Shown: positions 1 to 64,000 of the stretch, piece after piece | Numbering within the stretch: position 1 is the first letter of the stretch | Layout: every line of letters begins with the position of its first letter | Assembly: GCF_003439925.1 (NCBI RefSeq) | Contig: NZ_QQRR01000001.1 | Location: 1,054,001-1,118,000, forward strand | Direction: 5' to 3' | DNA from: Haloprofundus halophilus | GTDB taxonomy: Archaea > Halobacteriota > Halobacteria > Halobacteriales > Haloferacaceae | Length of the DNA stretch: 64,000 bases | The notes under the pieces: generated by a model | What the model was told of the DNA's origin: nothing | Database searches by the model: none | The model's input: the letters and a program-made list of their open reading frames with translations, nothing else | Position numbers and translations under genes: made by a program

Positions 1-2357
1 GGCGCTCGAACCGCGTCAGCGAGGCGCGCGACGACCTCGAAGCGGCGCACGAGTCGATTCCGGAGCTCAAAGCGAAGCTGTCGGAACTGCACAGCGAACT
101 CGACAAAGCCGAGAAGAACGAGTCGAAATCCCGGGAGATCGTCTCGGAGTTCCGCGAGAAGAAGCAGGCGCTGCAGGACGACCTGAGCGACGTCGAAGAC
201 GACATCCGCTCGAAGCAGTCCGAGTACGCCGAACTCGAAGCGCGCGCCGGGCAGAACGGCGACAACTCCTTCCCGCGCTCCGTGACGACCGTGTTGAACG
301 CCGGCATCGACGGCGTCCACGGCGCGGTCGGCCAGCTCGGCTCCGTCGACGGCGAGTACGCCGTCGCCTGCGAGACGGCCGCCGGCGGGCGACTGGCGAA
401 CGTCGTCGTCGACGACGACGGCGTCGGCTCCTCGTGTATCGACTACCTCAAATCCAGAAACGCCGGTCGGGCGACGTTCCTGCCCATCACGAAGATGCAG
501 AACCGTCGCCTGCCGCGGAAGCCGAAGGACCCCGGCGTCGTCGACTTCGCGTACAACCTCGTGGAGTTCGACGGTCGGTACGACAGCGTCTTCTCGTACG
601 TGCTCGGGTCGACGCTCGTCGTCGAGGACATGCAGACCGCCCGGCAGTTCATGGGCGACTACCGCATGGTGACGCTCGACGGCGACCTCGTCGAGAAGAG
701 CGGCGCGATGACCGGCGGCAGCCGCGGCGGGTCGCGCTACTCCTTTTCCAAATCCGGGGAGGGTCGCCTCGAACGCATCGCCAAGGAGATATCGAAGCTC
801 GAAGACCGGCGGCGGTCGCTCAACGACGAGATTCGAGAACTGGAGAGCAAACTCGACGACGCCCGCGAGCGACAGTCGAACGCTGCCGATAAGGTGCGCG
901 CCATCGAGGGCGACGTCGAGCGAGTCGAGGGCGACCTCGACGACGCGGAGTCGAAGATAGCGGAGTTGGAGGCGACGCTCGAGGAGCTGGAGGACGAACG
1001 CGACTCCGTCGACGAGGAGATGAGTTCGCTCGACGCCGAAATCAGCGACCTCGACGCCGAAATCGCCGACGTCGAGGGCGAAATCCAGGAGCTGGAGGCC
1101 GAGCTCGCTGACTCGAAGATTCCGGAGCTGACAAGCCGCGCCGACGACGTCCGCGCGGACATCGACGACCTCGAAGATCGGATGGACGGGTTGGACAGCC
1201 GACTCAACGAACTCCAACTGGAGAAGGAGTACGCCGAGGAGGCCGTCTCCGACCTCGAAGAGACGGTCGAGAGCGCCCAGAACCGGAAAGCCGCCGCCGA
1301 GGAGAAGATAGCCGAGGCGGAGGCCGCCATCGAGGAGAAAGAGGCGGTACTGGACGAGAAACACGAGGCGGTCGAGGAACTCGAAGCGGAACTCGTCGAA
1401 CTCAAAGCGGAACGGAGCGAGCTCCGCGACGAGCGACGGGAGGCGAAGAACGAGCGCGACGAGCAGAAGGAGACCGTCTCGCGGGCCGAGTCGCGGCTCG
1501 AATCCCTCGAGAGCGCCAAAGAGCGCCTCTCGTGGGAGATAGACGAGCTCGAAGCCGAGGTCGGAGAGTACGACCCCGAGGAGATTCCCGACCACGAGAC
1601 GGTGGAGGAGAACGTCGAACGGCTCGAAGGCGAGATGGAGGCGCTCGAACCGGTCAACATGCTCGCCATCGACGAGTACGACTCGGTGAACGAGGACCTC
1701 TCGGACCTCCAGGAGCGCCGCGACGTGCTCGTCGAGGAACGGGACGGCATCCAAGCGCGCATCGAACAGTTCGAGACGCAGAAGAAGCGGACGTTCATGG
1801 AGGCGTACGAGGCCATCGACGCGCAGTTCCAGCGCATCTTCGAGCGCCTCTCGGCGGGGTCGGGCGAACTCCACCTCGAAGACCCCGAGGACCCGTTCGA
1901 GGGCGGCCTGACGATGAAGGCCCAGCCCGCCGACAAACCGATTCAGCGGCTCGACGCGATGTCCGGCGGGGAGAAGTCGCTGACTGCGCTGGCCTTCATC
2001 TTCGCCATCCAGCGGCACAACCCCGCGCCGTTCTACGCGCTCGACGAGGTGGACGCCTTCCTCGACGCGGCCAACGCGGAACGAGTCGGTCAGATGGTCG
2101 ACGACCTCGCGGGCGACGCGCAGTTCGTCGTCGTCTCGCACCGCTCGGCGCTGCTCGAACGCTCCGAGCGCGCCATCGGCGTGACGATGCAGGGCGACAA
2201 CGTCAGCGCCGTCACCGGGATTCGGTTCGACGCCGACGAGGAGGCGGAGGGAGACGAGACCGGCGGCGACGGAGACGACTCCGACGGCGGCGATGGGGAC
2301 GACGGCGACGGAGACGCCGACGAGGGACTCGCCGCGGAGGTGAGCGCCGATGACTGA
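1..2357 (+). CDS. smc: Chromosome segregation ATPase SMC, C-terminal part (5' truncated by window)
   Basis: The open frame runs in from the window edge (codons in frame from base 3), so the N-terminal Walker A head is missing. The visible part starts in the first coiled coil. It then shows the globular hinge (about bases 280-735, Gly-rich end at GAMTGGSRGGS) and a long heptad-rich second coiled coil (about 760-1790). The C-terminal ABC head follows, with the signature MSGGEKS near base 1957 and the Walker B region FYALDEVDAF near 2031. The protein ends in an Asp/Gly-rich acidic tail of the haloarchaeal kind. SMC condenses and segregates chromosomes together with ScpA, whose gene overlaps its 3' end. 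The identification is secure; only the start is unseen. Confidence 0.96.
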   Translation, partial: RSNRVSEARDDLEAAHESIPELKAKLSELHSELDKAEKNESKSREIVSEFREKKQALQDDLSDVEDDIRSKQSEYAELEARAGQNGDNSFPRSVTTVLNAGIDGVHGAVGQLGSVDGEYAVACETAAGGRLANVVVDDDGVGSSCIDYLKSRNAGRATFLPITKMQNRRLPRKPKDPGVVDFAYNLVEFDGRYDSVFSYVLGSTLVVEDMQTARQFMGDYRMVTLDGDLVEKSGAMTGGSRGGSRYSFSKSGEGRLERIAKEISKLEDRRRSLNDEIRELESKLDDARERQSNAADKVRAIEGDVERVEGDLDDAESKIAELEATLEELEDERDSVDEEMSSLDAEISDLDAEIADVEGEIQELEAELADSKIPELTSRADDVRADIDDLEDRMDGLDSRLNELQLEKEYAEEAVSDLEETVESAQNRKAAAEEKIAEAEAAIEEKEAVLDEKHEAVEELEAELVELKAERSELRDERREAKNERDEQKETVSRAESRLESLESAKERLSWEIDELEAEVGEYDPEEIPDHETVEENVERLEGEMEALEPVNMLAIDEYDSVNEDLSDLQERRDVLVEERDGIQARIEQFETQKKRTFMEAYEAIDAQFQRIFERLSAGSGELHLEDPEDPFEGGLTMKAQPADKPIQRLDAMSGGEKSLTALAFIFAIQRHNPAPFYALDEVDAFLDAANAERVGQMVDDLAGDAQFVVVSHRSALLERSERAIGVTMQGDNVSAVTGIRFDADEEAEGDETGGDGDDSDGGDGDDGDGDADEGLAAEVSADD

Positions 2358-3198
2358 GTTCGCGGGGAACGGGGACGGACCCGCCGTCGACGTCGACGCT
2401 ATCGACTCCGACGAGGACGAGGTCGAACCGGTCGAACTGCTCGTCCAACTCGCCGAGGAGGGCGAGATAGAGCCGTGGGACATCGACATCGTCGCGGTCA
2501 CCGACGCGTTCCTCGAGCGCCTCGACGCGACCGACCTCCGTACGTCCGGCCGCGCGCTGTTCTACGCGAGCGTCCTGCTGCGGATGAAGAGCGACGAACT
2601 GCTCGCGCCCGAGGAACCCGACGAACCGGAACCCGAACCGTGGGAGATGGCGATGGAGGGCGGCGACGACGCGGCGCCGGGCTTCGACCCCATCGACGCG
2701 CTCGAAGACGAGATGGACCGCCGCCTCGAACGCCGGAGCGCCCGGGGGTCGCCGGAGACGCTCGACGAACTCGTCCACGAACTCCGCGAGGCCGAGCGCG
2801 GGTCGTGGTGGAAGCGCTCGCGGGAGTACGACACCACCGCCTCGCCGCGCGGGTTCAGCCGCGGCACGCAGACGCTCGACTACCACGCCGCCGACGACCT
2901 GCGGCGAGACGGCGAGCCCGGCGAGGCCGACGTGACCGGGACGACGCACGACGAGCACATGGAGGACACCATCGAGGCGGTCGAAGCGCACCTCCGCGAA
3001 CAGTACGAGAACGGGCGCGACGAAGTGCTGTTCGCCGAACTGCAGGGCGTCGGCGGGCGGCCCGTCGAGACGTACCTCGCGCTGCTGTTTCTGGCGCACC
3101 GAAGCGTCGTCACGCTCGAACAGGACGACCTCTTCGGCGACCTCTGGGTGCAGGCGAGAGACGAGGAACCGAAGAAGACGCCGGCGGTCGCGGACTGA
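2350..3198 (+). CDS. scpA: Segregation and condensation protein A (kleisin)
   Basis: This 282-residue protein has the ScpA N-terminal helical motif: an ELLVQLAEEGEI segment followed by PWDIDIV, which binds the SMC neck, then the FLERL helix. A charged central linker follows, and a C-terminal winged-helix-like segment (about residues 190-275) would bind the SMC head cap. Its ATG overlaps the last eight bases of smc, so the two are almost certainly co-transcribed and translationally coupled. The length matches haloarchaeal ScpA. It acts as the kleisin closing the SMC ring. No scpB is seen downstream, where the next gene is convergent. Confidence 0.93.
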   Translation: MTEFAGNGDGPAVDVDAIDSDEDEVEPVELLVQLAEEGEIEPWDIDIVAVTDAFLERLDATDLRTSGRALFYASVLLRMKSDELLAPEEPDEPEPEPWEMAMEGGDDAAPGFDPIDALEDEMDRRLERRSARGSPETLDELVHELREAERGSWWKRSREYDTTASPRGFSRGTQTLDYHAADDLRRDGEPGEADVTGTTHDEHMEDTIEAVEAHLREQYENGRDEVLFAELQGVGGRPVETYLALLFLAHRSVVTLEQDDLFGDLWVQARDEEPKKTPAVAD

Positions 3199-3255
3199 GC
3201 TCTGTAGCGGCGCTCCGCGACGCCGGCGACGCGGCGAGATATCCGCCCGAGCCGT

Positions 3256-3663
3256 TTAGTCGAGTTCCATCTGCCGGGCGTGTTCGAGCCACTCCTCGAG
3301 CGACGACGAGTGGTAGCACCTGATCTCGCCCTGTCGGACGTCGTAGTCGACGACTCCGGCCGCGTCGAGACGTGGCAGCTTCGAGTGGTGGACGTCGATC
3401 CGAACCTCGTTTCGGGAGGGAGTTTCGTCCGTCTCCGTTCCCGCTGCCTCGCATTCGCACACGGCGTCGACGACGTCTTCTACTCCGGTTACGTCGTTGT
3501 CCATCCCGTAGAGGTGATAGAGGACGTACCGAAGGCGAGCGACACTCAAGAGCTCGAAGACGGTGTCGAGCTCCGAAGTAACCTCCTCGCGCCGTAGCAG
3601 TTGGTTCCCCACGTCGGCGGCGTTGTCCCTGGACCCAGTTTCTTTGAACTCATCGTCAGACAT
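3256..3663 (-). CDS. DUF7344-type winged-helix protein
   Basis: A 135-residue acidic protein. Residues around 25-65 (ELLSVARLRYVLYHLY and following) form the first helices of a winged helix. The middle carries a 'VHHSKLPRLDAAGVVDYD' type segment, typical of the haloarchaeal DUF7344/ArsR-like family in which recognition helix and wing contain H(x)3LP(K/R)L. I place the start at the ATG of MSDDEF (3663) rather than the GTG nine bases upstream, because an AT-rich promoter-like stretch (about 3690-3715) lies just before it. It is convergent with scpA. A role as a small DNA-binding regulator is inferred; the target is unknown. Two more copies of the family lie in this window (7843 and 24241). Confidence 0.75.
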   Translation of the reverse strand: MSDDEFKETGSRDNAADVGNQLLRREEVTSELDTVFELLSVARLRYVLYHLYGMDNDVTGVEDVVDAVCECEAAGTETDETPSRNEVRIDVHHSKLPRLDAAGVVDYDVRQGEIRCYHSSSLEEWLEHARQMELD

Positions 3664-3824
3664 CCTACCCACAGTACAACGTCTTCGTAGTAAATGTTAA
3701 GGCCACCACATTATCAGGAAATCTAAAATTCGGTGTATCGAATTCGGAAGCGGTGCCCGAACCGGGAGGGCGCCGCCCGCTCGGTTCGGCCGTCCGGAGA
3801 AACGGATGCTCGGACAGTCGCTGT

Positions 3825-4685
3825 TCAGTCGAGGTAGTCGCCGACGAGGAGGTCGACACGCTCGCGCGTCTCTCGGGGGATGGCGTCGGCGGGCGTGTTG
3901 ATGGTGCCTTCGAGCGCGTCGTGTGCGCCGCACTCGAACGTCTCGGGGAGCGTACGAATGGCCTCCTCGACGGTCCGCTTGATGGCCTCCTGGTTCTTTT
4001 CGGCGTTTTCGAGGACCTCTTCGAGCGTCACCTCGTGGTCCTGTTTCCAGACGTCGTAGTCGGTGACGCCGGCGACGGTGGCGTAGGCGATCTCGGCCTC
4101 GCGGGCGAGTTTCGCCTCCGGCACCGCCGTCATGCCGACGACGTCCCAGCCCTGTTCGCGGTAGAACTCGCTCTCGGCGCGCGTCGAGTACTGCGGCCCC
4201 TCGATGCAGACGTAGGTGCCGCCCTCCTGAACCTCGGCGTCCGTGACGGACTCCGCGGCGTCGGCGAGGTGAGAGACGAGTTCGGGGCTGTACGGTTCGG
4301 TGATGGGCTGGTGGACGACGATGCCGTCGCCGAAGAACGTCGAGGTACGGTGTTTGGTGCGGTCGAAAATCTGTCCCGGCACGACGAGCGTTCCGGGCGG
4401 GAGCTCCTCTTTCAGACTGCCGACGGCGTTGGAGGCGAAGATGTACTCGACACCCAGTTTCTTGAACGCGTAGATGTTCGCGCGGTACGGCAGGTTCGTC
4501 GGCGACCTGCCGTGTTTCGGGCCGTGTCGCGGCAGGAACGCGACTTCGCGGCCCGTGTCGCCGAACTCGCCGACGGTGACCGGTGCGCTCGGTTCGCCGT
4601 ACGGCGTCTCGATCTCCTCTTCTCGGGTGTTCGACAGCGGCAGTGCCTCGTAGATTCCGCTTCCACCGATGAAGCCGATCGTCAT
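3825..4685 (-). CDS. mtnP: S-methyl-5'-thioadenosine phosphorylase
   Basis: A 286-residue PNP/MTAP-family enzyme. Visible motifs are GGSGIYEAL at the N-terminus, PRHGPKHGRSP (phosphate binding), the SNAVGSL loop, IEGPQYSTRAES, GMTAVPEAKLARE and TDYDVW. The last two resemble methylthioadenosine phosphorylases more than general purine nucleoside phosphorylases. It cleaves MTA (and perhaps other purine nucleosides) with phosphate to adenine and methylthioribose-1-phosphate in methionine salvage, in the cytoplasm. The start is set at MTIGFIGG (4685) because that is the family's conserved N-terminus; an in-frame start eight codons upstream would add an unrelated leader. Confidence 0.92.
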   Translation of the reverse strand: MTIGFIGGSGIYEALPLSNTREEEIETPYGEPSAPVTVGEFGDTGREVAFLPRHGPKHGRSPTNLPYRANIYAFKKLGVEYIFASNAVGSLKEELPPGTLVVPGQIFDRTKHRTSTFFGDGIVVHQPITEPYSPELVSHLADAAESVTDAEVQEGGTYVCIEGPQYSTRAESEFYREQGWDVVGMTAVPEAKLAREAEIAYATVAGVTDYDVWKQDHEVTLEEVLENAEKNQEAIKRTVEEAIRTLPETFECGAHDALEGTINTPADAIPRETRERVDLLVGDYLD

Positions 4686-4746
4686 GGTCCTACTGGCCAC
4701 CGTGCCCACCTAAGAACACTGGTTCTGTCGTCTTCGGTACCGTTAC

Positions 4747-4765
4747 GCCCGAGTCGCACTCGGGC
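4747..4765. terminator. 8-bp perfect hairpin downstream of the FemAB-like gene
   Basis: GCCCGAGT (4747-4754) and ACTCGGGC (4758-4765) form a perfect 8-bp stem with a three-base loop. It lies 3' of the minus-strand gene at 4890 and 5' of mtnP. No T-run follows, so a terminator role is only a guess. Confidence 0.35.
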
Positions 4766-4801
4766 GGTACGGCAGGTCGAAACGTCCGACCGTCTCGACG
4801 A

Positions 4802-4869
4802 CCGTCGCCGAGACGTCCGACCGTCGCCGAGACGTCCGACCGTCACCGAGACGTCTGACCGTCGCCGAG
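4802..4869. repeat. 19-bp tandem repeat, 3.6 copies
   Basis: The unit CCGTCGCCGAGACGTCCGA occurs at 4802-4820 and 4821-4839, again with two changes at 4840-4858, and then partially. It fills the spacer between two minus-strand genes. No coding function is visible. Confidence 0.85.
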
Positions 4870-4889
4870 GCCGCTCTCGACCGGGCGCC

Positions 4890-5909
4890 TCACAGTCCGA
4901 GACGGGGGCGGATTCGCCTCTGAAACCACGTCGCAAGTTCGATGCTCGGCCGTTCCCTCGTCAGTTTGTACATCGGCACGAGTTCCGGCGAGAGTTTCGA
5001 CTTCGGCTGCCCGGAGCGCGGGTCTATCGCACCGTGTAAGTTGTAGCGGGAGACGCCCGCCTCCTTGGCGTCGCGGATGATCTGCCAGTCGAGCAGTTCG
5101 TTCGCCGGTACGTCCTCGAGCGGTCTGGCGCCGCCCTTCCACCACCACGTCGTGTCGCCGAACTGAATCGCTATCTTCCCGCCGACGTACTCGCCGTCTC
5201 TCAGACAGACGTACGGTCGGGCCTGCTCGTCGGGGAACGCCTCGTAGTAGTCGACGACCTGTTCGGGACTGGTGTCGAAGTAGGTGATGTCCGACTGCTC
5301 GAACCGCGCCCGGATGTGCTCGGCGATGCGGGCCGCCTCGGAGTCGCCGCCGACCCGTACTTCGCACCCGGCGTCGCGCGCTTGGCCGATCGCGCGGCGG
5401 ACCGACCGGGAGAACGACTTCTTGATCTCGTCGAGGTCGCGTTCGAGATCGACGATGTACGTCGCGTCCATCTCGACGTCGAAGCCGTTCCAGACCCACG
5501 GCCGGAAGTCGTCGTAACGGTCGGTCGTGTGTATCTGGAACCGGTCGGGGTCGAACCGGTCGTCGACCCACTCGATGCAGCCCTCGACGAACCGTCGGTG
5601 GCGACGCTCTCGCTTCCTCGTTTTGAGCTTCCCGTAGTTCGAGAGAATCGGCCCGAGGTGGAGTATCGATATCCCCTCCGGCGGGGATTTCACCAGTTCG
5701 AACGGCCCCTTCCGCTTCTCGAAGAACGGGAACAGTCCGACCGGTTCCTCGCCCTTGTAGCCGACTAACCGGTGGAGCGACGCGTCGGCCTCCGACGCGA
5801 TGACGCGGAGGACGCCGGACTGGTGAAACGGCGTCGCCATCGGCGACTGTCCGACCAGATAGTCCCACTCGTCGTCGGTGCTCGCGTGTCGACGGATTGT
5901 CACAGTCAT
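4890..5909 (-). CDS. GNAT/FemAB-like N-acyltransferase
   Basis: A 339-residue protein with the double-GNAT architecture of the FemAB/BioF2-like family. The N-terminal half (about 1-130) contains WDYLVGQSPMATPFHQSG and a GLFPFFEKRKGP strand. The C-terminal half contains KKSFSRSVRRAIGQARD and YVGGKIAIQFGDTTWWWKGGA, the acyl-CoA or aminoacyl-tRNA binding core. It ends with a basic segment. In bacteria such enzymes add amino acids to peptidoglycan; in archaea they are usually annotated as modifiers of surface-glycan sugars or lipids, with unknown substrates. It stands alone, divergent from the MATE gene across a long spacer. Confidence 0.78.
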   Translation of the reverse strand: MTVTIRRHASTDDEWDYLVGQSPMATPFHQSGVLRVIASEADASLHRLVGYKGEEPVGLFPFFEKRKGPFELVKSPPEGISILHLGPILSNYGKLKTRKRERRHRRFVEGCIEWVDDRFDPDRFQIHTTDRYDDFRPWVWNGFDVEMDATYIVDLERDLDEIKKSFSRSVRRAIGQARDAGCEVRVGGDSEAARIAEHIRARFEQSDITYFDTSPEQVVDYYEAFPDEQARPYVCLRDGEYVGGKIAIQFGDTTWWWKGGARPLEDVPANELLDWQIIRDAKEAGVSRYNLHGAIDPRSGQPKSKLSPELVPMYKLTRERPSIELATWFQRRIRPRLGL

Positions 5910-6333
5910 GCGAAAAAACCGATGCTGGAGGCTGTGGACGTCTTTTCCAGGTTCGTGGCTTCGCCTCCGAGGGAGGGCCGTCGCGGCGCGCTCTCAGGGA
6001 ACGGGGCCGGGCGTCGACTCGACGCAACCGCGGCGCCGACTACCGAAGGGAGGCTTTCCGTCCGCACCGTCTCAGAGAGCCGCTCGGCCGATGTCGACAT
6101 ACGGAGTCGTCACCCGGTGCCCACATCAGTTCTTTCTAGCAGTTCGTGATTACCTGCGGCGCGTGGTATTCACCGCTGCGGACCAGTGTCGTCTGACAGA
6201 TCGAGTCGACCAACCGGAGCGCGATACCCGACGGCGTCGCCGCAATCGTCGGGGTTAGGGCGTTAAAGCGGCAATTCAGACTGGTTCGTGGTAGCCACTA
6301 TCAGGAGAGTTGAAGTAGTTCGCTGTATTTCAC
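5910..6333. other. Intergenic spacer between divergent genes
   Basis: A 424-bp spacer separates the FemAB-like gene (minus) from the MATE gene (plus). I see no convincing gene: short open frames here are basic/serine-rich shadows, unlike haloarchaeal proteins. The right end is moderately AT-rich (about 6290-6333, including GCTGTATTTCAC just before the GTG) and probably holds the MATE promoter. Confidence 0.6.
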
Positions 6334-7788
6334 GTGACAGTGACAGCGCCCTCTTATAAAAGCGAGCTGACAGATGGCGACCTCGTCAGGCCGATGCTCC
6401 GGTTGGCAGTGCCGATGGTCGTCATCCAACTGCTCCAAGTGATGTACAACGTCGCGGACACGTTCTGGTTGGGTCTCCTCTCGGCGAACGCCGTCGGCGC
6501 GCTGAGCCTCGCGTTTCCGATGATCTTCTTTCTCATCTCCATCGGCGGCGGTTTCACCGCCGCGGGGACGATTCTGGTCGCGCAGTACACCGGCGCGGAC
6601 AGCGACGGGTCCGCGGACCTCATCGCCGGGCAGACCATCTCGTTCGTGACGCTTCTGGCGGTCGCTATCGGTATTTTGGGTTTCTTCGTCACCGACCCGA
6701 TGCTCTCGCTGCTACCGACGGACGCCGAGACGGGCGCCGACATCGTCCCGCTGGCGGGCGACTACATGCGCCTGTTCTTCCTCGGATCGCCGTTCCTCTT
6801 CGGCTTCTTCATCTTCTCGTCGCTGATGCGCGGCTACGGCAACACGCGGGTCCCGATGCTCGTGATGGTCGTCAGCGTCGCCATCAACGTCGTCCTCGAC
6901 CCGCTTCTCATCTTCGGCTGGTGGGTGTTCCCCCGGATGGAGATAGAGGGCGCAGCCATCGCGACGATTCTCGCCAGAGCCGTCGCGGCGGCCATCGGGA
7001 TGTACGTCCTCTTCAACACCGACGTCGGTCCGGACGTTCGTCTCGAACACCTGCCGCTGCAGTTCGACCGCGTCCGCGACATCGTCTCGCTCGGCGTGCC
7101 GACGGCGCTCGAACAGTCCACCAGCGCGCTCGCGATGATCCTCATGACCGCGATGGTCGCGACGTTCCCGCCCGCCGTCGTCGCCGCCTACGGTCTCGGC
7201 AATCGACTCACCTCGCTCATCTTCCTCCCGGCGATGGGGATGGGGCAGGCCATCGACGCCGTCGTCGGGCAGAACCTCGGCGCGGGCAAACCGGAACGGG
7301 CGGCGCGCGCGGCGAAACTCGCGACGAAACTCGTCGCCATCGTGTTGCTCCCGCTCGCCGTCGTCGCCGCCGTCACACCCGAACCCATCGTCGCCGTCTT
7401 CCTCGGCGCCGGCGGGCCGCGGGCGGCGGAGACTATCGCCCACGCGAGCGACTACCTCCGCATCGCGTCGGTGATGTTCGTCTTCATGGGCGTCCTTCAG
7501 GTGATGCTCGGGACGTTCCGCGGCGCGGGCAACACCAAGACGGCGCTCGCCATGTCGGCTATCACGCTGTGGGTCGTCCGCCTGCCGGCGACGTACGTCC
7601 TCGTCTTCGTCGAAGGCTGGGCCGAGACGGGTATCTGGGTCGCCGTCGCCCTCGGCGACATCGGCGGCGCTATCGTGGCCGTCGCGTGGTTCACCCGCGG
7701 CACGTGGAAGAGCGCCGTCGTCGACACCGACGACGGGGAGTCCTCGAAGAGCGAGTGCGCCGCCGACCGGACGCCGACCGACGACTGA
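6334..7788 (+). CDS. MATE family multidrug/Na+ efflux transporter
   Basis: A 484-residue, 12-helix membrane protein with the two-fold repeat of the MATE/DinF family. Recognisable elements are 'MLRLAVPMVVIQLLQVMYNVADTFWLG' in TM1 (residues about 20-46), QYTGADS in the first half, and its counterpart 'GMGQAIDAVVGQNLGAGK' in the second half (about 305-322). MATE pumps export cationic drugs or metabolites using Na+ or H+ gradients; Na+ is likely in a halophile (inference). The start is a GTG, with an alternative GTG two codons later. The C-terminus is an acidic cytoplasmic tail. Confidence 0.93.
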   Translation: MTVTAPSYKSELTDGDLVRPMLRLAVPMVVIQLLQVMYNVADTFWLGLLSANAVGALSLAFPMIFFLISIGGGFTAAGTILVAQYTGADSDGSADLIAGQTISFVTLLAVAIGILGFFVTDPMLSLLPTDAETGADIVPLAGDYMRLFFLGSPFLFGFFIFSSLMRGYGNTRVPMLVMVVSVAINVVLDPLLIFGWWVFPRMEIEGAAIATILARAVAAAIGMYVLFNTDVGPDVRLEHLPLQFDRVRDIVSLGVPTALEQSTSALAMILMTAMVATFPPAVVAAYGLGNRLTSLIFLPAMGMGQAIDAVVGQNLGAGKPERAARAAKLATKLVAIVLLPLAVVAAVTPEPIVAVFLGAGGPRAAETIAHASDYLRIASVMFVFMGVLQVMLGTFRGAGNTKTALAMSAITLWVVRLPATYVLVFVEGWAETGIWVAVALGDIGGAIVAVAWFTRGTWKSAVVDTDDGESSKSECAADRTPTDD

Positions 7789-7842
7789 CGGGAGTACGGA
7801 ACGAGTCCGCGGCAAACCGTCGCCGGAGCCGACACACAATCG

Positions 7843-8166
7843 TCAGAAGACCGCTTCGATGATCGATTCGAGCGTCTCCACGTCGTCGGTCAGCGAGACG
7901 CGCTCGTCGTCCGGGTCGTGCCGAATCACCTCGAACTCCGCTAACTTCGGCAGGTGAACGTGTCGCAACGTGATTTCGACTCGTTCGAGATGGTCCTCGG
8001 TGACGTCGCTCGGCGAATCGACCTCCCGAAGTGCGGTCTCGTACACCAACACCGGGAGCGTCATCGCCGCCTCCGCCTCGCGCAGCGCCAACAGCGCGTG
8101 TACTCGGCGCTGGCTACTGAGGAGTCTACTCGTCGTTACGGCTTCCGTGTTCGATTTCTGTGCCAT
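7843..8166 (-). CDS. DUF7344-type winged-helix protein
   Basis: A 107-residue small protein with a helix-turn-helix core beginning at 'LLSSQRRVHALLALREA' and the family's diagnostic 'ITLRHVHLPKLAEFEVIRHD' stretch (about residues 65-85), followed by an acidic tail. I use the ATG of MAQKSN at 8166; the in-frame start 14 codons upstream adds an Asn/Gly-rich leader unlike the family and lies in promoter-like AT-rich DNA. Probably a DNA-binding regulator; its target is unknown. Convergent with the MATE gene. Confidence 0.75.
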   Translation of the reverse strand: MAQKSNTEAVTTSRLLSSQRRVHALLALREAEAAMTLPVLVYETALREVDSPSDVTEDHLERVEITLRHVHLPKLAEFEVIRHDPDDERVSLTDDVETLESIIEAVF

Positions 8167-8732
8167 TCTTTTTCCCCTGTTTCCGTTAGTTGAATTCGTG
8201 TGTAACAAGATATGATATCCCGCTGTCAGAATTACGTCCGGATAGACAGCGTCAGACGGGAAAAGACCGACCGTTCACTCAGTTCCACAAAAAGGCGTAC
8301 AGAGTTCGGTTTCGGGGTCGAAACACTGAGTAACGGCGACGACACCGCGGTTCCCTCCGTCACCCACATCCTCACACATCAATAATCGTTCATTTCGTGG
8401 TCTCGGCGTCAGGAGATACTCTCTCGTAGCGAGGGTCGACAGATATCGACGTTCGCACTCGCTCGGCGACGGCGGTCGCAAACGCGGACTGAACAGAATG
8501 GATGAGAGTGACACGCATCTGACGGTGGTGGGGACCACGTTTCGATGCGTGCCGGTTACGGCTATGCAGTCCACCGATATGTGCTTTGTGTGATTAACTG
8601 AGTGAATCGTCGAGGAAACGGTCACGCACACGAACGGGAAGTATGGCCTCGCGTAATACAAACGCCTTTGCGGCTGGCTGAAAAAGAGAGAACGACCGTC
8701 TTCGAATCCACTCGGAGGCGATGGTGGGGACC
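8167..8732. other. Long AT-richer intergenic region with repeated 12-mer
   Basis: 566 bp separate the divergent DUF7344 gene and the trmB-like gene. The region is less GC-rich than its flanks. The open frames on the minus strand (8275-8847) encode Ser/Arg/Pro-rich, non-acidic sequence and look spurious. TGGTGGGGACCA occurs twice, at 8526-8537 and at 8722-8733, the second copy touching the ATG of the TrmB-family gene. Confidence 0.6.
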
Positions 8733-9551
8733 ATGAGTTCAGAAAATTCACAACAGCAAGCGGTTGGGTTGCTCCAACAACTCGGGTTGAAAGAGTACGA
8801 GGCGAAGTGTTTCGTGGCGCTCTCTCGGCTACCGAAAGGGACGGCAAAGCAGATAAGCGACATCGCGGATACGCCCCGGACGAGGGTGTACGACGCGATT
8901 CGGGTTCTGGAGGCCAAAGGGTTGGTCGAGATTCAACACACCAGCCCGCAGCAGTTCCGAGCCGTCTCGCTCGGAGAGGCGACGCAGACGCTGCGCCGAC
9001 AGTACGAGAACCGCGTCGACCAGCTCTCGGCGATGTTGGAGGACATCGAGCCGGTCGAACTGGACGAGGACGACTCGACCTCCCAGGAGGTCTGGGGGCT
9101 GTCCGGGACGAGCACCATCGCGGCCCGAGCGAACAACCTCATCGAAAACGCGAGCGAGGAGGTCGTGCTGATCGTCGGGTCCGAGGGGATGCTGACCGAC
9201 GCGCTCGTCGAGAGTCTGGACGATGCGACGGACCGAGGAGTGCCGGTGCTCGTCGGAACCGTCTCCGAGGACGTTCGAGAGCGACTACAGCAGCGGGTGG
9301 GCGACATCAACGTGTTCGTCTCCGAACTCAAGTGGCTCCACGAGTCGGAAGCCACCGACACCGACGACGAGGTCAGCATCGAGCGCATCCTCCTCGTGGA
9401 CCGAAACACCATTCTACTGAGTTCGCTCGACCCGGGGACGATGAACGAACACGCCGTCTTCGGGCGCGGATTCGACAACGGACTCGTCGTCCTCACGCGC
9501 CGACTGCTGGCTTCGGGCCTCCTCCCGTCGCAGGACCCCGGCCGGAACTAA
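8733..9551 (+). CDS. TrmB family transcriptional regulator
   Basis: A 272-residue regulator. Residues about 10-75 form the TrmB winged helix ('LGLKEYEAKCFVALSRLPKG', then ISDIADTPRTRVYDAIRVLE). A short coiled coil follows ('LRRQYENRVDQLSAMLEDIE'), then an alpha/beta effector domain of the phospholipase-D-like/TrmB C-terminal type (about 115-265). TrmB proteins regulate sugar or central metabolism by binding carbohydrates; no sugar gene is adjacent, so the target is unknown. The start is MSSENS at 8733; an ATG at 8721 is also in frame, but a repeated 12-mer that may be an operator abuts 8733. Confidence 0.87.
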   Translation: MSSENSQQQAVGLLQQLGLKEYEAKCFVALSRLPKGTAKQISDIADTPRTRVYDAIRVLEAKGLVEIQHTSPQQFRAVSLGEATQTLRRQYENRVDQLSAMLEDIEPVELDEDDSTSQEVWGLSGTSTIAARANNLIENASEEVVLIVGSEGMLTDALVESLDDATDRGVPVLVGTVSEDVRERLQQRVGDINVFVSELKWLHESEATDTDDEVSIERILLVDRNTILLSSLDPGTMNEHAVFGRGFDNGLVVLTRRLLASGLLPSQDPGRN

Positions 9552-9588
9552 CCGCCCGGCGTCGACGAACGACGCGCGACGCGCGACG

Positions 9589-10062
9589 TTACGCGCTCGC
9601 CTCGCCCATCTCGTCTGCACCGCCGGGAATCACGCCGAGTTGTTCCATCATGCCCAGCGCGTGCGGACTGTTGAACTCCTCGGCGCAGCGGTCGCCGTCG
9701 AATCGGACGATGGTGATTCCCGGCGTCTCGACGCTCTTCCCGGTCGGCGGAACGTCCATCCCGCGGACGCGGAGCGTCCCCTCGTGCGTACCGGTGACCC
9801 GGTATCGGCAGACGACGCAGTCGTCGGCGACGATGAGGTCGTCGACGTGGACGGTGAGGTCCGGCATCGCCTCGCGGTAGGTCTCGATGAGGGTTCGGTA
9901 CTCGTCGACGCCGCGGAACGACCGTTCGAGCTGGTAGTGTGTCGAGACGTAGTCGTCGGCGAGCGCCTCGTCGAGGACGCCGTAGTCACCCTTGCTCCAC
10001 GCTTCGTCGGCGACGCGGCGGAACTGTCTCTCCATCTGGGTTTGCGGTTCGGTGGTTGCCAT
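9589..10062 (-). CDS. SnoaL-like ester cyclase family protein
   Basis: A 157-residue single-domain protein of the NTF2-like fold. Visible elements are the helix 'RVADEAWSKGDYGVLDEALADD', the conserved 'FRGVDEYRTLIETYREAMPD' and the strand block LTVHVDDLIVADDCVVCRYRV, followed by TGTHEG and the GMDVPPTGKSV segment, as in polyketide-cyclase/SnoaL-like ester cyclases. The reaction is unknown in archaea. Start is ATG at 10062 (MATTEPQ); a start four codons upstream is possible. It is divergent from the DoxX gene. Confidence 0.82.
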   Translation of the reverse strand: MATTEPQTQMERQFRRVADEAWSKGDYGVLDEALADDYVSTHYQLERSFRGVDEYRTLIETYREAMPDLTVHVDDLIVADDCVVCRYRVTGTHEGTLRVRGMDVPPTGKSVETPGITIVRFDGDRCAEEFNSPHALGMMEQLGVIPGGADEMGEASA

Positions 10063-10207
10063 ATCTATCACCAAAAGTCATGTACGACCCGCAAGGAGAT
10101 AGAGACTCGTTACGGACGGCGCGAGCGTGGGAGTTTCGGCAAGCTGCCGCACCAAAACGGTAATTTACTCGCCGTAAGTAGTTAGAACCCTAACTCGCAG
10201 ATACTGG

Positions 10208-10215
10208 TTTTATTA
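10208..10215 (+). promoter_or_regulatory. TATA-like box of the doxX-like gene
   Basis: TTTTATTA lies 30 to 23 bases before the ATG at 10238, the spacing expected for a leaderless haloarchaeal transcript. This supports 10238 rather than the TTG at 10229 as the start. Confidence 0.6.
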
Positions 10216-10237
10216 CAAGTCAGCGGCATTGACTGGT

Positions 10238-10792
10238 ATGTCTACCCAAGAAGTCGAACTCCGAAGCACGGTCGCGGGGTTCACTGCGGAAGGAAAGCTC
10301 CACACGCTGAGTGTCTGGTTCATCCTCGCGCTCCGGCTGATGATGGGGGTCGCGTTCCTCCAGGCCGGTAGTAGCAAGCTTCTGGGCGGCGATTTCAGCG
10401 CCGCCGGCTACCTGGCGAACGCGCCGGCCGCCAACGGCAGTCCGGCCGCGGACCTGTTCGCCGCGATGGCGCAGACGACCTGGTTCATGGAGTTCGTAAA
10501 CGTCGCCGTCCCGTGGGGACAGATCGCTATCGGCCTCGGCATCTTGGTCGGCTGCCTGACGCGGCTGGCAGCGTTCTGGGGCGCGTTCATGATGGTGCTG
10601 TTCTACCTCGGAAACTGGGACGTCTCCCACGGCTACATCAACGGCGACTTCGCCTACATGCTGGTGTTCCTCTCGGTCGCCGCCTTCGGCGCCGGTCGGA
10701 TTCTCGGACTCGACAGATACATCGAACAGTACGAAGTCGGCGGCAGACCGCTCGTCGAACGGTACCCGTGGACGCGGTACTTGCTGGGCTGA
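10238..10792 (+). CDS. DoxX family membrane protein
   Basis: A 184-residue protein with about four transmembrane helices. It has the DoxX signature: a first helix 'LRLMMGVAFLQAGSSKLLGG', a second around 'VPWGQIAIGLGILVGCLTRLAA', then 'FMMVLFYLGNWD' and a C-terminal helix ending GRILGLDRYIE. DoxX/DoxD relatives include terminal quinol oxidase subunits (thiosulfate:quinone oxidoreductase) and redox-associated membrane proteins. There is no DoxA partner nearby, so no electron-transfer role can be assigned. Confidence 0.85.
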   Translation: MSTQEVELRSTVAGFTAEGKLHTLSVWFILALRLMMGVAFLQAGSSKLLGGDFSAAGYLANAPAANGSPAADLFAAMAQTTWFMEFVNVAVPWGQIAIGLGILVGCLTRLAAFWGAFMMVLFYLGNWDVSHGYINGDFAYMLVFLSVAAFGAGRILGLDRYIEQYEVGGRPLVERYPWTRYLLG

Positions 10793-10797
10793 ACCAC

Positions 10798-10839
10798 CGA
10801 CCGGACGACCACACCGACCGGACGACCACACCGACCGGA
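10798..10839. repeat. 17-bp tandem repeat, 2.5 copies
   Basis: The unit CGACCGGACGACCACAC (10798-10814) is repeated exactly at 10815-10831 and partly after that. It sits between the convergent DoxX and AEC genes. Confidence 0.8.
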
Positions 10840-10867
10840 GCGGGAGTCGGCGACGCCTCTCGCGACC

Positions 10868-11836
10868 TTAAATCACCATCCCCGACTCTAACACGGCGAT
10901 GAGAACCGTCAGCACCGGAATGCTGACGAGCGTCGTCGAGAAGACGACGGCGCTGACGTACTCCGCCGCCGAGAGGCCGCCGACGGTCGCGCCGTCGGAG
11001 AACTCGATGACGAGGATGAGCGGCGTGATGGCGGCGGGCATCGCGCATTCGAGGACGAAGACGCGCGCGACCGTCGGGTCGGCGAAGCCGAGCGCGAACG
11101 CGACGCCGAGACCGACGACGGGGGCGACGACCATCTTGAGCGCGTTGGCGACGCCGACGCGCGAGAGCGCGGAGCCGTAGTCGGTGTTAGCCAGTTGGAT
11201 GCCGAGGATGAGCAGCATCACCGGAATCGAGGAGTCGCCGACGAGTTGGACCGTCTCCATCGCCGCGCCGTCGACGGGCGGGACGACGCCGAGCCACCGC
11301 GCGGCGACGGCGGCGATAACGGCGTAGACGAGCGGGACGCGGAGCGCGCGTTTGAACCCGTCGAGACCCGCCGAGCCGCCGCTTCGGGAGGCGATGTAGA
11401 CGCCGATGGTGTAGACGAGCACGCCCTGCACTGCGAGGTAGAGCACCGCCGTGCTGCGCCCCGTCGTACCGAACGCGAACTCCGAGAGCGGGACGCCGTA
11501 GTTGCCGGAGTTCGGGAACGCGCTGACGAGGACGAGCGCGCTCAGAATCGGCTCGGGTTCGCCGAGCAGTCGACCGATTCCCTCGGAGACGAGAATCATC
11601 GCGACGGTGTAGGCGGCGACGCCCAGCGCGACCCGGACGAGCGTCCCGCCGCCGAGCGTCGTCGTCGCGAGGCTGTGGAAGACGAGCGCGGGCGCGAGTA
11701 CGTAGAGGGTTACCGTGTTCAACGGCCCGGGGTCGACGTCTTGGGTCCGCCCGAGTAGAAAGCCGATGCCCGCCAGCGCGAGAATCGGCAGTATCGCGGT
11801 GGCGAAGATAGAGACCAGTGACACGCTCGAAGCCAC
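10868..11836 (-). CDS. AEC (auxin efflux carrier) family transporter
   Basis: A 322-residue hydrophobic protein with about ten transmembrane helices in two five-helix bundles. It has the AEC-family features 'LPILALAGIGFLLGR' at the N-terminus, the crossover 'VSAFPNSGNYGVPLSEFAFG' (about residues 105-124), and 'ECAMPAAITPLILVIEF' in the second half. Relatives export carboxylates such as malate or malonate, or auxin in plants. The substrate here cannot be read from sequence. Confidence 0.88.
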   Translation of the reverse strand: MASSVSLVSIFATAILPILALAGIGFLLGRTQDVDPGPLNTVTLYVLAPALVFHSLATTTLGGGTLVRVALGVAAYTVAMILVSEGIGRLLGEPEPILSALVLVSAFPNSGNYGVPLSEFAFGTTGRSTAVLYLAVQGVLVYTIGVYIASRSGGSAGLDGFKRALRVPLVYAVIAAVAARWLGVVPPVDGAAMETVQLVGDSSIPVMLLILGIQLANTDYGSALSRVGVANALKMVVAPVVGLGVAFALGFADPTVARVFVLECAMPAAITPLILVIEFSDGATVGGLSAAEYVSAVVFSTTLVSIPVLTVLIAVLESGMVI

Positions 11837-11884
11837 CCGGGCGGCGATACCAAACGTTTCGGATGCGGCGACCCGCGCGGCGAC

Positions 11885-12184
11885 TCAGCCGGCCGATTCG
11901 CGGCGAGCGGTCGCCCGGCGTGCCCACCGAACGACACCGACGACGGTCGCCGCTTCGAGGTACGCGAACACCGCCCAGAACGCGAAGAAGAACGTGTAGG
12001 CCGGGACGCCGAACTCGTTGAACAGCAACGTATCGAGGAAGAACGCGACGACGTACGCGGGGAAAGTGGCATAGATCACCGGTTCGACGAGGGCACCGAC
12101 CCGATTGAGCACGAGGAGGGCGACGAAGACGGCGAACACCGCGAGTGTCGTCGTATCGACGAGCGTGCGGCGGAGGGGGACCAT
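11885..12184 (-). CDS. Small membrane protein, unknown function
   Basis: A 99-residue protein with three hydrophobic segments: 'TTLAVFAVFVALLVLNRVGA', 'IYATFPAYVVAFFLDTLLF' and 'YTFFFAFWAVFAYLEAATVV'. It ends in a basic Arg-rich tail. Start is the ATG at 12184 (MVPLRRT); a longer start eight codons upstream is possible. I recognise no family. It lies just upstream of the AEC gene on the same strand, 48 bases away, and may be co-transcribed with it. Confidence 0.65.
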   Translation of the reverse strand: MVPLRRTLVDTTTLAVFAVFVALLVLNRVGALVEPVIYATFPAYVVAFFLDTLLFNEFGVPAYTFFFAFWAVFAYLEAATVVGVVRWARRATARRESAG

Positions 12185-12260
12185 AGGCGAAAATATCCGT
12201 AGAATCACATAACGTTGGCGTCGACGGCTATGTGAGAACGGTTCGCAGCGTCTCGCCGAG

Positions 12261-12974
12261 TTACGCGCCGACGCCTTCGTTGTCGATGAGCCGCCACGCG
12301 CCCGACCCCGTGGTCTCGACGAACTCGCGGCGCTCCATCTCCGCCATCACTTCCTGGAGGCGGTCCGGCTGGGCGATCTCCATCCCGATGGGGTCGACGT
12401 CGTGGAACTCGTCGAGGTAGTGGCGCACGTCTTCGAGTTCGAACGTCTCCTCGTCGGCTTTCACCATCACGCCCGAGATGAGGTCGACCATGTCCTCGAT
12501 GAAGTTCCAGGGGTAGACGATCCACGCCCACTGTTCGAGGCGCTCGCCGACGTAGTCCGGTTCGAACTCGCTGGTCTGCAGCAGTTGCAGCGTCGCCGTG
12601 CGGACCTCGTCGGCGTCGCGCTCGCGGACGTACTCGTCGGCGCGCTTGATGGAACCGCCGGTGTCGGCGATGTCGTCGATGATGAGTACGTTCTTCCCCT
12701 CGACGCTGCCCTCCGGCATCGGGTAGCGGACCTCGGGTTCGCCCGACTTCTGGGCGGTGCCGACGTAGTGTTCCATCTTCAGGCTCGTCAGGTCGTCCAG
12801 CCCGAGGAAGTCGCACAGACACCGACCCGCGAACCACCCGCCGCGGGCGAGCGCGACGACCACGTCCGGTTCGAACGACGACTGTTTCACGTCGTCGCTC
12901 ACGTCGCGGCAGAGTCCGTAGATGTACTCCCAGTTGGTGATAGTGCACTTGAACTCGTCGGGGAGGTCGCTCAT
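12261..12974 (-). CDS. Purine-type phosphoribosyltransferase family protein
   Basis: A 237-residue protein. The PRPP-binding loop VLIIDDIADTGGS (about residues 96-108) and the preceding VVVALARGGWFAGR strand-loop identify a type I phosphoribosyltransferase resembling xanthine/hypoxanthine PRTases. A C-terminal extension of about 90 residues (ending in an MEMRREFV-like winged helix, 'QEVMAEMERREFVETTGSG') is characteristic of a haloarchaeal family and suggests an added DNA- or nucleotide-sensing part (inference). It would salvage a purine base with PRPP, or regulate. Start is ATG at 12974 (MSDLPDEF); a GTG seven codons upstream is less likely. Confidence 0.82.
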   Translation of the reverse strand: MSDLPDEFKCTITNWEYIYGLCRDVSDDVKQSSFEPDVVVALARGGWFAGRCLCDFLGLDDLTSLKMEHYVGTAQKSGEPEVRYPMPEGSVEGKNVLIIDDIADTGGSIKRADEYVRERDADEVRTATLQLLQTSEFEPDYVGERLEQWAWIVYPWNFIEDMVDLISGVMVKADEETFELEDVRHYLDEFHDVDPIGMEIAQPDRLQEVMAEMERREFVETTGSGAWRLIDNEGVGA

Positions 12975-13099
12975 TTCCGACTGTGACTCTGCCACGGCCG
13001 CACATAAGGGTTTACAGGTAGTCTCGTCGGGAAACGGGCGTCCTCCCGACCGACCGGAGTTGGACGAACGCGGGCGTCTCCCGAACGGTCGTGGCTCGC

Positions 13100-13897
13100 T
13101 CAGCGTCCGTATCGGTTCTCGTCTCGGATGAGCGAGCGGACGCGCTCGTGGATGTCGACGAACGCCTCGTCGGTTCGGCTCCGGGGACGGTCGAGGTCGA
13201 CGTCGACGATCTCGCGGACCGTCCCCGGTCCCGGCGTGAGGACGACGATTCGGTCGGCGAGCGTGACCGCCTCCTCGACGTCGTGAGTGACGAACAGAAT
13301 CGTCTTCCTCGTCTCCTCCCAGATGCGCAACAGCCGGTCGTGGAGGGTGCTCTTGGTCTGGGCGTCGACGCTCCCGAACGGTTCGTCCATCAACAGCAGT
13401 TCGGGGTCGACCGCCAGCGCGCGGGCGATACCGACGCGCTGTTTCATGCCGCCGGAGAGCTCCCGGGGATAGGAGTCGCCGAAGCCCGAGAGACCGACCA
13501 GGCCGATCATCTCCTCGACGCGCGTCTCGCGTTCGTCGGGGGCGACGTCCATCTGCTCCAACCCGAACGCGACGTTCTCGCGGACGGTCAACCAGGGAAA
13601 GAGGTGGTACTCCTGGAAGACGATGCCGAGGTCACGCGTGGGAGCGGTCACCGGCTCGCCGGAGAGCAACACCTCGCCGCCGGTCGGCGACTCCAGCCCG
13701 GCGACGATGCGGAACAAGGTGGTCTTACCGCTGCCCGACGGGCCGACGATGCAGACGAACTCGCCGGCGTCGACCTCGAAGTCGACGCCCTCGAGGGCGC
13801 GAAGTCCGTCGCCGTCGCCGTCGTCGTCACCGTCGCCGTCGTCGCCGTACACCTTCGAGATGTCGTGAACGGCGACGCGAGGAACTCCGTCGTTCAT
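13100..13897 (-). CDS. ABC transporter ATP-binding protein (nitrate/sulfonate/taurine type)
   Basis: A 265-residue ABC ATPase. Walker A is GPSGSGKT (residues 52-59), the Q-loop is 'VFQEYHLFPWLTVRENVAFG', the signature is LSGGMKQR, Walker B is LLLMDEPFG and the switch is FVTHDVEEA. The 'LFPWLTV' Q-loop and 'LTPGPGTV' C-terminal motif place it with SsuB/TauB/NrtD proteins. An odd Asp/Gly run (residues 19-31) interrupts the N-terminal strand region, probably a flexible acidic loop. It starts four bases inside the 3' end of the permease gene (GTG AAC region, ATGA-type overlap), so SBP, permease and ATPase form one operon. Confidence 0.92.
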   Translation of the reverse strand: MNDGVPRVAVHDISKVYGDDGDGDDDGDGDGLRALEGVDFEVDAGEFVCIVGPSGSGKTTLFRIVAGLESPTGGEVLLSGEPVTAPTRDLGIVFQEYHLFPWLTVRENVAFGLEQMDVAPDERETRVEEMIGLVGLSGFGDSYPRELSGGMKQRVGIARALAVDPELLLMDEPFGSVDAQTKSTLHDRLLRIWEETRKTILFVTHDVEEAVTLADRIVVLTPGPGTVREIVDVDLDRPRSRTDEAFVDIHERVRSLIRDENRYGR

Positions 13898-14688
13898 CGC
13901 CACGCGAGCAGTCGCCGCTGGACGCGTTCGAACGCCGAATCCACCACGAGGTAGACGAGGCTCATCAGTGCGATGTAGGCGATGACGACGTCGACCGAGA
14001 GGTTGTTGGAGGCGGTCAGAATCGTCCGACCGACGCCGGGAACGCCGAATATTTCGGCGGCGAGGATGAGCATCCAGGAGCGTCCGACGCCGGTCCTGAT
14101 GCCCGTCAGAATCTCCGGCGACGCGGCGGGCAGCACGACCTGTCGAATCTGCCCCCACGTCGAGTTCGCCCCCAGCGAGCGCGCGACGTCGATGAGGTCC
14201 TCGGAGACGCCCTGGACCCCGCCGTAGGTGGCGTAGTAGTTGATCCAGAACGCCCCCGCGGCGATGATGAACGCGGCGCCGCCGTGATTGATGCCGAACC
14301 ACGCGATGGCGAAGCCGATGAGCGCGAGCGGCGGCACCGGTCGAAGCACCCGGACGATGGGCGCGGCCACGTCGTCAAGCCGTTGACTCCACGCCAGCGC
14401 CACGCCGAGTGCTACCCCCAGAACGGTCCCGACGACGGCGCCGGGCAGCCAGTGGGTGACGCTCTGACCCAGCGCGGTCAGCATCGACCCGGAGGCGAGT
14501 TCGACCCAGAACGTCTCCGCGACGACGTCGGGCGACGGCAGGACGTACGTCGGGCTGAACAGCGCGGAAACCCACCAGATGCCGAGGAAGGCGACGACGC
14601 CGGACGCGCCGCGGACGAGTCGCGCCCCGCGGTGGGACCCGCCGATGTCGAAGGAGTCACCGAACTCCGTCTCGATTTCCGTGCTCAT
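13894..14688 (-). CDS. ABC transporter permease (nitrate/sulfonate/taurine type)
   Basis: A 264-residue membrane protein with about six helices. The inner-membrane permease signature lies near 'DVARSLGANSTWGQIRQVVLPAASPEI' (EAA motif), which docks the ATPase. It starts at MSTEIE (14688), four bases after the substrate-binding protein stop. Upstream in-frame sequence is the substrate-binding gene in another frame and is not real protein. The family members SsuC/TauC/NrtB import sulfonates, taurine, nitrate or thiamine pyrimidine precursors. Confidence 0.92.
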   Translation of the reverse strand: MSTEIETEFGDSFDIGGSHRGARLVRGASGVVAFLGIWWVSALFSPTYVLPSPDVVAETFWVELASGSMLTALGQSVTHWLPGAVVGTVLGVALGVALAWSQRLDDVAAPIVRVLRPVPPLALIGFAIAWFGINHGGAAFIIAAGAFWINYYATYGGVQGVSEDLIDVARSLGANSTWGQIRQVVLPAASPEILTGIRTGVGRSWMLILAAEIFGVPGVGRTILTASNNLSVDVVIAYIALMSLVYLVVDSAFERVQRRLLAWR

Positions 14689-14692
14689 CGGT

Positions 14693-15733
14693 TCACTCGA
14701 GACCGTCGTAGACCGAGTAGTCGAACACCTGCTCCGCGGAGAGCGTCGAGTCCGTCTTCCCCAACCGGTTCGCGTACTCGGCGAAGATTTTGGTCCCGCT
14801 CTCGATCTCGCGGGGGTCGGTGATGAAGTTAGACAGCGGCGACTCCATCGCTTGCCTGGCGATGTCGACCGGCAGCGACTGCTCGCCAACGACCGCGCTG
14901 GCGTGTTCCGCGGCCGTCTCCCTGTTCGAGGAGATGAACTCCGTCGCGCGCCGGTGTTGGCGGACGAACGCCGCGGCCGTGTCGGAGTCTCTGACTTCGT
15001 CGGCCATCAGCGTCACCGCGGCGGGTTGGCCGGGCATGAAGTCGGCCGCGACGTCGATGAACTGGTACGGGAGGTCGTTGGCCGCGATCTTCGTCGGCAC
15101 CGGCTCCATGATGCTCGTCCCGTCGAACTCCTCGTTGGCGAGGCCCTGGAAGACGGCGTTGGCGCCGCCCGCGCCGACGATGTCGACGTGTTCGCCCGGT
15201 TCGAGGTCGTGCTCGTCGACGAGCCAGTACCGAAGGAGGATGTCCGGAACCGACCCCTCGGGGAAGGTGCCGAACGTGAACCGCTCGCCCGTCTCGCTGC
15301 GCCACTGCTCGAACGACCCCGCGGGGTCGTTCGGGTCCCACATCTCGGCGAATCGGTCGTGCGCCAGGATGCCCATCGGCTCCTCGATGTTGGCGGCGAC
15401 GACCTTCGCGGCGATGCCGCGGTCGACGACGATCATCGCCGGGACGATACCGAACATCGCTACGTCGATGTCGCCCGATGCGTACGCCTTCACGATGCTC
15501 GGCCCGTCGGTGAACTGCTTGCCCTCGACGTTCGCGTCGAGTTCGTCGAAGTACCCCTCCTGGTCCATCACGAAGTACTGCATGTCGGGGTATATCGGCA
15601 TGTACGCCACCGTGAGCGTATCCGACCCGTCGCTGCCGAGGACGCCGGTACAGCCGGCGAGGCCCGTCAGGGCCGCGGCGCCGGAGCCGGCGAGGTACTC
15701 TCGTCGCGATAGTTCGCGACTCGGTCTGGTCAT
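14693..15733 (-). CDS. ABC transporter substrate-binding lipoprotein (SsuA/ThiY/NMT1-like)
   Basis: A 346-residue exported protein. The N-terminus has a twin-arginine motif (R10-R11 EYLAG) and a lipobox LTGLAGC with Cys28, so it is a Tat lipoprotein anchored outside the membrane. The mature part is a periplasmic-binding fold of the NMT1/THI5-like family: 'LTVAYMPIYPDMQYFVM', the 'YASGDIDVAMFGIVPAMIVVDRG' block, and 'AAAFVRQHRRATEFI'. It is the first gene of the importer operon. The ligand could be nitrate, a sulfonate or a thiamine pyrimidine precursor. A ThiR-like regulator lies 2.5 kb away, but there is no direct link. Confidence 0.9.
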   Translation of the reverse strand: MTRPSRELSRREYLAGSGAAALTGLAGCTGVLGSDGSDTLTVAYMPIYPDMQYFVMDQEGYFDELDANVEGKQFTDGPSIVKAYASGDIDVAMFGIVPAMIVVDRGIAAKVVAANIEEPMGILAHDRFAEMWDPNDPAGSFEQWRSETGERFTFGTFPEGSVPDILLRYWLVDEHDLEPGEHVDIVGAGGANAVFQGLANEEFDGTSIMEPVPTKIAANDLPYQFIDVAADFMPGQPAAVTLMADEVRDSDTAAAFVRQHRRATEFISSNRETAAEHASAVVGEQSLPVDIARQAMESPLSNFITDPREIESGTKIFAEYANRLGKTDSTLSAEQVFDYSVYDGLE

Positions 15734-16019
15734 ATCCCCGTTAGGGTCGGCTCGCTTATGCCGGAACGGCTGTCGGTAAGGGTCACCCGGAGTGTGGACG
15801 CCTCGCCGTCGAGAGCGCTCGCTCGAACGCGCCGTTGGTCGGCTGGAACGCCGAAAACAGTCGTTCCGGGCGCTCGGTGTCCGTCAGAGAAAGCGGTGGT
15901 TTTTACCAAAAACGGGAAACTATCTGATACGTCGGTCTGCACAGGCCCGACGCCGTACCGGTCGAGATGGTGTCCGAGCGGACCGCTCCGGCCGACGACC
16001 GACGGCGGCGCCCGCGGCG

Positions 16020-16919
16020 TTACCACCCGTCCGGCGAGACGCCGACCAGTCCGGCGCTCACGTCCCAGAGCCGACGCCGCGTCGTCTCGTCGCCGACCGA
16101 CGACGCCGGCCGAACCTCCGCGGCGTCGACGTAGACGCCACCCCGTCCGGCGGGCCCGGTGGCGTCGGCCGCGGCGAGGATGCTCTCGGTCCCCTCGTCG
16201 AGAGAGCGCGTGAACCCGAGCGGCAGACGAGAGAAAGCGGTGAGCAGCAGGCGACCGCGGAGCGACGCCCCGCGCGCGAGGTTCGTACTCGGGACGAATC
16301 CGGGGTTGACCGCGGCGGCGGTGACGCCCGCGTCGTCGGGTCCGTCCCTCTCACCGAGTCGTTCGGCCAGTTCCTCGGTGAACAACACGTTGGCGAGCTT
16401 CGACCGCGCGTAGGCGTCCATCCCGTCGTAGCCGCCTCCGGAGAAGAGGTCCGAGAAGTCGAGTTCGCCGCGTTCGAGCAACCCCGACGAGACGGTGACG
16501 ACGCGCGACGGCGCTGCGGCCCGGAGCAGCGAAAGCAACTCGTGCGTCAGCAGAAACGGCGCGAGGTGGTTGACGGCGAAGGTGCGTTCGATGCCGTCGG
16601 CAGTTAGCTCCCGAGACGACGAGAAGACGCCCGCACCGTTGACGAGCAGGTCGAGTCGGTCGGTGCGGGCGCGGAACTCGGCGGCGAGCTTTCGGACGGC
16701 CGACTGTGAAGCGAGGTCGGCTCGATAGAAGGCGACGTCGCCCTCGGTTCGCTCGCGGAGGTCGGCGGCGACCGTCCGGCCGCGTTCTCGGTTTCGGCCG
16801 ACGATGGCGACCGACGCCCCGCGGTCGGCGAGTCGACGCGACACCGACGCGCCAAGACCGCTCGTCCCGCCCGTGACGAGCGCGACGTATCCGGCCGCGC
16901 TCTCGTCCGGCAGTTCCAT
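16020..16919 (-). CDS. Short-chain dehydrogenase/reductase
   Basis: A 299-residue SDR of the retinol-dehydrogenase-like type. It has the nucleotide motif TGGTSGLG (residues about 16-23), the structural NGAG motif, and the active-site pair 'YARSKLANVLFTEELAERLG' (Y-x3-K) preceded by the Ser strand VVTVSSG. The 'NVLFTEEL' context is typical of the WW-domain-oxidoreductase/RDH-like branch. It would oxidise or reduce an unknown alcohol/ketone with NADP(H). Start is MELPDESA at 16919; sequence upstream in the same frame reads across the neighbouring divergent gene. Confidence 0.88.
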   Translation of the reverse strand: MELPDESAAGYVALVTGGTSGLGASVSRRLADRGASVAIVGRNRERGRTVAADLRERTEGDVAFYRADLASQSAVRKLAAEFRARTDRLDLLVNGAGVFSSSRELTADGIERTFAVNHLAPFLLTHELLSLLRAAAPSRVVTVSSGLLERGELDFSDLFSGGGYDGMDAYARSKLANVLFTEELAERLGERDGPDDAGVTAAAVNPGFVPSTNLARGASLRGRLLLTAFSRLPLGFTRSLDEGTESILAAADATGPAGRGGVYVDAAEVRPASSVGDETTRRRLWDVSAGLVGVSPDGW

Positions 16920-17039
16920 ACCGTCCGCTCGGTCGGGGCCGCCAAATACCCTCCTCCCGGCGAGGCGGAGCAGCGACGGGCCCGCTCGGGCGGTCGGTGC
17001 GTCGGTAGCTACATCCGTCCGACGACGAAACCGAGGACC

Positions 17040-17489
17040 ATGGACGGCGAAACGACGTTCCGCGAGGTGCAACGGTTCCGTCAGCGCTGGCTCTGGCTGC
17101 TCCTCGGCGGGGGGTTCGCGTTCTCCCTGCTTCTCGGCCCCGTCTCGATACTCGGCTTCGCCGTCTTCGCTGCGGTCGGGCTGTTGCTCTACAACGCCCG
17201 GCTGGAGACCGAAGTCCGAGACGACGGGGTCTACGTCAGATTCGCCCCGTTCCACCGCTCGCCGCGGCGAATCGCGTGGGAAGAGATCACCTCCGCGGAG
17301 GCGACGGCGTACAGTCCCATCGGCGAGTTCGGCGGGTGGGGCGTCCGGTGGCGGCCCGGCGCGGTCGCCTACTCGGTCAGCGGGAGCGAGGCCGTCCGCA
17401 TCGAGCGGACCGACGACCGAGACGTCGTCGTCGGCTCGGAGCGCGCCGCGGAGTTCGCCGCCGCCATCGCTCGGGCGCGCCGGCAGTGA
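17040..17489 (+). CDS. Small membrane protein with PH-like domain, unknown function
   Basis: A 149-residue protein. Two adjacent hydrophobic helices occupy about residues 16-56 ('WLWLLLGGGFAFSLLLGPVS' and 'LGFAVFAAVGLLLYN'). A cytosolic beta-rich domain follows with 'VRDDGVYVRFAPFH', a GGWGVRWR turn and a C-terminal helix. This layout resembles bacterial membrane-anchored PH-like proteins (DUF6141 type). Function is unknown. It is divergent from the SDR gene. Confidence 0.72.
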   Translation: MDGETTFREVQRFRQRWLWLLLGGGFAFSLLLGPVSILGFAVFAAVGLLLYNARLETEVRDDGVYVRFAPFHRSPRRIAWEEITSAEATAYSPIGEFGGWGVRWRPGAVAYSVSGSEAVRIERTDDRDVVVGSERAAEFAAAIARARRQ

Positions 17490-17516
17490 GCGGACGCTCG
17501 GCGCTCGGCTCCGGCG

Positions 17517-18233
17517 TCAGCGAACCGTGCCCGCGCCGAGACGGGCGAACCCGAGCGCGTGCGTCGAGTACGTCGCGTCGTCGCACCGCCCTCGGAGCGC
17601 GTTCTGGGCGGCGACGACGCGGCGGTCGAGTAGCTCGGTCGCGGCGCTGAGGTCCGCCGGGCGCTTCGAGGGCATCCCCGCGAGCACGAGGCCGTGAAAC
17701 AGCGCGTTCAGCGGGCGGGCTTCGGGTCGCGTGCTCCGCGCCAGATCCAGCAGCGCGAGGCGACCGCCGGGACCGACGAGGTCGGCCCAGTCGTCGACGG
17801 CGGCGGCGGGGTCGGCGAGCATCCCGGAGACGAACGAGGCGACGACGGCGTCGGCTCCCCTCACTGGGGGCCTCGTCGCGTCCGCGCGGACGACGTGGAC
17901 GTTCGCCCAGCCCTCGCGGGCGACTCGCTCGCGGGCGACGGCGAGCGCCCCCGGCGAGAAGTCGAGGCCGACGACGGTGCCCGAGGGACCGACCCGCTCG
18001 CGGAGGTACGCGAAGTTCGCACCCGTCCCGCAGCCCATCTCGACGACGGTGTCGCCCGGAGCGAGGTCGAGCGCCGCCGCGGTGCGTTCGCGGAGCGTCG
18101 ACACGCCCGGACCGTACGTCGCCAGCGCGTCGTACACCCGTGCCCAGCGGCTGTAGAACTCTTGCGCGGTCGCGACGCCGGACGACGACACGCCGGTCGC
18201 GGTCGCGTCCGGGTCGGCGTCCCGGTCGCTCAT
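17517..18233 (-). CDS. Class I SAM-dependent methyltransferase
   Basis: A 238-residue methyltransferase. Motif I is VVEMGCGTGANFAYL (about residues 62-76), followed by the acidic strand VVGLDFS, a 'VVRADATRPPV' loop, and 'LVGPGGRLALLDLAR' (motif III). The 'FYSRWARVYDAL' N-terminal helix resembles UbiE/phospholipid methyltransferases. The substrate is unknown. The ATG at 18233 overlaps the thiR stop (ATGA), so it is the last gene of a dcd-thiR-methyltransferase operon. Confidence 0.86.
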   Translation of the reverse strand: MSDRDADPDATATGVSSSGVATAQEFYSRWARVYDALATYGPGVSTLRERTAAALDLAPGDTVVEMGCGTGANFAYLRERVGPSGTVVGLDFSPGALAVARERVAREGWANVHVVRADATRPPVRGADAVVASFVSGMLADPAAAVDDWADLVGPGGRLALLDLARSTRPEARPLNALFHGLVLAGMPSKRPADLSAATELLDRRVVAAQNALRGRCDDATYSTHALGFARLGAGTVR

Positions 18234-19132
18234 CGCAACAGCTCTCGAACCGCGGCGGCGACCGTCGGTGCGTCCGGGCCCAGCACGTACGTGATGGGTT
18301 CGATGCCGTAGCTCCCCGTCTGGTACAGCACGAACGTCTCGTCGAGGTCCACGCCGTCGAGGGCGGCGGCGACGGCGTCTGTCGGCGCGTCGGGGTCGAA
18401 CTCGATGCTCTGGTAGCCCGCCGCTTCGAGCGACGCGACGATGTCGGGGTCGTAGCGGACGTTCACCGCGGCGCGGACCGGTGCGCCCGCGCTTCGCGCC
18501 GAGAGCAGCACGGACGCGACGTGGCCGCTCGCGCCGAACTCGGGGTCGCCCGCGACGGTGGCGCGACCTTTCACGTCGAAGATGCGCCCCGGAACGGCGG
18601 CGACGCCTTCTATCTCCTCGGCGTCGGGCAGACACTCGGCGAGGTTCGAGCCGACGTGGGGGATGAGTCCGGCGAAGCCGCTGGCGTTCGTCAGCGTCCG
18701 CAGGCCGCGTCGGACCGACGACAGCACGCGCTCGGTGGCTCTGAGCGCGCTGTCGGGGTCGTGAACGTCGAACTCCCCCTCGAACTCGGCGAGTTCGGGC
18801 ATCGCGTCCTCGTGGAGGTCCGCGAGCAGGTCGCCGTCTTCGAGGTGCCGGATGAGCACCTCGGCTTCGACGAGCGCCTGCAGCTGACTCATCTCGCCGG
18901 ACGCCAGCCCCTCGGCCACGCGTTCGACCAGGTCTCTGACGCGCTCGTCGGCCTCGACGGCCTCGTTTCGGGCGACGCGACCGTGGGCGTACTTCGAGAC
19001 GGCGCTCTGGCTGACGCCGAGCGCCTCGGCGACCTCCTGTTGGGTGAACTCCCTGTCTCTGAGTTCCGCGGCGAGCATCGAGCGAAACGTCGGGAGGAAC
19101 TCCTCGACGACGACTTCCTCGACGAACTTCAT
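18230..19132 (-). CDS. thiR: Thiamine-responsive HTH regulator with ThiN domain (ThiR-like)
   Basis: A 300-residue protein. The N-terminus carries a Cro/XRE-type helix-turn-helix ('[20 protein letters not shown]', about residues 29-48). A linker follows, then a C-terminal ThiN-like thiamine-phosphate domain ('[20 protein letters not shown]', '[21 protein letters not shown]', '[14 protein letters not shown]'). This HTH-ThiN architecture is the halophilic archaeal ThiR, which regulates thiamine synthesis and transport in response to thiamine phosphate. Its stop overlaps the methyltransferase start, and its own ATG overlaps the dcd stop. Its targets are not adjacent in this window. Confidence 0.85.
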
Positions 19133-19716
19133 TTCTCGCCGTGGAACTCGGGGTCGTCGCCCAGCCGCGACGCCTGCGGGCCGCGCTGGCCCTGATACTT
19201 CGACCCGCGTTCGACGCCGTAGGGGCGTTCGGCGCGCGTCTTCAGTTCGGTGAAGATGAGTTGGGAGACGCGCATCCCCGGCGAGAGCGCGACCGGTGCG
19301 GTGCCGAGGTTCGACAGTTCGAGCGTTATCTGGCCCTCGTAACCGGGGTCGACGATACCGGCGGTCGCGTGGATGACGATGGCGAGGCGACCGAGCGACG
19401 AGCGACCCTCGACCGTGGCGATGAGGTCCGGCGGTATCTCGACGCGCTCTTTCGTCGTGCCGAGCACGAAATCGCCCGGATGGAGGATGAACTCGTCGCC
19501 CTCGTCGACGTGGGTTTCGGTGACGTACTGGCCGATCTCCTCCTCTCTGTTGGGGTGGATACAGGAGATGTTCGTCCGCTGGAACTCCAGGAACTCCTCG
19601 CCGAGTCGGAGGTCGATGCTCGCCGGTTGCACTTGCATGTCGAGGTCGTCGAGCGGGTCGACGACGAGGTCACCGGCCTCCAGCCGTTCGAGGAGGTCAA
19701 CGTCCGAGAGTATCAT
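19129..19716 (-). CDS. dcd: dCTP deaminase
   Basis: A 195-residue enzyme of the dUTPase/dCTP-deaminase fold. It starts with [10 protein letters not shown], typical of Dcd, and contains the catalytic region '[26 protein letters not shown]', with the Glu/Arg/Ser network and the HATAG motif. The C-terminal [10 protein letters not shown] lid is also present. It converts dCTP to dUTP in pyrimidine deoxynucleotide synthesis. The start is the ATG at 19716; an in-frame start eight codons upstream is not needed. It leads an operon with thiR. Confidence 0.94.
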
Positions 19717-19793
19717 ACTGGGGTGGCCGCGTGCCAGCACGTAAAATCTCCCGGTCGCCTCGGACGGCCTCGCCCGCGTCGGCCGACCGTCGG

Positions 19794-20501
19794 TCAGCCC
19801 ACGACTCCGAGCAGGAACACGACGAACGCGACGAGGCCGGCGACGCCGAGCGCCGCGTCGCTATCGAGGCCGCGGGCGTGTTCGAGGCCCGCGCGCCAGA
19901 CGAACAGTTGCCACCCCGCGACGACGAGACCGACCGCGAACGTGAGGGGCCAGTCGAGAAACGACTGCAGTTCCTGTAGCTGCTGGAGCAGCACCTCGGG
20001 GTTCTGCGAGAACGACGTCCCGCGGACGACTCTCGACGCCGCGACGAGACCGACGGCCGACTCGACGAACATCGGCACGCCGCCCCACGCGGCGACGGCC
20101 AGCGTGTCGCCGAACGTCCCCCGGCCGCCGCCGCGCGAGAGGAGGTGGAGGAAGACACCGACGACGAGCCACCCGAGGAGCGACGAGAAAAACACGACGG
20201 GGAGAAGTCCCACGAATCGGTCCCAGAGCTCGTCGCCAAGGTCCAACTCCCGGGTCTCCGGCTCGTCGCAACCGGGCCAGTCGTCGCCGTTGTCCTCGCA
20301 GACCCAATCCGGCGGCCGGTTCTCGTTCTCGACGGTGATGGTCGTGTCCAGCGCTTCGCTGAACTGCCAGCCGACGAAGCCGACGGCGGCCGTCGTCAGT
20401 AACGCCACGACCACGGCAAGCACGAGCGCATATCCGAAATCGAGTCCGGGCGCGCGCTCTCGGAAGTACTCGTCGGGGTGGAGGAGGGGTGTGCGGGGCA
20501 T
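19794..20501 (-). CDS. Yip1-like domain membrane protein
   Basis: A 235-residue protein with about five transmembrane helices. It opens '[18 protein letters not shown]' and continues with the helix '[20 protein letters not shown]'. An extracellular loop carries two Cys ([17 protein letters not shown]) that could form a disulfide. The remaining helices include '[20 protein letters not shown]', the Yip1-family signature region. Yip1 family members are small polytopic proteins with unknown roles in archaea. It is upstream of dcd on the same strand but separated by about 78 bases. Confidence 0.75.
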
Positions 20502-20680
20502 CGTCCGCGTCGACTCGGTACTCGGTGATAGTTCTTATCGATTGACCATATCCGTCGTTCGGGCGAGCGCGGCGGCCGTCGCAGTCGCGGCGAGCGCAGC
20601 GACACCGTCCGGTAGGGGTTCGACCGCCGCTTCGCTCCGACGATAGCAGGTGATTTACCGCGGCGTCGGCGAGAGATGGT

Positions 20681-21019
20681 ATGAAGCAGGTCATCGTCGC
20701 CCGGACCGACATCGGGATGGGCCGCGGAAAGCTCGCCGCGCAGGTCGCCCACGCCTCGCTGTCGGCGTACGAGGACGCCGACTCGCGGACGCGGAAGAAG
20801 TGGAAAGGCGAGGGGCAGAAGAAAGTCGTCGTGAAGGCCCGAGGCGAGAAGGAGCTGTTCCGCCTCGCGGACCTCGCCGAGCGCGAGGGACTGCCGAACG
20901 CTATCGTCCGCGACGCCGGACACACGCAACTGGACCCGGGAACGGTGACGGCGCTCGCCGTCGGTCCCGGTCAGGACAACCTCGTCGACAAGGTGACCGG
21001 CGACCTCTCGCTGTACTGA
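20681..21019 (+). CDS. pth2: Peptidyl-tRNA hydrolase, archaeal/eukaryotic type
   Basis: A 112-residue protein covering the whole Pth2 fold. It has the N-terminal '[26 protein letters not shown]', the central [12 protein letters not shown] strand, and the catalytic C-terminal region '[19 protein letters not shown]'. It releases tRNA from prematurely dropped peptidyl-tRNA. Length is normal for the family. A TATA-like TTTA lies about 28 bases before the ATG. Confidence 0.95.
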
Positions 21020-21093
21020 TCTACGGTCTCGCTTCCGCGGCGTCGACGTCGACGAACTACAGCGCTTTTACCGCCACCGCCGCAACCGCGGGT

Positions 21094-21138
21094 ATGAACG
21101 CACCGAAGCGAGGAACGAACGCAACGAGGCGACGTTGA
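21094..21138 (+). CDS. Possible 14-codon leader ORF coupled to truD
   Basis: ATG at 21094 opens a 14-residue basic peptide ([14 protein letters not shown]). Its TGA (21136-21138) overlaps the truD ATG (21138-21140) as TGATG, a classic arrangement for reinitiation. A T-rich TATA-like stretch (TTTTA, 21066-21070) lies about 26 bases before this ATG, so transcription may begin at or near it. It is too short to judge by codon use and may be chance. Confidence 0.35.
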
Positions 21139-22502
21139 TGCGCGAGGCACATCCCATCGAACGCGAGGTCGGCATGGAGTACTACGTGAGCGACGCCGAC
21201 GGAATCGGGGGCGAACTCCGCGTCGAACCCGAGGATTTCCGCGTCCGCGAACTGGAGGCGTTCGACGCCGCGCCCGTCGACTCGGACCCCGGCGCGTACG
21301 CGAACCTCGTCGTCCGCGCGACGCTGCGCGGCTGGGACACCAACGACTTCGCCGCCCGCCTCTCCGATTCGCTGGGCGTCAGCCGCGAGCGCATCTCGTG
21401 GGCGGGGACGAAGGACAAACACGCCGTCACGACGCAACTGTTCACGATTCGCGGCGGCGACCCCGACGACGTGCCGGACGTGCGCGACGCCGACGTAGAG
21501 GTCGTCGGCCGCGCCGGTCGCGACATCTCTTTCGGGGATCTGGCGGGCAACGCGTTCGGGATTCGGGTTCGGGACGCGGAGCGGCCGGAGAACGTCGGCG
21601 AGATAACCGAGCAGTTGCGCGAGTTCGGCGGCGTGGCGGACGACGAAAACGCCGGCGACGCGCCGGTCGTCGGCGTCCCGAACTACTTCGGCCAGCAGCG
21701 CTTCGGCAGTCGTCGCCCCGTCACCCACGTCGTCGGCCTCCACGTCGTCCGCGGCGAGTGGCGCGAGGCCGTGCTCTCGTACGTCGGCAATCCGCACGAG
21801 AACGAACCCGACGAGACGCGGGAGGCCCGCGCCGTCGTCGACGCGGAAGCCGAGCGCACCGACCCCGACTGGCACCGCGCGCTCGACCGGATGCCCGGTT
21901 ACCTCCGCTACGAGCGCTCGATGCTCCACCGCCTCGACGAGGACGGCGCGGACTCCGACGACGACTGGCGACACGCGCTCGAAGCCGTTCCGTCGAATCT
22001 CCAGCGATTGTTCGTCAACGCCGCGCAGTCGTACGTCTTCAACCGAATCCTCTCGGAGCGCCTCCGCCGCGGTCTGCCGTTCGATAGACCCGTCGAGGGC
22101 GACGTCGCCTGCTTCTCCGACCGCGACGCGCCCGAAGGCCTGTTCCGGCCGGACACCGACCGCCTGCAGAAAGTCACGGGCCGCCGCGTCGACATCGTGG
22201 GCAAGCACTGCGGGCGCGGCCGCGCGTTCGTCACCGCGCCGCTGGTCGGAACGGAGACGGAGTTGGGCGACGGCGAACCGGGCGAGATAGAGCGCGAGAT
22301 TCTCGCCGAACTGGACCTCGAACCGAGCGACTTCGACCTCCCCGGAAACTTCGAATCGACGGGGACGCGCCGGGCGATTCTGGTCCGGACGCGGATGGAA
22401 ATCGAGGAAGAGCCGCTGAACTTCGAGTTCTCGCTCCCGTCGGGGTCGTACGCGACGGCGGTGATGCGCGAGTACACGAAGTCGGGGCCGCTGGACCTGT
22501 AG
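21138..22502 (+). CDS. truD: tRNA pseudouridine(13) synthase TruD
   Basis: A 454-residue TruD. The catalytic loop is [11 protein letters not shown] with the nucleophilic Asp near residue 93. Other conserved parts are '[11 protein letters not shown]', '[10 protein letters not shown]' (the TruD NYFG(x)QRFG motif), the large TRUD insertion domain (about 160-330), and the C-terminal '[13 protein letters not shown]'. It isomerises U13 of tRNAs. I choose ATG at 21138; a TTG just upstream is in frame. It follows pth2, another tRNA gene, on the same strand. Confidence 0.94.
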
Positions 22503-22552
22503 TCGGCGGGCGAAACGAACGGAGTTATAGGCCGGCGAGGCCCAGATTCGGT

Positions 22553-23281
22553 ATGCACTGCGGCCGGTGCGGCACGCCGTTGGAGAAGCCCGGAGACTAC
22601 TGTCTGACCTGCCGCACCGGCAACTGCGACGCCGTCGTTCTCGACTGCTCGCGCGAGCGAGCGACGCTCACCTTTTTGGACGAAGATGCGGTTCTCGGCG
22701 AGACGACGGTGACGACGATGCCCGAGACGGACGAGGAGTCCGGCGTCGTCGAACTGCGGAACTTCGCCGGACGCGTCGCCGACGAAGTTCGGCGCAAGCG
22801 ACCCGAGACGGTGTACGCGGCGGGCGACCGCGACGTCATCCGCGAGACGCGCGCGCAACTGCACTACGAGTTCTACCGCGTCCGCGACGACGACCCCGTC
22901 GCGGCCGTCGTCGAGAGTCGCGGCGAACGCACGCTCGAAGTCGTCGAAGCGTCGCCGGGCGAGAAACTCGGCGGGTCCCACACGACCATTATCGGCGGAC
23001 GGAAAGGGCGGAAAGCCATCGGCGTCGTCGCCGGCCACCCGCACGTCAAGAAGATAATCCCCGGACCCATCGACGCCGGGGGGAAGGGGTCGCGGACGAG
23101 TCTCCGCGCGAAAGTCACCCGTGCCGACGGCAACGGCAACGTCCGGTTTCTGCTGCGCGACGGGTCGAGCGTCCAGGAGAACCGCGTCGTGACGACGGCG
23201 ATGGACCGCGAGACGGGCGAGCGCGTCCGCGACGACCTGAACGACGCGCTCGCCGACGCGGAGCTACGACCGGCCGACTGA
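22553..23281 (+). CDS. DUF2103 family zinc-finger protein
   Basis: A 242-residue archaeal protein. An N-terminal zinc ribbon uses Cys3, Cys6, Cys17 and Cys20 (HCGRCG...YCLTC). A variable alpha/beta middle follows, then the conserved DUF2103 block 'GGSHTTIIGGRKGRKAIGVV', with the GHPHVKKIIPGPI loop that marks the family. The function is unknown, although the family is widely conserved in Euryarchaeota; the placement after truD suggests an RNA link (inference). Confidence 0.85.
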   Translation: MHCGRCGTPLEKPGDYCLTCRTGNCDAVVLDCSRERATLTFLDEDAVLGETTVTTMPETDEESGVVELRNFAGRVADEVRRKRPETVYAAGDRDVIRETRAQLHYEFYRVRDDDPVAAVVESRGERTLEVVEASPGEKLGGSHTTIIGGRKGRKAIGVVAGHPHVKKIIPGPIDAGGKGSRTSLRAKVTRADGNGNVRFLLRDGSSVQENRVVTTAMDRETGERVRDDLNDALADAELRPAD

Positions 23282-23309
23282 ACAGTCGGGAGCGAGTCGG
23301 GGAGCGGAC

Positions 23310-23397
23310 GTTCGGAGGCGGTTCGGAGGCGGTTCGGAGACGGTTCGGAGGCGGTTCGGAGACGGTTCGGAGGCGGTTCGGAGGCGGTTCGGGGCGG
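23310..23397. repeat. 11-bp tandem repeat, about 7.5 copies
   Basis: GTTCGGAGGCG (or GTTCGGAGACG) is repeated seven times with perfect 11-bp register from 23310 to 23386, then degenerates. It fills the space between the convergent DUF2103 and bat-type genes. The pattern alternates G/A at one position. Confidence 0.9.
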
Positions 23398-23406
23398 TGT
23401 CCGGTC

Positions 23407-24117
23407 TCAGTCGGCGGTACCGTCGCGCGTCTCGAACTCCGTGTTCTGTCGGTCGGTGTCGACCCGTCGCGTCGGCTCACGACTCGAAAGCGTGCTCTGC
23501 AGCAGCGCCTGGAGTCCCCGCCGGAGGCGCTCCGAGGCCGCCTGTCCGGAGATGCCCAGCTTCTCGCCGATGTCCGCGAGCGAACAGCGGCGCGGCACCT
23601 CGAAGTACCCCGCCTCGAACGCGGCGGTTAGCACGGCCTCTTGGGCGGCGGTCAGCCCGTACCGCGTCCGGCCGTTGGGGGACCCGCGGTAGAGTCGGTG
23701 AAGCTGGAACGAAAGTCCCGTATCGATGCAGCGCTGGCGGTACGCCGAAACGGACGCGCGGTCGGGGAACTGCATCCGGAGCGACCACCCGTCGACGGTC
23801 GCTTCGGCGTTCAGAAGCACCGCGTCCAGTTCCGTTCGGGCGTAGTACGTCGAGGCGTCGTCGCCCTCCGGACTGAGGGTGATCCGGTACTGTCGCCAGC
23901 CGTCGGCCTCGCAGAGAACGACCGCGTCCGAGACGGTCGGGTCGTCGTCGAGCGCGGCGTCGAAACCGCCGAGGCCGTCGCCGGTCGCTTGAACCTGTAG
24001 GAGGCTGGTCCCCGTCTCCCGCGCGTACTGCTGGTCGAGCGTGACGGTCACCCCTGGCGCGTTCGCTAACGCACCTTCGAGGATCGAACTCGAAAGGGTG
24101 AGTTCAGCGATGAGCAT
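23407..24117 (-). CDS. Bacterio-opsin activator (bat)-type HTH regulator
   Basis: A 236-residue protein. The N-terminal alpha/beta GAF-like part (about 1-150) is typical of the haloarchaeal 'bacterio-opsin activator/HTH-10' family. The C-terminal HTH_10 domain reads 'RYGLTAAQEAVLTAAFEAGYFEVPR' followed by 'SLADIGEKLGISGQAASERLRRG'. It is probably a transcriptional activator of unknown targets, with the ligand domain sensing light, redox or metabolites (inference). There are no adjacent target genes. Confidence 0.88.
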   Translation of the reverse strand: MLIAELTLSSSILEGALANAPGVTVTLDQQYARETGTSLLQVQATGDGLGGFDAALDDDPTVSDAVVLCEADGWRQYRITLSPEGDDASTYYARTELDAVLLNAEATVDGWSLRMQFPDRASVSAYRQRCIDTGLSFQLHRLYRGSPNGRTRYGLTAAQEAVLTAAFEAGYFEVPRRCSLADIGEKLGISGQAASERLRRGLQALLQSTLSSREPTRRVDTDRQNTEFETRDGTAD

Positions 24118-24240
24118 CTGTGGTTTGTCTCGGTCTATGTCAACTCACAGCACGGTTAGACAAAAACGCATCGCCTATCCGACGGTGGGGTGGTTTCGAC
24201 CGAGAGGGCGGACCGAACAGGGCGGCGTAGGAGTGTGTCG

Positions 24241-24633
24241 CTACGTCAGTTCTTCGACAGCCGCGAGGTCGACCCAGTCGTGAATCACGGAGCTGTCGGA
24301 CTGTTCGACGGTGTCGCGGTCGCGGTCGTACGTGACCGCACCGACGTCGTCCAGTTTCGGGAGGTGGATGTGACGAAGCGACACCAACAGACTTCGGAAG
24401 TGGTCGGATTCGACATCGTCGAGACACTCGACTTCCCACGCGGTCATCGTGTCCGCGATGTCGCAGACGTCGACGGTCTCGCCGTCCGCCTGATGGAGGT
24501 AGTACAACACGTCGCGCCGACGCCGATTCGACAGTGCGTCGAACGCTTCGTCCAATCGCGCGCGGTCGACGACCGTCGACGGTGCGTGCGTCGGGTGGTC
24601 GCTTCGACGTCCCAGCGTATGATCGTTTGACAT
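24241..24633 (-). CDS. DUF7344-type winged-helix protein
   Basis: A 130-residue member of the haloarchaeal DUF7344/HTH family. The first helix pair is 'LDEAFDALSNRRRRDVLYYL', an acidic spacer follows, and the diagnostic 'LLVSLRHIHLPKLDDVGAV' stretch ends the core. The ATG of MSNDHT at 24633 is chosen; the long upstream open frame runs through L37Ae in another frame. It is divergent from the L37Ae operon, with a 180-bp spacer holding AT-rich promoters for both. Confidence 0.78.
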   Translation of the reverse strand: MSNDHTLGRRSDHPTHAPSTVVDRARLDEAFDALSNRRRRDVLYYLHQADGETVDVCDIADTMTAWEVECLDDVESDHFRSLLVSLRHIHLPKLDDVGAVTYDRDRDTVEQSDSSVIHDWVDLAAVEELT

Positions 24634-24778
24634 GGTAAGGTGAGCACCCGGGAGTTCCCAGCGCGCATAGAAACCGACCCTACATTTCCCAAACTGTGGC
24701 GCTTTCACAGCCATGGTTTTATATAAAGGTCCGGCGAGCGCTCGGTACCACCCCGCCGGGTCGAACGCGGACTCGTAG

Positions 24779-24786
24779 GCTTTATC
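24779..24786 (+). promoter_or_regulatory. TATA-like box of the L37Ae operon
   Basis: GCTTTATC lies 35 to 28 bases before the L37Ae ATG at 24814, the spacing expected for a leaderless or short-leader haloarchaeal transcript. Confidence 0.5.
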
Positions 24787-24813
24787 TGTCCGCTCGGGAT
24801 AGATGGCAGCACT

Positions 24814-25080
24814 ATGGCCGACAACAAGGCACGACAGACCGGTAGCTCGGGGCGCTTCGGCGCACGCTACGGTCGAGTCGCGCGCAAGCGGGTCTCCGAC
24901 ATCGAATCCGAGATGCGAAACGCCACCGTCGACGGCGACGACGTCAAGCGCCTCGGCACGGGCATCTGGGTCAACAAAGAGACGGGCGAGAAGTTCACCG
25001 GCGGCGCGTACCGCCCGGAGACGCCCGGCGGACGCTCGGTCCGACGCTCCATCCGCGCGGCGCTCGACGAAGACGAGTAA
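24814..25080 (+). CDS. rpl37ae: 50S ribosomal protein L37Ae lacking the zinc-finger cysteines
   Basis: An 88-residue protein with the L37Ae start '[21 protein letters not shown]' and end '[18 protein letters not shown]'. In the family, two CxxC pairs bracket the GTGIW strand; here the segment reads [23 protein letters not shown] and contains no Cys at all. The protein is part of the large ribosomal subunit. It starts a conserved archaeal cluster with rpoP, pcc1, pfdB and DUF3194. Either this lineage evolved a zinc-free form, or a cysteine-containing paralogue exists elsewhere. Confidence 0.92.
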
Positions 25081-25086
25081 CCACAC

Positions 25087-25221
25087 ATGAGCTACAAGTG
25101 CTCCCGCTGTAAGCGCGACGTCGAACTCGACGAGTACGGGGGCGTCCGCTGTCCGTACTGCGGTCACCGCGTGCTCCTGAAAGAGCGCGCTCGCGTCGTC
25201 AAAGAAGTCGACGTGAAGTAA
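25087..25221 (+). CDS. rpoP: DNA-directed RNA polymerase subunit P (Rpb12-like)
   Basis: A 44-residue zinc-ribbon protein. Cys5, Cys8, Cys22 and Cys25 form two CxxC knuckles (YKCSRCKR ... RCPYCGHR), followed by the basic tail [14 protein letters not shown]. This is the size and sequence of the archaeal RNA polymerase subunit P, which stabilises the Rpo3/Rpo10/Rpo11 platform. It lies six bases after L37Ae and precedes pcc1 by ten bases. Confidence 0.95.
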
Positions 25222-25231
25222 CCGCGAACCA

Positions 25232-25495
25232 GTGTCGCATCTGAGCGTTCTCCGCTTTTCGTACCCCGACGAGCGGCGCGCTCGCGTCGTCGAGCGGAGC
25301 GTCCGCGTCGAAGTCGGCGAGATCGACGATGAACGGTCGCACGCGAGCGTCGCGAGGGAGGAGGCAACCGTCGAGGTACGCGTCGAGGCCTCGGACCTGG
25401 TCGCGCTTCGTGCGGGCATCAACTCCTGGACGCGGATGGTCGCCGTCGCAGAGCGCGTGTCGGAGCTGGGCGCCGACTCCCTCGCGGGAGAATAA
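25232..25495 (+). CDS. pcc1: KEOPS complex subunit Pcc1
   Basis: An 87-residue protein beginning at a GTG (25232). It shows the Pcc1 fold: a first strand LRFSYPDERRARVVERSV, a conserved 'EATVEVRVEASDLVALRAGIN' core, and the final helix 'SWTRMVAVAERVSELG' that mediates dimerisation. Pcc1 is the dimeric KEOPS subunit that organises Kae1 for t6A modification of tRNA. Location between rpoP and prefoldin beta is the usual archaeal arrangement. Confidence 0.9.
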   Translation: MSHLSVLRFSYPDERRARVVERSVRVEVGEIDDERSHASVAREEATVEVRVEASDLVALRAGINSWTRMVAVAERVSELGADSLAGE

Positions 25496-25534
25496 ATACG
25501 GGGCTTTTTCAGTCCGGCGCGCATCGGACCGACT

Positions 25535-25939
25535 ATGCAAGGAAGTCTACCACCGGAAGCGCAGGAGAAACTCGAGGAACTGCAGGACCTTCAGGAGACC
25601 GCGCAGCGCGTCAGCGCGCAGAAACAGCAGTCCGAGAGCACGCTCTCGGAGTCGAAGACGGCGCTCGAAGCGCTCGACGACATCGACGAGGACGCGATGA
25701 TGTACCGCGAAGTCGGCGAACTGCTCGTCGAGACCGAGTACGACGAGGCCCACGACCAGCTCGAAGACCGCGTCGAGAGCCTCGAGATTCGCGTCGAGCA
25801 GCTCAAAAAGCAGGAGGAGCGCGTCCAGGACGAGTTCGAGAGCCTGCAGACCGAGCTCCAGCAGATGCTGCAGGGCGGCGGCGCGGGCGGCCCCGGCGGT
25901 CCCGGCGGGATGGGCGGCCCCGGTGCAGGCGGCGCGTAG
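25535..25939 (+). CDS. pfdB: Prefoldin beta subunit
   Basis: A 134-residue protein with two long coiled-coil helices separated by a short beta hairpin. The first helix starts '[20 protein letters not shown]' and the hairpin is [17 protein letters not shown]. The second helix '[20 protein letters not shown]' ends in a Gly/Pro-rich tail ([13 protein letters not shown]). Prefoldin beta joins alpha subunits in the hexameric chaperone that delivers nascent proteins to the thermosome. It is followed directly (0 bp) by the DUF3194 gene. Confidence 0.94.
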
Positions 25940-26197
25940 ATGAACGCCGACGCCGAACCGAGCGACGACGAGGTCGTCGAGACGGCCGCCGACGCCGCCG
26001 AGGGCGTCATCTTCGCGCACTACAAGCAGTCCGACGTGCGCGACGTGGACGTGACGGTCACGTTCGAGGACGGCGTCCTGGACGTGGACGTGTACCTGAA
26101 CGCGCCCGACGACGACGCCGACCCCGAAGCCGTCGCCGACGAAGCGGCGCTGGCGGCGCGCGACGCCGTCGACGACCTGTTCGCGGCGAGCGAGTAG
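25940..26197 (+). CDS. DUF3194 family protein
   Basis: An 85-residue acidic protein. Its core is an alpha/beta unit 'DDEVVETAADAAEGVIFAHY', then 'DVTVTFEDGVLDVDVYLNAP', then a helix 'EAVADEAALAARDAVDDLFA'. DUF3194 sits beside prefoldin beta in many archaea but has no assigned function; a link to protein folding or the KEOPS/translation cluster is inferred from context only. Its ATG starts right after the prefoldin stop. Confidence 0.86.
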   Translation: MNADAEPSDDEVVETAADAAEGVIFAHYKQSDVRDVDVTVTFEDGVLDVDVYLNAPDDDADPEAVADEAALAARDAVDDLFAASE

Positions 26198-26250
26198 CCG
26201 CGACGGCCGCGCCGGCCGCTTTCTGTCGATACTCACCCCCGAGCGAGGCA

Positions 26251-26279
26251 AACAGTTATGTTTTTAGATGGTAACTGTT
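26251..26279 (+). promoter_or_regulatory. 8-bp inverted repeat around a TATA-like box before the zinc-finger gene
   Basis: AACAGTTA (26251-26258) and TAACTGTT (26272-26279) are perfect inverted copies with a 13-base spacer that contains the T-rich TTTTTAGA (26261-26268). The right arm ends five bases before the ATG at 26285. This is an operator-like layout, where a bound dimer could block the promoter. Confidence 0.55.
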
Positions 26280-26284
26280 AACAC

Positions 26285-26497
26285 ATGGCTATCGGTGGTC
26301 GAGACCGCAGCGGAACGACGGCGCTGGACAGACTCCGGTCGCACTACAACCGAGTCGACCTGCGCTGCCCGCAGTGCGGGTACAGAGACGAAGACGGACA
26401 GTGGACCGCGCGGACGACGGGTTCACAGGTGTTGTATCGCCACGTCTGTCCGAGCTGCGGCGAGATTCGGACCCGGACGCTTCGACTGAGTCAGTGA
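26285..26497 (+). CDS. Small zinc-ribbon protein (HVO_0649-like family)
   Basis: A 70-residue protein with one two-knuckle zinc ribbon. Cys28, Cys31, Cys55 and Cys58 are spaced as C-P-Q-C and C-P-S-C. The spacer between the knuckles reads GYRDEDGQWTARTTGSQ, and the C-terminal strand RTRTLRLSQ completes the fold. I recall a haloarchaeal family of small zinc fingers named after HVO_0649 with this outline; the exact name is tentative. No function is known. An inverted repeat overlaps its promoter. Confidence 0.78.
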   Translation: MAIGGRDRSGTTALDRLRSHYNRVDLRCPQCGYRDEDGQWTARTTGSQVLYRHVCPSCGEIRTRTLRLSQ

Positions 26498-26617
26498 CCT
26501 CACGGCGACGGAGACGCGCCGGCGTCCGATAGCGATGGCGCTCCCTCGAACACCAGTTCTCGGCGACCGCCCGTCGCCACTACGGGGGCGCGAATCGGCG
26601 AACCAGAAGCCGACCGC

Positions 26618-28627
26618 TCACGCGAGGAAGAAGATGAGGACGCTCACGAGTATCGTCGCGCAGGCGATGGCCGCGGCGAACGCCCCGCCCATCGAGACGG
26701 CGACGTTGGCGTGACTGGCGAGCGTCTCGGTGCGGTCGTTGCCGAAGACGGTCACCTCGGCGTGTTCGACGGCCATGCCGGACTCGACGGGTTCGCAGTC
26801 GGCGACCGCCTCCGAGACCAGACGGCGAATCAGCGACCTGAGTTCGTCGCGGTCGATGGCGGCACCGACCTGGTTGTCCGCCTTCACCGTGTTGACGATG
26901 TGCGTGTCGGTGGTCATCACTTCCGCGGCGTCGACGAGGCTACCGCCGTCTCCGACGACGCGTTCGGCCCCCGCCGCTTCTGCGTCGTCCTCCGTGCTGG
27001 GTGCGCTGACGACCTCCGGGTCGTCGGGAGACGTCGACTCGACGGCCTCACAGAGGTCCGAGACGATGCTGTCGCGGAGCCCCGGTTCCATGTTGTTGCC
27101 GTCGACGAGCACGTACGCCGTTCGCTGCCCCTCGACTTCCGAGACCGCGACGCGGATGCCGAGCGGCCCGATTCCCTCCCGCGGTGTCCACTCGGTCGGG
27201 TCCGAGGCGACGCCCAGACGCAACCGGTCGGTGCCGGCGTCAGAGAGCGCCCGGCCGACCGCTCCGGCCCCGCGAATCATGTCGAAGGAGCGCCGACTTC
27301 CGGGCGTGACGTGGCCGAGGTCCGGACCTTCGAGGCCGTTGTTGCAGTTGTGGGCGTCGACGAGCAGCACGTCGTCCAGTCCGCTGGTTCGCGCCTCCGT
27401 CGCCGCCGAGAGCCCGACCGAGTACTCCACGTCGTCGGCGAAGTTCGGAGCGAACGTCGAGACGACGAGCGCGTCGTCGCCGAAGCGTTGGCCGACGAGT
27501 TTCGCCTCGCCGGAGTCGACGCGGACGCTCTTGCTGGCTTCGGCGCTGTACTCGATGCGCTCGTGGGCGCTCTCGGCGGCTTCGAGGATGGTGTCGACTT
27601 CGCGCTCGGTGACGAGGTTGAAGTCGTGACCGGCGGTGGCGTGCGGCGGGAACGCCAGCCCTTCGCTGCGTCGGGCGACGCGTTCGGGGAAGTTGCCGCC
27701 GCCGATCTCGCCCATCGGACCGGGGTGAATCATCGGGAGGACGAACCGCGCCTTCTCGTCGCCGTCGGCGTCGCGGAACGCGAGGACGGTGACGGGGACG
27801 ACCGCTTCCTGGCCGAGTTGTTCGAAGAAGTCCTCCAGCTCTCGGGAGCCCTCGGCGATGTGGCCGATGAACCCGCGGATGAAGTCGAGGACGGAGACGC
27901 CGAGGCTGTTGCGCCACGGTCGGTCGATGACTTCGAGGAAGGCGTAGACGCTCATCGCGTAGATGACGCACATGACTCCGAGGAGGACGAAGTGGTCGGG
28001 CGTCAGCGCCGAGACGACGTCGGGCGCTTGCTCGGAGCGGGCGAAGTACGGCATCAGGTACGCGTCGAGGACGGGACCGCCGACTTCGAGGTAGCTGAGC
28101 GTCCCGCTGTAGATGAACAGCAGTACCGCCGAGACGACCGTCTGGATGCTCGCCGGAATCGACGCGACGAGGATGGACGAGCGCGACACGGCCATGATGA
28201 CGAGCAGGCGGAGCGCGAAGATGGACGCGAGCGCGACGACGAGCACGTCGTAGACGAACCGCTGGTCGAGCGAGGCGAACACGGCGACGATGGCCGCGAC
28301 GGTGAGCAGTCCGACGAGGACGATTTCGCAGGCCAGCGCCAGAAGCGACGAGCGGTTGGGCGTCAGTCGCCCGCCGAGAAACCGGTCGACGCCGGTGGTC
28401 GCGACGCTGGCGACGACCGTCGGGATGCCGACGAAGAAGATGCCCTCCCAGGCGTCTTTGCCGACGAAGAACAGCCCTCGCCACGTGCCTTCGCGGAGTC
28501 CGGAGTCGAACGCGCCGACGCCCGCGATGGCGGCGATGAGCAGCGCGAACCCGAGGCTCGCGTACCACGAGGGCGCGCGGAAGATGAACCGCGACAACCC
28601 GGCGAGGTTGCTCTGCGACGCTGTCAT
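26618..28627 (-). CDS. DUF2070 family membrane protein
   Basis: A 669-residue archaeal protein. The N-terminal third (about 15-250) has seven hydrophobic helices, starting 'WYASLGFALLIAAIAGVGAF'. The large soluble part (about 255-630) contains 'PVTVLAFRDADGDEKARFVL', the conserved 'PMIHPGPMGEIGGGNFPERV' motif (reminiscent of an endonuclease or phosphatase metal site), and 'LLVDAHNCNN'. A last helix at the C-terminus ends 'AIACATILVSVLIFFL'. The DUF2070 family is conserved in Archaea without known function. It stands alone. Confidence 0.88.
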   Translation of the reverse strand: MTASQSNLAGLSRFIFRAPSWYASLGFALLIAAIAGVGAFDSGLREGTWRGLFFVGKDAWEGIFFVGIPTVVASVATTGVDRFLGGRLTPNRSSLLALACEIVLVGLLTVAAIVAVFASLDQRFVYDVLVVALASIFALRLLVIMAVSRSSILVASIPASIQTVVSAVLLFIYSGTLSYLEVGGPVLDAYLMPYFARSEQAPDVVSALTPDHFVLLGVMCVIYAMSVYAFLEVIDRPWRNSLGVSVLDFIRGFIGHIAEGSRELEDFFEQLGQEAVVPVTVLAFRDADGDEKARFVLPMIHPGPMGEIGGGNFPERVARRSEGLAFPPHATAGHDFNLVTEREVDTILEAAESAHERIEYSAEASKSVRVDSGEAKLVGQRFGDDALVVSTFAPNFADDVEYSVGLSAATEARTSGLDDVLLVDAHNCNNGLEGPDLGHVTPGSRRSFDMIRGAGAVGRALSDAGTDRLRLGVASDPTEWTPREGIGPLGIRVAVSEVEGQRTAYVLVDGNNMEPGLRDSIVSDLCEAVESTSPDDPEVVSAPSTEDDAEAAGAERVVGDGGSLVDAAEVMTTDTHIVNTVKADNQVGAAIDRDELRSLIRRLVSEAVADCEPVESGMAVEHAEVTVFGNDRTETLASHANVAVSMGGAFAAAIACATILVSVLIFFLA

Positions 28628-28740
28628 GCCGACGAGGTTGTGGGCGTGCCTCCTAAAACCTCGCTACTTGTTGCGACGAAGCGACAGTCACCCCCGCTGT
28701 CAGTCCGGACGGACAGCGTCGTCGACGGCGCTCGGGTCGC

Positions 28741-29292
28741 TCAGTTCTCGCAGCGGGCGATGAAGTTCTCGAACACTTCCTGGCCGCGCTCGGTGTGGGC
28801 GACTTCGGGGTGCCACTGGACGCCGTAGAGGTCGCGGGAGGCGTCGCTCATCGCCTCGATGCCGCAGACGTCGCTCGTCGCGGTGTGGGTGAAGCCCTCG
28901 GGGAGCTCCTTCACCTCGTCGGCGTGACTCGCCCAGACGCGGGTCTCGGGCGCGAGCGAGCCGACGAGCGGGTCCTCGTCGTCGAGGATGTCGACGGTCA
29001 CGTCGGCGTAACCGCCGTAGTCGCCCGACCCGACGCGCCCGCCGAGTTCGGTCGCCATCACCTGCATGCCGAGACAGATGCCGAGGACGGGGATGTCGAG
29101 GTCGAGATACTCCGCGGAGCGCCCGGCGCGGTCGGCGTCCGGTCCGCCCGAGAGGACGATGCCGTCGGCGTCGACCTCCTCGGGAGGGGTGTCGTTGTCG
29201 ACGATGTCGGTATCGACGCCCGCGTCGCGCAAAGCCCGCTGCTCCAAGTGTGTGAACTGCCCGTGGTTGTCGATGACGACGACTCTGGTCAT
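28741..29292 (-). CDS. guaAA: GMP synthase glutaminase subunit A
   Basis: A 183-residue class I glutamine amidotransferase. Cys73 lies in the nucleophile elbow GICLGMQ, and the His161/Glu163 pair is in VQWHPEV. The oxyanion strand VLSGGPD and the SHADEV motif are also present. In archaea GMP synthase is split; this subunit supplies ammonia to the separate ATP-pyrophosphatase subunit, which is not in this window. Start is MTRVVVI at 29292, the canonical N-terminus; the 19 upstream codons do not resemble the family. Confidence 0.93.
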   Translation of the reverse strand: MTRVVVIDNHGQFTHLEQRALRDAGVDTDIVDNDTPPEEVDADGIVLSGGPDADRAGRSAEYLDLDIPVLGICLGMQVMATELGGRVGSGDYGGYADVTVDILDDEDPLVGSLAPETRVWASHADEVKELPEGFTHTATSDVCGIEAMSDASRDLYGVQWHPEVAHTERGQEVFENFIARCEN

Positions 29293-29430
29293 AGCCGGGG
29301 TTGGACCGACGAGCCTAAAAACGAATCGGACTCGGGTCGAAGTGGGCACGTTCGTGCATCGTAGAACGTGAGAGTCGGCCGTTCACGTGACGCCGAGCGG
29401 GAGCGAACTCGAACCGCGGCAGTGGGACTC

Positions 29431-29985
29431 TCACGAACGGTCGTCGGTCGACTCGAACCGTTCGCTCGCGGACCGAAAGCCGAACTCGGCCTGTTCGTCG
29501 CTGCGCCGCTGCTCGCGCGTCGCCAGCGCCTCGGCGTCGGGGTTCACGTCGTCGTCGACGCGGGCGAAGGAGTTGTGAACTTTCGCGTGACACCACCGGC
29601 AGAGTGACACAGTAATCTCGTGGCTGGGTTCGGCGTCGTCTCTACCGTTGTCGGCATCGCCGCCGTGATACGAGAGGTGGTGTTCCTCCAACAGCGGGCG
29701 CGCCGACGACTGGTGCGCCATCCGAACTTCCTCCAACCCGCAGCGGACGCACTCGCGGCCGTCGGTGGTCGACCGGTACTGCGGGCAGTCGCGCCACTCG
29801 CAATCTTCCTCGCCGGCGAGACAGCGGTAGTCGTCGGCCCGGCGCGCGCGGGCGAACTCGGGGTCGTCGCCGGCGTGCGACAGCGCGTAGCGGCAGCGGC
29901 CGTCGCCGGTCAAGTGGTCACACCGCTCGGCGAACTCGTAGGGGTCGTCCACGCCGACCGGCGTTCCCTTCGGCGTCTTCTCCAT
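29431..29985 (-). CDS. HNH-like zinc-binding protein (haloarchaeal DUF7097 type)
   Basis: A 184-residue, Cys/His-rich protein. The N-terminal part carries Cys22, Cys31, Cys55, Cys62 and Cys67 in a knuckle-like cluster. Then come Cys79 and Cys82 (CVRCG), the His pair 'EEHHLSYHG' (residues 101-109), and the zinc motif LCRWCHAKVH (Cys129, Cys132, His133, His137), which together match the HNH-endonuclease ordering. I cannot say whether the catalytic His is active. It is divergent from the HalOD1 gene, with no toxin or phage genes beside it. Confidence 0.7.
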   Translation of the reverse strand: MEKTPKGTPVGVDDPYEFAERCDHLTGDGRCRYALSHAGDDPEFARARRADDYRCLAGEEDCEWRDCPQYRSTTDGRECVRCGLEEVRMAHQSSARPLLEEHHLSYHGGDADNGRDDAEPSHEITVSLCRWCHAKVHNSFARVDDDVNPDAEALATREQRRSDEQAEFGFRSASERFESTDDRS

Positions 29986-30159
29986 GTAGTCGCCCCTCGG
30001 TTCCGACGTTACTTGAACGCTCGACGTTCGTCGTTCACCAGAAGAGAGCCTCGTTTCGAGCGTCTCGGGCTCTCGGTCGCGGACGTACGTCTTTTCTCCC
30101 CCTACCGGATAGATTCGAATACATTTACCTCACGAGTATTATTCGAGTTCGAAACAGAG

Positions 30160-30203
30160 TATAAAATAACTCAAGAGCTACTTCCTATGAAACGGTAGTT
30201 TCA
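30160..30203 (+). promoter_or_regulatory. TATA box and hairpin before the HalOD1 gene
   Basis: TATAAAA (30160-30166) is a strong TATA box. TGAAAC (30188-30193) and GTTTCA (30198-30203) form a perfect 6-bp stem with a GGTA loop, placed where transcription should begin. It could be an operator or a 5'-leader hairpin. Confidence 0.5.
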
Positions 30204-30222
30204 AAACCCCGGATGTTGGTAG

Positions 30223-30633
30223 ATGGATTACAACCAGATCACTGCTGGTCGTCGACGCCAGCACGGGCGCGAGCTATCCATGAAAGACAACTCACCATCT
30301 CACACCGGGCACTCCTACGACACGGACCGCTACCGACAACGACACGAAGCCATCGTCGACCCCGGCGAAACGGATCTCTCGTTCGCTGTCATCGACGCGA
30401 TCGCGGCCGTCGAAGGTGTCGACCCTCTCGACCTCGACCCCTTCATGCACGAGTCCATCAACCCCGACGCACTGAACAACCTCTTCGCCGGAACCGAGCA
30501 GACGAGCCTCGGCGGCTCCGTCGCGTTCGAGGCGCTCAGCTACACCATCGTCGTCGAGAGCCACGGTCGAATCACCGTCTACGAGCAGAAAGACGGCGGC
30601 GGACGGCGGACGCTGGCGGCCGGAATGCGGTAA
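30223..30633 (+). CDS. HalOD1 output-domain protein
   Basis: A 136-residue protein that is mostly one HalOD1 domain (about residues 50-128): 'DLSFAVIDAIAAVEGVDPLDL', then FMHESINPDALNNLF, and the strands 'SVAFEALSYTIVVESHGRIT'. HalOD1 is a haloarchaeal output domain often found downstream of PAS/receiver modules in signalling; here it is single-domain. An internal ATG at 30280 is an alternative start, but the strong TATA at 30160 favours 30223. Regulation is unknown. Confidence 0.82.
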   Translation: MDYNQITAGRRRQHGRELSMKDNSPSHTGHSYDTDRYRQRHEAIVDPGETDLSFAVIDAIAAVEGVDPLDLDPFMHESINPDALNNLFAGTEQTSLGGSVAFEALSYTIVVESHGRITVYEQKDGGGRRTLAAGMR

Positions 30634-30689
30634 CGTCTCCTGACGAGCGAATCTGACACACTTTTGTCGCTCCGTCGTAACGCCGAGTC

Positions 30690-31025
30690 GTGCAACTCGT
30701 TCACGAGGGGCGGCCGATAGCGAGCACCGTCGAGTTCGCGGACACCGTTCTCGAACAGAGCCGCGGGCTGATGTTCCGGCGGTCGGTCCCCGACGACTAC
30801 GCGCTCGTCTTCCGGTTCGACGAGGCGGAGCGCCGAAGCCTCCACATGCTGTTCGTCCCGTTTCCGATCGACGCGCTCTGGCTGGTCGACGGCGAGGTGA
30901 CCAAGCACGCTCGCCTCTCGGGGTGGACCGGCCTCGGCTGGGGCACCGCCGACACCATCGTCGAGCTCCCCGCCGGAGCGGCCGACGGCGTCGACGCGGG
31001 CGACTCCGTCGAACTCGTCGAGTGA
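30690..31025 (+). CDS. DUF192 family protein
   Basis: A 111-residue protein starting at a GTG (30690). It has the DUF192 beta-rich fold: 'VLEQSRGLMFRRSVPDDYALVF', then 'LHMLFVPFPIDALWLVDGEV', and a C-terminal 'IVELPAGAADG'. The conserved 'RGLMFR' and 'MLFVPFPID' are diagnostic. The family (COG1430) is widespread and uncharacterised, sometimes exported in bacteria; no signal peptide is visible here. Confidence 0.88.
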   Translation: MQLVHEGRPIASTVEFADTVLEQSRGLMFRRSVPDDYALVFRFDEAERRSLHMLFVPFPIDALWLVDGEVTKHARLSGWTGLGWGTADTIVELPAGAADGVDAGDSVELVE

Positions 31026-31120
31026 TGTTGCGAGAAAGCGAGCGCGGGCGACGCATCCGACTGGCAAGTTCTGTCGTACCCCACAGGTTGATACGCGGTG
31101 GCGTCCACCGGGCATCTACA

Positions 31121-31198
31121 ATGTCGGACCACACCGGCACGGAGGATAGGGTAAGTCGCCGCGAGGCGACTGGCCGAGAAATTCCGCGCCCAAGATAA
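31121..31198 (+). CDS. Short open frame, possible displaced N-terminus of the LeuA-family gene
   Basis: ATG at 31121 opens MSDHTGTEDRV and then a basic run to TAA at 31196. The start codons MSDHTGTE have the GC-rich third positions of real genes; the rest do not. The frame downstream that encodes the LeuA-family protein is open from 31155 onward but has no ATG or GTG. A single-base shift near 31152-31155 would fuse the two. Confidence 0.35.
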   Translation: MSDHTGTEDRVSRREATGREIPRPR

Positions 31199-31271
31199 CT
31201 TCTCGACCGACGACGCGAACGCGGCTGCCACCCCGTTCGCAGCGTCGCTCGACGGACGCGACGTACTGCTT

Positions 31272-32750
31272 TTGGATACGACGCTCAGAGACGGCGAGCA
31301 AGCGCCGGGTGTCTCGCTCTCGACGACCGAGAAGGTCGACATCGCACGCGCGCTCGACAGAGCGGCGGTGCCGTTCGTCGAGGCCGGGAGCGCCTGCACC
31401 GGCGCGGGCGAACGCGACGCCATCGCCCGCGTCGCCGACCTCGGTCTCGACGCGACGGTGACGAGTTTCGCCCGCGGGGTCCGCGCCGACGTGGACCTCG
31501 CGCTCGACTGCGGCGTCGACGGCGTGAATCTCGTCGTCCCCGCAAGCGACCGCCACGTCGAGGGGAAGGTCGGCACCGACCGCGACTCGGTCGTCGAGAC
31601 GACGGTCGAACTCGTCGAACACGCCCGCGACCACGGCCTCTGGGTCGAGGTGCTCGGGGAGGACGGCTCGCGGGCCGACGTCGACTTTCTCGACCGCCTC
31701 GCCGCGGCCGCGCACGACGCCGGAGCCGACCGCTTCTGTTACTGCGACACCGTCGGTCACGGGAGTCCAGAGCACACGGAGCGCGTCGTCTCGCGACTCG
31801 CCGAGCACGGCCCGACGAGCACCCACGTCCACGACGACCTGGGCTTCGCCATGACGAACGTCTACGCCAGCCTCCGGGCGGGCGCGGATCTCGTCCACGC
31901 CACCGTCAACGGCGTCGGCGAGCGCGCGGGCAACGTCGCGCTCGAAGAGGTCGCAGTCGCGCTCTCGCACTGCTACGGCGTCGACTGCGCGAACCTCGAC
32001 GAACTGTACTCGCTCGCACAGACCGTCGCCCGCGCGACGGAGACGCCGCTTCCCCCGAACAAGGCCGTCGTCGGCGAGAACGCCTTTGCCCACGAGAGCG
32101 GCATCCACACCGACGGCACGCTGAAGGACGAGGCGATGTACGAGCCGTACCCGCCCGAGACGGTGGGCCGCGAGCGCCGCCTCGTGCTCGGCAAACACGC
32201 CGGCCGCGCCGGCGTCCGAGCGGCGCTCGACGAGCACGGCGTCGAGGTGACCGACGACGAACTCGCGCGAGTCGTCGAGCGCGTCAAGGGCCTCGCGGAG
32301 CGCGGAAAGCGCGTCACCGACGCCGACCTGCTCACCGTCGCCGAGGACGTACAGGGTCGCGCCCGCGAGCGACGCGTCAGACTCGTCGACCTGCAGGCGA
32401 CCAGCGGCGGCGGGGTGCCGACCGCGAGCGTCCGCCTCGCCGTCGACGACGAGGAGCGCGTCGCCGCCGGGACCGGCAACGGCCCTGTCGACGCCGCCGT
32501 CGAGGCGGTCCGGACGGCGCTCGGTCCCGACGCCGCCTTCCAGTTGGAGTCGTACCACGTCGACGCCATCTCCGGCGGCACCGACGCCGTCGTCACCGTC
32601 GAAGTCGAACTCTCGCGGGGCGACCGGTCGGTGAGCGTCGCCGCGTCGGACGCGGACATCACCCGCGCGAGCGTCGTCGCGATGGTCGACGCCCTCGACC
32701 GCCTGCGCGCGCCGAAAGCGGTGGCCGACGTGCCGCCCGCCGACGACTGA
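31272..32750 (+). CDS. LeuA/CimA-family acyltransferase (citramalate/isopropylmalate/homocitrate synthase-like)
   Basis: A 492-residue (or longer) protein of the DRE-TIM metallolyase family. The catalytic start DTTLRDGEQAPG, the 'EAGSACTGAGERDAI' loop, HVHDDLG and HESGIHTDG metal motifs are visible. The C-terminal part (about 370-480) is the LeuA dimer/allosteric domain. The EAGS and APGVS pattern fits (R)-citramalate synthases of archaea better than LeuA, but substrate use is not proved. The only in-frame start is TTG at 31272, which leaves just one residue before DTTLRDG; the true N-terminus is probably longer (the frame is open from 31155). Confidence 0.85.
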   Translation: MDTTLRDGEQAPGVSLSTTEKVDIARALDRAAVPFVEAGSACTGAGERDAIARVADLGLDATVTSFARGVRADVDLALDCGVDGVNLVVPASDRHVEGKVGTDRDSVVETTVELVEHARDHGLWVEVLGEDGSRADVDFLDRLAAAAHDAGADRFCYCDTVGHGSPEHTERVVSRLAEHGPTSTHVHDDLGFAMTNVYASLRAGADLVHATVNGVGERAGNVALEEVAVALSHCYGVDCANLDELYSLAQTVARATETPLPPNKAVVGENAFAHESGIHTDGTLKDEAMYEPYPPETVGRERRLVLGKHAGRAGVRAALDEHGVEVTDDELARVVERVKGLAERGKRVTDADLLTVAEDVQGRARERRVRLVDLQATSGGGVPTASVRLAVDDEERVAAGTGNGPVDAAVEAVRTALGPDAAFQLESYHVDAISGGTDAVVTVEVELSRGDRSVSVAASDADITRASVVAMVDALDRLRAPKAVADVPPADD

Positions 32751-32967
32751 CCGCAGACGCCCGCCGACTGGCCACGGACGCCGCACGTCGCCGCGGGGGC
32801 GACGACCGGAACTTCGCGGCGGCGTCTCAGGTGAGAGAACACCGCCGCGACGACAGCCGAAAGCGAGACGTGTCAACCTCACTCGAACGGAAATCGGCAG
32901 ACAGCGTAGCGAAGGTGGACGTTTTACCTACCAAGATACTTATCAAGAACGACGACACAAATGGGGT

Positions 32968-33498
32968 ATGGAACGTCGCCGCTTTCTCGCCCTCCTCGGA
33001 ACGACCGCCGTCGGCGGAACCGCCGGTTGCACCGGACGGTTGTCGCAGTCCGGAGCGAACGTGCAGTTCCCGCCCGCCGCACGCGACGCCGACTTCGACC
33101 CGAAACTCGACGGCAGTCCGGCCGAACAGGTCGACGTCGGCTCTCGGTTCGGCGTTCTCCGCCCGTCGAACAACGGACCGCACGGACTCGTCGTCTGGAA
33201 CGACGGCCCGGCCCGCGAGATAACCGTCTCGGTGTATCGGAATTCGTTCGTGGCGTACGAGACGTTCGAGCGGACGTTCGACGTCGACGCGGGCGAACAC
33301 GTGTCGCTGACGCTGCACCGGCCGGCGACCTACACGACCGTCGTCACCGTCGAGGACGCGACTGAGACGGCCGCGACGGTCGGCGTCGACCGGACGAACT
33401 TCGACTGCAACGACTCGGCGACGACCGTCGCCGTCCGCGAGAACGGACGGATGGAGTGTTCGACCTGGTCGACGATGATGGGATGCGGGCCGCTGTAA
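32968..33498 (+). CDS. Secreted Tat lipoprotein, unknown function
   Basis: A 176-residue protein with a twin-arginine/lipobox leader: ERRRFLALLG, then GGTAGC with Cys21 as the lipid-anchored residue. The mature domain looks like a small beta-sandwich ('GLVVWNDGPAREITVSVYRN', 'HVSLTLHRPATYTTVVTVED'). Three further Cys near the C-terminus (about residues 147-174) could form disulfides. It is probably a cell-surface protein, but no family is recognised. An AT-rich promoter stretch (about 32925-32950) precedes it. Confidence 0.75.
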   Translation: MERRRFLALLGTTAVGGTAGCTGRLSQSGANVQFPPAARDADFDPKLDGSPAEQVDVGSRFGVLRPSNNGPHGLVVWNDGPAREITVSVYRNSFVAYETFERTFDVDAGEHVSLTLHRPATYTTVVTVEDATETAATVGVDRTNFDCNDSATTVAVRENGRMECSTWSTMMGCGPL

Positions 33499-33550
33499 TC
33501 CGACGACCTGAAAACGGAAGTGGCTCCACACCGAAGCCCGAGCCGTCACC

Positions 33551-33865
33551 GTGAACGAGTTCGTCGTCGAAGTGAAGCCGTCCGCGCGGCGGACCAACGG
33601 CGCGGTCGGAGCCGCTGTCGTCCGTCGCGGGACCCGTCGCCGTTTCGGAACGCGCGCCGACGCCGAGTCGTGGGCGGCGTCGCTCTCCGGCGGGAACGAG
33701 CCCCGCGTCTGGATTCGACTCGCCGACCCGCGCGACGACTCCGCCGTCGACGGATATCTCGTCGGCCGTCGCGGACGCGTTTCCCTCGACGGTGCGTACG
33801 ACAAGCGCCGCCGCCGACTCCGCGGCGGGACCGAGAGCGAACAGTCGGGTTTCGACCGCTTCTGA
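33551..33865 (+). CDS. Small basic/acidic hypothetical protein
   Basis: A 104-residue protein starting at GTG (33551). It has a short beta strand start FVVEVKPSARR, a middle 'RVWIRLADPRDDSAVDGYLV' segment, and an Arg-rich end. Codon use is GC3-rich as for real genes here. I recognise no family. It lies 50 bases after the lipoprotein gene and could be co-transcribed with it. Confidence 0.55.
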   Translation: MNEFVVEVKPSARRTNGAVGAAVVRRGTRRRFGTRADAESWAASLSGGNEPRVWIRLADPRDDSAVDGYLVGRRGRVSLDGAYDKRRRRLRGGTESEQSGFDRF

Positions 33866-33909
33866 CTCCTTCGGCCGTTTCCGACCCCTTCGACCGTTCC
33901 CGGCCCGCC

Positions 33910-34917
33910 TCAGTCGCTACCGACCGGGAGCGCGTCGGTGTCGGCGTACTCGCGGACGTACACGTCGACGAGCGCTTTCAGCACGCCGAGGACGATGGGG
34001 CCGAAGAAGATGCCCATGACCCCCAGCGCCGCGACGCCGCCGAAGATGCCGACGACGAACAGCCCGGGGTTGAGACGCGCCTCTCGCCCGCCGATGACGG
34101 GGCGGAGGTAGTTGTCCGAGAGGCTGACGACCACGGCACCGTAGACGAACAGAAACCCCGCCGGGACGTACTGACCGGTGAGCGCCAGATACACCGACGC
34201 CGGAATCCAGACGACCGACGCCCCGATGAGCGGCAGCAGCGACAGGAGAACCGTCACGACGGTCCAGAACACGGCGCTCGGGAACCCGACGACGAAGAAA
34301 CCGATACCGGTGAGGATGCCCTGGACGACGGCGACGAGGACGTTGCCGACCAGCACCGCCCACATGAGGCGGTCGATACGGGCGTGGAGTTCGTCCTGAA
34401 TCGACGGTGGAAGCGGTATCGCCTCGTGAATCCACGCGACGAGTGCGGTGCCGTCGGTCAGCAGGTAGTAGAGTAGAAACAGGAGGACGGTGAGACCGAT
34501 GACCGCGTTCGAGAGCCCGCCGAAGACGTCGACGACGCTGCCGACGAGCGTCGACCCGCTCCCCTGCGCGGAGCCGAACAGCGCTTCGACCGAGACGTTC
34601 ATCCGAGTGAACTCCTCGAACTGCGTCGCCCCCGAGAGCAGGTCGCGGACGGCGGCGAAGACGGAACGTGCCTCTCTGAGGACGACTTGCACGACGAGGG
34701 CGACCGGCAGGAGAACGGCCAACGTCGAGACGGCGATGAGGGAAACGGCGGCGACGCGAGCGCCGACCACGCGTTCGAGTCGGCGGTGAACCGGCTTCAA
34801 CACGTAGGCGAGAAGCACTGCGGCGAGGACGTACTGGAGAAACGGATACAGCAGTAGGACCGAGAGTACCCCGGCGACGCCGATTGCGAGGAGAAGAAAC
34901 GAGCGGTCGCGCTCCAT
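33910..34917 (-). CDS. AI-2E family transporter
   Basis: A 335-residue polytopic membrane protein with about eight helices. It has the conserved AI-2E exporter pattern: an N-terminal double helix 'FLLLAIGVAGVLSVLLLYPF' plus 'YVLKPVHRRLERVVG', a periplasmic helical region, and the C-terminal 'VSLSDNYLRPVIGGREARLNPGL' motif, followed by 'GIFGGVAALGVMGIFFGPIV'. Members export AI-2 or act as Na+/H+ antiporters; the substrate here is unknown. Start is MERDRSF at 34917; a start seven codons upstream is possible. Confidence 0.9.
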   Translation of the reverse strand: MERDRSFLLLAIGVAGVLSVLLLYPFLQYVLAAVLLAYVLKPVHRRLERVVGARVAAVSLIAVSTLAVLLPVALVVQVVLREARSVFAAVRDLLSGATQFEEFTRMNVSVEALFGSAQGSGSTLVGSVVDVFGGLSNAVIGLTVLLFLLYYLLTDGTALVAWIHEAIPLPPSIQDELHARIDRLMWAVLVGNVLVAVVQGILTGIGFFVVGFPSAVFWTVVTVLLSLLPLIGASVVWIPASVYLALTGQYVPAGFLFVYGAVVVSLSDNYLRPVIGGREARLNPGLFVVGIFGGVAALGVMGIFFGPIVLGVLKALVDVYVREYADTDALPVGSD

Positions 34918-35020
34918 ACCCCTTACAACGACCGACAACCGGATAAATCGAGAGGCTCGCGTCGACGCAGCGCTTCGGGACGGTGACGACGGGTCTCACG
35001 CGGCGTCGCGCGCGACGAGA

Positions 35021-35073
35021 CGCGCCGCTCGGAGTATGACGGTCGGAGAAGCGCCGAGGGAGAGATTTGAACT
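35021..35073. repeat. Copy of the tRNA-Ser 3' end and its downstream flank (truncated)
   Basis: 53 bases here match 35164-35216 with two mismatches. The matching part includes the acceptor 3' strand and half the T-arm of tRNA-Ser (GCCGAGGGAGAGATTTGAACT). The copy then breaks off and continues with unrelated sequence. GATTTGAAC (35064-35072) also pairs with GTTCAAATC (35110-35118), so two T-arm-like fragments face each other. Confidence 0.8.
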
Positions 35074-35194
35074 ACGCGGACTTCGCTCCCGCCGGTCGCT
35101 CGTCCTCTCGTTCAAATCACTCCACTGTCGTTCACGTCGTCGAGCCTCGCAGCGCGATGAAACGCGCCGCTCGGAGTATGACGATTGGAGAAGC

Positions 35195-35278
35195 GCCGAG
35201 GGAGAGATTTGAACTCCCGAGTCCGAATGGACAGTAGATTTCGAATCTACCGCCTTGGCCAGGCTAGGCTACCTCGGC
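35195..35278 (-). tRNA. tRNA-Ser (anticodon CGA)
   Basis: Read on the minus strand, GCCGAGG (35278-35272) pairs with CCTCGGC (35202-35196), discriminator base G. The anticodon arm is GTAGA-TTCGAAA-TCTAC, so the anticodon is CGA (reads UCG). A long variable arm follows, as expected for a class II Ser tRNA, and the T-arm has GTTCAAATC. CCA is not encoded. It lies in the spacer between the AI-2E and MoxR genes. Confidence 0.93.
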
Positions 35279-35402
35279 TTACGTCTCCACAATCGCCCGC
35301 CCTCGTTTAATCGGTTTCGATTTCTCCGGGCGAATCACCGCTGTGGGAGACACTCACGACCGGCCAGTGGGTCTAAGTTCTCCGAGAACGCGTCTCAGGT
35401 AC

Positions 35403-36365
35403 ATGGATATCTCCGACGCAAGCACCGCTTGCGACCAGGTCCTCGACACGGTGAAAGGTGCGGTCATCGCGGACGACGAGTTCTTCGAGCGCATCATGCT
35501 CGGCGTGCTCGCCCGCGGTCACGTCCTCCTCGAAGACGTCCCCGGCACCGGCAAGACGCTCACCGCCCGCAGCATCGCGCAGGCGCTCGGTCTCAGTTTC
35601 TCCCGCGTGCAGTTCACGCCCGACCTGCTGCCCTCCGACGTCACCGGGACGAACATCTTCAACGAGCAGGACCGCAGTTTCGAGTTCTCCGAGGGCCCCA
35701 TCTTCGCCAACATCGTCCTCGCCGACGAGATAAACCGCGCGCCGCCGAAGACGCAGGCCGCCCTCCTCGAAGCGATGGAGGAGGGGCAGGTGACCGTCGA
35801 CGGCGAGACCCACCAGTTGCCCAAGCCGTTCTTCGTCATCGCGACGCAGAACCCCGTCGAACAGGAGGGGACGTTCCCGCTCCCCGAGGCGCAGGTCGAC
35901 CGCTTCTCGGTGAAGACCGCCATCGGCTACCCCGAACTCGACGGCGAGGTCGAACTGCTGCGCCGTCGCGCCGGCCGCGACACGCGCAGTCCGACCGTCG
36001 AGACGGTGCTCACACAGGACCAGGTGCTGGCGATGCGGGCGACGCCCGAACGCGTCCGCGTCCACGACGACCTGCTGCAGTACATGGCCGAGATAACCCA
36101 AGCGACGCGTAACGACCGCCGCGTCGCCGTCGGTGTCTCCCCGCGCGGTACCCAGCGGATGTTCGAGACCGCCCGCGCCCGCGCCGTCTACGCCGGCCGC
36201 GAGTTCGTCACGCCCGACGACGTAAAGCGCGTCAGCCACCCGGTGCTGGCCCACCGCCTGGTTCTCACGCCGGACGCGAAAGTCTCGGACGTGGACAAAG
36301 CCGACGTCGTCGACGACGTGCTCGACTCCGTCGACGTGCCGACCGTCGAGTTCGAAGCGCGGTAG
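35403..36365 (+). CDS. MoxR family AAA+ ATPase
   Basis: A 320-residue AAA+ ATPase. Walker A is EDVPGTGKTLTA (about residues 44-55), Walker B/sensor is 'ILADEINRAPPKTQAALLEAMEEGQ', then 'FFVIATQNPVEQEGTFPLPEAQ' (sensor 1 and Arg finger), and the C-terminal lid with the SPRGTQ arginine. MoxR ATPases act as chaperones that mature or activate vWA-domain partners, here probably the DUF58 protein encoded convergently. Start is MDISDAS at 35403; the longer in-frame start at 35343 reads into the tRNA flank. Confidence 0.92.
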   Translation: MDISDASTACDQVLDTVKGAVIADDEFFERIMLGVLARGHVLLEDVPGTGKTLTARSIAQALGLSFSRVQFTPDLLPSDVTGTNIFNEQDRSFEFSEGPIFANIVLADEINRAPPKTQAALLEAMEEGQVTVDGETHQLPKPFFVIATQNPVEQEGTFPLPEAQVDRFSVKTAIGYPELDGEVELLRRRAGRDTRSPTVETVLTQDQVLAMRATPERVRVHDDLLQYMAEITQATRNDRRVAVGVSPRGTQRMFETARARAVYAGREFVTPDDVKRVSHPVLAHRLVLTPDAKVSDVDKADVVDDVLDSVDVPTVEFEAR

Positions 36366-36402
36366 CGCGGACGCAACGCGAGTCGATTTTTCACCCGCAG
36401 CT

Positions 36403-36900
36403 TCAGTCGCGCAGCGCCGCCACGAGCGCGACGACGCCCAACAGGAGGAACACGAGCGCCGTCACCGGCTGCCCGCCGCCGGCGGCTTGGTACGCACCGT
36501 AACCCAGGACGGTCGCGACGATACCGACCGAGAGCGTCGACGCCGCGTGGACGAGTTCGGCGCGGGTCGTGTTCGTCTCCCGACCGAGCTGCTCGCCGAT
36601 ACCGATGGCGTTCTCGCCGGCGTCCCACGCGAACACGGCCGCGAGAAGCCCGACGAGCAGCAGTTCGGGGCCCGACCCGGCAATACCGCCGAAGAGGATC
36701 GCCGCGAACAGGGCGACGCCGCCGGCAGTCACCGCTCGGCGTCCGCCGATCACCAACCCGACCGCGAGGACGACGACGCCGACGGCCGCCGCCGCGAGCG
36801 CCGTCGACGAGCTCAGCGCCGCCGCGACGAGACAGACGCCTGCGCCGACCATCGAGAGCGAGACGCTCAGAAGTGCGGGTTTCCGCGTGATTTCGCTCAC
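36403..36900 (-). CDS. Haloarchaeal membrane protein of the MoxR/DUF58 cluster
   Basis: A 165-residue protein with about five hydrophobic segments and few charged residues until the middle DAGENAIGIGEQLGRE stretch. It starts at a GTG (36900) that overlaps the DUF58 stop as GTGA, so it is the last gene of the operon DUF4129 - membrane protein - DUF58 - this gene. I recall such proteins annotated as DUF7519 in haloarchaea; that name is tentative. Function unknown. Confidence 0.75.
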   Translation of the reverse strand: MSEITRKPALLSVSLSMVGAGVCLVAAALSSSTALAAAAVGVVVLAVGLVIGGRRAVTAGGVALFAAILFGGIAGSGPELLLVGLLAAVFAWDAGENAIGIGEQLGRETNTTRAELVHAASTLSVGIVATVLGYGAYQAAGGGQPVTALVFLLLGVVALVAALRD

Positions 36901-38171
36901 GAGGACCACCGCTCCCGTGCGCGAGCGAGTTCGGTCGCCAGCGACTCGTCGCGCCAGTCGATGACCCGGATGCCGGCCCGGCGCAGTCGGCTCATCCGGT
37001 TCCGGCGTTCGACGCGTGCGAGGCGGCGGCCGGGCGTCTCGTCGGCCGTCGGGTCGGGGCTGACGACGGTGACGAGGTGACCGTGGGCGTCGAGACGCCG
37101 CGCCGCGGTGACGACGTAGTCGTCGACCAGCGGCGAGAACAGGATGACCTGTGCGTCCGCCGGCAGGCGGCGCTGGAGGCGGCGGAGGCGAATCGAGGGG
37201 AAGAACGCGGCGTCCTCCGGCGGCGTCGGCGCGAGCGACGGATGCGTCGCCAGCAGTCTTCGCCCGCGCGCGCGGTGGTCTCGACCGGTTCCCGGCGGCA
37301 GCCAGAGGCTCTCGGCGGCGAACGTCGCCAACCCGACCCGGTCGCCGCCGTCCAGCAGCGCGACGAACGTCTCGCCGGCGGCCTCCGCCGACCGTTCGAC
37401 GGCGTTCGGCGCGTCGGGTTCGGGCGCGAGGTACGAGCCCTCGCGGGCGTCGACGAGCAACACGACCGTCGCCGCCCGCTCCTCTCGGAACTCGGTCGTC
37501 GCGAGTTCGCCGGTTCGCGCGAGTCGGTTCCAGTCGACGCGCTTGAGCGGGTCGCCGCGGCGGTACTCCCGCGTCGAAGTGAACTCCAGTCCCGCGCCGG
37601 CGACGTCCGTCGAGATGCGTCCGGCGTACTGCGTCGTCAGCCCCCGAAGCGGGAGGTTCTCGGTCGCCGACAGCCGCGGTTCGCAGCGGAGCACCGTCTC
37701 GGTGCTCGCCGCCGTCGCGCGCTCGTTGCTCCCGCTGGCGTTGCGAGCGATAATCCGCATCGGCTCCCACTCGTGTTCGCCGCGCACCGCCCTGACGGCG
37801 TACGAGAAGCGCGCTCGCTTCCCCGGCCTGAGCGCCGTTCCGAGCCGAGCGGTCCCGTCCGTGACCTCCAGCGCGGGCGGAACGCCGTCGACGACGCGGA
37901 GGTCGGGAAGCGTCGATTCGCCGACGTTTCGGACGGTGACGGTGACGCGAACCGTCTCGTCGGGTGCCGCCGTAGAGTCGTCGAGTTCGCGTTCGACGGC
38001 CACCGAGGGGTCCGGCGCGTCGCCGCCGTAGGCGTACGCGGCGTAGGCGATGCCCAGCACGCCGGCGAGCAACAGCGCCGGCTGGCGCGGCGAGACGAGA
38101 ATCGCCAGACTCCCCGAGAGGAGTGCGAGCGCCTCGACGCCCGTCCACCGGTTCGTCTCGAAAGCGCTCAT
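36897..38171 (-). CDS. DUF58 (vWA-like) family protein
   Basis: A 424-residue protein. Two N-terminal helices (about residues 12-46) anchor it. A beta-sandwich domain follows ('RVTVTVRNVGESTLPDLRVV'), then the DUF58 signature 'STREYRRGDPLKRVDWNRLARTGEL' (GD-x-x-RxIdWx3AR type) and a vWA fold ('VVLLVDAREGSYL'). The family works with MoxR ATPases, possibly in surface-protein or oxidoreductase assembly. The start is MSAFETN at 38171, overlapping the upstream gene stop by four bases. Confidence 0.9.
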   Translation of the reverse strand: MSAFETNRWTGVEALALLSGSLAILVSPRQPALLLAGVLGIAYAAYAYGGDAPDPSVAVERELDDSTAAPDETVRVTVTVRNVGESTLPDLRVVDGVPPALEVTDGTARLGTALRPGKRARFSYAVRAVRGEHEWEPMRIIARNASGSNERATAASTETVLRCEPRLSATENLPLRGLTTQYAGRISTDVAGAGLEFTSTREYRRGDPLKRVDWNRLARTGELATTEFREERAATVVLLVDAREGSYLAPEPDAPNAVERSAEAAGETFVALLDGGDRVGLATFAAESLWLPPGTGRDHRARGRRLLATHPSLAPTPPEDAAFFPSIRLRRLQRRLPADAQVILFSPLVDDYVVTAARRLDAHGHLVTVVSPDPTADETPGRRLARVERRNRMSRLRRAGIRVIDWRDESLATELARARERWSS

Positions 38172-38719
38172 CGGCTCCCCTCCTGAATCGCCACGAGTTC
38201 GTCGACGACGCGGCGGGCGCTCCGCTCGAAGGGCGACTCGGTTCGGAGCATCGCTCGGACGCGAGCGACGAGCGACGGACGCGGCGGCGACTCCCGGAGC
38301 GCCGCGGCCGCGACGGGGTCGTCGGTCCACGTGCCGGCGTCGAGGCGTTCTTGCGCCTCCTCGGGCGTCAGACCGCCGTATCCGACGAGCGTCTCGCGCG
38401 CCGCCTCGCGGAGTCGTTCGCGGACTCGCTCTCGCTTCTGTGCGCGCCCGAGCGAGCGCTCGCCTGCGAACTCGACGTCCACGTCGTCGCCGGGCACCGG
38501 TACGTGGTATCGGAGTTCCGGGTCGTCGGTCGTCGTGGCGTGGAACGTCGTCTTTCGACGGGAGAGGCCGTACCGAATCCCCTGGACGAGCGCGAGCGCG
38601 CCGACGAGCGTCACGACGAGGTAGTCGAGGCCGAACGCCCCGGCGAGACCCCGGTTGACGACGACGGCGAAGCCGAAGACGGTCGCGGTGAGCCCCGCGA
38701 ACGCGGTGACGGTTCTCAC
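38168..38719 (-). CDS. Membrane protein of the MoxR/DUF58/DUF4129 cluster
   Basis: A 183-residue protein starting at GTG (38719). Two N-terminal helices ('TAFAGLTATVFGFAVVVN' and 'LDYLVVTLVGALALVQGIRYG') are followed by a charged cytosolic part with 'REAARETLVGYGGLTPEEAQE' and 'ERSARRVVDELVAIQE'. I recall this type as DUF7269 in haloarchaea (tentative). Its start overlaps the DUF4129 stop (GTGA), and its stop overlaps the DUF58 start. Confidence 0.72.
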   Translation of the reverse strand: MRTVTAFAGLTATVFGFAVVVNRGLAGAFGLDYLVVTLVGALALVQGIRYGLSRRKTTFHATTTDDPELRYHVPVPGDDVDVEFAGERSLGRAQKRERVRERLREAARETLVGYGGLTPEEAQERLDAGTWTDDPVAAAALRESPPRPSLVARVRAMLRTESPFERSARRVVDELVAIQEGSR

Positions 38720-39690
38720 CGGCTCTCGTCTCCCTCGGCGTCCGCAGCGCCGTCGGCGTACGCCGACTCGATGCGACGGAGCGCCGAAACGGCGCGTTCC
38801 TCCCGGTCGGCGGTCACCGTTCCCTCGCCGTAACGGACGTACTCGAACAGTTCCGTGAGTTCGCGCACGTCCCCGCGGGCCATCCCCGCGTCCTCGGCGG
38901 CGACGGCGAACTCCTCGGGGGTGCTCGTCTGCGGACGCTCGACGTCGAGCAGGCCGGTCATCTCGACCCACGCTCTGTACACCTCGTTGTCGGTGTCGGC
39001 GTCGGCTTCGATTCGGTCGGCCGCGCGACCGGCGGCCGCTCCGAGGGCGGCCACGTCGGGTATCGGGTCGGGCGTATCGTCGGTGCCGTCGACGACCTCG
39101 TCGTCGTCGCCGGTGGAGACGAACAGCAACAGCACCGCGCCGACGAGGACGACCCCGAGGATGGCCAAGAGCAGTATCGTCGGCGTCGTGAGCGTCTCGC
39201 CGGTCCCGGTGAGCCCCGACGAGCCCGCCGAGCCCGGAAACAGCGAACTGTTGGTCGAGTTCTCTCCGCCGCCGAATCCGAACGACGAGTCCGGGGTCGC
39301 ACAGGAGGTGAGAAGCACGTAGAAGATGAGAACCAGGCTGCCGAACGAGACGGTGAACGCGAGGCCGAGGAGGTACGACCCGGTTTTGTATCGGGCGACG
39401 GCGTTCATCGCGACGAACGCGCCGACGATGGTGGAGGCGACCCACCACTGCGTCAGCCAGGGAACACAGAAGCTCAGCAGCGGGGCCGCTTCACTCTCGC
39501 CGTTCACGAACGGCTGTTGTTCTTCGGGAGCATCGCTGCCCCCGCCGAAACTACCGCTGTCGGAGGTACCGAGGCCGAAACTGCCGCCGTCGTCGATGAC
39601 GACCGCGGAGTCGAGGGTCGCGGCGGCGAGGGCGAGCGCGCAGACGGCGAGAGCGGCGAGACCGATCCGGAGGGCTGTGTCTCTCTGCAC
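38716..39690 (-). CDS. DUF4129 domain membrane protein
   Basis: A 324-residue protein (338 if GTG at 39732 is used). An N-terminal signal-like helix 'LRIGLAALAVCALALAAATL' is followed by several membrane helices, a Gly/Ser-rich extracellular region, and the C-terminal DUF4129 domain 'VYRAWVEMTGLLDVERPQTS' with 'TPEEFAVAAEDAGM' and ELTELFEYVRYGE. DUF4129 proteins usually lie next to MoxR/DUF58 and are likely its membrane partner. I prefer the inner GTG (39690), since the family starts near 'QRDTALRIG'; the first start is uncertain. Confidence 0.82.
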   Translation of the reverse strand: MQRDTALRIGLAALAVCALALAAATLDSAVVIDDGGSFGLGTSDSGSFGGGSDAPEEQQPFVNGESEAAPLLSFCVPWLTQWWVASTIVGAFVAMNAVARYKTGSYLLGLAFTVSFGSLVLIFYVLLTSCATPDSSFGFGGGENSTNSSLFPGSAGSSGLTGTGETLTTPTILLLAILGVVLVGAVLLLFVSTGDDDEVVDGTDDTPDPIPDVAALGAAAGRAADRIEADADTDNEVYRAWVEMTGLLDVERPQTSTPEEFAVAAEDAGMARGDVRELTELFEYVRYGEGTVTADREERAVSALRRIESAYADGAADAEGDESR

Positions 39691-39774
39691 GGCACGTGAT
39701 AGCGTGGCAACGCCGTATAGTGGTTTCGACACTGACTCATCAGCCAGGAATCACGAACGGATCGCCGGAGAGAC

Positions 39775-40803
39775 TCAGTCGGAGGTGGGAGGTTCGGGTG
39801 CGCGTTCGTCGACCAACGGAAACGAGTCGAAGTATCCGTCGTCGGCGCTCTCGACGATGGCGTCGTTTCGAGCGCCGTCGGCGGCGGCGTGGCGGTACGC
39901 CTCGGTTCGGCTCTCGTCGTCGCCGAGCGGAACCATCGAGACCGTGGTTCCGTCGGGGGTCACGCGGACGAGCAAGTATCCCTGCGGGAACGAACACGCG
40001 GCGGGCGTCGTCACCTGCGTCACGCCGTCAAACGAGTCGGCCCGTCCGCCGCGAGGACGACCGTCGGAGACGCCGGACTCGTCGGACCCACCGGAGACGC
40101 CGGAGACGCGGGCGGCCGTCGGCCAGTGGATGTGGCCCGAGACAGCCAATTCGACGCCGGCCGAATCGAGCGCCTCGACCACTGCGTCGGCGTTCCGGAG
40201 CTGGTAGTGGTCGGTGTCGGGGAACCGCTCGACGAGGCGGCCGACGTGGGTCGTCGGGTGGTGGAAGACGGCGACCGTCGGGCGCTCGGGGTCGACGGCG
40301 TCCGCTATCCAGTCGAGTTGTGCGTCGGAGATGCGGCCCGCGTGGCCCTCTCGGAGCGTCCCGTCGGCGTCGGAGGCGCTGTTGAGACAGACGACGTCGA
40401 GACCGCCCAGACGGGACCGATACGGCAACTCGTCGGGACAGTGCGCGGCGACGAACGAGGACAGCGGGGGGGTCTGGTGGTCGTCGAACGCTTTCGGGAC
40501 GTCGTGGTTCCCCGGGACGGCGAGGTACGGCGCGTCGAGTTCCGAGAGAATCTCCTCGACGCGGTCGAATTCCGGGGGTGCCCCGTCCTTCGTCAGGTCG
40601 CCCGCGAAGACGAGTCCGTCGACGTCCCGCCGATTCACGTCGTCGACGACCGATTCGAGTCGGGACTCGGTCCGGTGAAACACCTTCCACGTCCCCTCGG
40701 CGTCGGCAGTGACGTGGGCGTCGGAGACGACGGCGAGCGTCGTCTCGGGTGCTTTCGGTCGGTCGAGATGCGCGAGTTCGGTTTCGCGGGTGGGGCCGGA
40801 CAT
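39775..40803 (-). CDS. Calcineurin-like metallophosphoesterase
   Basis: A 342-residue protein with all five metallophosphoesterase blocks: SDAHV (motif I), GDLTKDG (II), PGNHD (III), VFHHP (IV), and SGHIHW (V). Asp, His and Asn in these motifs bind the two metals. The fold is closest to 3',5'-cyclic-nucleotide phosphodiesterase (CpdA/Icc-like) and related enzymes, but the substrate is open. A C-terminal extension of about 60 residues is acidic. Stop lies close to the DUF4129 gene end. Confidence 0.9.
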   Translation of the reverse strand: MSGPTRETELAHLDRPKAPETTLAVVSDAHVTADAEGTWKVFHRTESRLESVVDDVNRRDVDGLVFAGDLTKDGAPPEFDRVEEILSELDAPYLAVPGNHDVPKAFDDHQTPPLSSFVAAHCPDELPYRSRLGGLDVVCLNSASDADGTLREGHAGRISDAQLDWIADAVDPERPTVAVFHHPTTHVGRLVERFPDTDHYQLRNADAVVEALDSAGVELAVSGHIHWPTAARVSGVSGGSDESGVSDGRPRGGRADSFDGVTQVTTPAACSFPQGYLLVRVTPDGTTVSMVPLGDDESRTEAYRHAAADGARNDAIVESADDGYFDSFPLVDERAPEPPTSD

Positions 40804-41076
40804 CGGTGTTCGGCGGGGCTAGCCCGTCCGGGCGGGTAAACATATCGGCCGCGTTATAATTTTGTGAGAGTAGCGAACGCGCGTCTTATCCGAATCTGCG
40901 GGCGAAGAAACTCCCTCACCATCGACGACGAGAGATTCGAGCCCCGTCTCTTCGAGTTCGGGTTCGTCGCCGAGGCGGACGCGTACCGACGTCGGAGTGC
41001 CGAACGTGCGTCGACGGCCGCCCCCGCGTCGACGGCCGCCTCGGCGCTCGACAGACGCCCTGTGCGGTGACCGGGA

Positions 41077-41256
41077 CTACTGATTCCCCGTCGGCGCGGA
41101 CACTAGAAACGTTCTCGCACCTTTCCGTTCGAGGTACAGTTCGACGCCGCGTTCGCGCTGACGGTCGACGCAGGCGGGAACCTCCTCGGCGGCCAGGTCG
41201 GTTATGTCGATGCACTTCCGCGACTGCTCTCGGTCACGCCTCACGGCGATGCTCAT
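41077..41256 (-). CDS. Small hypothetical protein (59 aa)
   Basis: ATG at 41256 opens a 59-residue frame: MSIAVRRDREQSRKCIDITD, then LAAEEVPACVDRQRERGVEL and a beta-rich end. The start and middle have GC3-rich codons; the end is weaker. It has two Cys but no zinc motif. Nothing is recognised. It may be a real small protein or a chance frame. Confidence 0.4.
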   Translation of the reverse strand: MSIAVRRDREQSRKCIDITDLAAEEVPACVDRQRERGVELYLERKGARTFLVSAPTGNQ

Positions 41257-41330
41257 ACACGTACATTCGTACTGAGTGACTTGTAGGCGAGCCTAGCAGA
41301 GCGAAAGTGAAACTGAACGACGGCGTCGGG

Positions 41331-41414
41331 GTCGACTCGGCGAGCGGCGGAGTCGACTCGATGAACGGCGGGGCCGACTCGACGAGCGGTGGGGTCGACT
41401 CGACGAGCGGCGGG
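41331..41414. repeat. 21-bp tandem repeat, four copies
   Basis: GTCGACTCG plus a variable middle and CGGCGG repeat in exact 21-bp register (41331, 41352, 41373, 41394). The unit is a multiple of three and could encode GVDSxSG-like peptide if read on the plus strand, but the surrounding frame is not convincing. Confidence 0.85.
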
Positions 41415-41512
41415 AGAGTCGGGACTCCGGGGGTACGACCTGGTTGCGTTTCAGCGAACCGCGTCGGGAGAAGCGGTGGCTTCGGGGCGTTGATGTAAGC
41501 GGTGTCGAGCGG

Positions 41513-41671
41513 TCACTCCAGCGACTCGGCGGCGTACTCGGCGACGTCGGCGGAACCACAGCACCGACAGCGCTCGTCGTCCGCATCGAGCGTGGTTCCG
41601 CAGCGACGACACTCGTAGAACGTCGCGTCGCGCGTTTCCCGACCGACGACGGATTTGACAGATTCGAACAT
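41513..41671 (-). CDS. Small zinc-ribbon protein (52 aa)
   Basis: A 52-residue protein: MFESVKSVVGRETRD, then CRRCGTTLD (Cys21, Cys24) and CRCCGSADV (Cys35, Cys37, Cys38). Two knuckles spaced by ten residues make a rubredoxin-like zinc ribbon. The ATG at 41671 sits before GC3-rich codons, and the stop is the TGA at 41515-41513. Such tiny zinc proteins are numerous in haloarchaea and often regulate motility or metabolism. The exact family is not recognised. Confidence 0.72.
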   Translation of the reverse strand: MFESVKSVVGRETRDATFYECRRCGTTLDADDERCRCCGSADVAEYAAESLE

Positions 41672-41932
41672 AGATACTCAGGGGGCGTCGCGCCCGCTTG
41701 GTTGGTTGTGACGGTAGATACATTAGAAGGTTGTCCATCCGCGGTGAAAGTGTAAAATCCGCCTCCGTCATGCGATTTTGAACCGAATATGCGTGAGAAA
41801 AAGAAGGAGAAGCTACGGCCGCGGCGTCGCCGTTCCTGCGGCGTACGGGTCCGCTCTCGAAACCGGCGACCGGCGTCTCACAGACGTTCGAGCGGGAACT
41901 CCGGAGTCCGCGGGTCCAGTCTCGGGTGGATG

Positions 41933-42358
41933 TCAATCCGCCCACGTCCACCGCGAGTCGAGGACGTACCGGTAGACGCCGCTGATGACGATTGCGAGGC
42001 CGTTGGCGAGTAGGTACGGGACGCCCCGCCACGCGACCAACCCGTAGAGGATACCGAGTTGGATCGGAATCGCGCTCCCGCGGACGAGGTTCGTCTTCAC
42101 CAGTCCGGAGAGAAACGCGTTCGTCCCGGTGTTCTGAAACGCCTGGAACGTCCACGTGTTGTTCAACACGTACTGGAAGACGATGGTTATCTCGATGGCG
42201 ATGGCGGCCGCCAGCAGGTAGTTTATCCGCCCCCGTTCGACGAACAGCCACAGCAACACCATCTGGACGCCCGCGGCGACCGCACCGACGATGACGAAGC
42301 GACGCAGGCGGACGGCGATGGGGCTCTCTACGAGGGCCCGCAGCAGCGCTCGGACCAC
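41933..42358 (-). CDS. GtrA family membrane protein
   Basis: A 141-residue protein with four helices and the GtrA signature: the first helix 'RRFVIVGAVAAGVQMVLLWL', 'FQYVLNNTWTFQ' (NxxWTF motif), and a final helix with 'RYVLDSRWTWAD'. GtrA-like proteins flip or modify lipid-linked sugars. It starts with a GTG two bases after the sulfatase stop, so the pair is an operon. Confidence 0.9.
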   Translation of the reverse strand: MVRALLRALVESPIAVRLRRFVIVGAVAAGVQMVLLWLFVERGRINYLLAAAIAIEITIVFQYVLNNTWTFQAFQNTGTNAFLSGLVKTNLVRGSAIPIQLGILYGLVAWRGVPYLLANGLAIVISGVYRYVLDSRWTWAD

Positions 42359-42360
42359 GG

Positions 42361-43803
42361 TTATCGGTATCCGAGCGCGGAGAGGCGGGTTTCGACGGCG
42401 TCGTCGACGGCGTCGTCGGACGCGTCGTCAAGTGCACCCTCGCCGGCTCCGGCGAGCAGTTCGGCGTGTTCGACCGCCGGTTCGCGGAGTCGAGCGACGA
42501 CCGACTCGTCCTCAGGGGTGGGAGCGACGGTTCGGTCGGTCTGTTGGTCGGGGTCGCTCGCTCGGTGGTACAGCTCCCGTGCGCCGGTCTCGGTGTTCTC
42601 GACGTAGGTCCACTCGCGCGTCCGCACGCTCACGAGCAGGTCACCGTCGTCGAGACTGCGGGGGATCGGCTGTTGGGTGACGTCGTCGCCGCGGACCGCG
42701 ACGGAGACCACGGGGTCGGCGCCGGGGTCCGTGCCGTCGACGACGCTCGAAACGAGGCTCTCGCCGTTCCACTCCGCTGGCGAGTCGACGTCGAAGAGGT
42801 CGCAGACCGTCGGCGGGACGGCGTCGAGGCCGACGTGTCCGTCGATGCGCCGAGCGTCCGCGCCCGGGACGTCGACCACGAGCGGGACGTGGATGAGTTC
42901 GTCGTAGAGCTTCGGATAGTGGGCGAGGTGGCCGTGTTCCTGAAACTCCTCGCCGTGGTCGCCGGCGACGACGACGGCCGTCTCGTCGCGGTGTCCTGCC
43001 GCGTCGAGGCTGTCGAGGAGGCGACCGATACTCGCGTCGACCTGCCTGACCGCCCCCTGGTACAGCGTCCGGAGGTCCGAGAGCGTCCGGTCGCCGACCT
43101 CCCACCCGAGGCCGGTGCGGGTGTGCGCCAGGAGCATCCGGTGGGTGCCGAACATCGCCGAGGAGACCTCGCGGATGTAGCGCGGTGCGGGGACGTAGGG
43201 GGTGTGGGCGTCCATGTAGTGAACCCACAGGAAGAACGGCTCGTCGGCGTCCTCGACGAACGACGTCGCCGCTCGCTCCACGTCGAGCATGCGCGAGGTG
43301 TCGAGGAACGGCTTGTCGTCGCCGTCGCGTCTGAGCCGCGAGGAGAGCCGTCGGAACGGCGAGGCGGCGAGCTGGAGCCACCCTTCGACCGTCGGGTGAG
43401 CGGCGAGATAGCGGCCGTAGAGACTCGACCCGACGTCCGCGACGAACGGCTCGAACTCGTCGAACCCCTCGTCGAACCCCCAGTGGTCGGTGAGGAACCC
43501 GTTGGCTGCGTTGAACCCGCCCGTCTCGACGCCCGCTTCCGAGAGCGTCTCGGCGAGCGTCGGCGACTCGCTCACGCCGATGCGACCCGTATCCGCGAAC
43601 ACGGGGCGCGAGGCGAGCAGTCCGGGGAACGAAAACGGCGTCCAGTTCCCCGTCGCAAACGCGTTCTCGAACACCGTCCCTCGGTCGGCCAACTCCTGTA
43701 GTACGGGCGTGTGCCGGTCGGAGTCGTACGGACTGATCGCATCCGAACGGAGCGAATCGACCGTCACGAGTACCACGTTGGAGATGTCGGCGTGTGTCGT
43801 CAT
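42361..43803 (-). CDS. Sulfatase/alkaline-phosphatase-superfamily hydrolase
   Basis: A 480-residue protein. The metal-binding start is VVLVTVDSLRSDAI (about residues 10-23); GNWTPFSFPGLLASR replaces the usual C/S-x-P-x-R formylglycine motif, so the nucleophile is uncertain. Metal motifs 'WVHYMDAHTPYVP' and 'AVVVAGDHGEEFQEHGHLAH' are clear. It belongs to the alkaline-phosphatase superfamily ('sulfatase-like'), acting on sulfated glycans or lipid-linked sugar phosphates. The GtrA partner suggests surface-polysaccharide editing. Start is ATG at 43803. Confidence 0.88.
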   Translation of the reverse strand: MTTHADISNVVLVTVDSLRSDAISPYDSDRHTPVLQELADRGTVFENAFATGNWTPFSFPGLLASRPVFADTGRIGVSESPTLAETLSEAGVETGGFNAANGFLTDHWGFDEGFDEFEPFVADVGSSLYGRYLAAHPTVEGWLQLAASPFRRLSSRLRRDGDDKPFLDTSRMLDVERAATSFVEDADEPFFLWVHYMDAHTPYVPAPRYIREVSSAMFGTHRMLLAHTRTGLGWEVGDRTLSDLRTLYQGAVRQVDASIGRLLDSLDAAGHRDETAVVVAGDHGEEFQEHGHLAHYPKLYDELIHVPLVVDVPGADARRIDGHVGLDAVPPTVCDLFDVDSPAEWNGESLVSSVVDGTDPGADPVVSVAVRGDDVTQQPIPRSLDDGDLLVSVRTREWTYVENTETGARELYHRASDPDQQTDRTVAPTPEDESVVARLREPAVEHAELLAGAGEGALDDASDDAVDDAVETRLSALGYR

Positions 43804-44026
43804 GGGTAGCGAGCCGTGTTGCCACAGACTGGCGCCCCTCTGGTCTCCACCCGACCGCCGTTTCCACCGACGCTGTCGACGAGGCGGTCCAGTCAGTGTC
43901 GAAGGCGTGGACGCCAGTAACGTCCTCCCTACGCAGGTCACCCCTGTCACAGTTTCGGTTTCGACGATTGGCGTGAATCGGGGTCGTTCGGGCTCGAGAA
44001 CGCTGATCTACCCTGTCGTCGCCACC

Positions 44027-44719
44027 CTATCGGACGGACGCGCTCGGCGATGCGACGACGTCCAGACCCCGACTGTAGTAACGAATCGGCTCTCCGTCGG
44101 GCCGGGCGAAGCCGTTCGCGCGAAAGAGCGTCTCGGTTTCGACCGTCGCGTCGGCCGGATACAGCGTCCACGAGTCGTGGTCGACATCGGTGTACCGAAC
44201 CGTCCCGTCGGGCGCTTCGGTGTAGAACCGGTAACGCTCGGTCAGGAACGCCGCCAGCGGGTCGTCGGCCGAGGAGAACGGGTCGCCCGTCGGCCAGTAG
44301 GTCGCCCGGTAGTGTGCGGGTCTGTCGCCGGGGTGGAGTCGTCGACTCCGAAACTCGACGCGGCCGTCGTCGAGTTCGAGCGAGATTCGGGCGTAGTAGT
44401 ACGGGAGGTGGTGGAACACCCGCGCGCCGAGGACGCTCAGAGCCCCCTGCGCGTCGAGATTGAAGAAGTACACCGCCGGTTCGCCCTCGTAGGTGACGTA
44501 CGTTCGGAGGTTCAGTTCGGGGAGCGAGAGCCCCAGCCGCCGCGGGAGCCCTTTCGGGCGGACGCTCACGTTCGTGAACGGTACCACCGAGAGCCAGCCG
44601 GACCCGTCGTACTCGTCGACGGCGAGCGCCTCGGGGAGGTGGTCGGCGAGGCGGTCGGGGTCGACGCGCCAGTTCTCGAACAGGAGATGCCGCCACCCCA
44701 TCGCCAGCAGGAGTACCAT
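44027..44719 (-). CDS. DUF2071/YqjF family protein
   Basis: A 230-residue protein with the YqjF fold. It begins MGWRHLLFENWRVDPDRLAD, with the PFTNVSVRPKG region, a 'LRTYVTYEGEPAVYFFNLDA' strand set, and a C-terminal 'ANGFARPDGEPIRYYSRGLDV'. The family is common in bacteria and haloarchaea, and the activity is unknown. Start is MVLLLAMGW at 44719; an ATG six codons later (MGW) is also possible. A 7-bp tandem repeat lies upstream. Confidence 0.8.
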   Translation of the reverse strand: MVLLLAMGWRHLLFENWRVDPDRLADHLPEALAVDEYDGSGWLSVVPFTNVSVRPKGLPRRLGLSLPELNLRTYVTYEGEPAVYFFNLDAQGALSVLGARVFHHLPYYYARISLELDDGRVEFRSRRLHPGDRPAHYRATYWPTGDPFSSADDPLAAFLTERYRFYTEAPDGTVRYTDVDHDSWTLYPADATVETETLFRANGFARPDGEPIRYYSRGLDVVASPSASVR

Positions 44720-44774
44720 GCTCGCGCTACGAGCGAAGGAGGTAGTAAGCTTCGGTCGGAGAGGCGACACCGAA

Positions 44775-44844
<70 letters not shown>

Positions 44845-44970
44845 ACGGCTCTCTCTCTCACACGCTGCGAATCGCCTGCAATTACGCTTTCGTCGCGTAG
44901 GCACAACAGAGTGGTCGACGAGCAACTTTAGCTCCGTTTTACTAAGTTCAAGAAAAGAAACATGTAGTAA

Positions 44971-44978
44971 AATATTTA
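44971..44978 (+). promoter_or_regulatory. TATA-like box of the subtilisin gene
   Basis: AATATTTA lies 31 to 24 bases before GTG at 45002, so a leaderless transcript would start at that codon. This supports 45002, not the GTG at 44987, as start. Confidence 0.6.
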
Positions 44979-45001
44979 CGCGCGGTGTGGAACCGTCTAC
45001 C

Positions 45002-46435
45002 GTGACTCAGCATAACAGGCGGACGTTCCTGAAGTTCACCGGCACAGCACTCGGCGGTCTCGCACTCGGCGCGGGGACCGCAGCAGGCGCGACAGGAGCG
45101 GACGACCGGTTCCTCGTCGACCTTCGCGAGGTCTCTCGCGCGGACGTCCCCGACAGCGTCGAAATCGTCCACGACCTCTCGGAAGTCGACTTGCTGGTCG
45201 CCCGCGGCGACGCCGCGGCCGTCGGCGGGGCGGCCGCGACGACGCCGGACGTGACGGTGTATCAGGCGAACGGCGGCGTCGCGGCGGAGGCCGACGGTCC
45301 GAAAGCGAGCGAGGAGAGCGCGAGCCACAACCACGACGGCCCCGCGACGAACACCGAACTCCAGTGGGACAAGCGCGTCCAGAACGTCGGCGACCTGACC
45401 GACAAACCCGGCGACGGGACGTTCGTCCACGACGTGACGAAGGGCGCGGGTACGCGCGTCGCCGTCGTCGATTCCGGCGTCTACGACGCGCACCCGGACC
45501 TCGCCGACGTGGTGAACCCCGAGCTCTCGGCGAACTTCACGACCGACGGTATGGACTTCCGGCCGAACGGCGCGGGCAGCCACGGCACCCACGTCGCCGG
45601 AACCATCGCGGCGACGAACAGCAACGACGGCCCCGCCGGCGGCGTGCTCGGCACCGCCCCGGAGACCGAACTGCTCTCGCTGCGCGTCTTCTCCGGCGTC
45701 GAGGGCGCGACCGGCGATACGCTCATGGCGCTCGTCTACGCGGCCAATCAGGGCTGCGACGCCGCCAACATCAGCCTCGGCTACCCGTATCCGTACGTCG
45801 ACCCCGAGCAGTTCCCCGAACTGCTCGCCATCAAAGAGGCGTACCGCCGCGTCGCCGCGTACGCGCGCGAGAAGGAGATGGTTATCGTCAACTCCGCCGG
45901 CAACGACGGCCTCGACATGGACGCCGAGGGTATTCTGAGCCTGCCGACCGAGGTCGACGGTATCTTCGGCGTCTCCGCCACCGGCCCAATCGGCTACGGC
46001 TGGGGCGGCAAGCACTCCGACAACGAGGAGAAGTGGCTGACCGGGAATCGCCTCGAAGAGGAGACGACGGACCCGGCGTTCTACACGAACTACGGTAGCG
46101 CCGTCGAGGTCTCCGCCGCCGGCGGTGACGCCGACCTCGACGCGCTCGACGGCGGCGTCGAGGGCGCAGAGCGCGACCTCGTGTTCTCGACGGTCAACCT
46201 CGTCGAGGAGGACGGCTCCGTCGTCGCCGGCTACGGCTGGAAGGCCGGAACGTCGATGGCCGCGCCGCAGGTGTCGGGAGCAGTGGCGCTCGTCCGCTCG
46301 CTGCGACCCGACGCCGGTGCCGAGGAGGTCGAGGCGCTCATCCGAGACACCGCCAGCAGCGTGAAGGATAGCGACGACGCCTACCACGGCGCGGGTCACC
46401 TCGACCTGAAACGACTGGTGAAAGCCGCGCAGTAA
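45002..46435 (+). CDS. Tat-exported subtilisin-family serine protease
   Basis: A 477-residue S8 peptidase. The leader has a twin-Arg pattern NRRTFLKFTG, then an Ala/Gly-rich h-region, so it is a Tat substrate. A prodomain (about 40-145) precedes the catalytic domain. Asp157 lies in VAVVDSGVYDAHPDL, His194 in GSHGTHVAG, the oxyanion Asn in NSAGN, and Ser418 in GTSMAAPQVSG. The catalytic triad is intact. No C-terminal extension or anchor is visible. It is probably secreted and degrades peptides outside the cell, like halolysins. Start is GTG at 45002, with a TATA box 24-31 bases upstream. Confidence 0.93.
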   Translation: MTQHNRRTFLKFTGTALGGLALGAGTAAGATGADDRFLVDLREVSRADVPDSVEIVHDLSEVDLLVARGDAAAVGGAAATTPDVTVYQANGGVAAEADGPKASEESASHNHDGPATNTELQWDKRVQNVGDLTDKPGDGTFVHDVTKGAGTRVAVVDSGVYDAHPDLADVVNPELSANFTTDGMDFRPNGAGSHGTHVAGTIAATNSNDGPAGGVLGTAPETELLSLRVFSGVEGATGDTLMALVYAANQGCDAANISLGYPYPYVDPEQFPELLAIKEAYRRVAAYAREKEMVIVNSAGNDGLDMDAEGILSLPTEVDGIFGVSATGPIGYGWGGKHSDNEEKWLTGNRLEEETTDPAFYTNYGSAVEVSAAGGDADLDALDGGVEGAERDLVFSTVNLVEEDGSVVAGYGWKAGTSMAAPQVSGAVALVRSLRPDAGAEEVEALIRDTASSVKDSDDAYHGAGHLDLKRLVKAAQ

Positions 46436-46455
46436 GCGGGTACTCGGCCGACCGC

Positions 46456-46710
46456 TTACCGTTCGCTTCGCGCGTCCGACGTTTCGAGTTCCTCGACGCG
46501 CCGTTCGAGTTCTCGCACGCGTTGCTGCAGACTCGGTGACTCCTCCTCGTCGACGACGGCCGATTCGAGTCGTCGGACGCGGTGGACCAACCCGCTGAGC
46601 GGTTGCTCCGTTCGCTCCGACGAGGAGCCGGCGTAGTCCTCCGCCTCCGCACCCAGTACGTGGCGCTCGAGCGTTCGTACCCGTCGTTCCAGTCGGTCTA
46701 CGTCGCTCAT
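46456..46710 (-). CDS. Small coiled-coil protein, unknown function
   Basis: An 84-residue, charge-rich protein made of two heptad segments ('DVDRLERRVRTLERHVLG' and 'SLQQRVRELERRVEELE'), joined by a Ser/Glu-rich linker. I recall similar haloarchaeal proteins annotated as DUF7310 coiled-coil (tentative). It is convergent with the protease, with only 20 bases between the stops. Confidence 0.65.
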   Translation of the reverse strand: MSDVDRLERRVRTLERHVLGAEAEDYAGSSSERTEQPLSGLVHRVRRLESAVVDEEESPSLQQRVRELERRVEELETSDARSER

Positions 46711-46790
46711 CGGCTATGAATACAATGTTCGAGAGGATGTATCCTCAGAACAGTCAACGGACCAGAGATTCGATATCGACGAGCGGCAAT

Positions 46791-48086
46791 TCAAGAGTTG
46801 CTCAGACCGATGCCGTGGAATCCGTCTCGGGCGCTCACGTATACGGCGTCGTCGACGGGAGTAACACCGTAGATCGTCTGCCCAATCGTATCTTGCACTT
46901 GTACTTCCTCGGTCTCGTAGCTCCAGAGTTCGCCCTCACCGGCGGTATCAAGCGCCGATACCGTCCCCCGCCGAACCGTGTAGAGCACGTCGCCGACGCG
47001 GGCGACCGGTTCGCCGCTTCCGCCGAGTGTCAGTGCCTTGCGCCCGTTGGTGGGGTCGACGGCGACGATACTCTCCTCCGTCCCGACGTACACCGCATCC
47101 GGAGTGACGACGGGTGGGTCGCTTCGCATCGCTCCGGCAGACATACGCCAGCGAACGCTTCCGTCGGTGACGTCGATAGCGAGCAGTTCGTCAGGGCCGT
47201 CACGATACGCCACTGCGTACACGGTGTCGTCATCGACCGCAGGCGTCCCCCATTCGTCGGCCGCCTCCTCGACGGTGAACTGCGCGCTTCCGTCGGTTGC
47301 GTCGACGGCGTGGAGTCCGTCACGGCTGTTGACGAAGACGCGGCCGTCGGCGACCGCCGGTGTCGACTTCGATTCACTCTCAATGTCGTAGCGCCACTGT
47401 TCTTCGCCCGTCTCTGCGTCGAACGCTCGCAGATGCGGTGATACAGATCGAAAGCCACCGCTGTTGACGTACACCGTTCCATCGCTGACCGTCGGGTTCC
47501 CCTGAATGCCGTCCATCTCGGGGCCGCGCCACAGCAGTTCATCCCGGTCGGCCGCCAGACAGAACACCTCGATGAACGATGTTACGTATACCCGGTCTCC
47601 GACCACCGTCGGTGGTGAGTTCGTCCCATACTGGACGAGTCGTGTCTGCGTCTCGATCTCGATGGTAGCAGGGTCTCTTCGAGTAAGCGACGTGTATTCC
47701 GACTCGCCCGAAAGTGTGAACAATGTGCCGTCGGCGACGCTCGCAGGTCCGACAGGCTGGAGCCGCCAATAGTGGTCAGCGTTCCGGAGGCCCGCTCCGG
47801 ACGGGTTGTAGCCGGTGTTGGCCGCGTCGAACCGGTAGGTAGGCCACTGACCGCTCGGGGAGAGCTCCGGTGACCCCGGGGGCGTCCGCGTTTCTCGCTC
47901 GTCGGGACCCGAAGTGAGTTCTCCGGGCGTGTCCGGTGAGTCGGTCGCCGACGCAGTCGGTGTATCGCTGGACGAGTCGTCCGCGGGTGGTTGCTCTGTC
48001 CGGGTGGACGTACACCCGGCGAGAGCGAGTGTCCCTCCTGTGGCGAGCGTTTGGAGGAGTTGTCGACGAGAGCTGGAGGTCCGCAT
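46791..48086 (-). CDS. PQQ-binding-like beta-propeller lipoprotein
   Basis: A 431-residue protein. The leader has R7-R8 QLLQT and a lipobox ALAGC with Cys25, so it is a Tat lipoprotein at the cell surface. A Ser/Thr/Asp-rich linker follows, then repeats of the PQQ/WD40-like kind, such as 'GDRVYVTSFIEVFCLAADRD', 'DGTVYVNSGGFR' and 'ATDGSAQFTVEEAADEWGTPA'. About six to seven blades fit. It may bind a ligand or assist outer-surface protein assembly; no PQQ enzyme is nearby. Start is MRTSSS at 48086. Confidence 0.86.
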   Translation of the reverse strand: MRTSSSRRQLLQTLATGGTLALAGCTSTRTEQPPADDSSSDTPTASATDSPDTPGELTSGPDERETRTPPGSPELSPSGQWPTYRFDAANTGYNPSGAGLRNADHYWRLQPVGPASVADGTLFTLSGESEYTSLTRRDPATIEIETQTRLVQYGTNSPPTVVGDRVYVTSFIEVFCLAADRDELLWRGPEMDGIQGNPTVSDGTVYVNSGGFRSVSPHLRAFDAETGEEQWRYDIESESKSTPAVADGRVFVNSRDGLHAVDATDGSAQFTVEEAADEWGTPAVDDDTVYAVAYRDGPDELLAIDVTDGSVRWRMSAGAMRSDPPVVTPDAVYVGTEESIVAVDPTNGRKALTLGGSGEPVARVGDVLYTVRRGTVSALDTAGEGELWSYETEEVQVQDTIGQTIYGVTPVDDAVYVSARDGFHGIGLSNS

Positions 48087-48224
48087 GGCTGCCGCTTCTC
48101 TACGACCTGGTATATGTTTTCTCTCCGAATAGAACAGAGCGAAGTGACAGAGACGGGTGCAGACTGGCTTATTTCCTCTGTTGAGTAATCTGTGGACGGT
48201 TGCGGGTGACGAGCGCAAAACTAG

Positions 48225-48263
48225 TTATCGGAACTATCGGAAATCACCCTGTTCCGTTTATTA
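48225..48263 (+). promoter_or_regulatory. Shared upstream element and TATA before orc1/cdc6
   Basis: Two copies of TATCGGAA (48227-48234 region and 48235-48242) are followed by ATCACCCTGT, then the T-rich TTTATTA (48257-48263, 35 to 29 bases before the ATG). CGGAAC (48229) and GTTCCG (48251) are inverted. A near-identical arrangement precedes the gene at 49377. Confidence 0.7.
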
Positions 48264-48291
48264 CAGCTCACGAGGAAGACTGCTGGTAAGC

Positions 48292-49305
48292 ATGATCAAC
48301 GATGCTCGCGTTCTACAGCCCGAGTTCATCCCTCAGGAGATCGAGCATCGCAATCAGGAGACGAACGTCCTCTCGAACGCGCTCAAACCGATTATGGATG
48401 GTCAGCCGGGAGAGACCTCACTCCTCCTTGGACCATCCGGTGCTGGGAAAACGTGCATTGCGCAGTTTACCGTCGAACGCCTCCGAGAGAACGTCCTCGA
48501 CATCAACACACAGTACATCAACTGCTGGCAGGACTACACTCGGTTTCGTGTGCTTTACCGTATTCTCGAAGGTATCGACCAAACGGTGGATATTCACCGA
48601 CGCTCCACACCACGGGACGAACTCCTGACTCGGATCCAAGAGTACGATGGGCCGCACTACGTTGTCATTCTCGACGAAGTCGACCAACTCGAAGATAAGA
48701 GCGTTCTCTATGACCTCTATCGCACGCGTAAGATTACGATGGTGCTCATCGCCAACCGCGAAGAGGACCTGTTCTCGATGTTCGACGAACGCTTGACGAG
48801 CCGTCTGCACGGGAGCGTCCGGGTTGAATTCGAGAGATACCACCTCGACGAACTCGTCGCGATTTTAGCTGCGCGGGCACGCTGGGGATTATCGGAAAAT
48901 GCTATCGGAAATCAGCAACTCGCTCTCATTGCCGATGCTGCAGCCGGTGATGCACGGATCGGAATCAGCATTCTTCGCAACGCCGCGCGACTCGCAGATC
49001 AGCAGTCTTGCAACACAATCTCGAATGAGATTCTACACGAGGCTGTCCCCGACGGACGCGAAGAGATCCGACGGTCGACTGCTGACAAATTGCGCGAGCA
49101 TCAGCGCGCCCTCTACGAAATTTTACTCGAAGAAGGCGAGATGAGTCCGGGCGATCTCTACGACGAATACTGTGAGTACGTCGACGAACCAAAGACGAAG
49201 CGAACCGTTCGTAACTACCTCCAAAAGATGGAGCAGTATCGACTCGTCGTCGCCCAAGGTGAGAAGCGTGCGCGGACCTACAGACCTCGGGAAAATGGGT
49301 CCTGA
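48292..49305 (+). CDS. orc: Orc1/Cdc6-family replication initiator ATPase
   Basis: A 337-residue AAA+ protein. Walker A is GPSGAGKT (residues 47-54), Walker B is VVILDEVDQL (Asp128, Glu129), sensor 1 is 'ITMVLIANREEDLFSMFDE', and the Orc-type lid has 'LIADAAAGDARIGISILRNA'. A C-terminal winged helix ('PKTKRTVRNYLQKMEQYRLV') should bind origin DNA. It is shorter than chromosomal Orc1 proteins, typical of element-encoded copies. Start is ATG at 48292 (MINDARV); the upstream in-frame extension overlaps the promoter element. It probably initiates replication of the integrated element. Confidence 0.92.
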   Translation: MINDARVLQPEFIPQEIEHRNQETNVLSNALKPIMDGQPGETSLLLGPSGAGKTCIAQFTVERLRENVLDINTQYINCWQDYTRFRVLYRILEGIDQTVDIHRRSTPRDELLTRIQEYDGPHYVVILDEVDQLEDKSVLYDLYRTRKITMVLIANREEDLFSMFDERLTSRLHGSVRVEFERYHLDELVAILAARARWGLSENAIGNQQLALIADAAAGDARIGISILRNAARLADQQSCNTISNEILHEAVPDGREEIRRSTADKLREHQRALYEILLEEGEMSPGDLYDEYCEYVDEPKTKRTVRNYLQKMEQYRLVVAQGEKRARTYRPRENGS

Positions 49306-49312
49306 AAGACAG

Positions 49313-49348
49313 TATCGGAATTTCGGAAACACCCCTGTCTTGGTTATG
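49313..49348 (+). promoter_or_regulatory. Shared upstream element and TATA before the RecA-fold gene
   Basis: TATCGGAA (49313-49320), then TTTCGGAAACACCCCTGTC, then TTATGA (49343-49348). The CTGT lies 39 bases before the ATG at 49377, compared with 40 bases before the Orc ATG. The similarity over about 30 bases at the same promoter position points to a common regulator. Confidence 0.68.
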
Positions 49349-49376
49349 ACACGAAAGCCGCCTAGATACTGTTGTG

Positions 49377-50057
49377 ATGTACCAGCAGACCAATGACCAA
49401 CCGACGCTCCCGACGCTAAACGACGGGATGACACTGTTACAGGCAAATCGTAGAGCGACAGGTGTGTTACAGTCGCTCGTCGTCGACCACCTGCTCTTAG
49501 AAAGTGGTGACGCAGTCTGGGTCGACGCTCGTGGAAACGGGACGACACAGCAACTGTGTCAGATTGCACCGACTATGAGAGTCCTCGACCGCATTCACAT
49601 CGCTCGGGGATTCACGCCATGGCAGCACTACAGCCTGCTAACGGACCTTCCGGATCAGATCACCGAGGACACGTCGCTCGTCGTCCTTCCGGAGTTCGAT
49701 TGGTTCTACCGGGCTGACGACCTCCGACGCGGTCAAGGTGAACGAATGTTCTCGGAGGCAGTTTCGCGAGTCATGGAGTTGCTCGACAACGTCGACGTAC
49801 CGATTCTCCTCACGCTATCAGAAAGAGACGACTTCGCCGAACCACTCCACAATGCAGTTTCAGAAACAGTTGAGTGTGAGCTGACAAAGTACGGGCCGCG
49901 GTTCTCGGGTGACTCGTTCGAGACACTCGTCTACCCGCTCGAAAACGGAATGGTCCAGACGACGATTGCGTACTGGAACCAGATTCTCGCTGCCCGTCAC
50001 CCGGCTGTGGTTCCGGTGACTTCGTCTCCGGAGGTGACCACCGTTGGGGCGAACTAA
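49377..50057 (+). CDS. RecA-fold protein lacking visible nucleotide-binding motifs
   Basis: A 226-residue protein. The core parallels RadA/RecA: strand 'DAVWVDARGNGTTQQLCQIA' (compare VIYIDTEGT), 'RVLDRIHIARGFTPWQHYSL' (compare LDNIFVARAYNSDHQ), LVVLPEFDWFYRADDLRRG (Walker B position, with Pro-Glu instead of Asp-Ser), and 'VMELLDNVDVPILLTLSE' (compare IPVLVTNQ). No Walker A P-loop is visible. It may be a structural partner of the polymerase or Orc. An in-frame GTG at 49374 is also possible. Its last bases overlap the next gene. Confidence 0.72.
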   Translation: MYQQTNDQPTLPTLNDGMTLLQANRRATGVLQSLVVDHLLLESGDAVWVDARGNGTTQQLCQIAPTMRVLDRIHIARGFTPWQHYSLLTDLPDQITEDTSLVVLPEFDWFYRADDLRRGQGERMFSEAVSRVMELLDNVDVPILLTLSERDDFAEPLHNAVSETVECELTKYGPRFSGDSFETLVYPLENGMVQTTIAYWNQILAARHPAVVPVTSSPEVTTVGAN

Positions 50058-50304
50058 TCCGACGTACCGCGACATGGTCCGAGCGACTGAAAGCCGATGG
50101 TCGGACTACCGACGAGCGCTCAGACACGGTGACCAACCGTACTTCGACCAGCTGTTCGAGCACGCTCGCGCTCATGCAGATGCAGGTGGGTATCTCAATC
50201 ATCAGTCTGTCGAGATTCCGATTCTGTTCTCCATCGCATTGGAACAGGAGAAGCGGATTACATCGCTTGAGAATCGAATGGACATCGACGAATTCGTCGA
50301 GTGA
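50044..50304 (+). CDS. Small haloarchaeal helical protein next to the polymerase
   Basis: An 86-residue alpha-helical protein: MGRTNPTYRDMVRATESRW, then 'YRRALRHGDQPYFDQLFEHA', 'HQSVEIPILFSIALEQEKRI' and an acidic end. I recall haloarchaeal proteins with the same MGRTNPT opening; that supports the TTG start at 50044, which overlaps the previous gene by 14 bases. An internal ATG at 50074 is the other choice. No function is known; the place before the polymerase suggests a role in the replication module. Confidence 0.7.
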   Translation: MGRTNPTYRDMVRATESRWSDYRRALRHGDQPYFDQLFEHARAHADAGGYLNHQSVEIPILFSIALEQEKRITSLENRMDIDEFVE

Positions 50305-50307
50305 GCT

Positions 50308-52419
50308 ATGTCGTTCAAATTCGACTATCTCGAAGGCGACGTACTCGAGTGGTCACTAACTCCTGACGGTGTGGAGTTCACTCGAAACTCGTCGTACGAG
50401 CCGACGATATACGTCTCGGCGCACGGAGAGGGCGACCTTGCGGAGGTCTCGGAAGTCCTTCGTCGACATCCCAAGGTCACACTCGCACACTTGGTAGAGG
50501 AGCGAATCGGGTTCAGACACGATCAAGAACCGGTGCTTCGCGTCGATGTTGTCGACTTAGATGCAGTTACTGATGTTGCACACGAAGTCAGGGGGTGGAG
50601 AAAACCCGGCGAGTACCGATGCTACAACGTCGATTTGAGCCGTGAGTTCAGGTATTGCCTCGAAGAAGGCGTGTCGTCGACACCCGAGCGAACACTCACA
50701 GTTCTCGATATCTCCATTTCAGAGTCTCAGCTGGCCAGTGGACGAATTACGACGGCTGATCTGGACGACGAGACGATAAGTGGAACGCAAGAGGAGGTCC
50801 TTGAAGTAGTCCACGACCGGCTCAGTGCTGACGACCCCGACGTCCTTCTACTCAACACAAGTGAGGCAGTTCCGGGGTTGTACGAACAAGCCGAACGAGT
50901 TGGGAACCGAGAGTTCGAGTTAGGACGCCTCCCTGGTTGGCAACAGCTCGCTGGAGAGTCGACGTACGCGAGTTATGGGAACGTCGGTCACTCGCCAGCG
51001 CGGTACAACCTCCCTGGGCGGGTGATTATCGACCGCTCGAACACGTTCATGTGGAACCAGACGAATCTCGATGGCTGCCTTGACCTCGTCGAACGGTCAG
51101 GAAAACCGCTTCAGGAGTTAGCCTGGTCGTCTATCGGAACTATCCTCACAGCGATTCAGATTCGAGAGGCGCGGAAACGAGGTGTGTTGGTGCCGTGGAA
51201 CTCCTGGCGGCACGAGCAGTTCAAGACGATGTGTCAGTTGCACGAAGCCGACCGTGGTGGGTTCACGTTCGCACCGAAGGTCGGCCTGCACGAGGATGTC
51301 CACGAACTCGACTTCTCGTCGCTGTACCCGAACATCATCGTTACCCGTAACGTGAGTCCTGAGAAGATTCGCTGTGAGTGCCACGCCGATCGAGAAGACG
51401 TTCCCGGACTCGGGTACTGTATCTGCGACGAACGTGGCTATCTTCCAGCTGTCCTCGAACCGCTCATCGAAGATCGCGACGCGATTAAAGCTGAACTCCG
51501 CGAGACAGACGATCCAGAGCGAGAGAATGTGTTAGAAGGGCGTTCGAACGCCATCAAGTGGATTCTCGTCTCCTGTTTCGGGTATCAGGGATTTTCGAAC
51601 GCGAAGTTCGGCCGCATCGAGTGCCACGAAGCGATTAACGCGTTCGCTCGTGAGATCTTGCTCGACTCGAAGCAAGTGTTCGAACAGAATGGCTGGGAAA
51701 TTGTCCACGGTATCGTCGACAGTATCTGGGTCCGCCGAATCAGAGACGAGGAGCAAACGCCACTCGACGAACTCGTCGAGCAAATCAGCCAAGGAGTAGG
51801 GATTCGGTTGGAGTACGAAGCGGCGTATGACTGGATTGCATTCGTCCCGATGCGCGATAGCGACGCTGGTGCGCTGACGAAGTATTTCGGGAAAGTCGCC
51901 GACGAGGACGAATACAAGTATCGAGGTATCGAGTGCCGACAGCGCAGCACGCCAGCCTTTATCGAAGAAGCGCAGACGGACATGATTCGAATCCTCGACG
52001 AGTATCAAGAGCCAGAGCCAGTCTGCGATCGACTGAAGCTGTGGGTCAAGCGTCTGCGGAGCGGTGGCGTTGAACCGGAAGACCTCCTCATCAACAACCG
52101 AGTCACGAAGCACGTCGACGAGTATTCGCAGTACACGCGAAACGTCGCGGCACTCGAACGGGCCGAGGGACACGGCCTCAGTAGGAGTCCAGGTGAGAGT
52201 GTCTCCTACGTCGTCGTTGACGACGAGAAACGGTCGAGAGATCGGGTAGCGTTGGCACACGAAGATCTCTCTACGTACGATGTCGACTTCTACGAGACGC
52301 AACTTCTCCGTGCAGCCGAGAGTGTTCTTTCGCCGCTCGGATGGCGTCGCTCTGCTATCGAGAACGCGTTGTCAGGGTCGCAGGACTCGAAGCTCTCAGC
52401 GTTCGAAAGGTGGGGATAG
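50308..52419 (+). CDS. polB: Family B DNA polymerase with degenerate exonuclease and motif C (PolB2-like)
   Basis: A 703-residue protein. Motif A is ELDFSSLYPNII (Asp335), motif B is 'KWILVSCFGYQGFSNAKFG' (Lys417), and motif C reads HGIVDSIWV where DTDS is expected, so the first acidic residue is replaced while Asp471 remains. A Cys-rich insert 'CECHADREDVPGLGYCIC' follows motif A. In the N-terminal exonuclease part, the DIE motif reads DIS (residue 134) and the later NxxxFD and YxxxD motifs are not clear. This pattern matches the archaeal PolB2 branch. It lies three bases after the previous gene. Whether it is active cannot be told. Confidence 0.9.
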   Translation: MSFKFDYLEGDVLEWSLTPDGVEFTRNSSYEPTIYVSAHGEGDLAEVSEVLRRHPKVTLAHLVEERIGFRHDQEPVLRVDVVDLDAVTDVAHEVRGWRKPGEYRCYNVDLSREFRYCLEEGVSSTPERTLTVLDISISESQLASGRITTADLDDETISGTQEEVLEVVHDRLSADDPDVLLLNTSEAVPGLYEQAERVGNREFELGRLPGWQQLAGESTYASYGNVGHSPARYNLPGRVIIDRSNTFMWNQTNLDGCLDLVERSGKPLQELAWSSIGTILTAIQIREARKRGVLVPWNSWRHEQFKTMCQLHEADRGGFTFAPKVGLHEDVHELDFSSLYPNIIVTRNVSPEKIRCECHADREDVPGLGYCICDERGYLPAVLEPLIEDRDAIKAELRETDDPERENVLEGRSNAIKWILVSCFGYQGFSNAKFGRIECHEAINAFAREILLDSKQVFEQNGWEIVHGIVDSIWVRRIRDEEQTPLDELVEQISQGVGIRLEYEAAYDWIAFVPMRDSDAGALTKYFGKVADEDEYKYRGIECRQRSTPAFIEEAQTDMIRILDEYQEPEPVCDRLKLWVKRLRSGGVEPEDLLINNRVTKHVDEYSQYTRNVAALERAEGHGLSRSPGESVSYVVVDDEKRSRDRVALAHEDLSTYDVDFYETQLLRAAESVLSPLGWRRSAIENALSGSQDSKLSAFERWG

Positions 52420-52423
52420 TGGG

Positions 52424-52445
52424 TCGACTGATTACTAACAGTCGA
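52424..52445. terminator. Hairpin after the polymerase gene
   Basis: TCGACTG (52424-52430) and CAGTCGA (52439-52445) form a perfect 7-bp stem with an 8-base loop, starting five bases after the polB stop. It may help end the replication operon. The 237-bp spacer that follows is AT-rich and holds no convincing gene. Confidence 0.5.
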
Positions 52446-52656
52446 GTGCTTCTTGGAACGGGATCATCGCGCGACGCTGTTTCGTCTCGATCAATTGCGG
52501 ATTCTTATCAAGGGTTTCGAGGTCCTGGCCATCATTCTGAACGCATCATATTTTGTTGAGGTACTTTCAATGAGAGAGTAATCTCGTCGACCGATGACAA
52601 AATAGTAGATACACTTAGGATATGTCGCAAAGCTATCTCGAAGAGTTGACCACAAA

Positions 52657-53424
52657 ATGAGTCGTGAGGAATTCGATTTATCTGGACTAGTAACAAACGC
52701 GGAAGCTCCAAAAGACATCATCAGATCGGATCGTTATGGATCTGCAGACGACGAGGTGCCCTCAGGACCAACGATTCGATGTGCCATCTGTGGGATTCCA
52801 GAGGAAGAAGCTAACCAACTTCCAATCGGATACTCGAATCCTGTCTGTAGAGACTGTGGCGAATTCGCAACTGACGAAGCTGGAGACAATCCTTGGGTCG
52901 GGTGGCCACCCGGCGAACGGCCGAAACCCAAGTCAGGTACTATCCAGCTGGCACCAGATGCTGGGGCGAATCCAGTATACATTGCAGGAGTGAAATGTTG
53001 GAGACGGTATCGATTTGGCGGCTATATCACACGGCGAGACGCCTTTGATTGCAACTCCGTCGAAGAGTTCACCGAGAAACACCGAGTTGAGCCAGGGTGG
53101 ATTCATGCTTTCAACACTCCTCACCCTAAGGGAGTCGATATTTCACGTGAGCAGTACGATGAATACCGTTCGCTGGTAAATGACCTTGAGAAGCTTAGTC
53201 GAACTACCCAGCGTCTACTTCACGATCCTTATTCTACCGAGTTATTGGAGATCCTTCAAGCACATGTCGACGACTTTGATGAAGATCTCCAGTCTCGTTT
53301 ACCAGACAAAGCGGAATTGAACATCAAAGAGTATGCGAAGGAAATTTATTTGGCTGTAAAACGAGAAAAGGACCATGTAGAGAAGTTGACAGAATTTTGT
53401 GAGCGATACTACTCTGAGGTCTAA
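52657..53424 (+). CDS. Protein with a double-CxxC zinc finger, unknown function
   Basis: A 255-residue protein. Cys42 and Cys45 (RCAICG) and Cys64 and Cys67 (VCRDCG) form a treble-clef or zinc-ribbon unit with an 18-residue spacer. A middle part reads 'PVYIAGVKCWRRYRFGGYIT' and 'PGWIHAFNTPHPKGVDISRE'. The C-terminal third is helical, with 'EYRSLVNDLEKLSRTTQRLL' and a final basic helix. No family is recognised. The codon use is AT-richer than host genes, as for recent cargo. It is followed by the tandem GIY-YIG gene after a short T-run. Confidence 0.7.
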   Translation: MSREEFDLSGLVTNAEAPKDIIRSDRYGSADDEVPSGPTIRCAICGIPEEEANQLPIGYSNPVCRDCGEFATDEAGDNPWVGWPPGERPKPKSGTIQLAPDAGANPVYIAGVKCWRRYRFGGYITRRDAFDCNSVEEFTEKHRVEPGWIHAFNTPHPKGVDISREQYDEYRSLVNDLEKLSRTTQRLLHDPYSTELLEILQAHVDDFDEDLQSRLPDKAELNIKEYAKEIYLAVKREKDHVEKLTEFCERYYSEV

Positions 53425-53429
53425 GTCAG

Positions 53430-53435
53430 TTTTTT
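53430..53435 (+). terminator. T-run after the zinc-finger gene
   Basis: Six T residues follow the stop of the gene at 52657 by five bases. In archaea such T-runs can terminate transcription, so the two cargo genes may be separate units. Confidence 0.4.
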
Positions 53436-53460
53436 CTGGTCGAACTTCATTCAGTGAGTA

Positions 53461-54849
53461 ATGTCAAAACATCCCTCAAAGGACGAGGTCTGGGATGAGT
53501 GGGTTAGACGAACTGTACTCGCGGATATCAATACAGTTGACACGCCGGATCCAGTTCCAATAATCGACGATTCGGGCGAAGAGATAGAGGTGACTGATGA
53601 ATATGAATCCTACCGATTGGGACGGGGGAGAGGCGATCATCTGTATCTCTTGTATCTCCTTGACGGATTGGGCGAGAAACCTTCAGACATTATTCCAGTC
53701 TACATCGGTGAAACGGGTAGTGTCGCAAGTCGGCTCCTGACTCATTTCAGAAAGCTACGCAATGCCCTCCCAATCTCCGACTGGGAAGACGATGGATCTT
53801 GGGGGAGCTTCGGGAAATACGATCATATTGCGACCGTCTACGACCGTACTGATTCACCGCTCTATGCATGGGTGGTTGATGTCAACGAGATCGACGTCGG
53901 TCCATATGGGTATCCCACATATCGACAGGAGCTTGAGGCGAAGACGGTCGGTCTCGTCCATTCGAATCCTCGATTCAATCGAACCTTCGCGAACCGAGAT
54001 TTCGTTCCAAACAGAGTCGCTCATGAGATGGGGAAAGTGGGAACAGAGTGGGTGGATTTGGCAGATGACACGCCTAATGAAGAAGCACAGATAGCCGCCA
54101 ACAAAGCGGGTCGAGACCTGAGCGGTAAGAGCAAATCAGACCTCTGGCACGACTGGGTCGAGCAAACAATCTGTCGAGAGATCCGCGGCTCCGAAGAAGA
54201 CCCGATTCCATTGTTCCAGACGGACGAAAATCTCGTTGTCGATTTTAAGGAACGTGGTTCGTCGACAGTACTCAAGCGGAGCGAAGCCATTGATTCCCGT
54301 ATCCGTCAGGAAGGAAAGCGCTGTGTCCACAGAACGGGTGTGAAAGACGGACCTAACGGGCTACTATACGTTATGTACCAGCTCGCCACCGATAACCCAT
54401 CACCAGAAGACATCACCCCACGGTATATTGGCAAGGCAGAGGCCTATGGGAAAAAGAACGAACTGAGTGGGAACTTCGAGGAGATTGCGAAGGATCGGAC
54501 TGGAACTGGATGTTTCGCTCGATGGGGTGATGGGAATTACTACCACATAGGAGAGCTATCAAGGACGGTGTTCGGGAAAGATTCGAAGAAGCTCAGCTGG
54601 GCGAGCGAGTTGTTCGATCAAGGTACACACCAGCTCAAGGAGCAAACGTACCTATGGATACGTGCTTGGGACCCGCAAAAACACCCTGGGCCATATGGCT
54701 ATCCAGCGTACTTGGCAGAGGTAGAAGCACTGTTGATCGGGTTGGCTTACGAAGCATATCCGAATCAACTCCTGAACCACAAAGAGGTCCCAGCAGAAGC
54801 GCCTTCTAATCAGGGTGGGTTCCAGTTTCGGCCTGCTTCTGTTAGGTAA
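53461..54849 (+). CDS. Protein with two GIY-YIG-like nuclease halves
   Basis: A 462-residue protein with two similar halves. Half 1: DEVWDEWVRRTVLADI (near residue 8), DPVPII, then 'LYLLYLLDG' (61), VYIGETG (80-86), 'GPYGYPTYRQELEAKTVG' (147-164) and NPRFNR. Half 2: SDLWHDWVEQTICREI (near 226), DPIPLF, 'LLYVMYQLA' (301), RYIGKAEA (321-328), 'GPYGYPAYLAEVEALLIG' (410-427) and PNQLLN. Both halves have the Y-Y then YIG signature, an Arg after it, and a Glu in the E-x-E-A helix, which is the GIY-YIG order. It is likely a nuclease or DNA-binding protein. The two halves differ, so one may be inactive. Confidence 0.78.
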   Translation: MSKHPSKDEVWDEWVRRTVLADINTVDTPDPVPIIDDSGEEIEVTDEYESYRLGRGRGDHLYLLYLLDGLGEKPSDIIPVYIGETGSVASRLLTHFRKLRNALPISDWEDDGSWGSFGKYDHIATVYDRTDSPLYAWVVDVNEIDVGPYGYPTYRQELEAKTVGLVHSNPRFNRTFANRDFVPNRVAHEMGKVGTEWVDLADDTPNEEAQIAANKAGRDLSGKSKSDLWHDWVEQTICREIRGSEEDPIPLFQTDENLVVDFKERGSSTVLKRSEAIDSRIRQEGKRCVHRTGVKDGPNGLLYVMYQLATDNPSPEDITPRYIGKAEAYGKKNELSGNFEEIAKDRTGTGCFARWGDGNYYHIGELSRTVFGKDSKKLSWASELFDQGTHQLKEQTYLWIRAWDPQKHPGPYGYPAYLAEVEALLIGLAYEAYPNQLLNHKEVPAEAPSNQGGFQFRPASVR

Positions 54850-55017
54850 TCTCGACACCCATCGTAATTGAGGGTGGAGACATCAGTAGTGTCTTTTCCA
54901 GACGAAGGCGAGGAACCTGCTGCTTCCGTTCTTTCCAAAGAACACTAAACGATAACGACTCTACCTCCCTCAAAGAGTGAGTCCACACTCTACCAGACAA
55001 ATTGGCTGGCTACGGAA

Positions 55018-55740
55018 CTACCTCACTGCATAGACCATCTCCATGGGAAGCCCTTTTGGATCGTCTTCGGGATCCTCAGGGAGCGTCTGGAGTGGTCCAG
55101 TACGTGCACTCGCTGTGAGCGCAAGCACGAACGCATCCAGCAAATCGTCGTTGGAGGCTTCAGTCTCAACTGCAAGTCCTCCATCTCGCAAATGCGTTAA
55201 CACGTCTTCGTCGACTCGTTCGAGAACGTTGACACGGCTCCAAAAGGCCGTGAGGGGTTGGCTTGTTTTCGAGTATTCTATAGCTTCTTCGTCGTTGAAT
55301 GCCCAGAAACAGACCTCAGGATGTGCCTCACGGACGATACCCCGTGCATCTTCAGTGTTCCTGAGAAACTCATCCAACTCCTTGATTTTATCCGAAATTG
55401 CCCACGTCTGCGTACCGAGGCTCCCATCGGTCAGCTTCTCTTGCTTTGCTTTTGCCGACTCATAGTCCTCGCAATGCACTGCCTCTCGAACGGGAGTCGG
55501 GAAAACGCTCGTGTGTCGGTCTGGACTCAGTTTTTCACGGGCTTTCGAATCGCAGTGGCGCTTGTCGTTGGATTTCTCTCGAAGGCCAATTGGAACATCG
55601 ATGAGAATTGTCTCAGCATCCCGGTGGTTCTCCCAGAGTTCTTCGATGTTTTGGTAGAGATCCGTTCTGTTGTACTTTTGATCCTCATAGTTCACTGCAA
55701 GCCAACCGTCAGGACAACCGTCGACACCAACAACGTGCAT
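55018..55740 (-). CDS. DUF429 family protein (predicted RNase H-like fold)
   Basis: A 240-residue protein. The start MHVVGVDGCPDGW carries the DUF429 Asp (D-G-C-P-x-GW); 'AETILIDVPIGL' has the second Asp motif, then 'CDSKAREKLSPDRHTSVFPTP' and 'AHPEVCFWAFN'. A C-terminal 'SNDDLLDAFVLALTA' provides the last Asp. These acidic residues on strands match the predicted RNase H-like nuclease fold. The biological role is unknown. It is convergent with the GIY-YIG gene and divergent from the secretion operon. Codon use is AT-rich, as for its neighbours. Confidence 0.83.
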   Translation of the reverse strand: MHVVGVDGCPDGWLAVNYEDQKYNRTDLYQNIEELWENHRDAETILIDVPIGLREKSNDKRHCDSKAREKLSPDRHTSVFPTPVREAVHCEDYESAKAKQEKLTDGSLGTQTWAISDKIKELDEFLRNTEDARGIVREAHPEVCFWAFNDEEAIEYSKTSQPLTAFWSRVNVLERVDEDVLTHLRDGGLAVETEASNDDLLDAFVLALTASARTGPLQTLPEDPEDDPKGLPMEMVYAVR

Positions 55741-55985
55741 CGTTGGTCAGTGAACTGGATAGATATGTTATCAATTTTAAGGTATTAGATGATTGTGTGA
55801 TGTTGTCCACGCAATCGATTTCTGTAGGGACAGGTGATAGAATGTCACCAACACTGGAATATTTCTAGAAAATATTGTTGTACTGTCGGTAAATAAACCG
55901 AATACCAAATTTTATAGTCTACTGATTCACTCCTCGGGATATAGTCGTTAAACTCGAACAAACCAGAAATCTGCCTATAACAGAT
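55741..55985. other. AT-rich divergent promoter region
   Basis: 245 bp separate DUF429 (minus) from the secretion operon (plus). It is the most AT-rich spacer in the window, with several TATA-like runs (AATTTTATAG near 55908, CTATAACAG near 55975). CTATAACAG lies about 30 bases before the ATG at 56007. I see no gene here. Confidence 0.55.
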
Positions 55986-56006
55986 ATGAGAGAGGAAATA
56001 CAAAAT

Positions 56007-56420
56007 ATGGAATTCAAAGACCCAATAATACCGAAAGTGGGACAATCACTACGAACTGCTATCCTACAGTACGGGAGAAAGGTCGGAGTGCTTATGATAG
56101 TACTCAGCCTCACAGCAGTCCAACCAGCACTCGCTCAAGAGACAGGTATCTGCTCGTCTGCCAGACTCCCAGGAATGATCGAGGGCTTCTTCCAGCTCAC
56201 TACTGGAATCGGTGTCCTCGGTGTTGCAATCGCGTGGCAGGCGGACTCACTTGCTGAACTCTTCACCACGACTCCCGAGCAACGACGAAATATCAAGCAG
56301 CACCGACGCTCTGCGCTCAAATCTGGACTCATCCTCCTCATCCTCGGCCCACTCTACACCGTTGCAGGTTCGATGATGGGGCTCCCCCTTGCAGAGTGCG
56401 TCAACCTCACTCCGTGGTAG
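56007..56420 (+). CDS. Small membrane protein, VirB2/pilin-like (first gene of secretion operon)
   Basis: A 137-residue protein. An N-terminal signal-type helix (GVLMIVLSLTAVQPALAQET) ends in ALAQ, like a signal peptidase site. Two further helices, 'GFFQLTTGIGVLGVAIAWQA' and 'GLILLILGPLYTVAGSMMGL', are joined by a basic loop RRNIKQHRR. This size and layout resemble T4SS pilin/VirB2 and archaeal TrbC-like proteins, without strong identity. I prefer the ATG at 56007 because of the TATA-like CTATAACAG at -32; ATG 55986 is also in frame. Confidence 0.65.
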   Translation: MEFKDPIIPKVGQSLRTAILQYGRKVGVLMIVLSLTAVQPALAQETGICSSARLPGMIEGFFQLTTGIGVLGVAIAWQADSLAELFTTTPEQRRNIKQHRRSALKSGLILLILGPLYTVAGSMMGLPLAECVNLTPW

Positions 56421-56443
56421 CTTACTGAATCCTATCGTTCAAC

Positions 56444-58141
56444 ATGCGTTCCCGACTTCGTGTGGCACTCACCGTTTGCCTCCTCGTCAGCCTCTATGCT
56501 GGCTTCGTAGTCGCATCACCACCACAGACGGGAACCGAAGGAAACGGGCTTACAGAAAACGAGACTGCGACGCTTTGGTCGCGAGATCCAGACGCGTGTA
56601 CATCGAATACCGAGTATTACGAGCAGTTCGACGAGAATCGCTCACTCCTCGGTGAAGTCGGTGATTGCACCGACCTCGCGTTCAAACGCCCACCAGAGAC
56701 TGCAGCGACGTGGACGACGAATGACTTCGAGGATTACACAGCGGGGAACGCCAGCACATCGGTGTATCCATCCCATGCAGACCTCGAAGACAGCACGGTC
56801 GTTCGGGATGCACACGCGACGATATTCGCTGTCCAACCGTCGACTCGAACACACGTTGAACCGAGTGAAACCCCATTGTACGTCGCCCGAGAGGGTCGGC
56901 TCAGGGGCGTCGTCGACTACCGCATCGTCACACCGCCAAGTGCAGCGAATCAGTCTCCGCAGTGGTCGGTGTTCAGCCACGAAATCGAGTCTGTCCGTCT
57001 CCTGCAAGATGGAACCGAGCTCGACACCGTAAATGGGACACACAAACCCGCGTTCGACTACGAACTCCGGGGCACCGGCCAAACGACGCTCACACTCGAA
57101 GCAACCATCACAGTCGAGTTTGAGCGACCCATTGGCAATCAGTCCACAAGGGATACTGAGCGCGTAACGCGTTCAGTTGTCGTCTCCGACAGTGTTGACG
57201 TTACAATCTACGACCCTGAAGCGTCACTCTACACAGCGGCGTATCCTAACGGCGATGCTGGGGTTGCAGTCTTCATCGATCAACCTTGGCAGGGATACTC
57301 GCTTGGTGGCGAGAATCAGGTTCGTGGCGTCTGGCGCTTTTACACTGCACGCGATACTCGGTGGGACACGGTCGTTCGCTCAACGGCGAACGGAGAGGCT
57401 TCGGTTCCATCCGATAGTCTCCCTGTCTACGTGCACGCGTATCCGTCCGTACTCGGACCGAGAGCCTATCCCGTTCAGACAGGCCCACAGATACTGCGTG
57501 TCTGGGGATATGAACGAGATAGTCCTAATCAGACGATTGGCGAGAACGTCCACGTCGGCGTCGTCAACGAATCCTTCACACAGTCGTCTGGGATTGCTGT
57601 TCGGACAAACTCGGTGAGTCGTAGGAATCTCTCCGTTCGAGGAATCGTCCGTGGCGTAAACGCGACCGTCGAGACACCACGTAAGGAGTCCGAACGAGAT
57701 CTCCGAGGGAGCGATCTCTCGTTAGAGGTTGTCGACAGCAACGCTTCACAGACGACACTCCGTGCTGAGCTCCGAGACAATGAGACGGGAGAGCCGATTG
57801 CACTTCGTCGCGACTCGCATTCACTCCCAGATACAGAGACTCGATACGGCTACATCTCTGTTGCTGGCGAGCGGGTCCAGACCAACGAGTCCGGTGTTGC
57901 GGTAGTTATTGTTGACGGCCATGGAATGTTCACCGCAACGTACCACCCTGGGTCATGGCTCTCGCACAATCCCGCCTATACAGACGCTGAATCAACCGTT
58001 CGACACCACCCACTGTGGTCAATATCGGGCGTGTTTGGGCTCTTCGTTGAGATACTCTGGTGGTTCATTCCCTTCCTCGTCGCGCTCATAGCCGGGTTGA
58101 AACTCGGGTCCTTCCTCCAATTCGAGACATTCGAACCATGA
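56444..58141 (+). CDS. Large exported membrane-anchored protein, unknown function
   Basis: A 565-residue protein with an N-terminal signal peptide ('RLRVALTVCLLVSLYAGFVV') and a C-terminal helix 'LFVEILWWFIPFLVALIAGL'. The large outside part (about 30-525) is beta-rich, with Thr/Asn/Asp-rich strands ('TLTLEATITVEFERPIGNQS', 'VAGERVQTNESGVAVVIVDG' near the end resembles an Ig-like or carboxypeptidase-regulatory-like domain). Two Cys lie near the N-terminus. No family is recognised. It overlaps the next gene by four bases. Likely a surface component of the secretion or mating apparatus. Confidence 0.72.
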   Translation: MRSRLRVALTVCLLVSLYAGFVVASPPQTGTEGNGLTENETATLWSRDPDACTSNTEYYEQFDENRSLLGEVGDCTDLAFKRPPETAATWTTNDFEDYTAGNASTSVYPSHADLEDSTVVRDAHATIFAVQPSTRTHVEPSETPLYVAREGRLRGVVDYRIVTPPSAANQSPQWSVFSHEIESVRLLQDGTELDTVNGTHKPAFDYELRGTGQTTLTLEATITVEFERPIGNQSTRDTERVTRSVVVSDSVDVTIYDPEASLYTAAYPNGDAGVAVFIDQPWQGYSLGGENQVRGVWRFYTARDTRWDTVVRSTANGEASVPSDSLPVYVHAYPSVLGPRAYPVQTGPQILRVWGYERDSPNQTIGENVHVGVVNESFTQSSGIAVRTNSVSRRNLSVRGIVRGVNATVETPRKESERDLRGSDLSLEVVDSNASQTTLRAELRDNETGEPIALRRDSHSLPDTETRYGYISVAGERVQTNESGVAVVIVDGHGMFTATYHPGSWLSHNPAYTDAESTVRHHPLWSISGVFGLFVEILWWFIPFLVALIAGLKLGSFLQFETFEP

Positions 58142-58983
58142 CACAATCGCAATTCACAGTCGATAGACGAACCGTCCTCTCCAGCATCGCAGGTACGACA
58201 CTCCTCGGCCTCGCTGGTTGTACGAGCGACCGTGACAACAATGCTGGAAGCAATGGTACTGAATCGAGTGGATCCAGTTCGGGTCCATTCGAGCAGGTTA
58301 GCGTTGAGGGACTGCAGTTAGTCGTTGAACTGACTGCAGAGGCAGAAGTTGAGCAACTCAACGTTATCGCCCCAAATGGAGCACTCTTCGACAAACAAGA
58401 ACTCTCTCAAGGCGTCTCTCGCGCTGCATTCAAACTTGGGACTTCGTATGACCCCGGGGAGTATCGAATATTGGCGCTCCGAGGAGACGACGAGGTTGGC
58501 AGTTCTACACTGACGATTGAGCCGGAACTGCGGATTGTGGAGGTTGAGATTGGGGCAAATTATTCGGGGGAACTACCAGATGATCTGCCTGTTGAGGAGA
58601 AGCAGGCGATAGTGACTGTAGTGAATGACGGCATCGGTCCAGATGCAATCACGAAACTCCTCTTCGAGGGTGGCGTGCCTACTCCGTCGACAAAATACGA
58701 AGACAGCGACGCAAGTGGAATCTGGGGCCCCGATGCAGACTTGATTGCAGGTGCAGAAAAGACGCGTATTCAAGCTGGAGATGAGCTATCAATATACTCG
58801 CTCTCGATGCCATTCAGTTTCTCTTCAAACGAAGGGGTAGACTGCACGCAGGACCCACAGGAGAAACAATTCACTGTAAACTTGCAGTCACAAGTTGCTG
58901 GAGCGACTTCTCGTTCATTCTCTCTTTCATACTCTGGGTCGGTGTCGTCTGACGGATGTACTGTAGAAGTCATTCAGAAGTAG
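58138..58983 (+). CDS. Tat lipoprotein of the secretion operon, unknown function
   Basis: A 281-residue protein. R10-R11 TVLSS and lipobox GLAGC with Cys28 give a Tat lipoprotein. A Ser/Gly/Asn linker follows, then a beta-sandwich-like domain ('QLVVELTAEAEVEQLNVIAP', 'YDPGEYRILALRGDDEVGSS', 'AIVTVVNDGIGPDAITKLLF'). The C-terminal part has Cys pairs near 'VDCTQDPQ' and DGCTVE that may bridge. No family is recognised. Its ATG overlaps the previous stop (ATGA), and the next gene begins one base after its own stop. Confidence 0.75.
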   Translation: MTQSQFTVDRRTVLSSIAGTTLLGLAGCTSDRDNNAGSNGTESSGSSSGPFEQVSVEGLQLVVELTAEAEVEQLNVIAPNGALFDKQELSQGVSRAAFKLGTSYDPGEYRILALRGDDEVGSSTLTIEPELRIVEVEIGANYSGELPDDLPVEEKQAIVTVVNDGIGPDAITKLLFEGGVPTPSTKYEDSDASGIWGPDADLIAGAEKTRIQAGDELSIYSLSMPFSFSSNEGVDCTQDPQEKQFTVNLQSQVAGATSRSFSLSYSGSVSSDGCTVEVIQK

Positions 58984-58984
58984 C

Positions 58985-60091
58985 ATGCCAGAGATTCCAT
59001 TCGTTGACGTTGGGAAAAAGTGGTTTGAGGATATTGTTGAGCAGATTACGAAGTGGTTCCGTGACGGCCTTATCGCCGGATTTGACGAGTTAGAGCAAAT
59101 CGCGTTCGGAACGCCGACACCACGTAATAGTGGTAATTCGCTGGTCTTTGGCGAGCCGACCTCAAATCCATGGGCCTCTATTCACGATGCCCTCGTCGGT
59201 GGGGAGATAATGTTGGTTGCTTTTGTTATTCTGCTAATATCGGTACAGGGGAGACACACCCTCCGAATCTTCCGCTTTGGGAGCCAATACGAAGCTAGAA
59301 AAGCCCGGAAAAATGCATGGACCGGAGCATTCCTGATCACTACCTGGTACTGGGTCGGCGTGATGGTTCTCCTTCTGGTTGAGGGATTCACACTCGCCTT
59401 AGTTCCCAACTTAGGCATTATCGGCGACCAGATGATTGCATTACTTCCATCTGCCTTAGCGAACCCTGCATTCACCTTAGTGATGGCTGCTATTGGAGGC
59501 CTCGCGATAATCGCACTGGAGGCGCTCTACTACATTCGCAACGTCCTGCTCTATATCTACATGTACGGGATGCCACTCGGCATCGCCGTCGCATACGGTA
59601 ACCTCCCCATCGTCTCAGATATCGCGAAGCGACTCTGCCAGCAATTCGTCCCGTTGGCGATCCTGCCGCTTCCTGCGGCGATTCTCTTTCGCGGCTACGA
59701 GGTACTTTTCGTCGGCGACGCCTCGCTTGATCCGCCGACGGAGTTCCTCGAATATCTCGTCGCCGTCTCACTGCCCGTACTCGCATTGTACCTTTCGTGG
59801 AAGGTGTTCAAGTACGGGACACCACTGACCGCGAGAGTCATCGGCACCGCCTCTACTGCAGCTGTCACAGTCGGTGCTGTTGCAGCCGGTGGCTACGTTG
59901 GCGGCGCACACGTCGCCTCCACAGCCGCCCGATTCGGACCGAAGGCTGCTGCTGGTCACGCAGTTGCCCAGCAAGTCACCCAACGAACGCAGACTGGCCC
60001 TGATAGCGGTGGGACGAAACACGACAACCTCGCCGACACGGGTCCAGGCCGCACCGTTCCTGAATACAGACGCACCGAGAACGACCCCTAA
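58985..60091 (+). CDS. VirB6/TrbL-like polytopic membrane protein
   Basis: A 368-residue protein with an amphipathic N-terminus ('VGKKWFEDIVEQITKWFRDG') and about six helices: 'GGEIMLVAFVILLISVQG', 'TTWYWVGVMVLLLVEGFTLA', 'NPAFTLVMAAIGGLAIIALE', 'YIRNVLLYIYMYGMPLGIAV', 'VPLAILPLPAAILFRGYEVL', 'EYLVAVSLPVLALYLSWKVF', and a Gly/Ala-rich final helix. The tail is soluble. The pattern fits VirB6/TrbL inner-membrane channel proteins, the usual neighbours of VirB4, but the identity is from layout, not motif. Confidence 0.72.
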   Translation: MPEIPFVDVGKKWFEDIVEQITKWFRDGLIAGFDELEQIAFGTPTPRNSGNSLVFGEPTSNPWASIHDALVGGEIMLVAFVILLISVQGRHTLRIFRFGSQYEARKARKNAWTGAFLITTWYWVGVMVLLLVEGFTLALVPNLGIIGDQMIALLPSALANPAFTLVMAAIGGLAIIALEALYYIRNVLLYIYMYGMPLGIAVAYGNLPIVSDIAKRLCQQFVPLAILPLPAAILFRGYEVLFVGDASLDPPTEFLEYLVAVSLPVLALYLSWKVFKYGTPLTARVIGTASTAAVTVGAVAAGGYVGGAHVASTAARFGPKAAAGHAVAQQVTQRTQTGPDSGGTKHDNLADTGPGRTVPEYRRTENDP

Positions 60092-60106
60092 CCCAACGCT
60101 CTACAG

Positions 60107-61222
60107 ATGTCCACAGATAGCAACGGCGCAGCACGACGCGTAATGAACGCCTTTGGCGAAGAAAGCCGCATCCCATACCTCAACATCGACGAAGGAGACG
60201 TCGGCGTCCTACTCGGATTCCCGATTCTCGCACTCTTCCTCGCGGAGGTACTCGGGCTACAATCGCTCGCAGTACCCCTCATTGCCGCTGGTTTCGGGTT
60301 CGGCGCTGCCCTCGTCTTCGTCACGCCCGACCACCTCTCAGCAAGCGAGTGGCTTCAGACACTCCTTCGGTACGCAAAGCGACCCAAAATCACCTACAAT
60401 GTCGCCACTGAGGCCACCAAGAGTCACGAGTCGGATAGTACACGTAACGAGGGCGGGCTCGCGAACTACACGCCCTTCACGCCAGACGAACGCACTCAGG
60501 ACTTGACGAATATCGAACGTGCGTGGCCCGGAACGGGCGCAATTCAGCGGCAAGACGGTGTGATGGAAGCATTCATCGAAGTTTATCCAGGGAACATGGA
60601 TTTCGCGATGTCCGGTGACTGGGCGACGCTCCAGCACGCTGCCAGCGAATTCGCAAACAAGGAACTCGATTTCGCGCTCAAATTCCACACCACCACGCGG
60701 TCGTTCCCAGTTGAGAAAGTCATTGCTCGAACCGAAGAGCGACTCCGTGATGATGACGTAAAATCGAATCCGGTGTTCGAGGAATTGCTGCGAGAATATC
60801 GTGACCGACGTCCAGAGGAGATGGACGGCACCCAGCAACTCCACTACTACCTCGGCGTCGAGGTGAATCAGTTGGAAGTCTATGACCGCTTCCAGTACGA
60901 ACGCACTCCCGCAGAGAAACTCACGACGATTCCATTCATCGGGATTCTCTTTACACCCTTTGTGACACGACGTGAGGACTTCTCGGATGCAGAGCTTCGC
61001 GCGAGGATGTTCGAGCGCCTCGACGAACGGCTCTCGACAGTACGTTCTGAATTTATTCAGCAGGCAGATGAGTGGTCTGCACGGCGTCTCAGTACCGTCG
61101 AGTTGTTCGTGCTCTGTATGGACTTCTGGAACGGCGAAGAATACGACGTCGACGACGCATCGCACGTCGTTCGCGAGCAGCCTATTGTTGGTAATGCGTC
61201 TCGCCGGGAGGACGCAGAATGA
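60107..61222 (+). CDS. Membrane protein with a VirB4-like N-terminal module
   Basis: A 371-residue protein. Two adjacent helices ('VGVLLGFPILALFLAEVLGL' and 'VPLIAAGFGFGAALVFVTP', about 31-73) follow a short cytosolic start. The soluble part reads 'IERAWPGTGAIQRQDGVMEA', FIEVYPGNMDFAMS, and a long helical 'KVIARTEERLRDDDVKSNPV' region. It resembles PrgI/VirB3 fused to the N-terminal part of VirB4, without ATPase motifs. It overlaps the next gene by four bases. Function would be coupling of the ATPase to the membrane channel (inference). Confidence 0.65.
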   Translation: MSTDSNGAARRVMNAFGEESRIPYLNIDEGDVGVLLGFPILALFLAEVLGLQSLAVPLIAAGFGFGAALVFVTPDHLSASEWLQTLLRYAKRPKITYNVATEATKSHESDSTRNEGGLANYTPFTPDERTQDLTNIERAWPGTGAIQRQDGVMEAFIEVYPGNMDFAMSGDWATLQHAASEFANKELDFALKFHTTTRSFPVEKVIARTEERLRDDDVKSNPVFEELLREYRDRRPEEMDGTQQLHYYLGVEVNQLEVYDRFQYERTPAEKLTTIPFIGILFTPFVTRREDFSDAELRARMFERLDERLSTVRSEFIQQADEWSARRLSTVELFVLCMDFWNGEEYDVDDASHVVREQPIVGNASRREDAE

Positions 61223-63405
61223 GCGTGTTGTTGCAGGCGGACGCGATAGGTGGCCTGACTGAGTTGCTTCCGAATCTAGTGACGGCTGAAGGGTTTGGAC
61301 TCACCCTCCTGGCCGTAGTCGTGCTTGGAGTTGTGGTGAAGAGCCTGTACAACCGTCGGACTGAATCGGAGGACGAGACCGTCGAGATGGCAGATGTGCT
61401 TGAACCGGAGACCGTCGAACGTGGGAGTGTGGAAGGTCGGGTACTCGACGATATCGCCGAACGCCACAAGAGTGCAATCGCACCGGCTGCTATCGAGTGG
61501 AATACGCGGAGCGCAGTCGTCGGCGAGCAATGGACACAGACGTTGTATATCGAGGAGTATCCAGACTACCCGAAGGATGGGTATCTGAACGAACTCTTCG
61601 ACCTCACGGACGTCGAGTTCGACCTTACGGTTCATATCACGCCGAAGAATCAGCAGGCTGCACGTGATGAACTGCAGAAGGTCGCAGACAGCCTCCAAGC
61701 CGATGCCGATCTCGAACGCTCCGTCCGTGGCGTCTATCTCCAAGACCGCGCGAGCGAAGCCGCAGCGACCTACACGGCCGTCGAGAGTGGGGCTCGCGTG
61801 TTCGCCCAAGCGATGTTCGTCACTGTCCGTGCGGATACGCAGGCAAAACTTCGCGAATCGGTTCGTCGTGTTCGCAGTACGCTTCGTGACCAACCGGCTG
61901 GCCTCATCCCGAAGACCGCCCTCTGTAAGCAGGATCTTGCGCTTCAGTCTGCAGCGCCTGTTGGGCCGAATCGGTTCGGTCGGGAAGCGATCGCGTTGGG
62001 TGGGGCCGTTGGAGCGTTACTTGCCTCACCGCATAACGCGACGATTCTTGAGGAAGGTGGCGTTGAGTTCGGCGTTCACAAAGACAACCGGAGTCCCGTT
62101 GTGATTGACCCGTTTGCTCGTGAGAACGGGTATGCAATGTTCACTATCGGCGATCCCGGCTCGGGCAAGTCGTTCGGGTCGAAACAGAACTTCATTCGCT
62201 CCATCGAACAGAGCGAGGACCGTATCGGTATCATCCTCGAACCACTGAATAACTGGACTGGGGTTGCGGAAGCCCTCGGTGCAGAACGAATTACGGTTGG
62301 TGGGAATATGGGACTGAATCCGTTGGAATTGAAGCCGACACCTGAGCGTGTTCGGCGAGCGATGGGAGAAGACGCCAGTCCATTCAAAGACAAAAAGGAC
62401 GATGCGCTGAGCTTCCTGATGAACTTCTTCGCACTCCGGGGTGTGGAGCTTGGGGATCGCCTTACAACGGTTGAGACGGCGCGGGATGAAGCGTATGCTC
62501 GCAAAGGAATTACTGACGAGATAGATACGCACGACAACGAGAGTCCGACGCTGCGTGATATGATGGACGTCTTCGAGGAGATGATCGACCAGCCTGAAGG
62601 CTTCGTCGTTCGCTCGGATGCTGAAGCCGGAAAGATTCGAGACGACGCGAAGTGGTTGCTGGATCAGTTCCGTCCGTTCGAGGAGGGTGGCCGGTATGCG
62701 AATCTCGGGAAACAAACGGAGTTTGATATTCGTGACGAGGACATCATTTACCTTGACTTCGGGCAGAAAGACGGCAGCGTCGGTGGCAGTACGAGTCTCA
62801 TCATGCAGCTTCTGATTTCGCTTGTGTATGAGCGGGCGAAGGAGACCGAGAAAGAGATCGTGTTCGTCATCGACGAAGCCCGCTATATCATGCAAGATAC
62901 GGCGACGCTGCAGTTCCTCGAAACGGTGTTCCGACATCACCGCCACCACGATCTCTCGATTCGGCTTGTGACGCAGACGGTCGACGAGTTCTTCCAGCAC
63001 GACGAGTCAGAGGCGATTCTCGATCAGTGTGCGGTCAAGCAGTTCCATCAACTCGATGGCATGGACGAACACTGGGCCAACGAATTCGGGTTGAACCATG
63101 CTCAGATGCGGTACGTTCAGAATGCGGTATTGGGGAGCGAGGAAGTCGGGTATTCTGAGGCGCTCGTTGGAGTGGATAACGACTGGCGAGGAATTGAGGT
63201 TCGAGCATTACCGAAGGAGCAGCAGGTTATCGACTTCGACGCGAAAGAGCAGTCGAAAGTGGAGTTGCCTGGGGTGACTGACGCAACTTCGCAAAACAAG
63301 TGTGACAAGACGGTCGAATCTCATGGCGAGGCCGATACGCACTCGAATCGAATACGTGCCGAGACTGACAGTGGGGGCTGTGGATTCACAGGTTCTCGGC
63401 GGTGA
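61219..63405 (+). CDS. VirB4/TraC-type secretion ATPase
   Basis: A 728-residue protein. An N-terminal helix (about 18-38) is followed by the VirB4 N-terminal domain ('YIEEYPDYPKDGYLNELFDL', 'MFVTVRADTQAKLRESVRRV'). The ATPase core has Walker A GDPGSGKSFGSKQ (about 311-323), then 'NMGLNPLELKPTPERV', 'RDEDIIYLDFGQKDGS', Walker B IVFVIDEARYIM (about 546-557) and 'IRLVTQTVDEFFQHDESEAI'. The last 60 residues are hydrophilic. VirB4 powers pilus or conjugation machines. It closes a tightly packed operon. Confidence 0.92.
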   Translation: MSVLLQADAIGGLTELLPNLVTAEGFGLTLLAVVVLGVVVKSLYNRRTESEDETVEMADVLEPETVERGSVEGRVLDDIAERHKSAIAPAAIEWNTRSAVVGEQWTQTLYIEEYPDYPKDGYLNELFDLTDVEFDLTVHITPKNQQAARDELQKVADSLQADADLERSVRGVYLQDRASEAAATYTAVESGARVFAQAMFVTVRADTQAKLRESVRRVRSTLRDQPAGLIPKTALCKQDLALQSAAPVGPNRFGREAIALGGAVGALLASPHNATILEEGGVEFGVHKDNRSPVVIDPFARENGYAMFTIGDPGSGKSFGSKQNFIRSIEQSEDRIGIILEPLNNWTGVAEALGAERITVGGNMGLNPLELKPTPERVRRAMGEDASPFKDKKDDALSFLMNFFALRGVELGDRLTTVETARDEAYARKGITDEIDTHDNESPTLRDMMDVFEEMIDQPEGFVVRSDAEAGKIRDDAKWLLDQFRPFEEGGRYANLGKQTEFDIRDEDIIYLDFGQKDGSVGGSTSLIMQLLISLVYERAKETEKEIVFVIDEARYIMQDTATLQFLETVFRHHRHHDLSIRLVTQTVDEFFQHDESEAILDQCAVKQFHQLDGMDEHWANEFGLNHAQMRYVQNAVLGSEEVGYSEALVGVDNDWRGIEVRALPKEQQVIDFDAKEQSKVELPGVTDATSQNKCDKTVESHGEADTHSNRIRAETDSGGCGFTGSRR

Positions 63406-63692
63406 ATAAAGATCGCATCAGGATGTCGTTGGTTACTAAGTCACGATGAGTATAGTGGAGCCGGAATTGACCCACAATCGGAAAGAGCAGTACAGCTGTG
63501 AAAGCCACACCGTTCAAAGGTGAACACTACTCGGAGTCAGGTTCTCGACTAGGTACCGTAATAAGCGTGAGATCATGACTACGCCTGAGTGTTGCGCGGT
63601 AGCAGCCTAACCAAGGTCGGGTGTCACAGACTTTTCTAAATTCGATAATGTATATGAAGAGGTCAAATACTTGCCCAGCGTATATTCTGGGT
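63406..63692. other. Spacer after VirB4, no gene seen
   Basis: 287 bp without a convincing open frame. It contains TATATG (63651-63656) about 37-42 bases before the ATG at 63693, a possible promoter. Short frames on the minus strand look like shadows. Confidence 0.5.
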
Positions 63693-63920
63693 ATGGACCC
63701 AGAAGGTTTTCAGCAAATGTTTGAAGCGATGCCAAATATTGGGGTTGTAGGCGGCTTCGGTATCGTTGATGATGCTGAGGTAACTCCACCTGAGACCACG
63801 ATTTATATTCGTGGCGAGAATGGTGGTGTCCGGGTTCCATTGGATGCGGTTGTTGCTCAGGATATGGCTGAATTGTTTGAGCGGTTGGCAAAGGACCTCG
63901 CCGTGAACGCTGGAAAGTGA
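63693..63920 (+). CDS. Small hypothetical protein of the element
   Basis: A 75-residue acidic protein: MDPEGFQQMFEAMPNIGVVG, then GIVDDAEVTPPETTIYIRGE and a helical end with DMAELFERLAKDLAV. The start ATG (63693) fits a downstream TATA-like stretch only loosely. No family is recognised. It lies after the VirB4 gene on the same strand. Confidence 0.55.
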   Translation: MDPEGFQQMFEAMPNIGVVGGFGIVDDAEVTPPETTIYIRGENGGVRVPLDAVVAQDMAELFERLAKDLAVNAGK

Positions 63921-64000
63921 TTGGACCCACCAAGAGAATCAGAAACCGGGCAACCGGACTTGATTGTCCTAGAAATGACCCCGCAGACAGCAACGAGCGA
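63921..64000 (+). CDS. Possible start of the next gene (truncated by window)
   Basis: Immediately after the preceding stop, a frame opens with TTG (63921) and stays open to the window edge (…IVLEMTPQTATS); an ATG lies at 63975. A GTG at 63917 opens another frame. The next gene in a T4SS operon would be expected to be a VirD4-like coupling ATPase, but nothing here shows that. Confidence 0.3.
   Translation, partial: MDPPRESETGQPDLIVLEMTPQTATS

Follow-up and report, generated by a model that had tools for sequence, protein, structure and literature searches.

A protein with one canonical-type and one divergent GIY-YIG-like half, encoded on an apparently conjugative plasmid-like element of Haloprofundus halophilus

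The window, that is, the whole stretch of DNA analysed here, comprises 64,000 nt of Haloprofundus halophilus contig NZ_QQRR01000001.1 (positions 1,054,001 to 1,118,000, forward strand). Inside this large contig lies a plasmid-like and apparently conjugative element, as judged by a Cdc6/PolB module upstream, and TrbL/VirB6- and VirB4-like genes downstream, of a gene specifying a 462-aa protein. The flanking features are as follows:

48157-49305, + strand: Orc1/Cdc6-type replication initiator (TIGR02928, E = 9.9e-51, just under the cut-off; Cdc6_lid above cut-off)
50308-52419, + strand: type B DNA polymerase (PolB) of a plasmid-type module (NF004418, 1080 bits)
52657-53424, + strand: zinc-finger-like protein of 255 aa, its gene 36 bp upstream of that for the 462-aa protein (homologues in 27/292 genomes)
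58985-60091, + strand: TrbL/VirB6-like conjugation protein, downstream (PF19590, E = 4.7e-141)
61219-63405, + strand: VirB4/TrbE-like ATPase, downstream (PF03135, above cut-off)

The upstream genes of the window (48157-52419, + strand) are ordered Cdc6, 227-aa protein, 86-aa protein and PolB. This order (Cdc6, ~225 aa, 86 aa, PolB) is also conserved on many haloarchaeal plasmids, represents a distinct kind of plasmid replication module, and is followed by different genes in each case examined. Cargo of a mobile element was the location given in an earlier, sequence-only reading of this DNA, and the gene does lie in a variable position behind the conserved replication module, where other plasmids hold other genes. 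In the window, the protein of about 225 aa is RadB-like and the 86-aa protein matches PHROG 30126 (E = 1.4e-20). The 255-aa protein begins with a zinc-finger-like CxxC...CxxC pattern, a small protein corresponding to its residues 34-145 stands alone in many haloarchaea, and no Pfam family matched it. No ORF with a YIG motif was present at six inspected loci of its homologues, and its gene was rejected as an obligate partner because its relatives occur without GIY-YIG genes; it is probably an unrelated neighbour.

The ORF for the 462-aa protein was found exactly where first described, and the reverse strand opposite it has many stops. Its layout is:

53461-54849, + strand: gene for the double GIY-YIG-like protein (ORF with ATG start, 462 aa; about 30 full-length homologues, 47-76% identical)
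53473-54054, + strand: N-half, residues 5-198, putative canonical-type GIY-YIG domain, homologous to the C-half (60% mean pairwise identity)
54055-54126, + strand: linker, residues 199-222 (13% mean identity, 21-27 aa long)
54127-54798, + strand: C-half, residues 223-446, putative divergent GIY-YIG-type domain (stand-alone homologues; AlphaFold model of the C-half)

The protein consists of two homologous halves produced by an internal duplication. Shared blocks occur in the same order in both, namely W11/W229, DPVP (30)/DPIP (247), Y62/Y303, YIG (81/322) and GPYGYP (147/410), with ExEA at 157-160 and 420-423. The sequence-only reading had reported this order, and its offsets of 218-263 residues measure 217 to 263. 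Chance does not explain this similarity: in BLASTP, the two halves matched each other at E = 2e-10, the local score was 125 against 32.7 ± 5.2 in 2000 shuffles (z = 17.7), and hhalign of the two half profiles gave a probability of 99.6 (E = 3.4e-24) over about 180 columns. The duplicated unit of about 200 aa is larger than a GIY-YIG core, each copy including a Trp-bearing helix (W11, W229) and the DPxP block. Across 30 homologues, mean pairwise identity was 60% in the N-half, 13% in the linker and 63% in the C-half, the pattern that two domains under constraint, joined by a free linker, should show.

Candidate catalytic positions were assessed in the same homologues and are listed below:

53644-53655, + strand: GIY-like strand with Y62 and Y65 (invariant 30/30; strand predicted at 60-67 in a low-confidence model)
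53701-53712, + strand: N-half YIG motif, Y81-I-G83-E84 (Y81, G83 and E84 invariant 30/30)
53731-53745, + strand: R91 and H95, at the canonical GIY-YIG Arg and His positions (invariant 30/30)
53929-53937, + strand: E157/E159, candidate metal-binding Glu (invariant 30/30; E159 aligned with C-half E422)
53992-53994, + strand: N178, candidate catalytic Asn (invariant 30/30; aligned with C-half N439)
54367-54369, + strand: Y303, C-half GIY-like Tyr (invariant 30/30, also across both halves and stand-alone forms)
54424-54435, + strand: C-half YIG motif, Y322-I-G324-K325 (invariant 30/30)
54520-54546, + strand: C-half R354-W-G ... H362 (invariant 30/30 and present in stand-alone forms)
54724-54726, + strand: E422, C-half candidate catalytic Glu (invariant 30/30)
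54775-54777, + strand: N439, C-half candidate catalytic Asn (invariant 30/30)

The N-half retains the full canonical GIY-YIG set (Tyr, Tyr, Arg, His, Glu, Asn) without exception in the 30 homologues. In the C-half, Y303, Y322, G324, K325, N338, R354, H362, E422 and N439 are likewise invariant, but none of the 30 homologues has the canonical Arg after the YIG motif; K331/K332 and the distant R354 are found instead. The R354-W-G ... H362 stretch, part of an expanded conserved block (FARWGxGxYxHxGELS), is a possible substitute for that Arg. Common to both halves and to the stand-alone forms are a Trp, the GIY Tyr, P-x-Y-x-G (YIG), W-G, His, Trp, Glu and Asn. The conservation of Tyr, Arg, Glu and Asn is complete in the N-half and lacks only the canonical Arg in the C-half. 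The original proposal of a dimer-like single chain, or of a catalytic and a structural half, holds in that there are two cores, but the halves are unequal. One canonical and one divergent domain is the better wording, because the C-half lacks the canonical Arg and also occurs alone.

Matches to the protein were found in 59 of 391 genomes of the class, about 30 of them full-length tandem proteins and the remainder single homologues of the C-half (C-types) or fragments. The full-length homologues are scattered among haloarchaea, many being plasmid-borne, and the tandem gene was not found in the four further genomes sampled from Haloprofundus. Several copies are split or interrupted by stops, as is usual for accessory genes. 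C-types of about 216-264 aa stand alone in haloarchaea, and occur also on three Deinococcus plasmids and two viral contigs. The tandem protein had no match among phage records, and among viral contigs its profile matched none and the C-type profile two; in a viral contig (L072:4938-6669, L073) the C-type gene is located at the contig end behind an integrase-like ORF, where prophages usually hold cargo. On all three Deinococcus plasmids, the C-type gene is directly preceded by a canonical GIY-YIG gene, with a 4-bp overlap. Canonical and divergent domains are thus encoded as a gene pair in Deinococcus and as a fusion in haloarchaea. It is not established that the tandem is a direct join of the Deinococcus operon, as in hhalign the upstream Deinococcus protein (P0002) matches the C-half at E = 8e-14 but the N-half at E = 5.8e-5, so that the C-half is the nearer of the two, and the tree is undecided. 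A free-standing N-half family was rejected, the single case (L055) being a truncated fragment near a transposase-like ORF. In the tree, a single clade (100/100) holds the N-halves, the main groups of which recur within the C-halves; because of this mirroring, the present tandem form probably arose from one event. Chromosomal single C-types in one genus (g28) and neighbouring genera are found beside genes for an MTH865-like protein and an S9-type peptidase, and as these flanks are similar in several genera, this subfamily looks like a vertically kept housekeeping copy. At L056:7834-8824, L063:8075-9144, L006 and L011 the C-type gene directly follows that for the small MTH865-like protein.

A recurrent operon partner is DUF6884 (PF21818). 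Its gene immediately precedes, with an overlap or a gap of at most 153 bp, the tandem gene at L029, L031, L032 and L044, and likewise single C-type genes at L004, L005, L038, L087 and L092. A same-strand DUF6884 gene is close by at 4/36 tandem loci and at 5/15 single C-type loci, the latter set including two loci taken from the DUF6884 search. It is absent beside most tandem genes; none was found in the neighbourhood of the window copy, the genome of which holds only a partial, sub-threshold DUF6884 match. A second haloarchaeal double GIY-YIG family (L066:22645-23508, - strand, and L152-L181; 287 aa, two YIG motifs, PF01541 above cut-off) has its gene adjoining, and overlapping, that for DUF6884 in 12/30 loci. 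Viewed from DUF6884, 12 of its 30 best haloarchaeal loci are next to a tandem, C-type or second-family gene. With some loci entering both, the two counts are not independent, but each lies far above the value of about 2e-4 per locus crudely expected at random. Against the PADLOC models, DUF6884 matched PDC-M57A (E = 1.7e-33) and, weakly, DpdC. A literature search found no link of DUF6884 or YaaA with GIY-YIG enzymes.

A further partner, a 198-aa protein with a D...ExK motif, is encoded 3-12 bp after the tandem gene at L003, L024 and L067, and at L054:8117-9788 (- strand) it is the first member of an operon in which DUF6884 and then a single C-type follow. An initial assignment as wHTH was dropped for PD-(D/E)XK-like on motif grounds; profile libraries searched with the protein gave no confirmation of PD-(D/E)XK, and the NCBI name 'transcriptional regulator' for its relatives is probably wrong. 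In Deinococcus peraridilitoris (L083:4504-5259), a DUF7669-DUF6884 fusion is encoded about 200 bp upstream of the GIY-YIG pair. Loci of the tandem gene or its relatives occur near defence genes, including BREX and a Hachiman-like DUF1837 and helicase pair; at L066, DUF1837 and DEAD/DEAH (Hachiman-like) genes follow the second-family gene. At L082:8016-8762, a single C-type is found among QueC, QueE, FolE, QueD and two tRNA-guanine transglycosylase genes, with csa3 near, a setting like a Dpd-like 7-deazaguanine DNA modification-type cluster.

We infer the GIY-YIG fold from the motifs, weak Pfam hits and transitive homology, and the 462-aa protein very probably belongs to this superfamily. A Pfam search with the window protein returned no match, PF01541 (GIY-YIG) included. 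Among 29 homologues, however, PF01541 was the top and most frequent family, with sub-threshold matches in 23 (best E = 0.0025; the search output gives no location within the protein), and PF19239 (GIY_YIG_domain) was weakly matched by 10. Stand-alone C-types had no match to PF01541, not even a weak one. P0002 matches PF01541 above the curated cut-off, and completes a chain of homology from N-half to C-half (E = 3.4e-24), C-half to P0002 (E = 8e-14) and P0002 to the Pfam family. At NCBI, several homologues are named 'GIY-YIG nuclease family protein' and others 'hypothetical protein'. The two GIY-YIG-like cores of the sequence-only reading agree with the invariant motifs and recurrent PF01541 matches, but only the N-half is fully canonical. 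AlphaFold models were built from shallow alignments: that of the full-length protein (7 sequences) was poor (pLDDT 61.6), and its Foldseek search was set aside as meaningless for this reason, while that of the C-half (17 sequences) reached pLDDT 79.4 and pTM 0.83. In this structure prediction, the strand-strand-helix...strand-helix order of the C-half model agrees with GIY-YIG, but Foldseek searches with it against PDB and BFVD returned no significant match. A PDB sequence search with the window protein and two profiles gave nothing credible. Another fold with accidental YIG-like motifs would fit the Foldseek result and the weak hhalign scores to canonical haloarchaeal GIY-YIG proteins (N-half, E = 0.024 at a probability of 2%; C-half, no match), but is highly improbable given the recurrence of PF01541, the Pfam match of P0002, a homologue of the C-half, and the names assigned at NCBI. 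Catalysis by the N-half alone, with the C-half as a structural or DNA-binding copy, deserves more weight and is quite possible, if on balance improbable. It is favoured by the retention of the canonical Arg in the N-half only and by the expanded FARWGxGxYxHxGELS block, but the C-half Tyr, Glu and Asn are invariant, stand-alone C-types retain the Glu and Asn without any N-half, and an unusual active site is on record for the GIY-YIG enzyme R.Hpy188I (PMC2630997).

GIY-YIG enzymes usually have one active site, and dimerise or nick sequentially to cut both strands. The product of the window gene is proposed to be a DNA endonuclease that joins a canonical N-terminal and a divergent C-terminal GIY-YIG-type domain in one chain. 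Each domain would bind one metal through its Glu and cut one strand, so that a single polypeptide could make a double-strand break or two nicks. The nuclease would be part of small accessory modules on haloarchaeal plasmids and integrated elements, with DUF6884 as recurrent operon partner. DUF6884 is YaaA-like, and its Pfam authors proposed base flipping at lesions (PMC11701544); because it may flip out and recognise abnormal bases, the module may cut DNA with modified or damaged bases and act in defence by modification-dependent restriction. In the window element, the nuclease would find its substrate alone or via another partner. We give this explanation as a whole an even chance. A more specific form, in which DUF6884 is a separate base-flipping sensor that recruits a heterodimer-like GIY-YIG pair for modified- or damaged-base restriction in archaea and Deinococcus, is tentative and rather unlikely; it takes the pair to be the two overlapping Deinococcus genes, fused in haloarchaea and sometimes accompanied by the PD-(D/E)XK-like protein as a third component.

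The same module could instead supply a structure- or lesion-specific nuclease for repair or recombination, in a UvrC/Cho- or Slx1-like role; genome maintenance by the element or host would then be its purpose, and DUF6884 its lesion finder. Binding of DUF6884/YfjM to abasic and ribonucleotide lesions has been reported (PMC11701544), the chromosomal C-types have their MTH865-like and S9-type peptidase neighbours, the window gene is located behind a replication module, and the best NCBIfam resemblance, a very weak one, is to the UvrC-like nuclease Cho. On the other hand, the tandem form is patchy (about 30/391 genomes) and often plasmid-borne, with varying neighbours and several broken copies, and defence systems are among the neighbouring genes; a role in repair rather than defence is fairly unlikely in our estimation. 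GIY-YIG domains are common in homing enzymes, and a selfish or competitive nuclease (homing-type, or for inter-plasmid exclusion) with related plasmids or empty sites as its targets would also account for a lone cassette at differing insertion places, metabolic neighbourhoods included. This is very unlikely: Pfam detected no NUMOD, HTH or other DNA-binding module in the window protein, recurrent operon partners (DUF6884 and the 198-aa protein) are unexpected for a homing gene, and the loci examined show no insertion into conserved genes or intron-like setting. The data do not separate defence from repair, the latter being suggested by lesion binding of DUF6884 and the chromosomal C-type subfamily. 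We lean towards defence because of the mobility of the gene, the identity of its partner and the neighbouring defence genes (BREX, Hachiman-like and the deazaguanine modification-type cluster); cleavage, target and role are inferred.

While the fold is a known one, the double-domain architecture and its coupling with DUF6884 are not described in the literature searched, which returned no tandem GIY-YIG nuclease. The claim that no archaeal family with this layout had been described stands for Pfam and that literature, but several homologues already carry the GIY-YIG name at NCBI. The N-half resembles the GIY-YIG superfamily (PF01541; UvrC/Cho, Slx1, R.Eco29kI, R.Hpy188I) in its order of LYxxY, YIG, Arg, His, Glu and Asn, as does the predicted strand-strand-helix-strand-helix order. 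The window protein differs in having two domains per chain, scores below Pfam cut-offs, an extension of about 60 aa with a conserved Trp before each core, and a C-half with a long insert (the ARWG block) and no canonical Arg. CMoRE, a type IV 5hmC-dependent restriction enzyme with one GIY-YIG and a sensor domain that forms a dimer of dimers (PMC12923530), is likewise a GIY-YIG nuclease of accessory type, has two tyrosines in its GIY strand and may share the targeting of modified bases; the window protein instead has two GIY-YIG-type domains, and a sensor, if there is one, would be encoded separately (DUF6884). SNIPE, a defence nuclease combining DUF4041 and GIY-YIG (PMC13190303), shares the effector type, but has no double domain, and the window protein has no recognised membrane segment or DUF4041. 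Searched with PADLOC models, the nuclease matched no convincing family, the only hit being PDC-S14 (E = 0.013) over the YIG motif. The PDC-M57 (PADLOC) and Dpd 7-deazaguanine systems are similar in that the DUF6884 partner matches PDC-M57A and weakly DpdC, but the nuclease is without counterpart there, no PDC-M57 partner model having matched the GIY-YIG proteins. A natural duplicate with a canonical and a divergent domain, and a two-gene counterpart in Deinococcus, offers a handle on the evolution of double-strand cutting. The second haloarchaeal double GIY-YIG family also has two YIG cores per chain and a DUF6884 partner, but is shorter (287 aa), has canonical-looking YIG...R motifs in both halves, and looks unrelated, as it did not match the window protein significantly in the sequence searches made. 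DUF6884, a PADLOC defence candidate of unknown function, is widespread among haloarchaea, and its repeated coupling with two such families suggests a function for it that can be tested.
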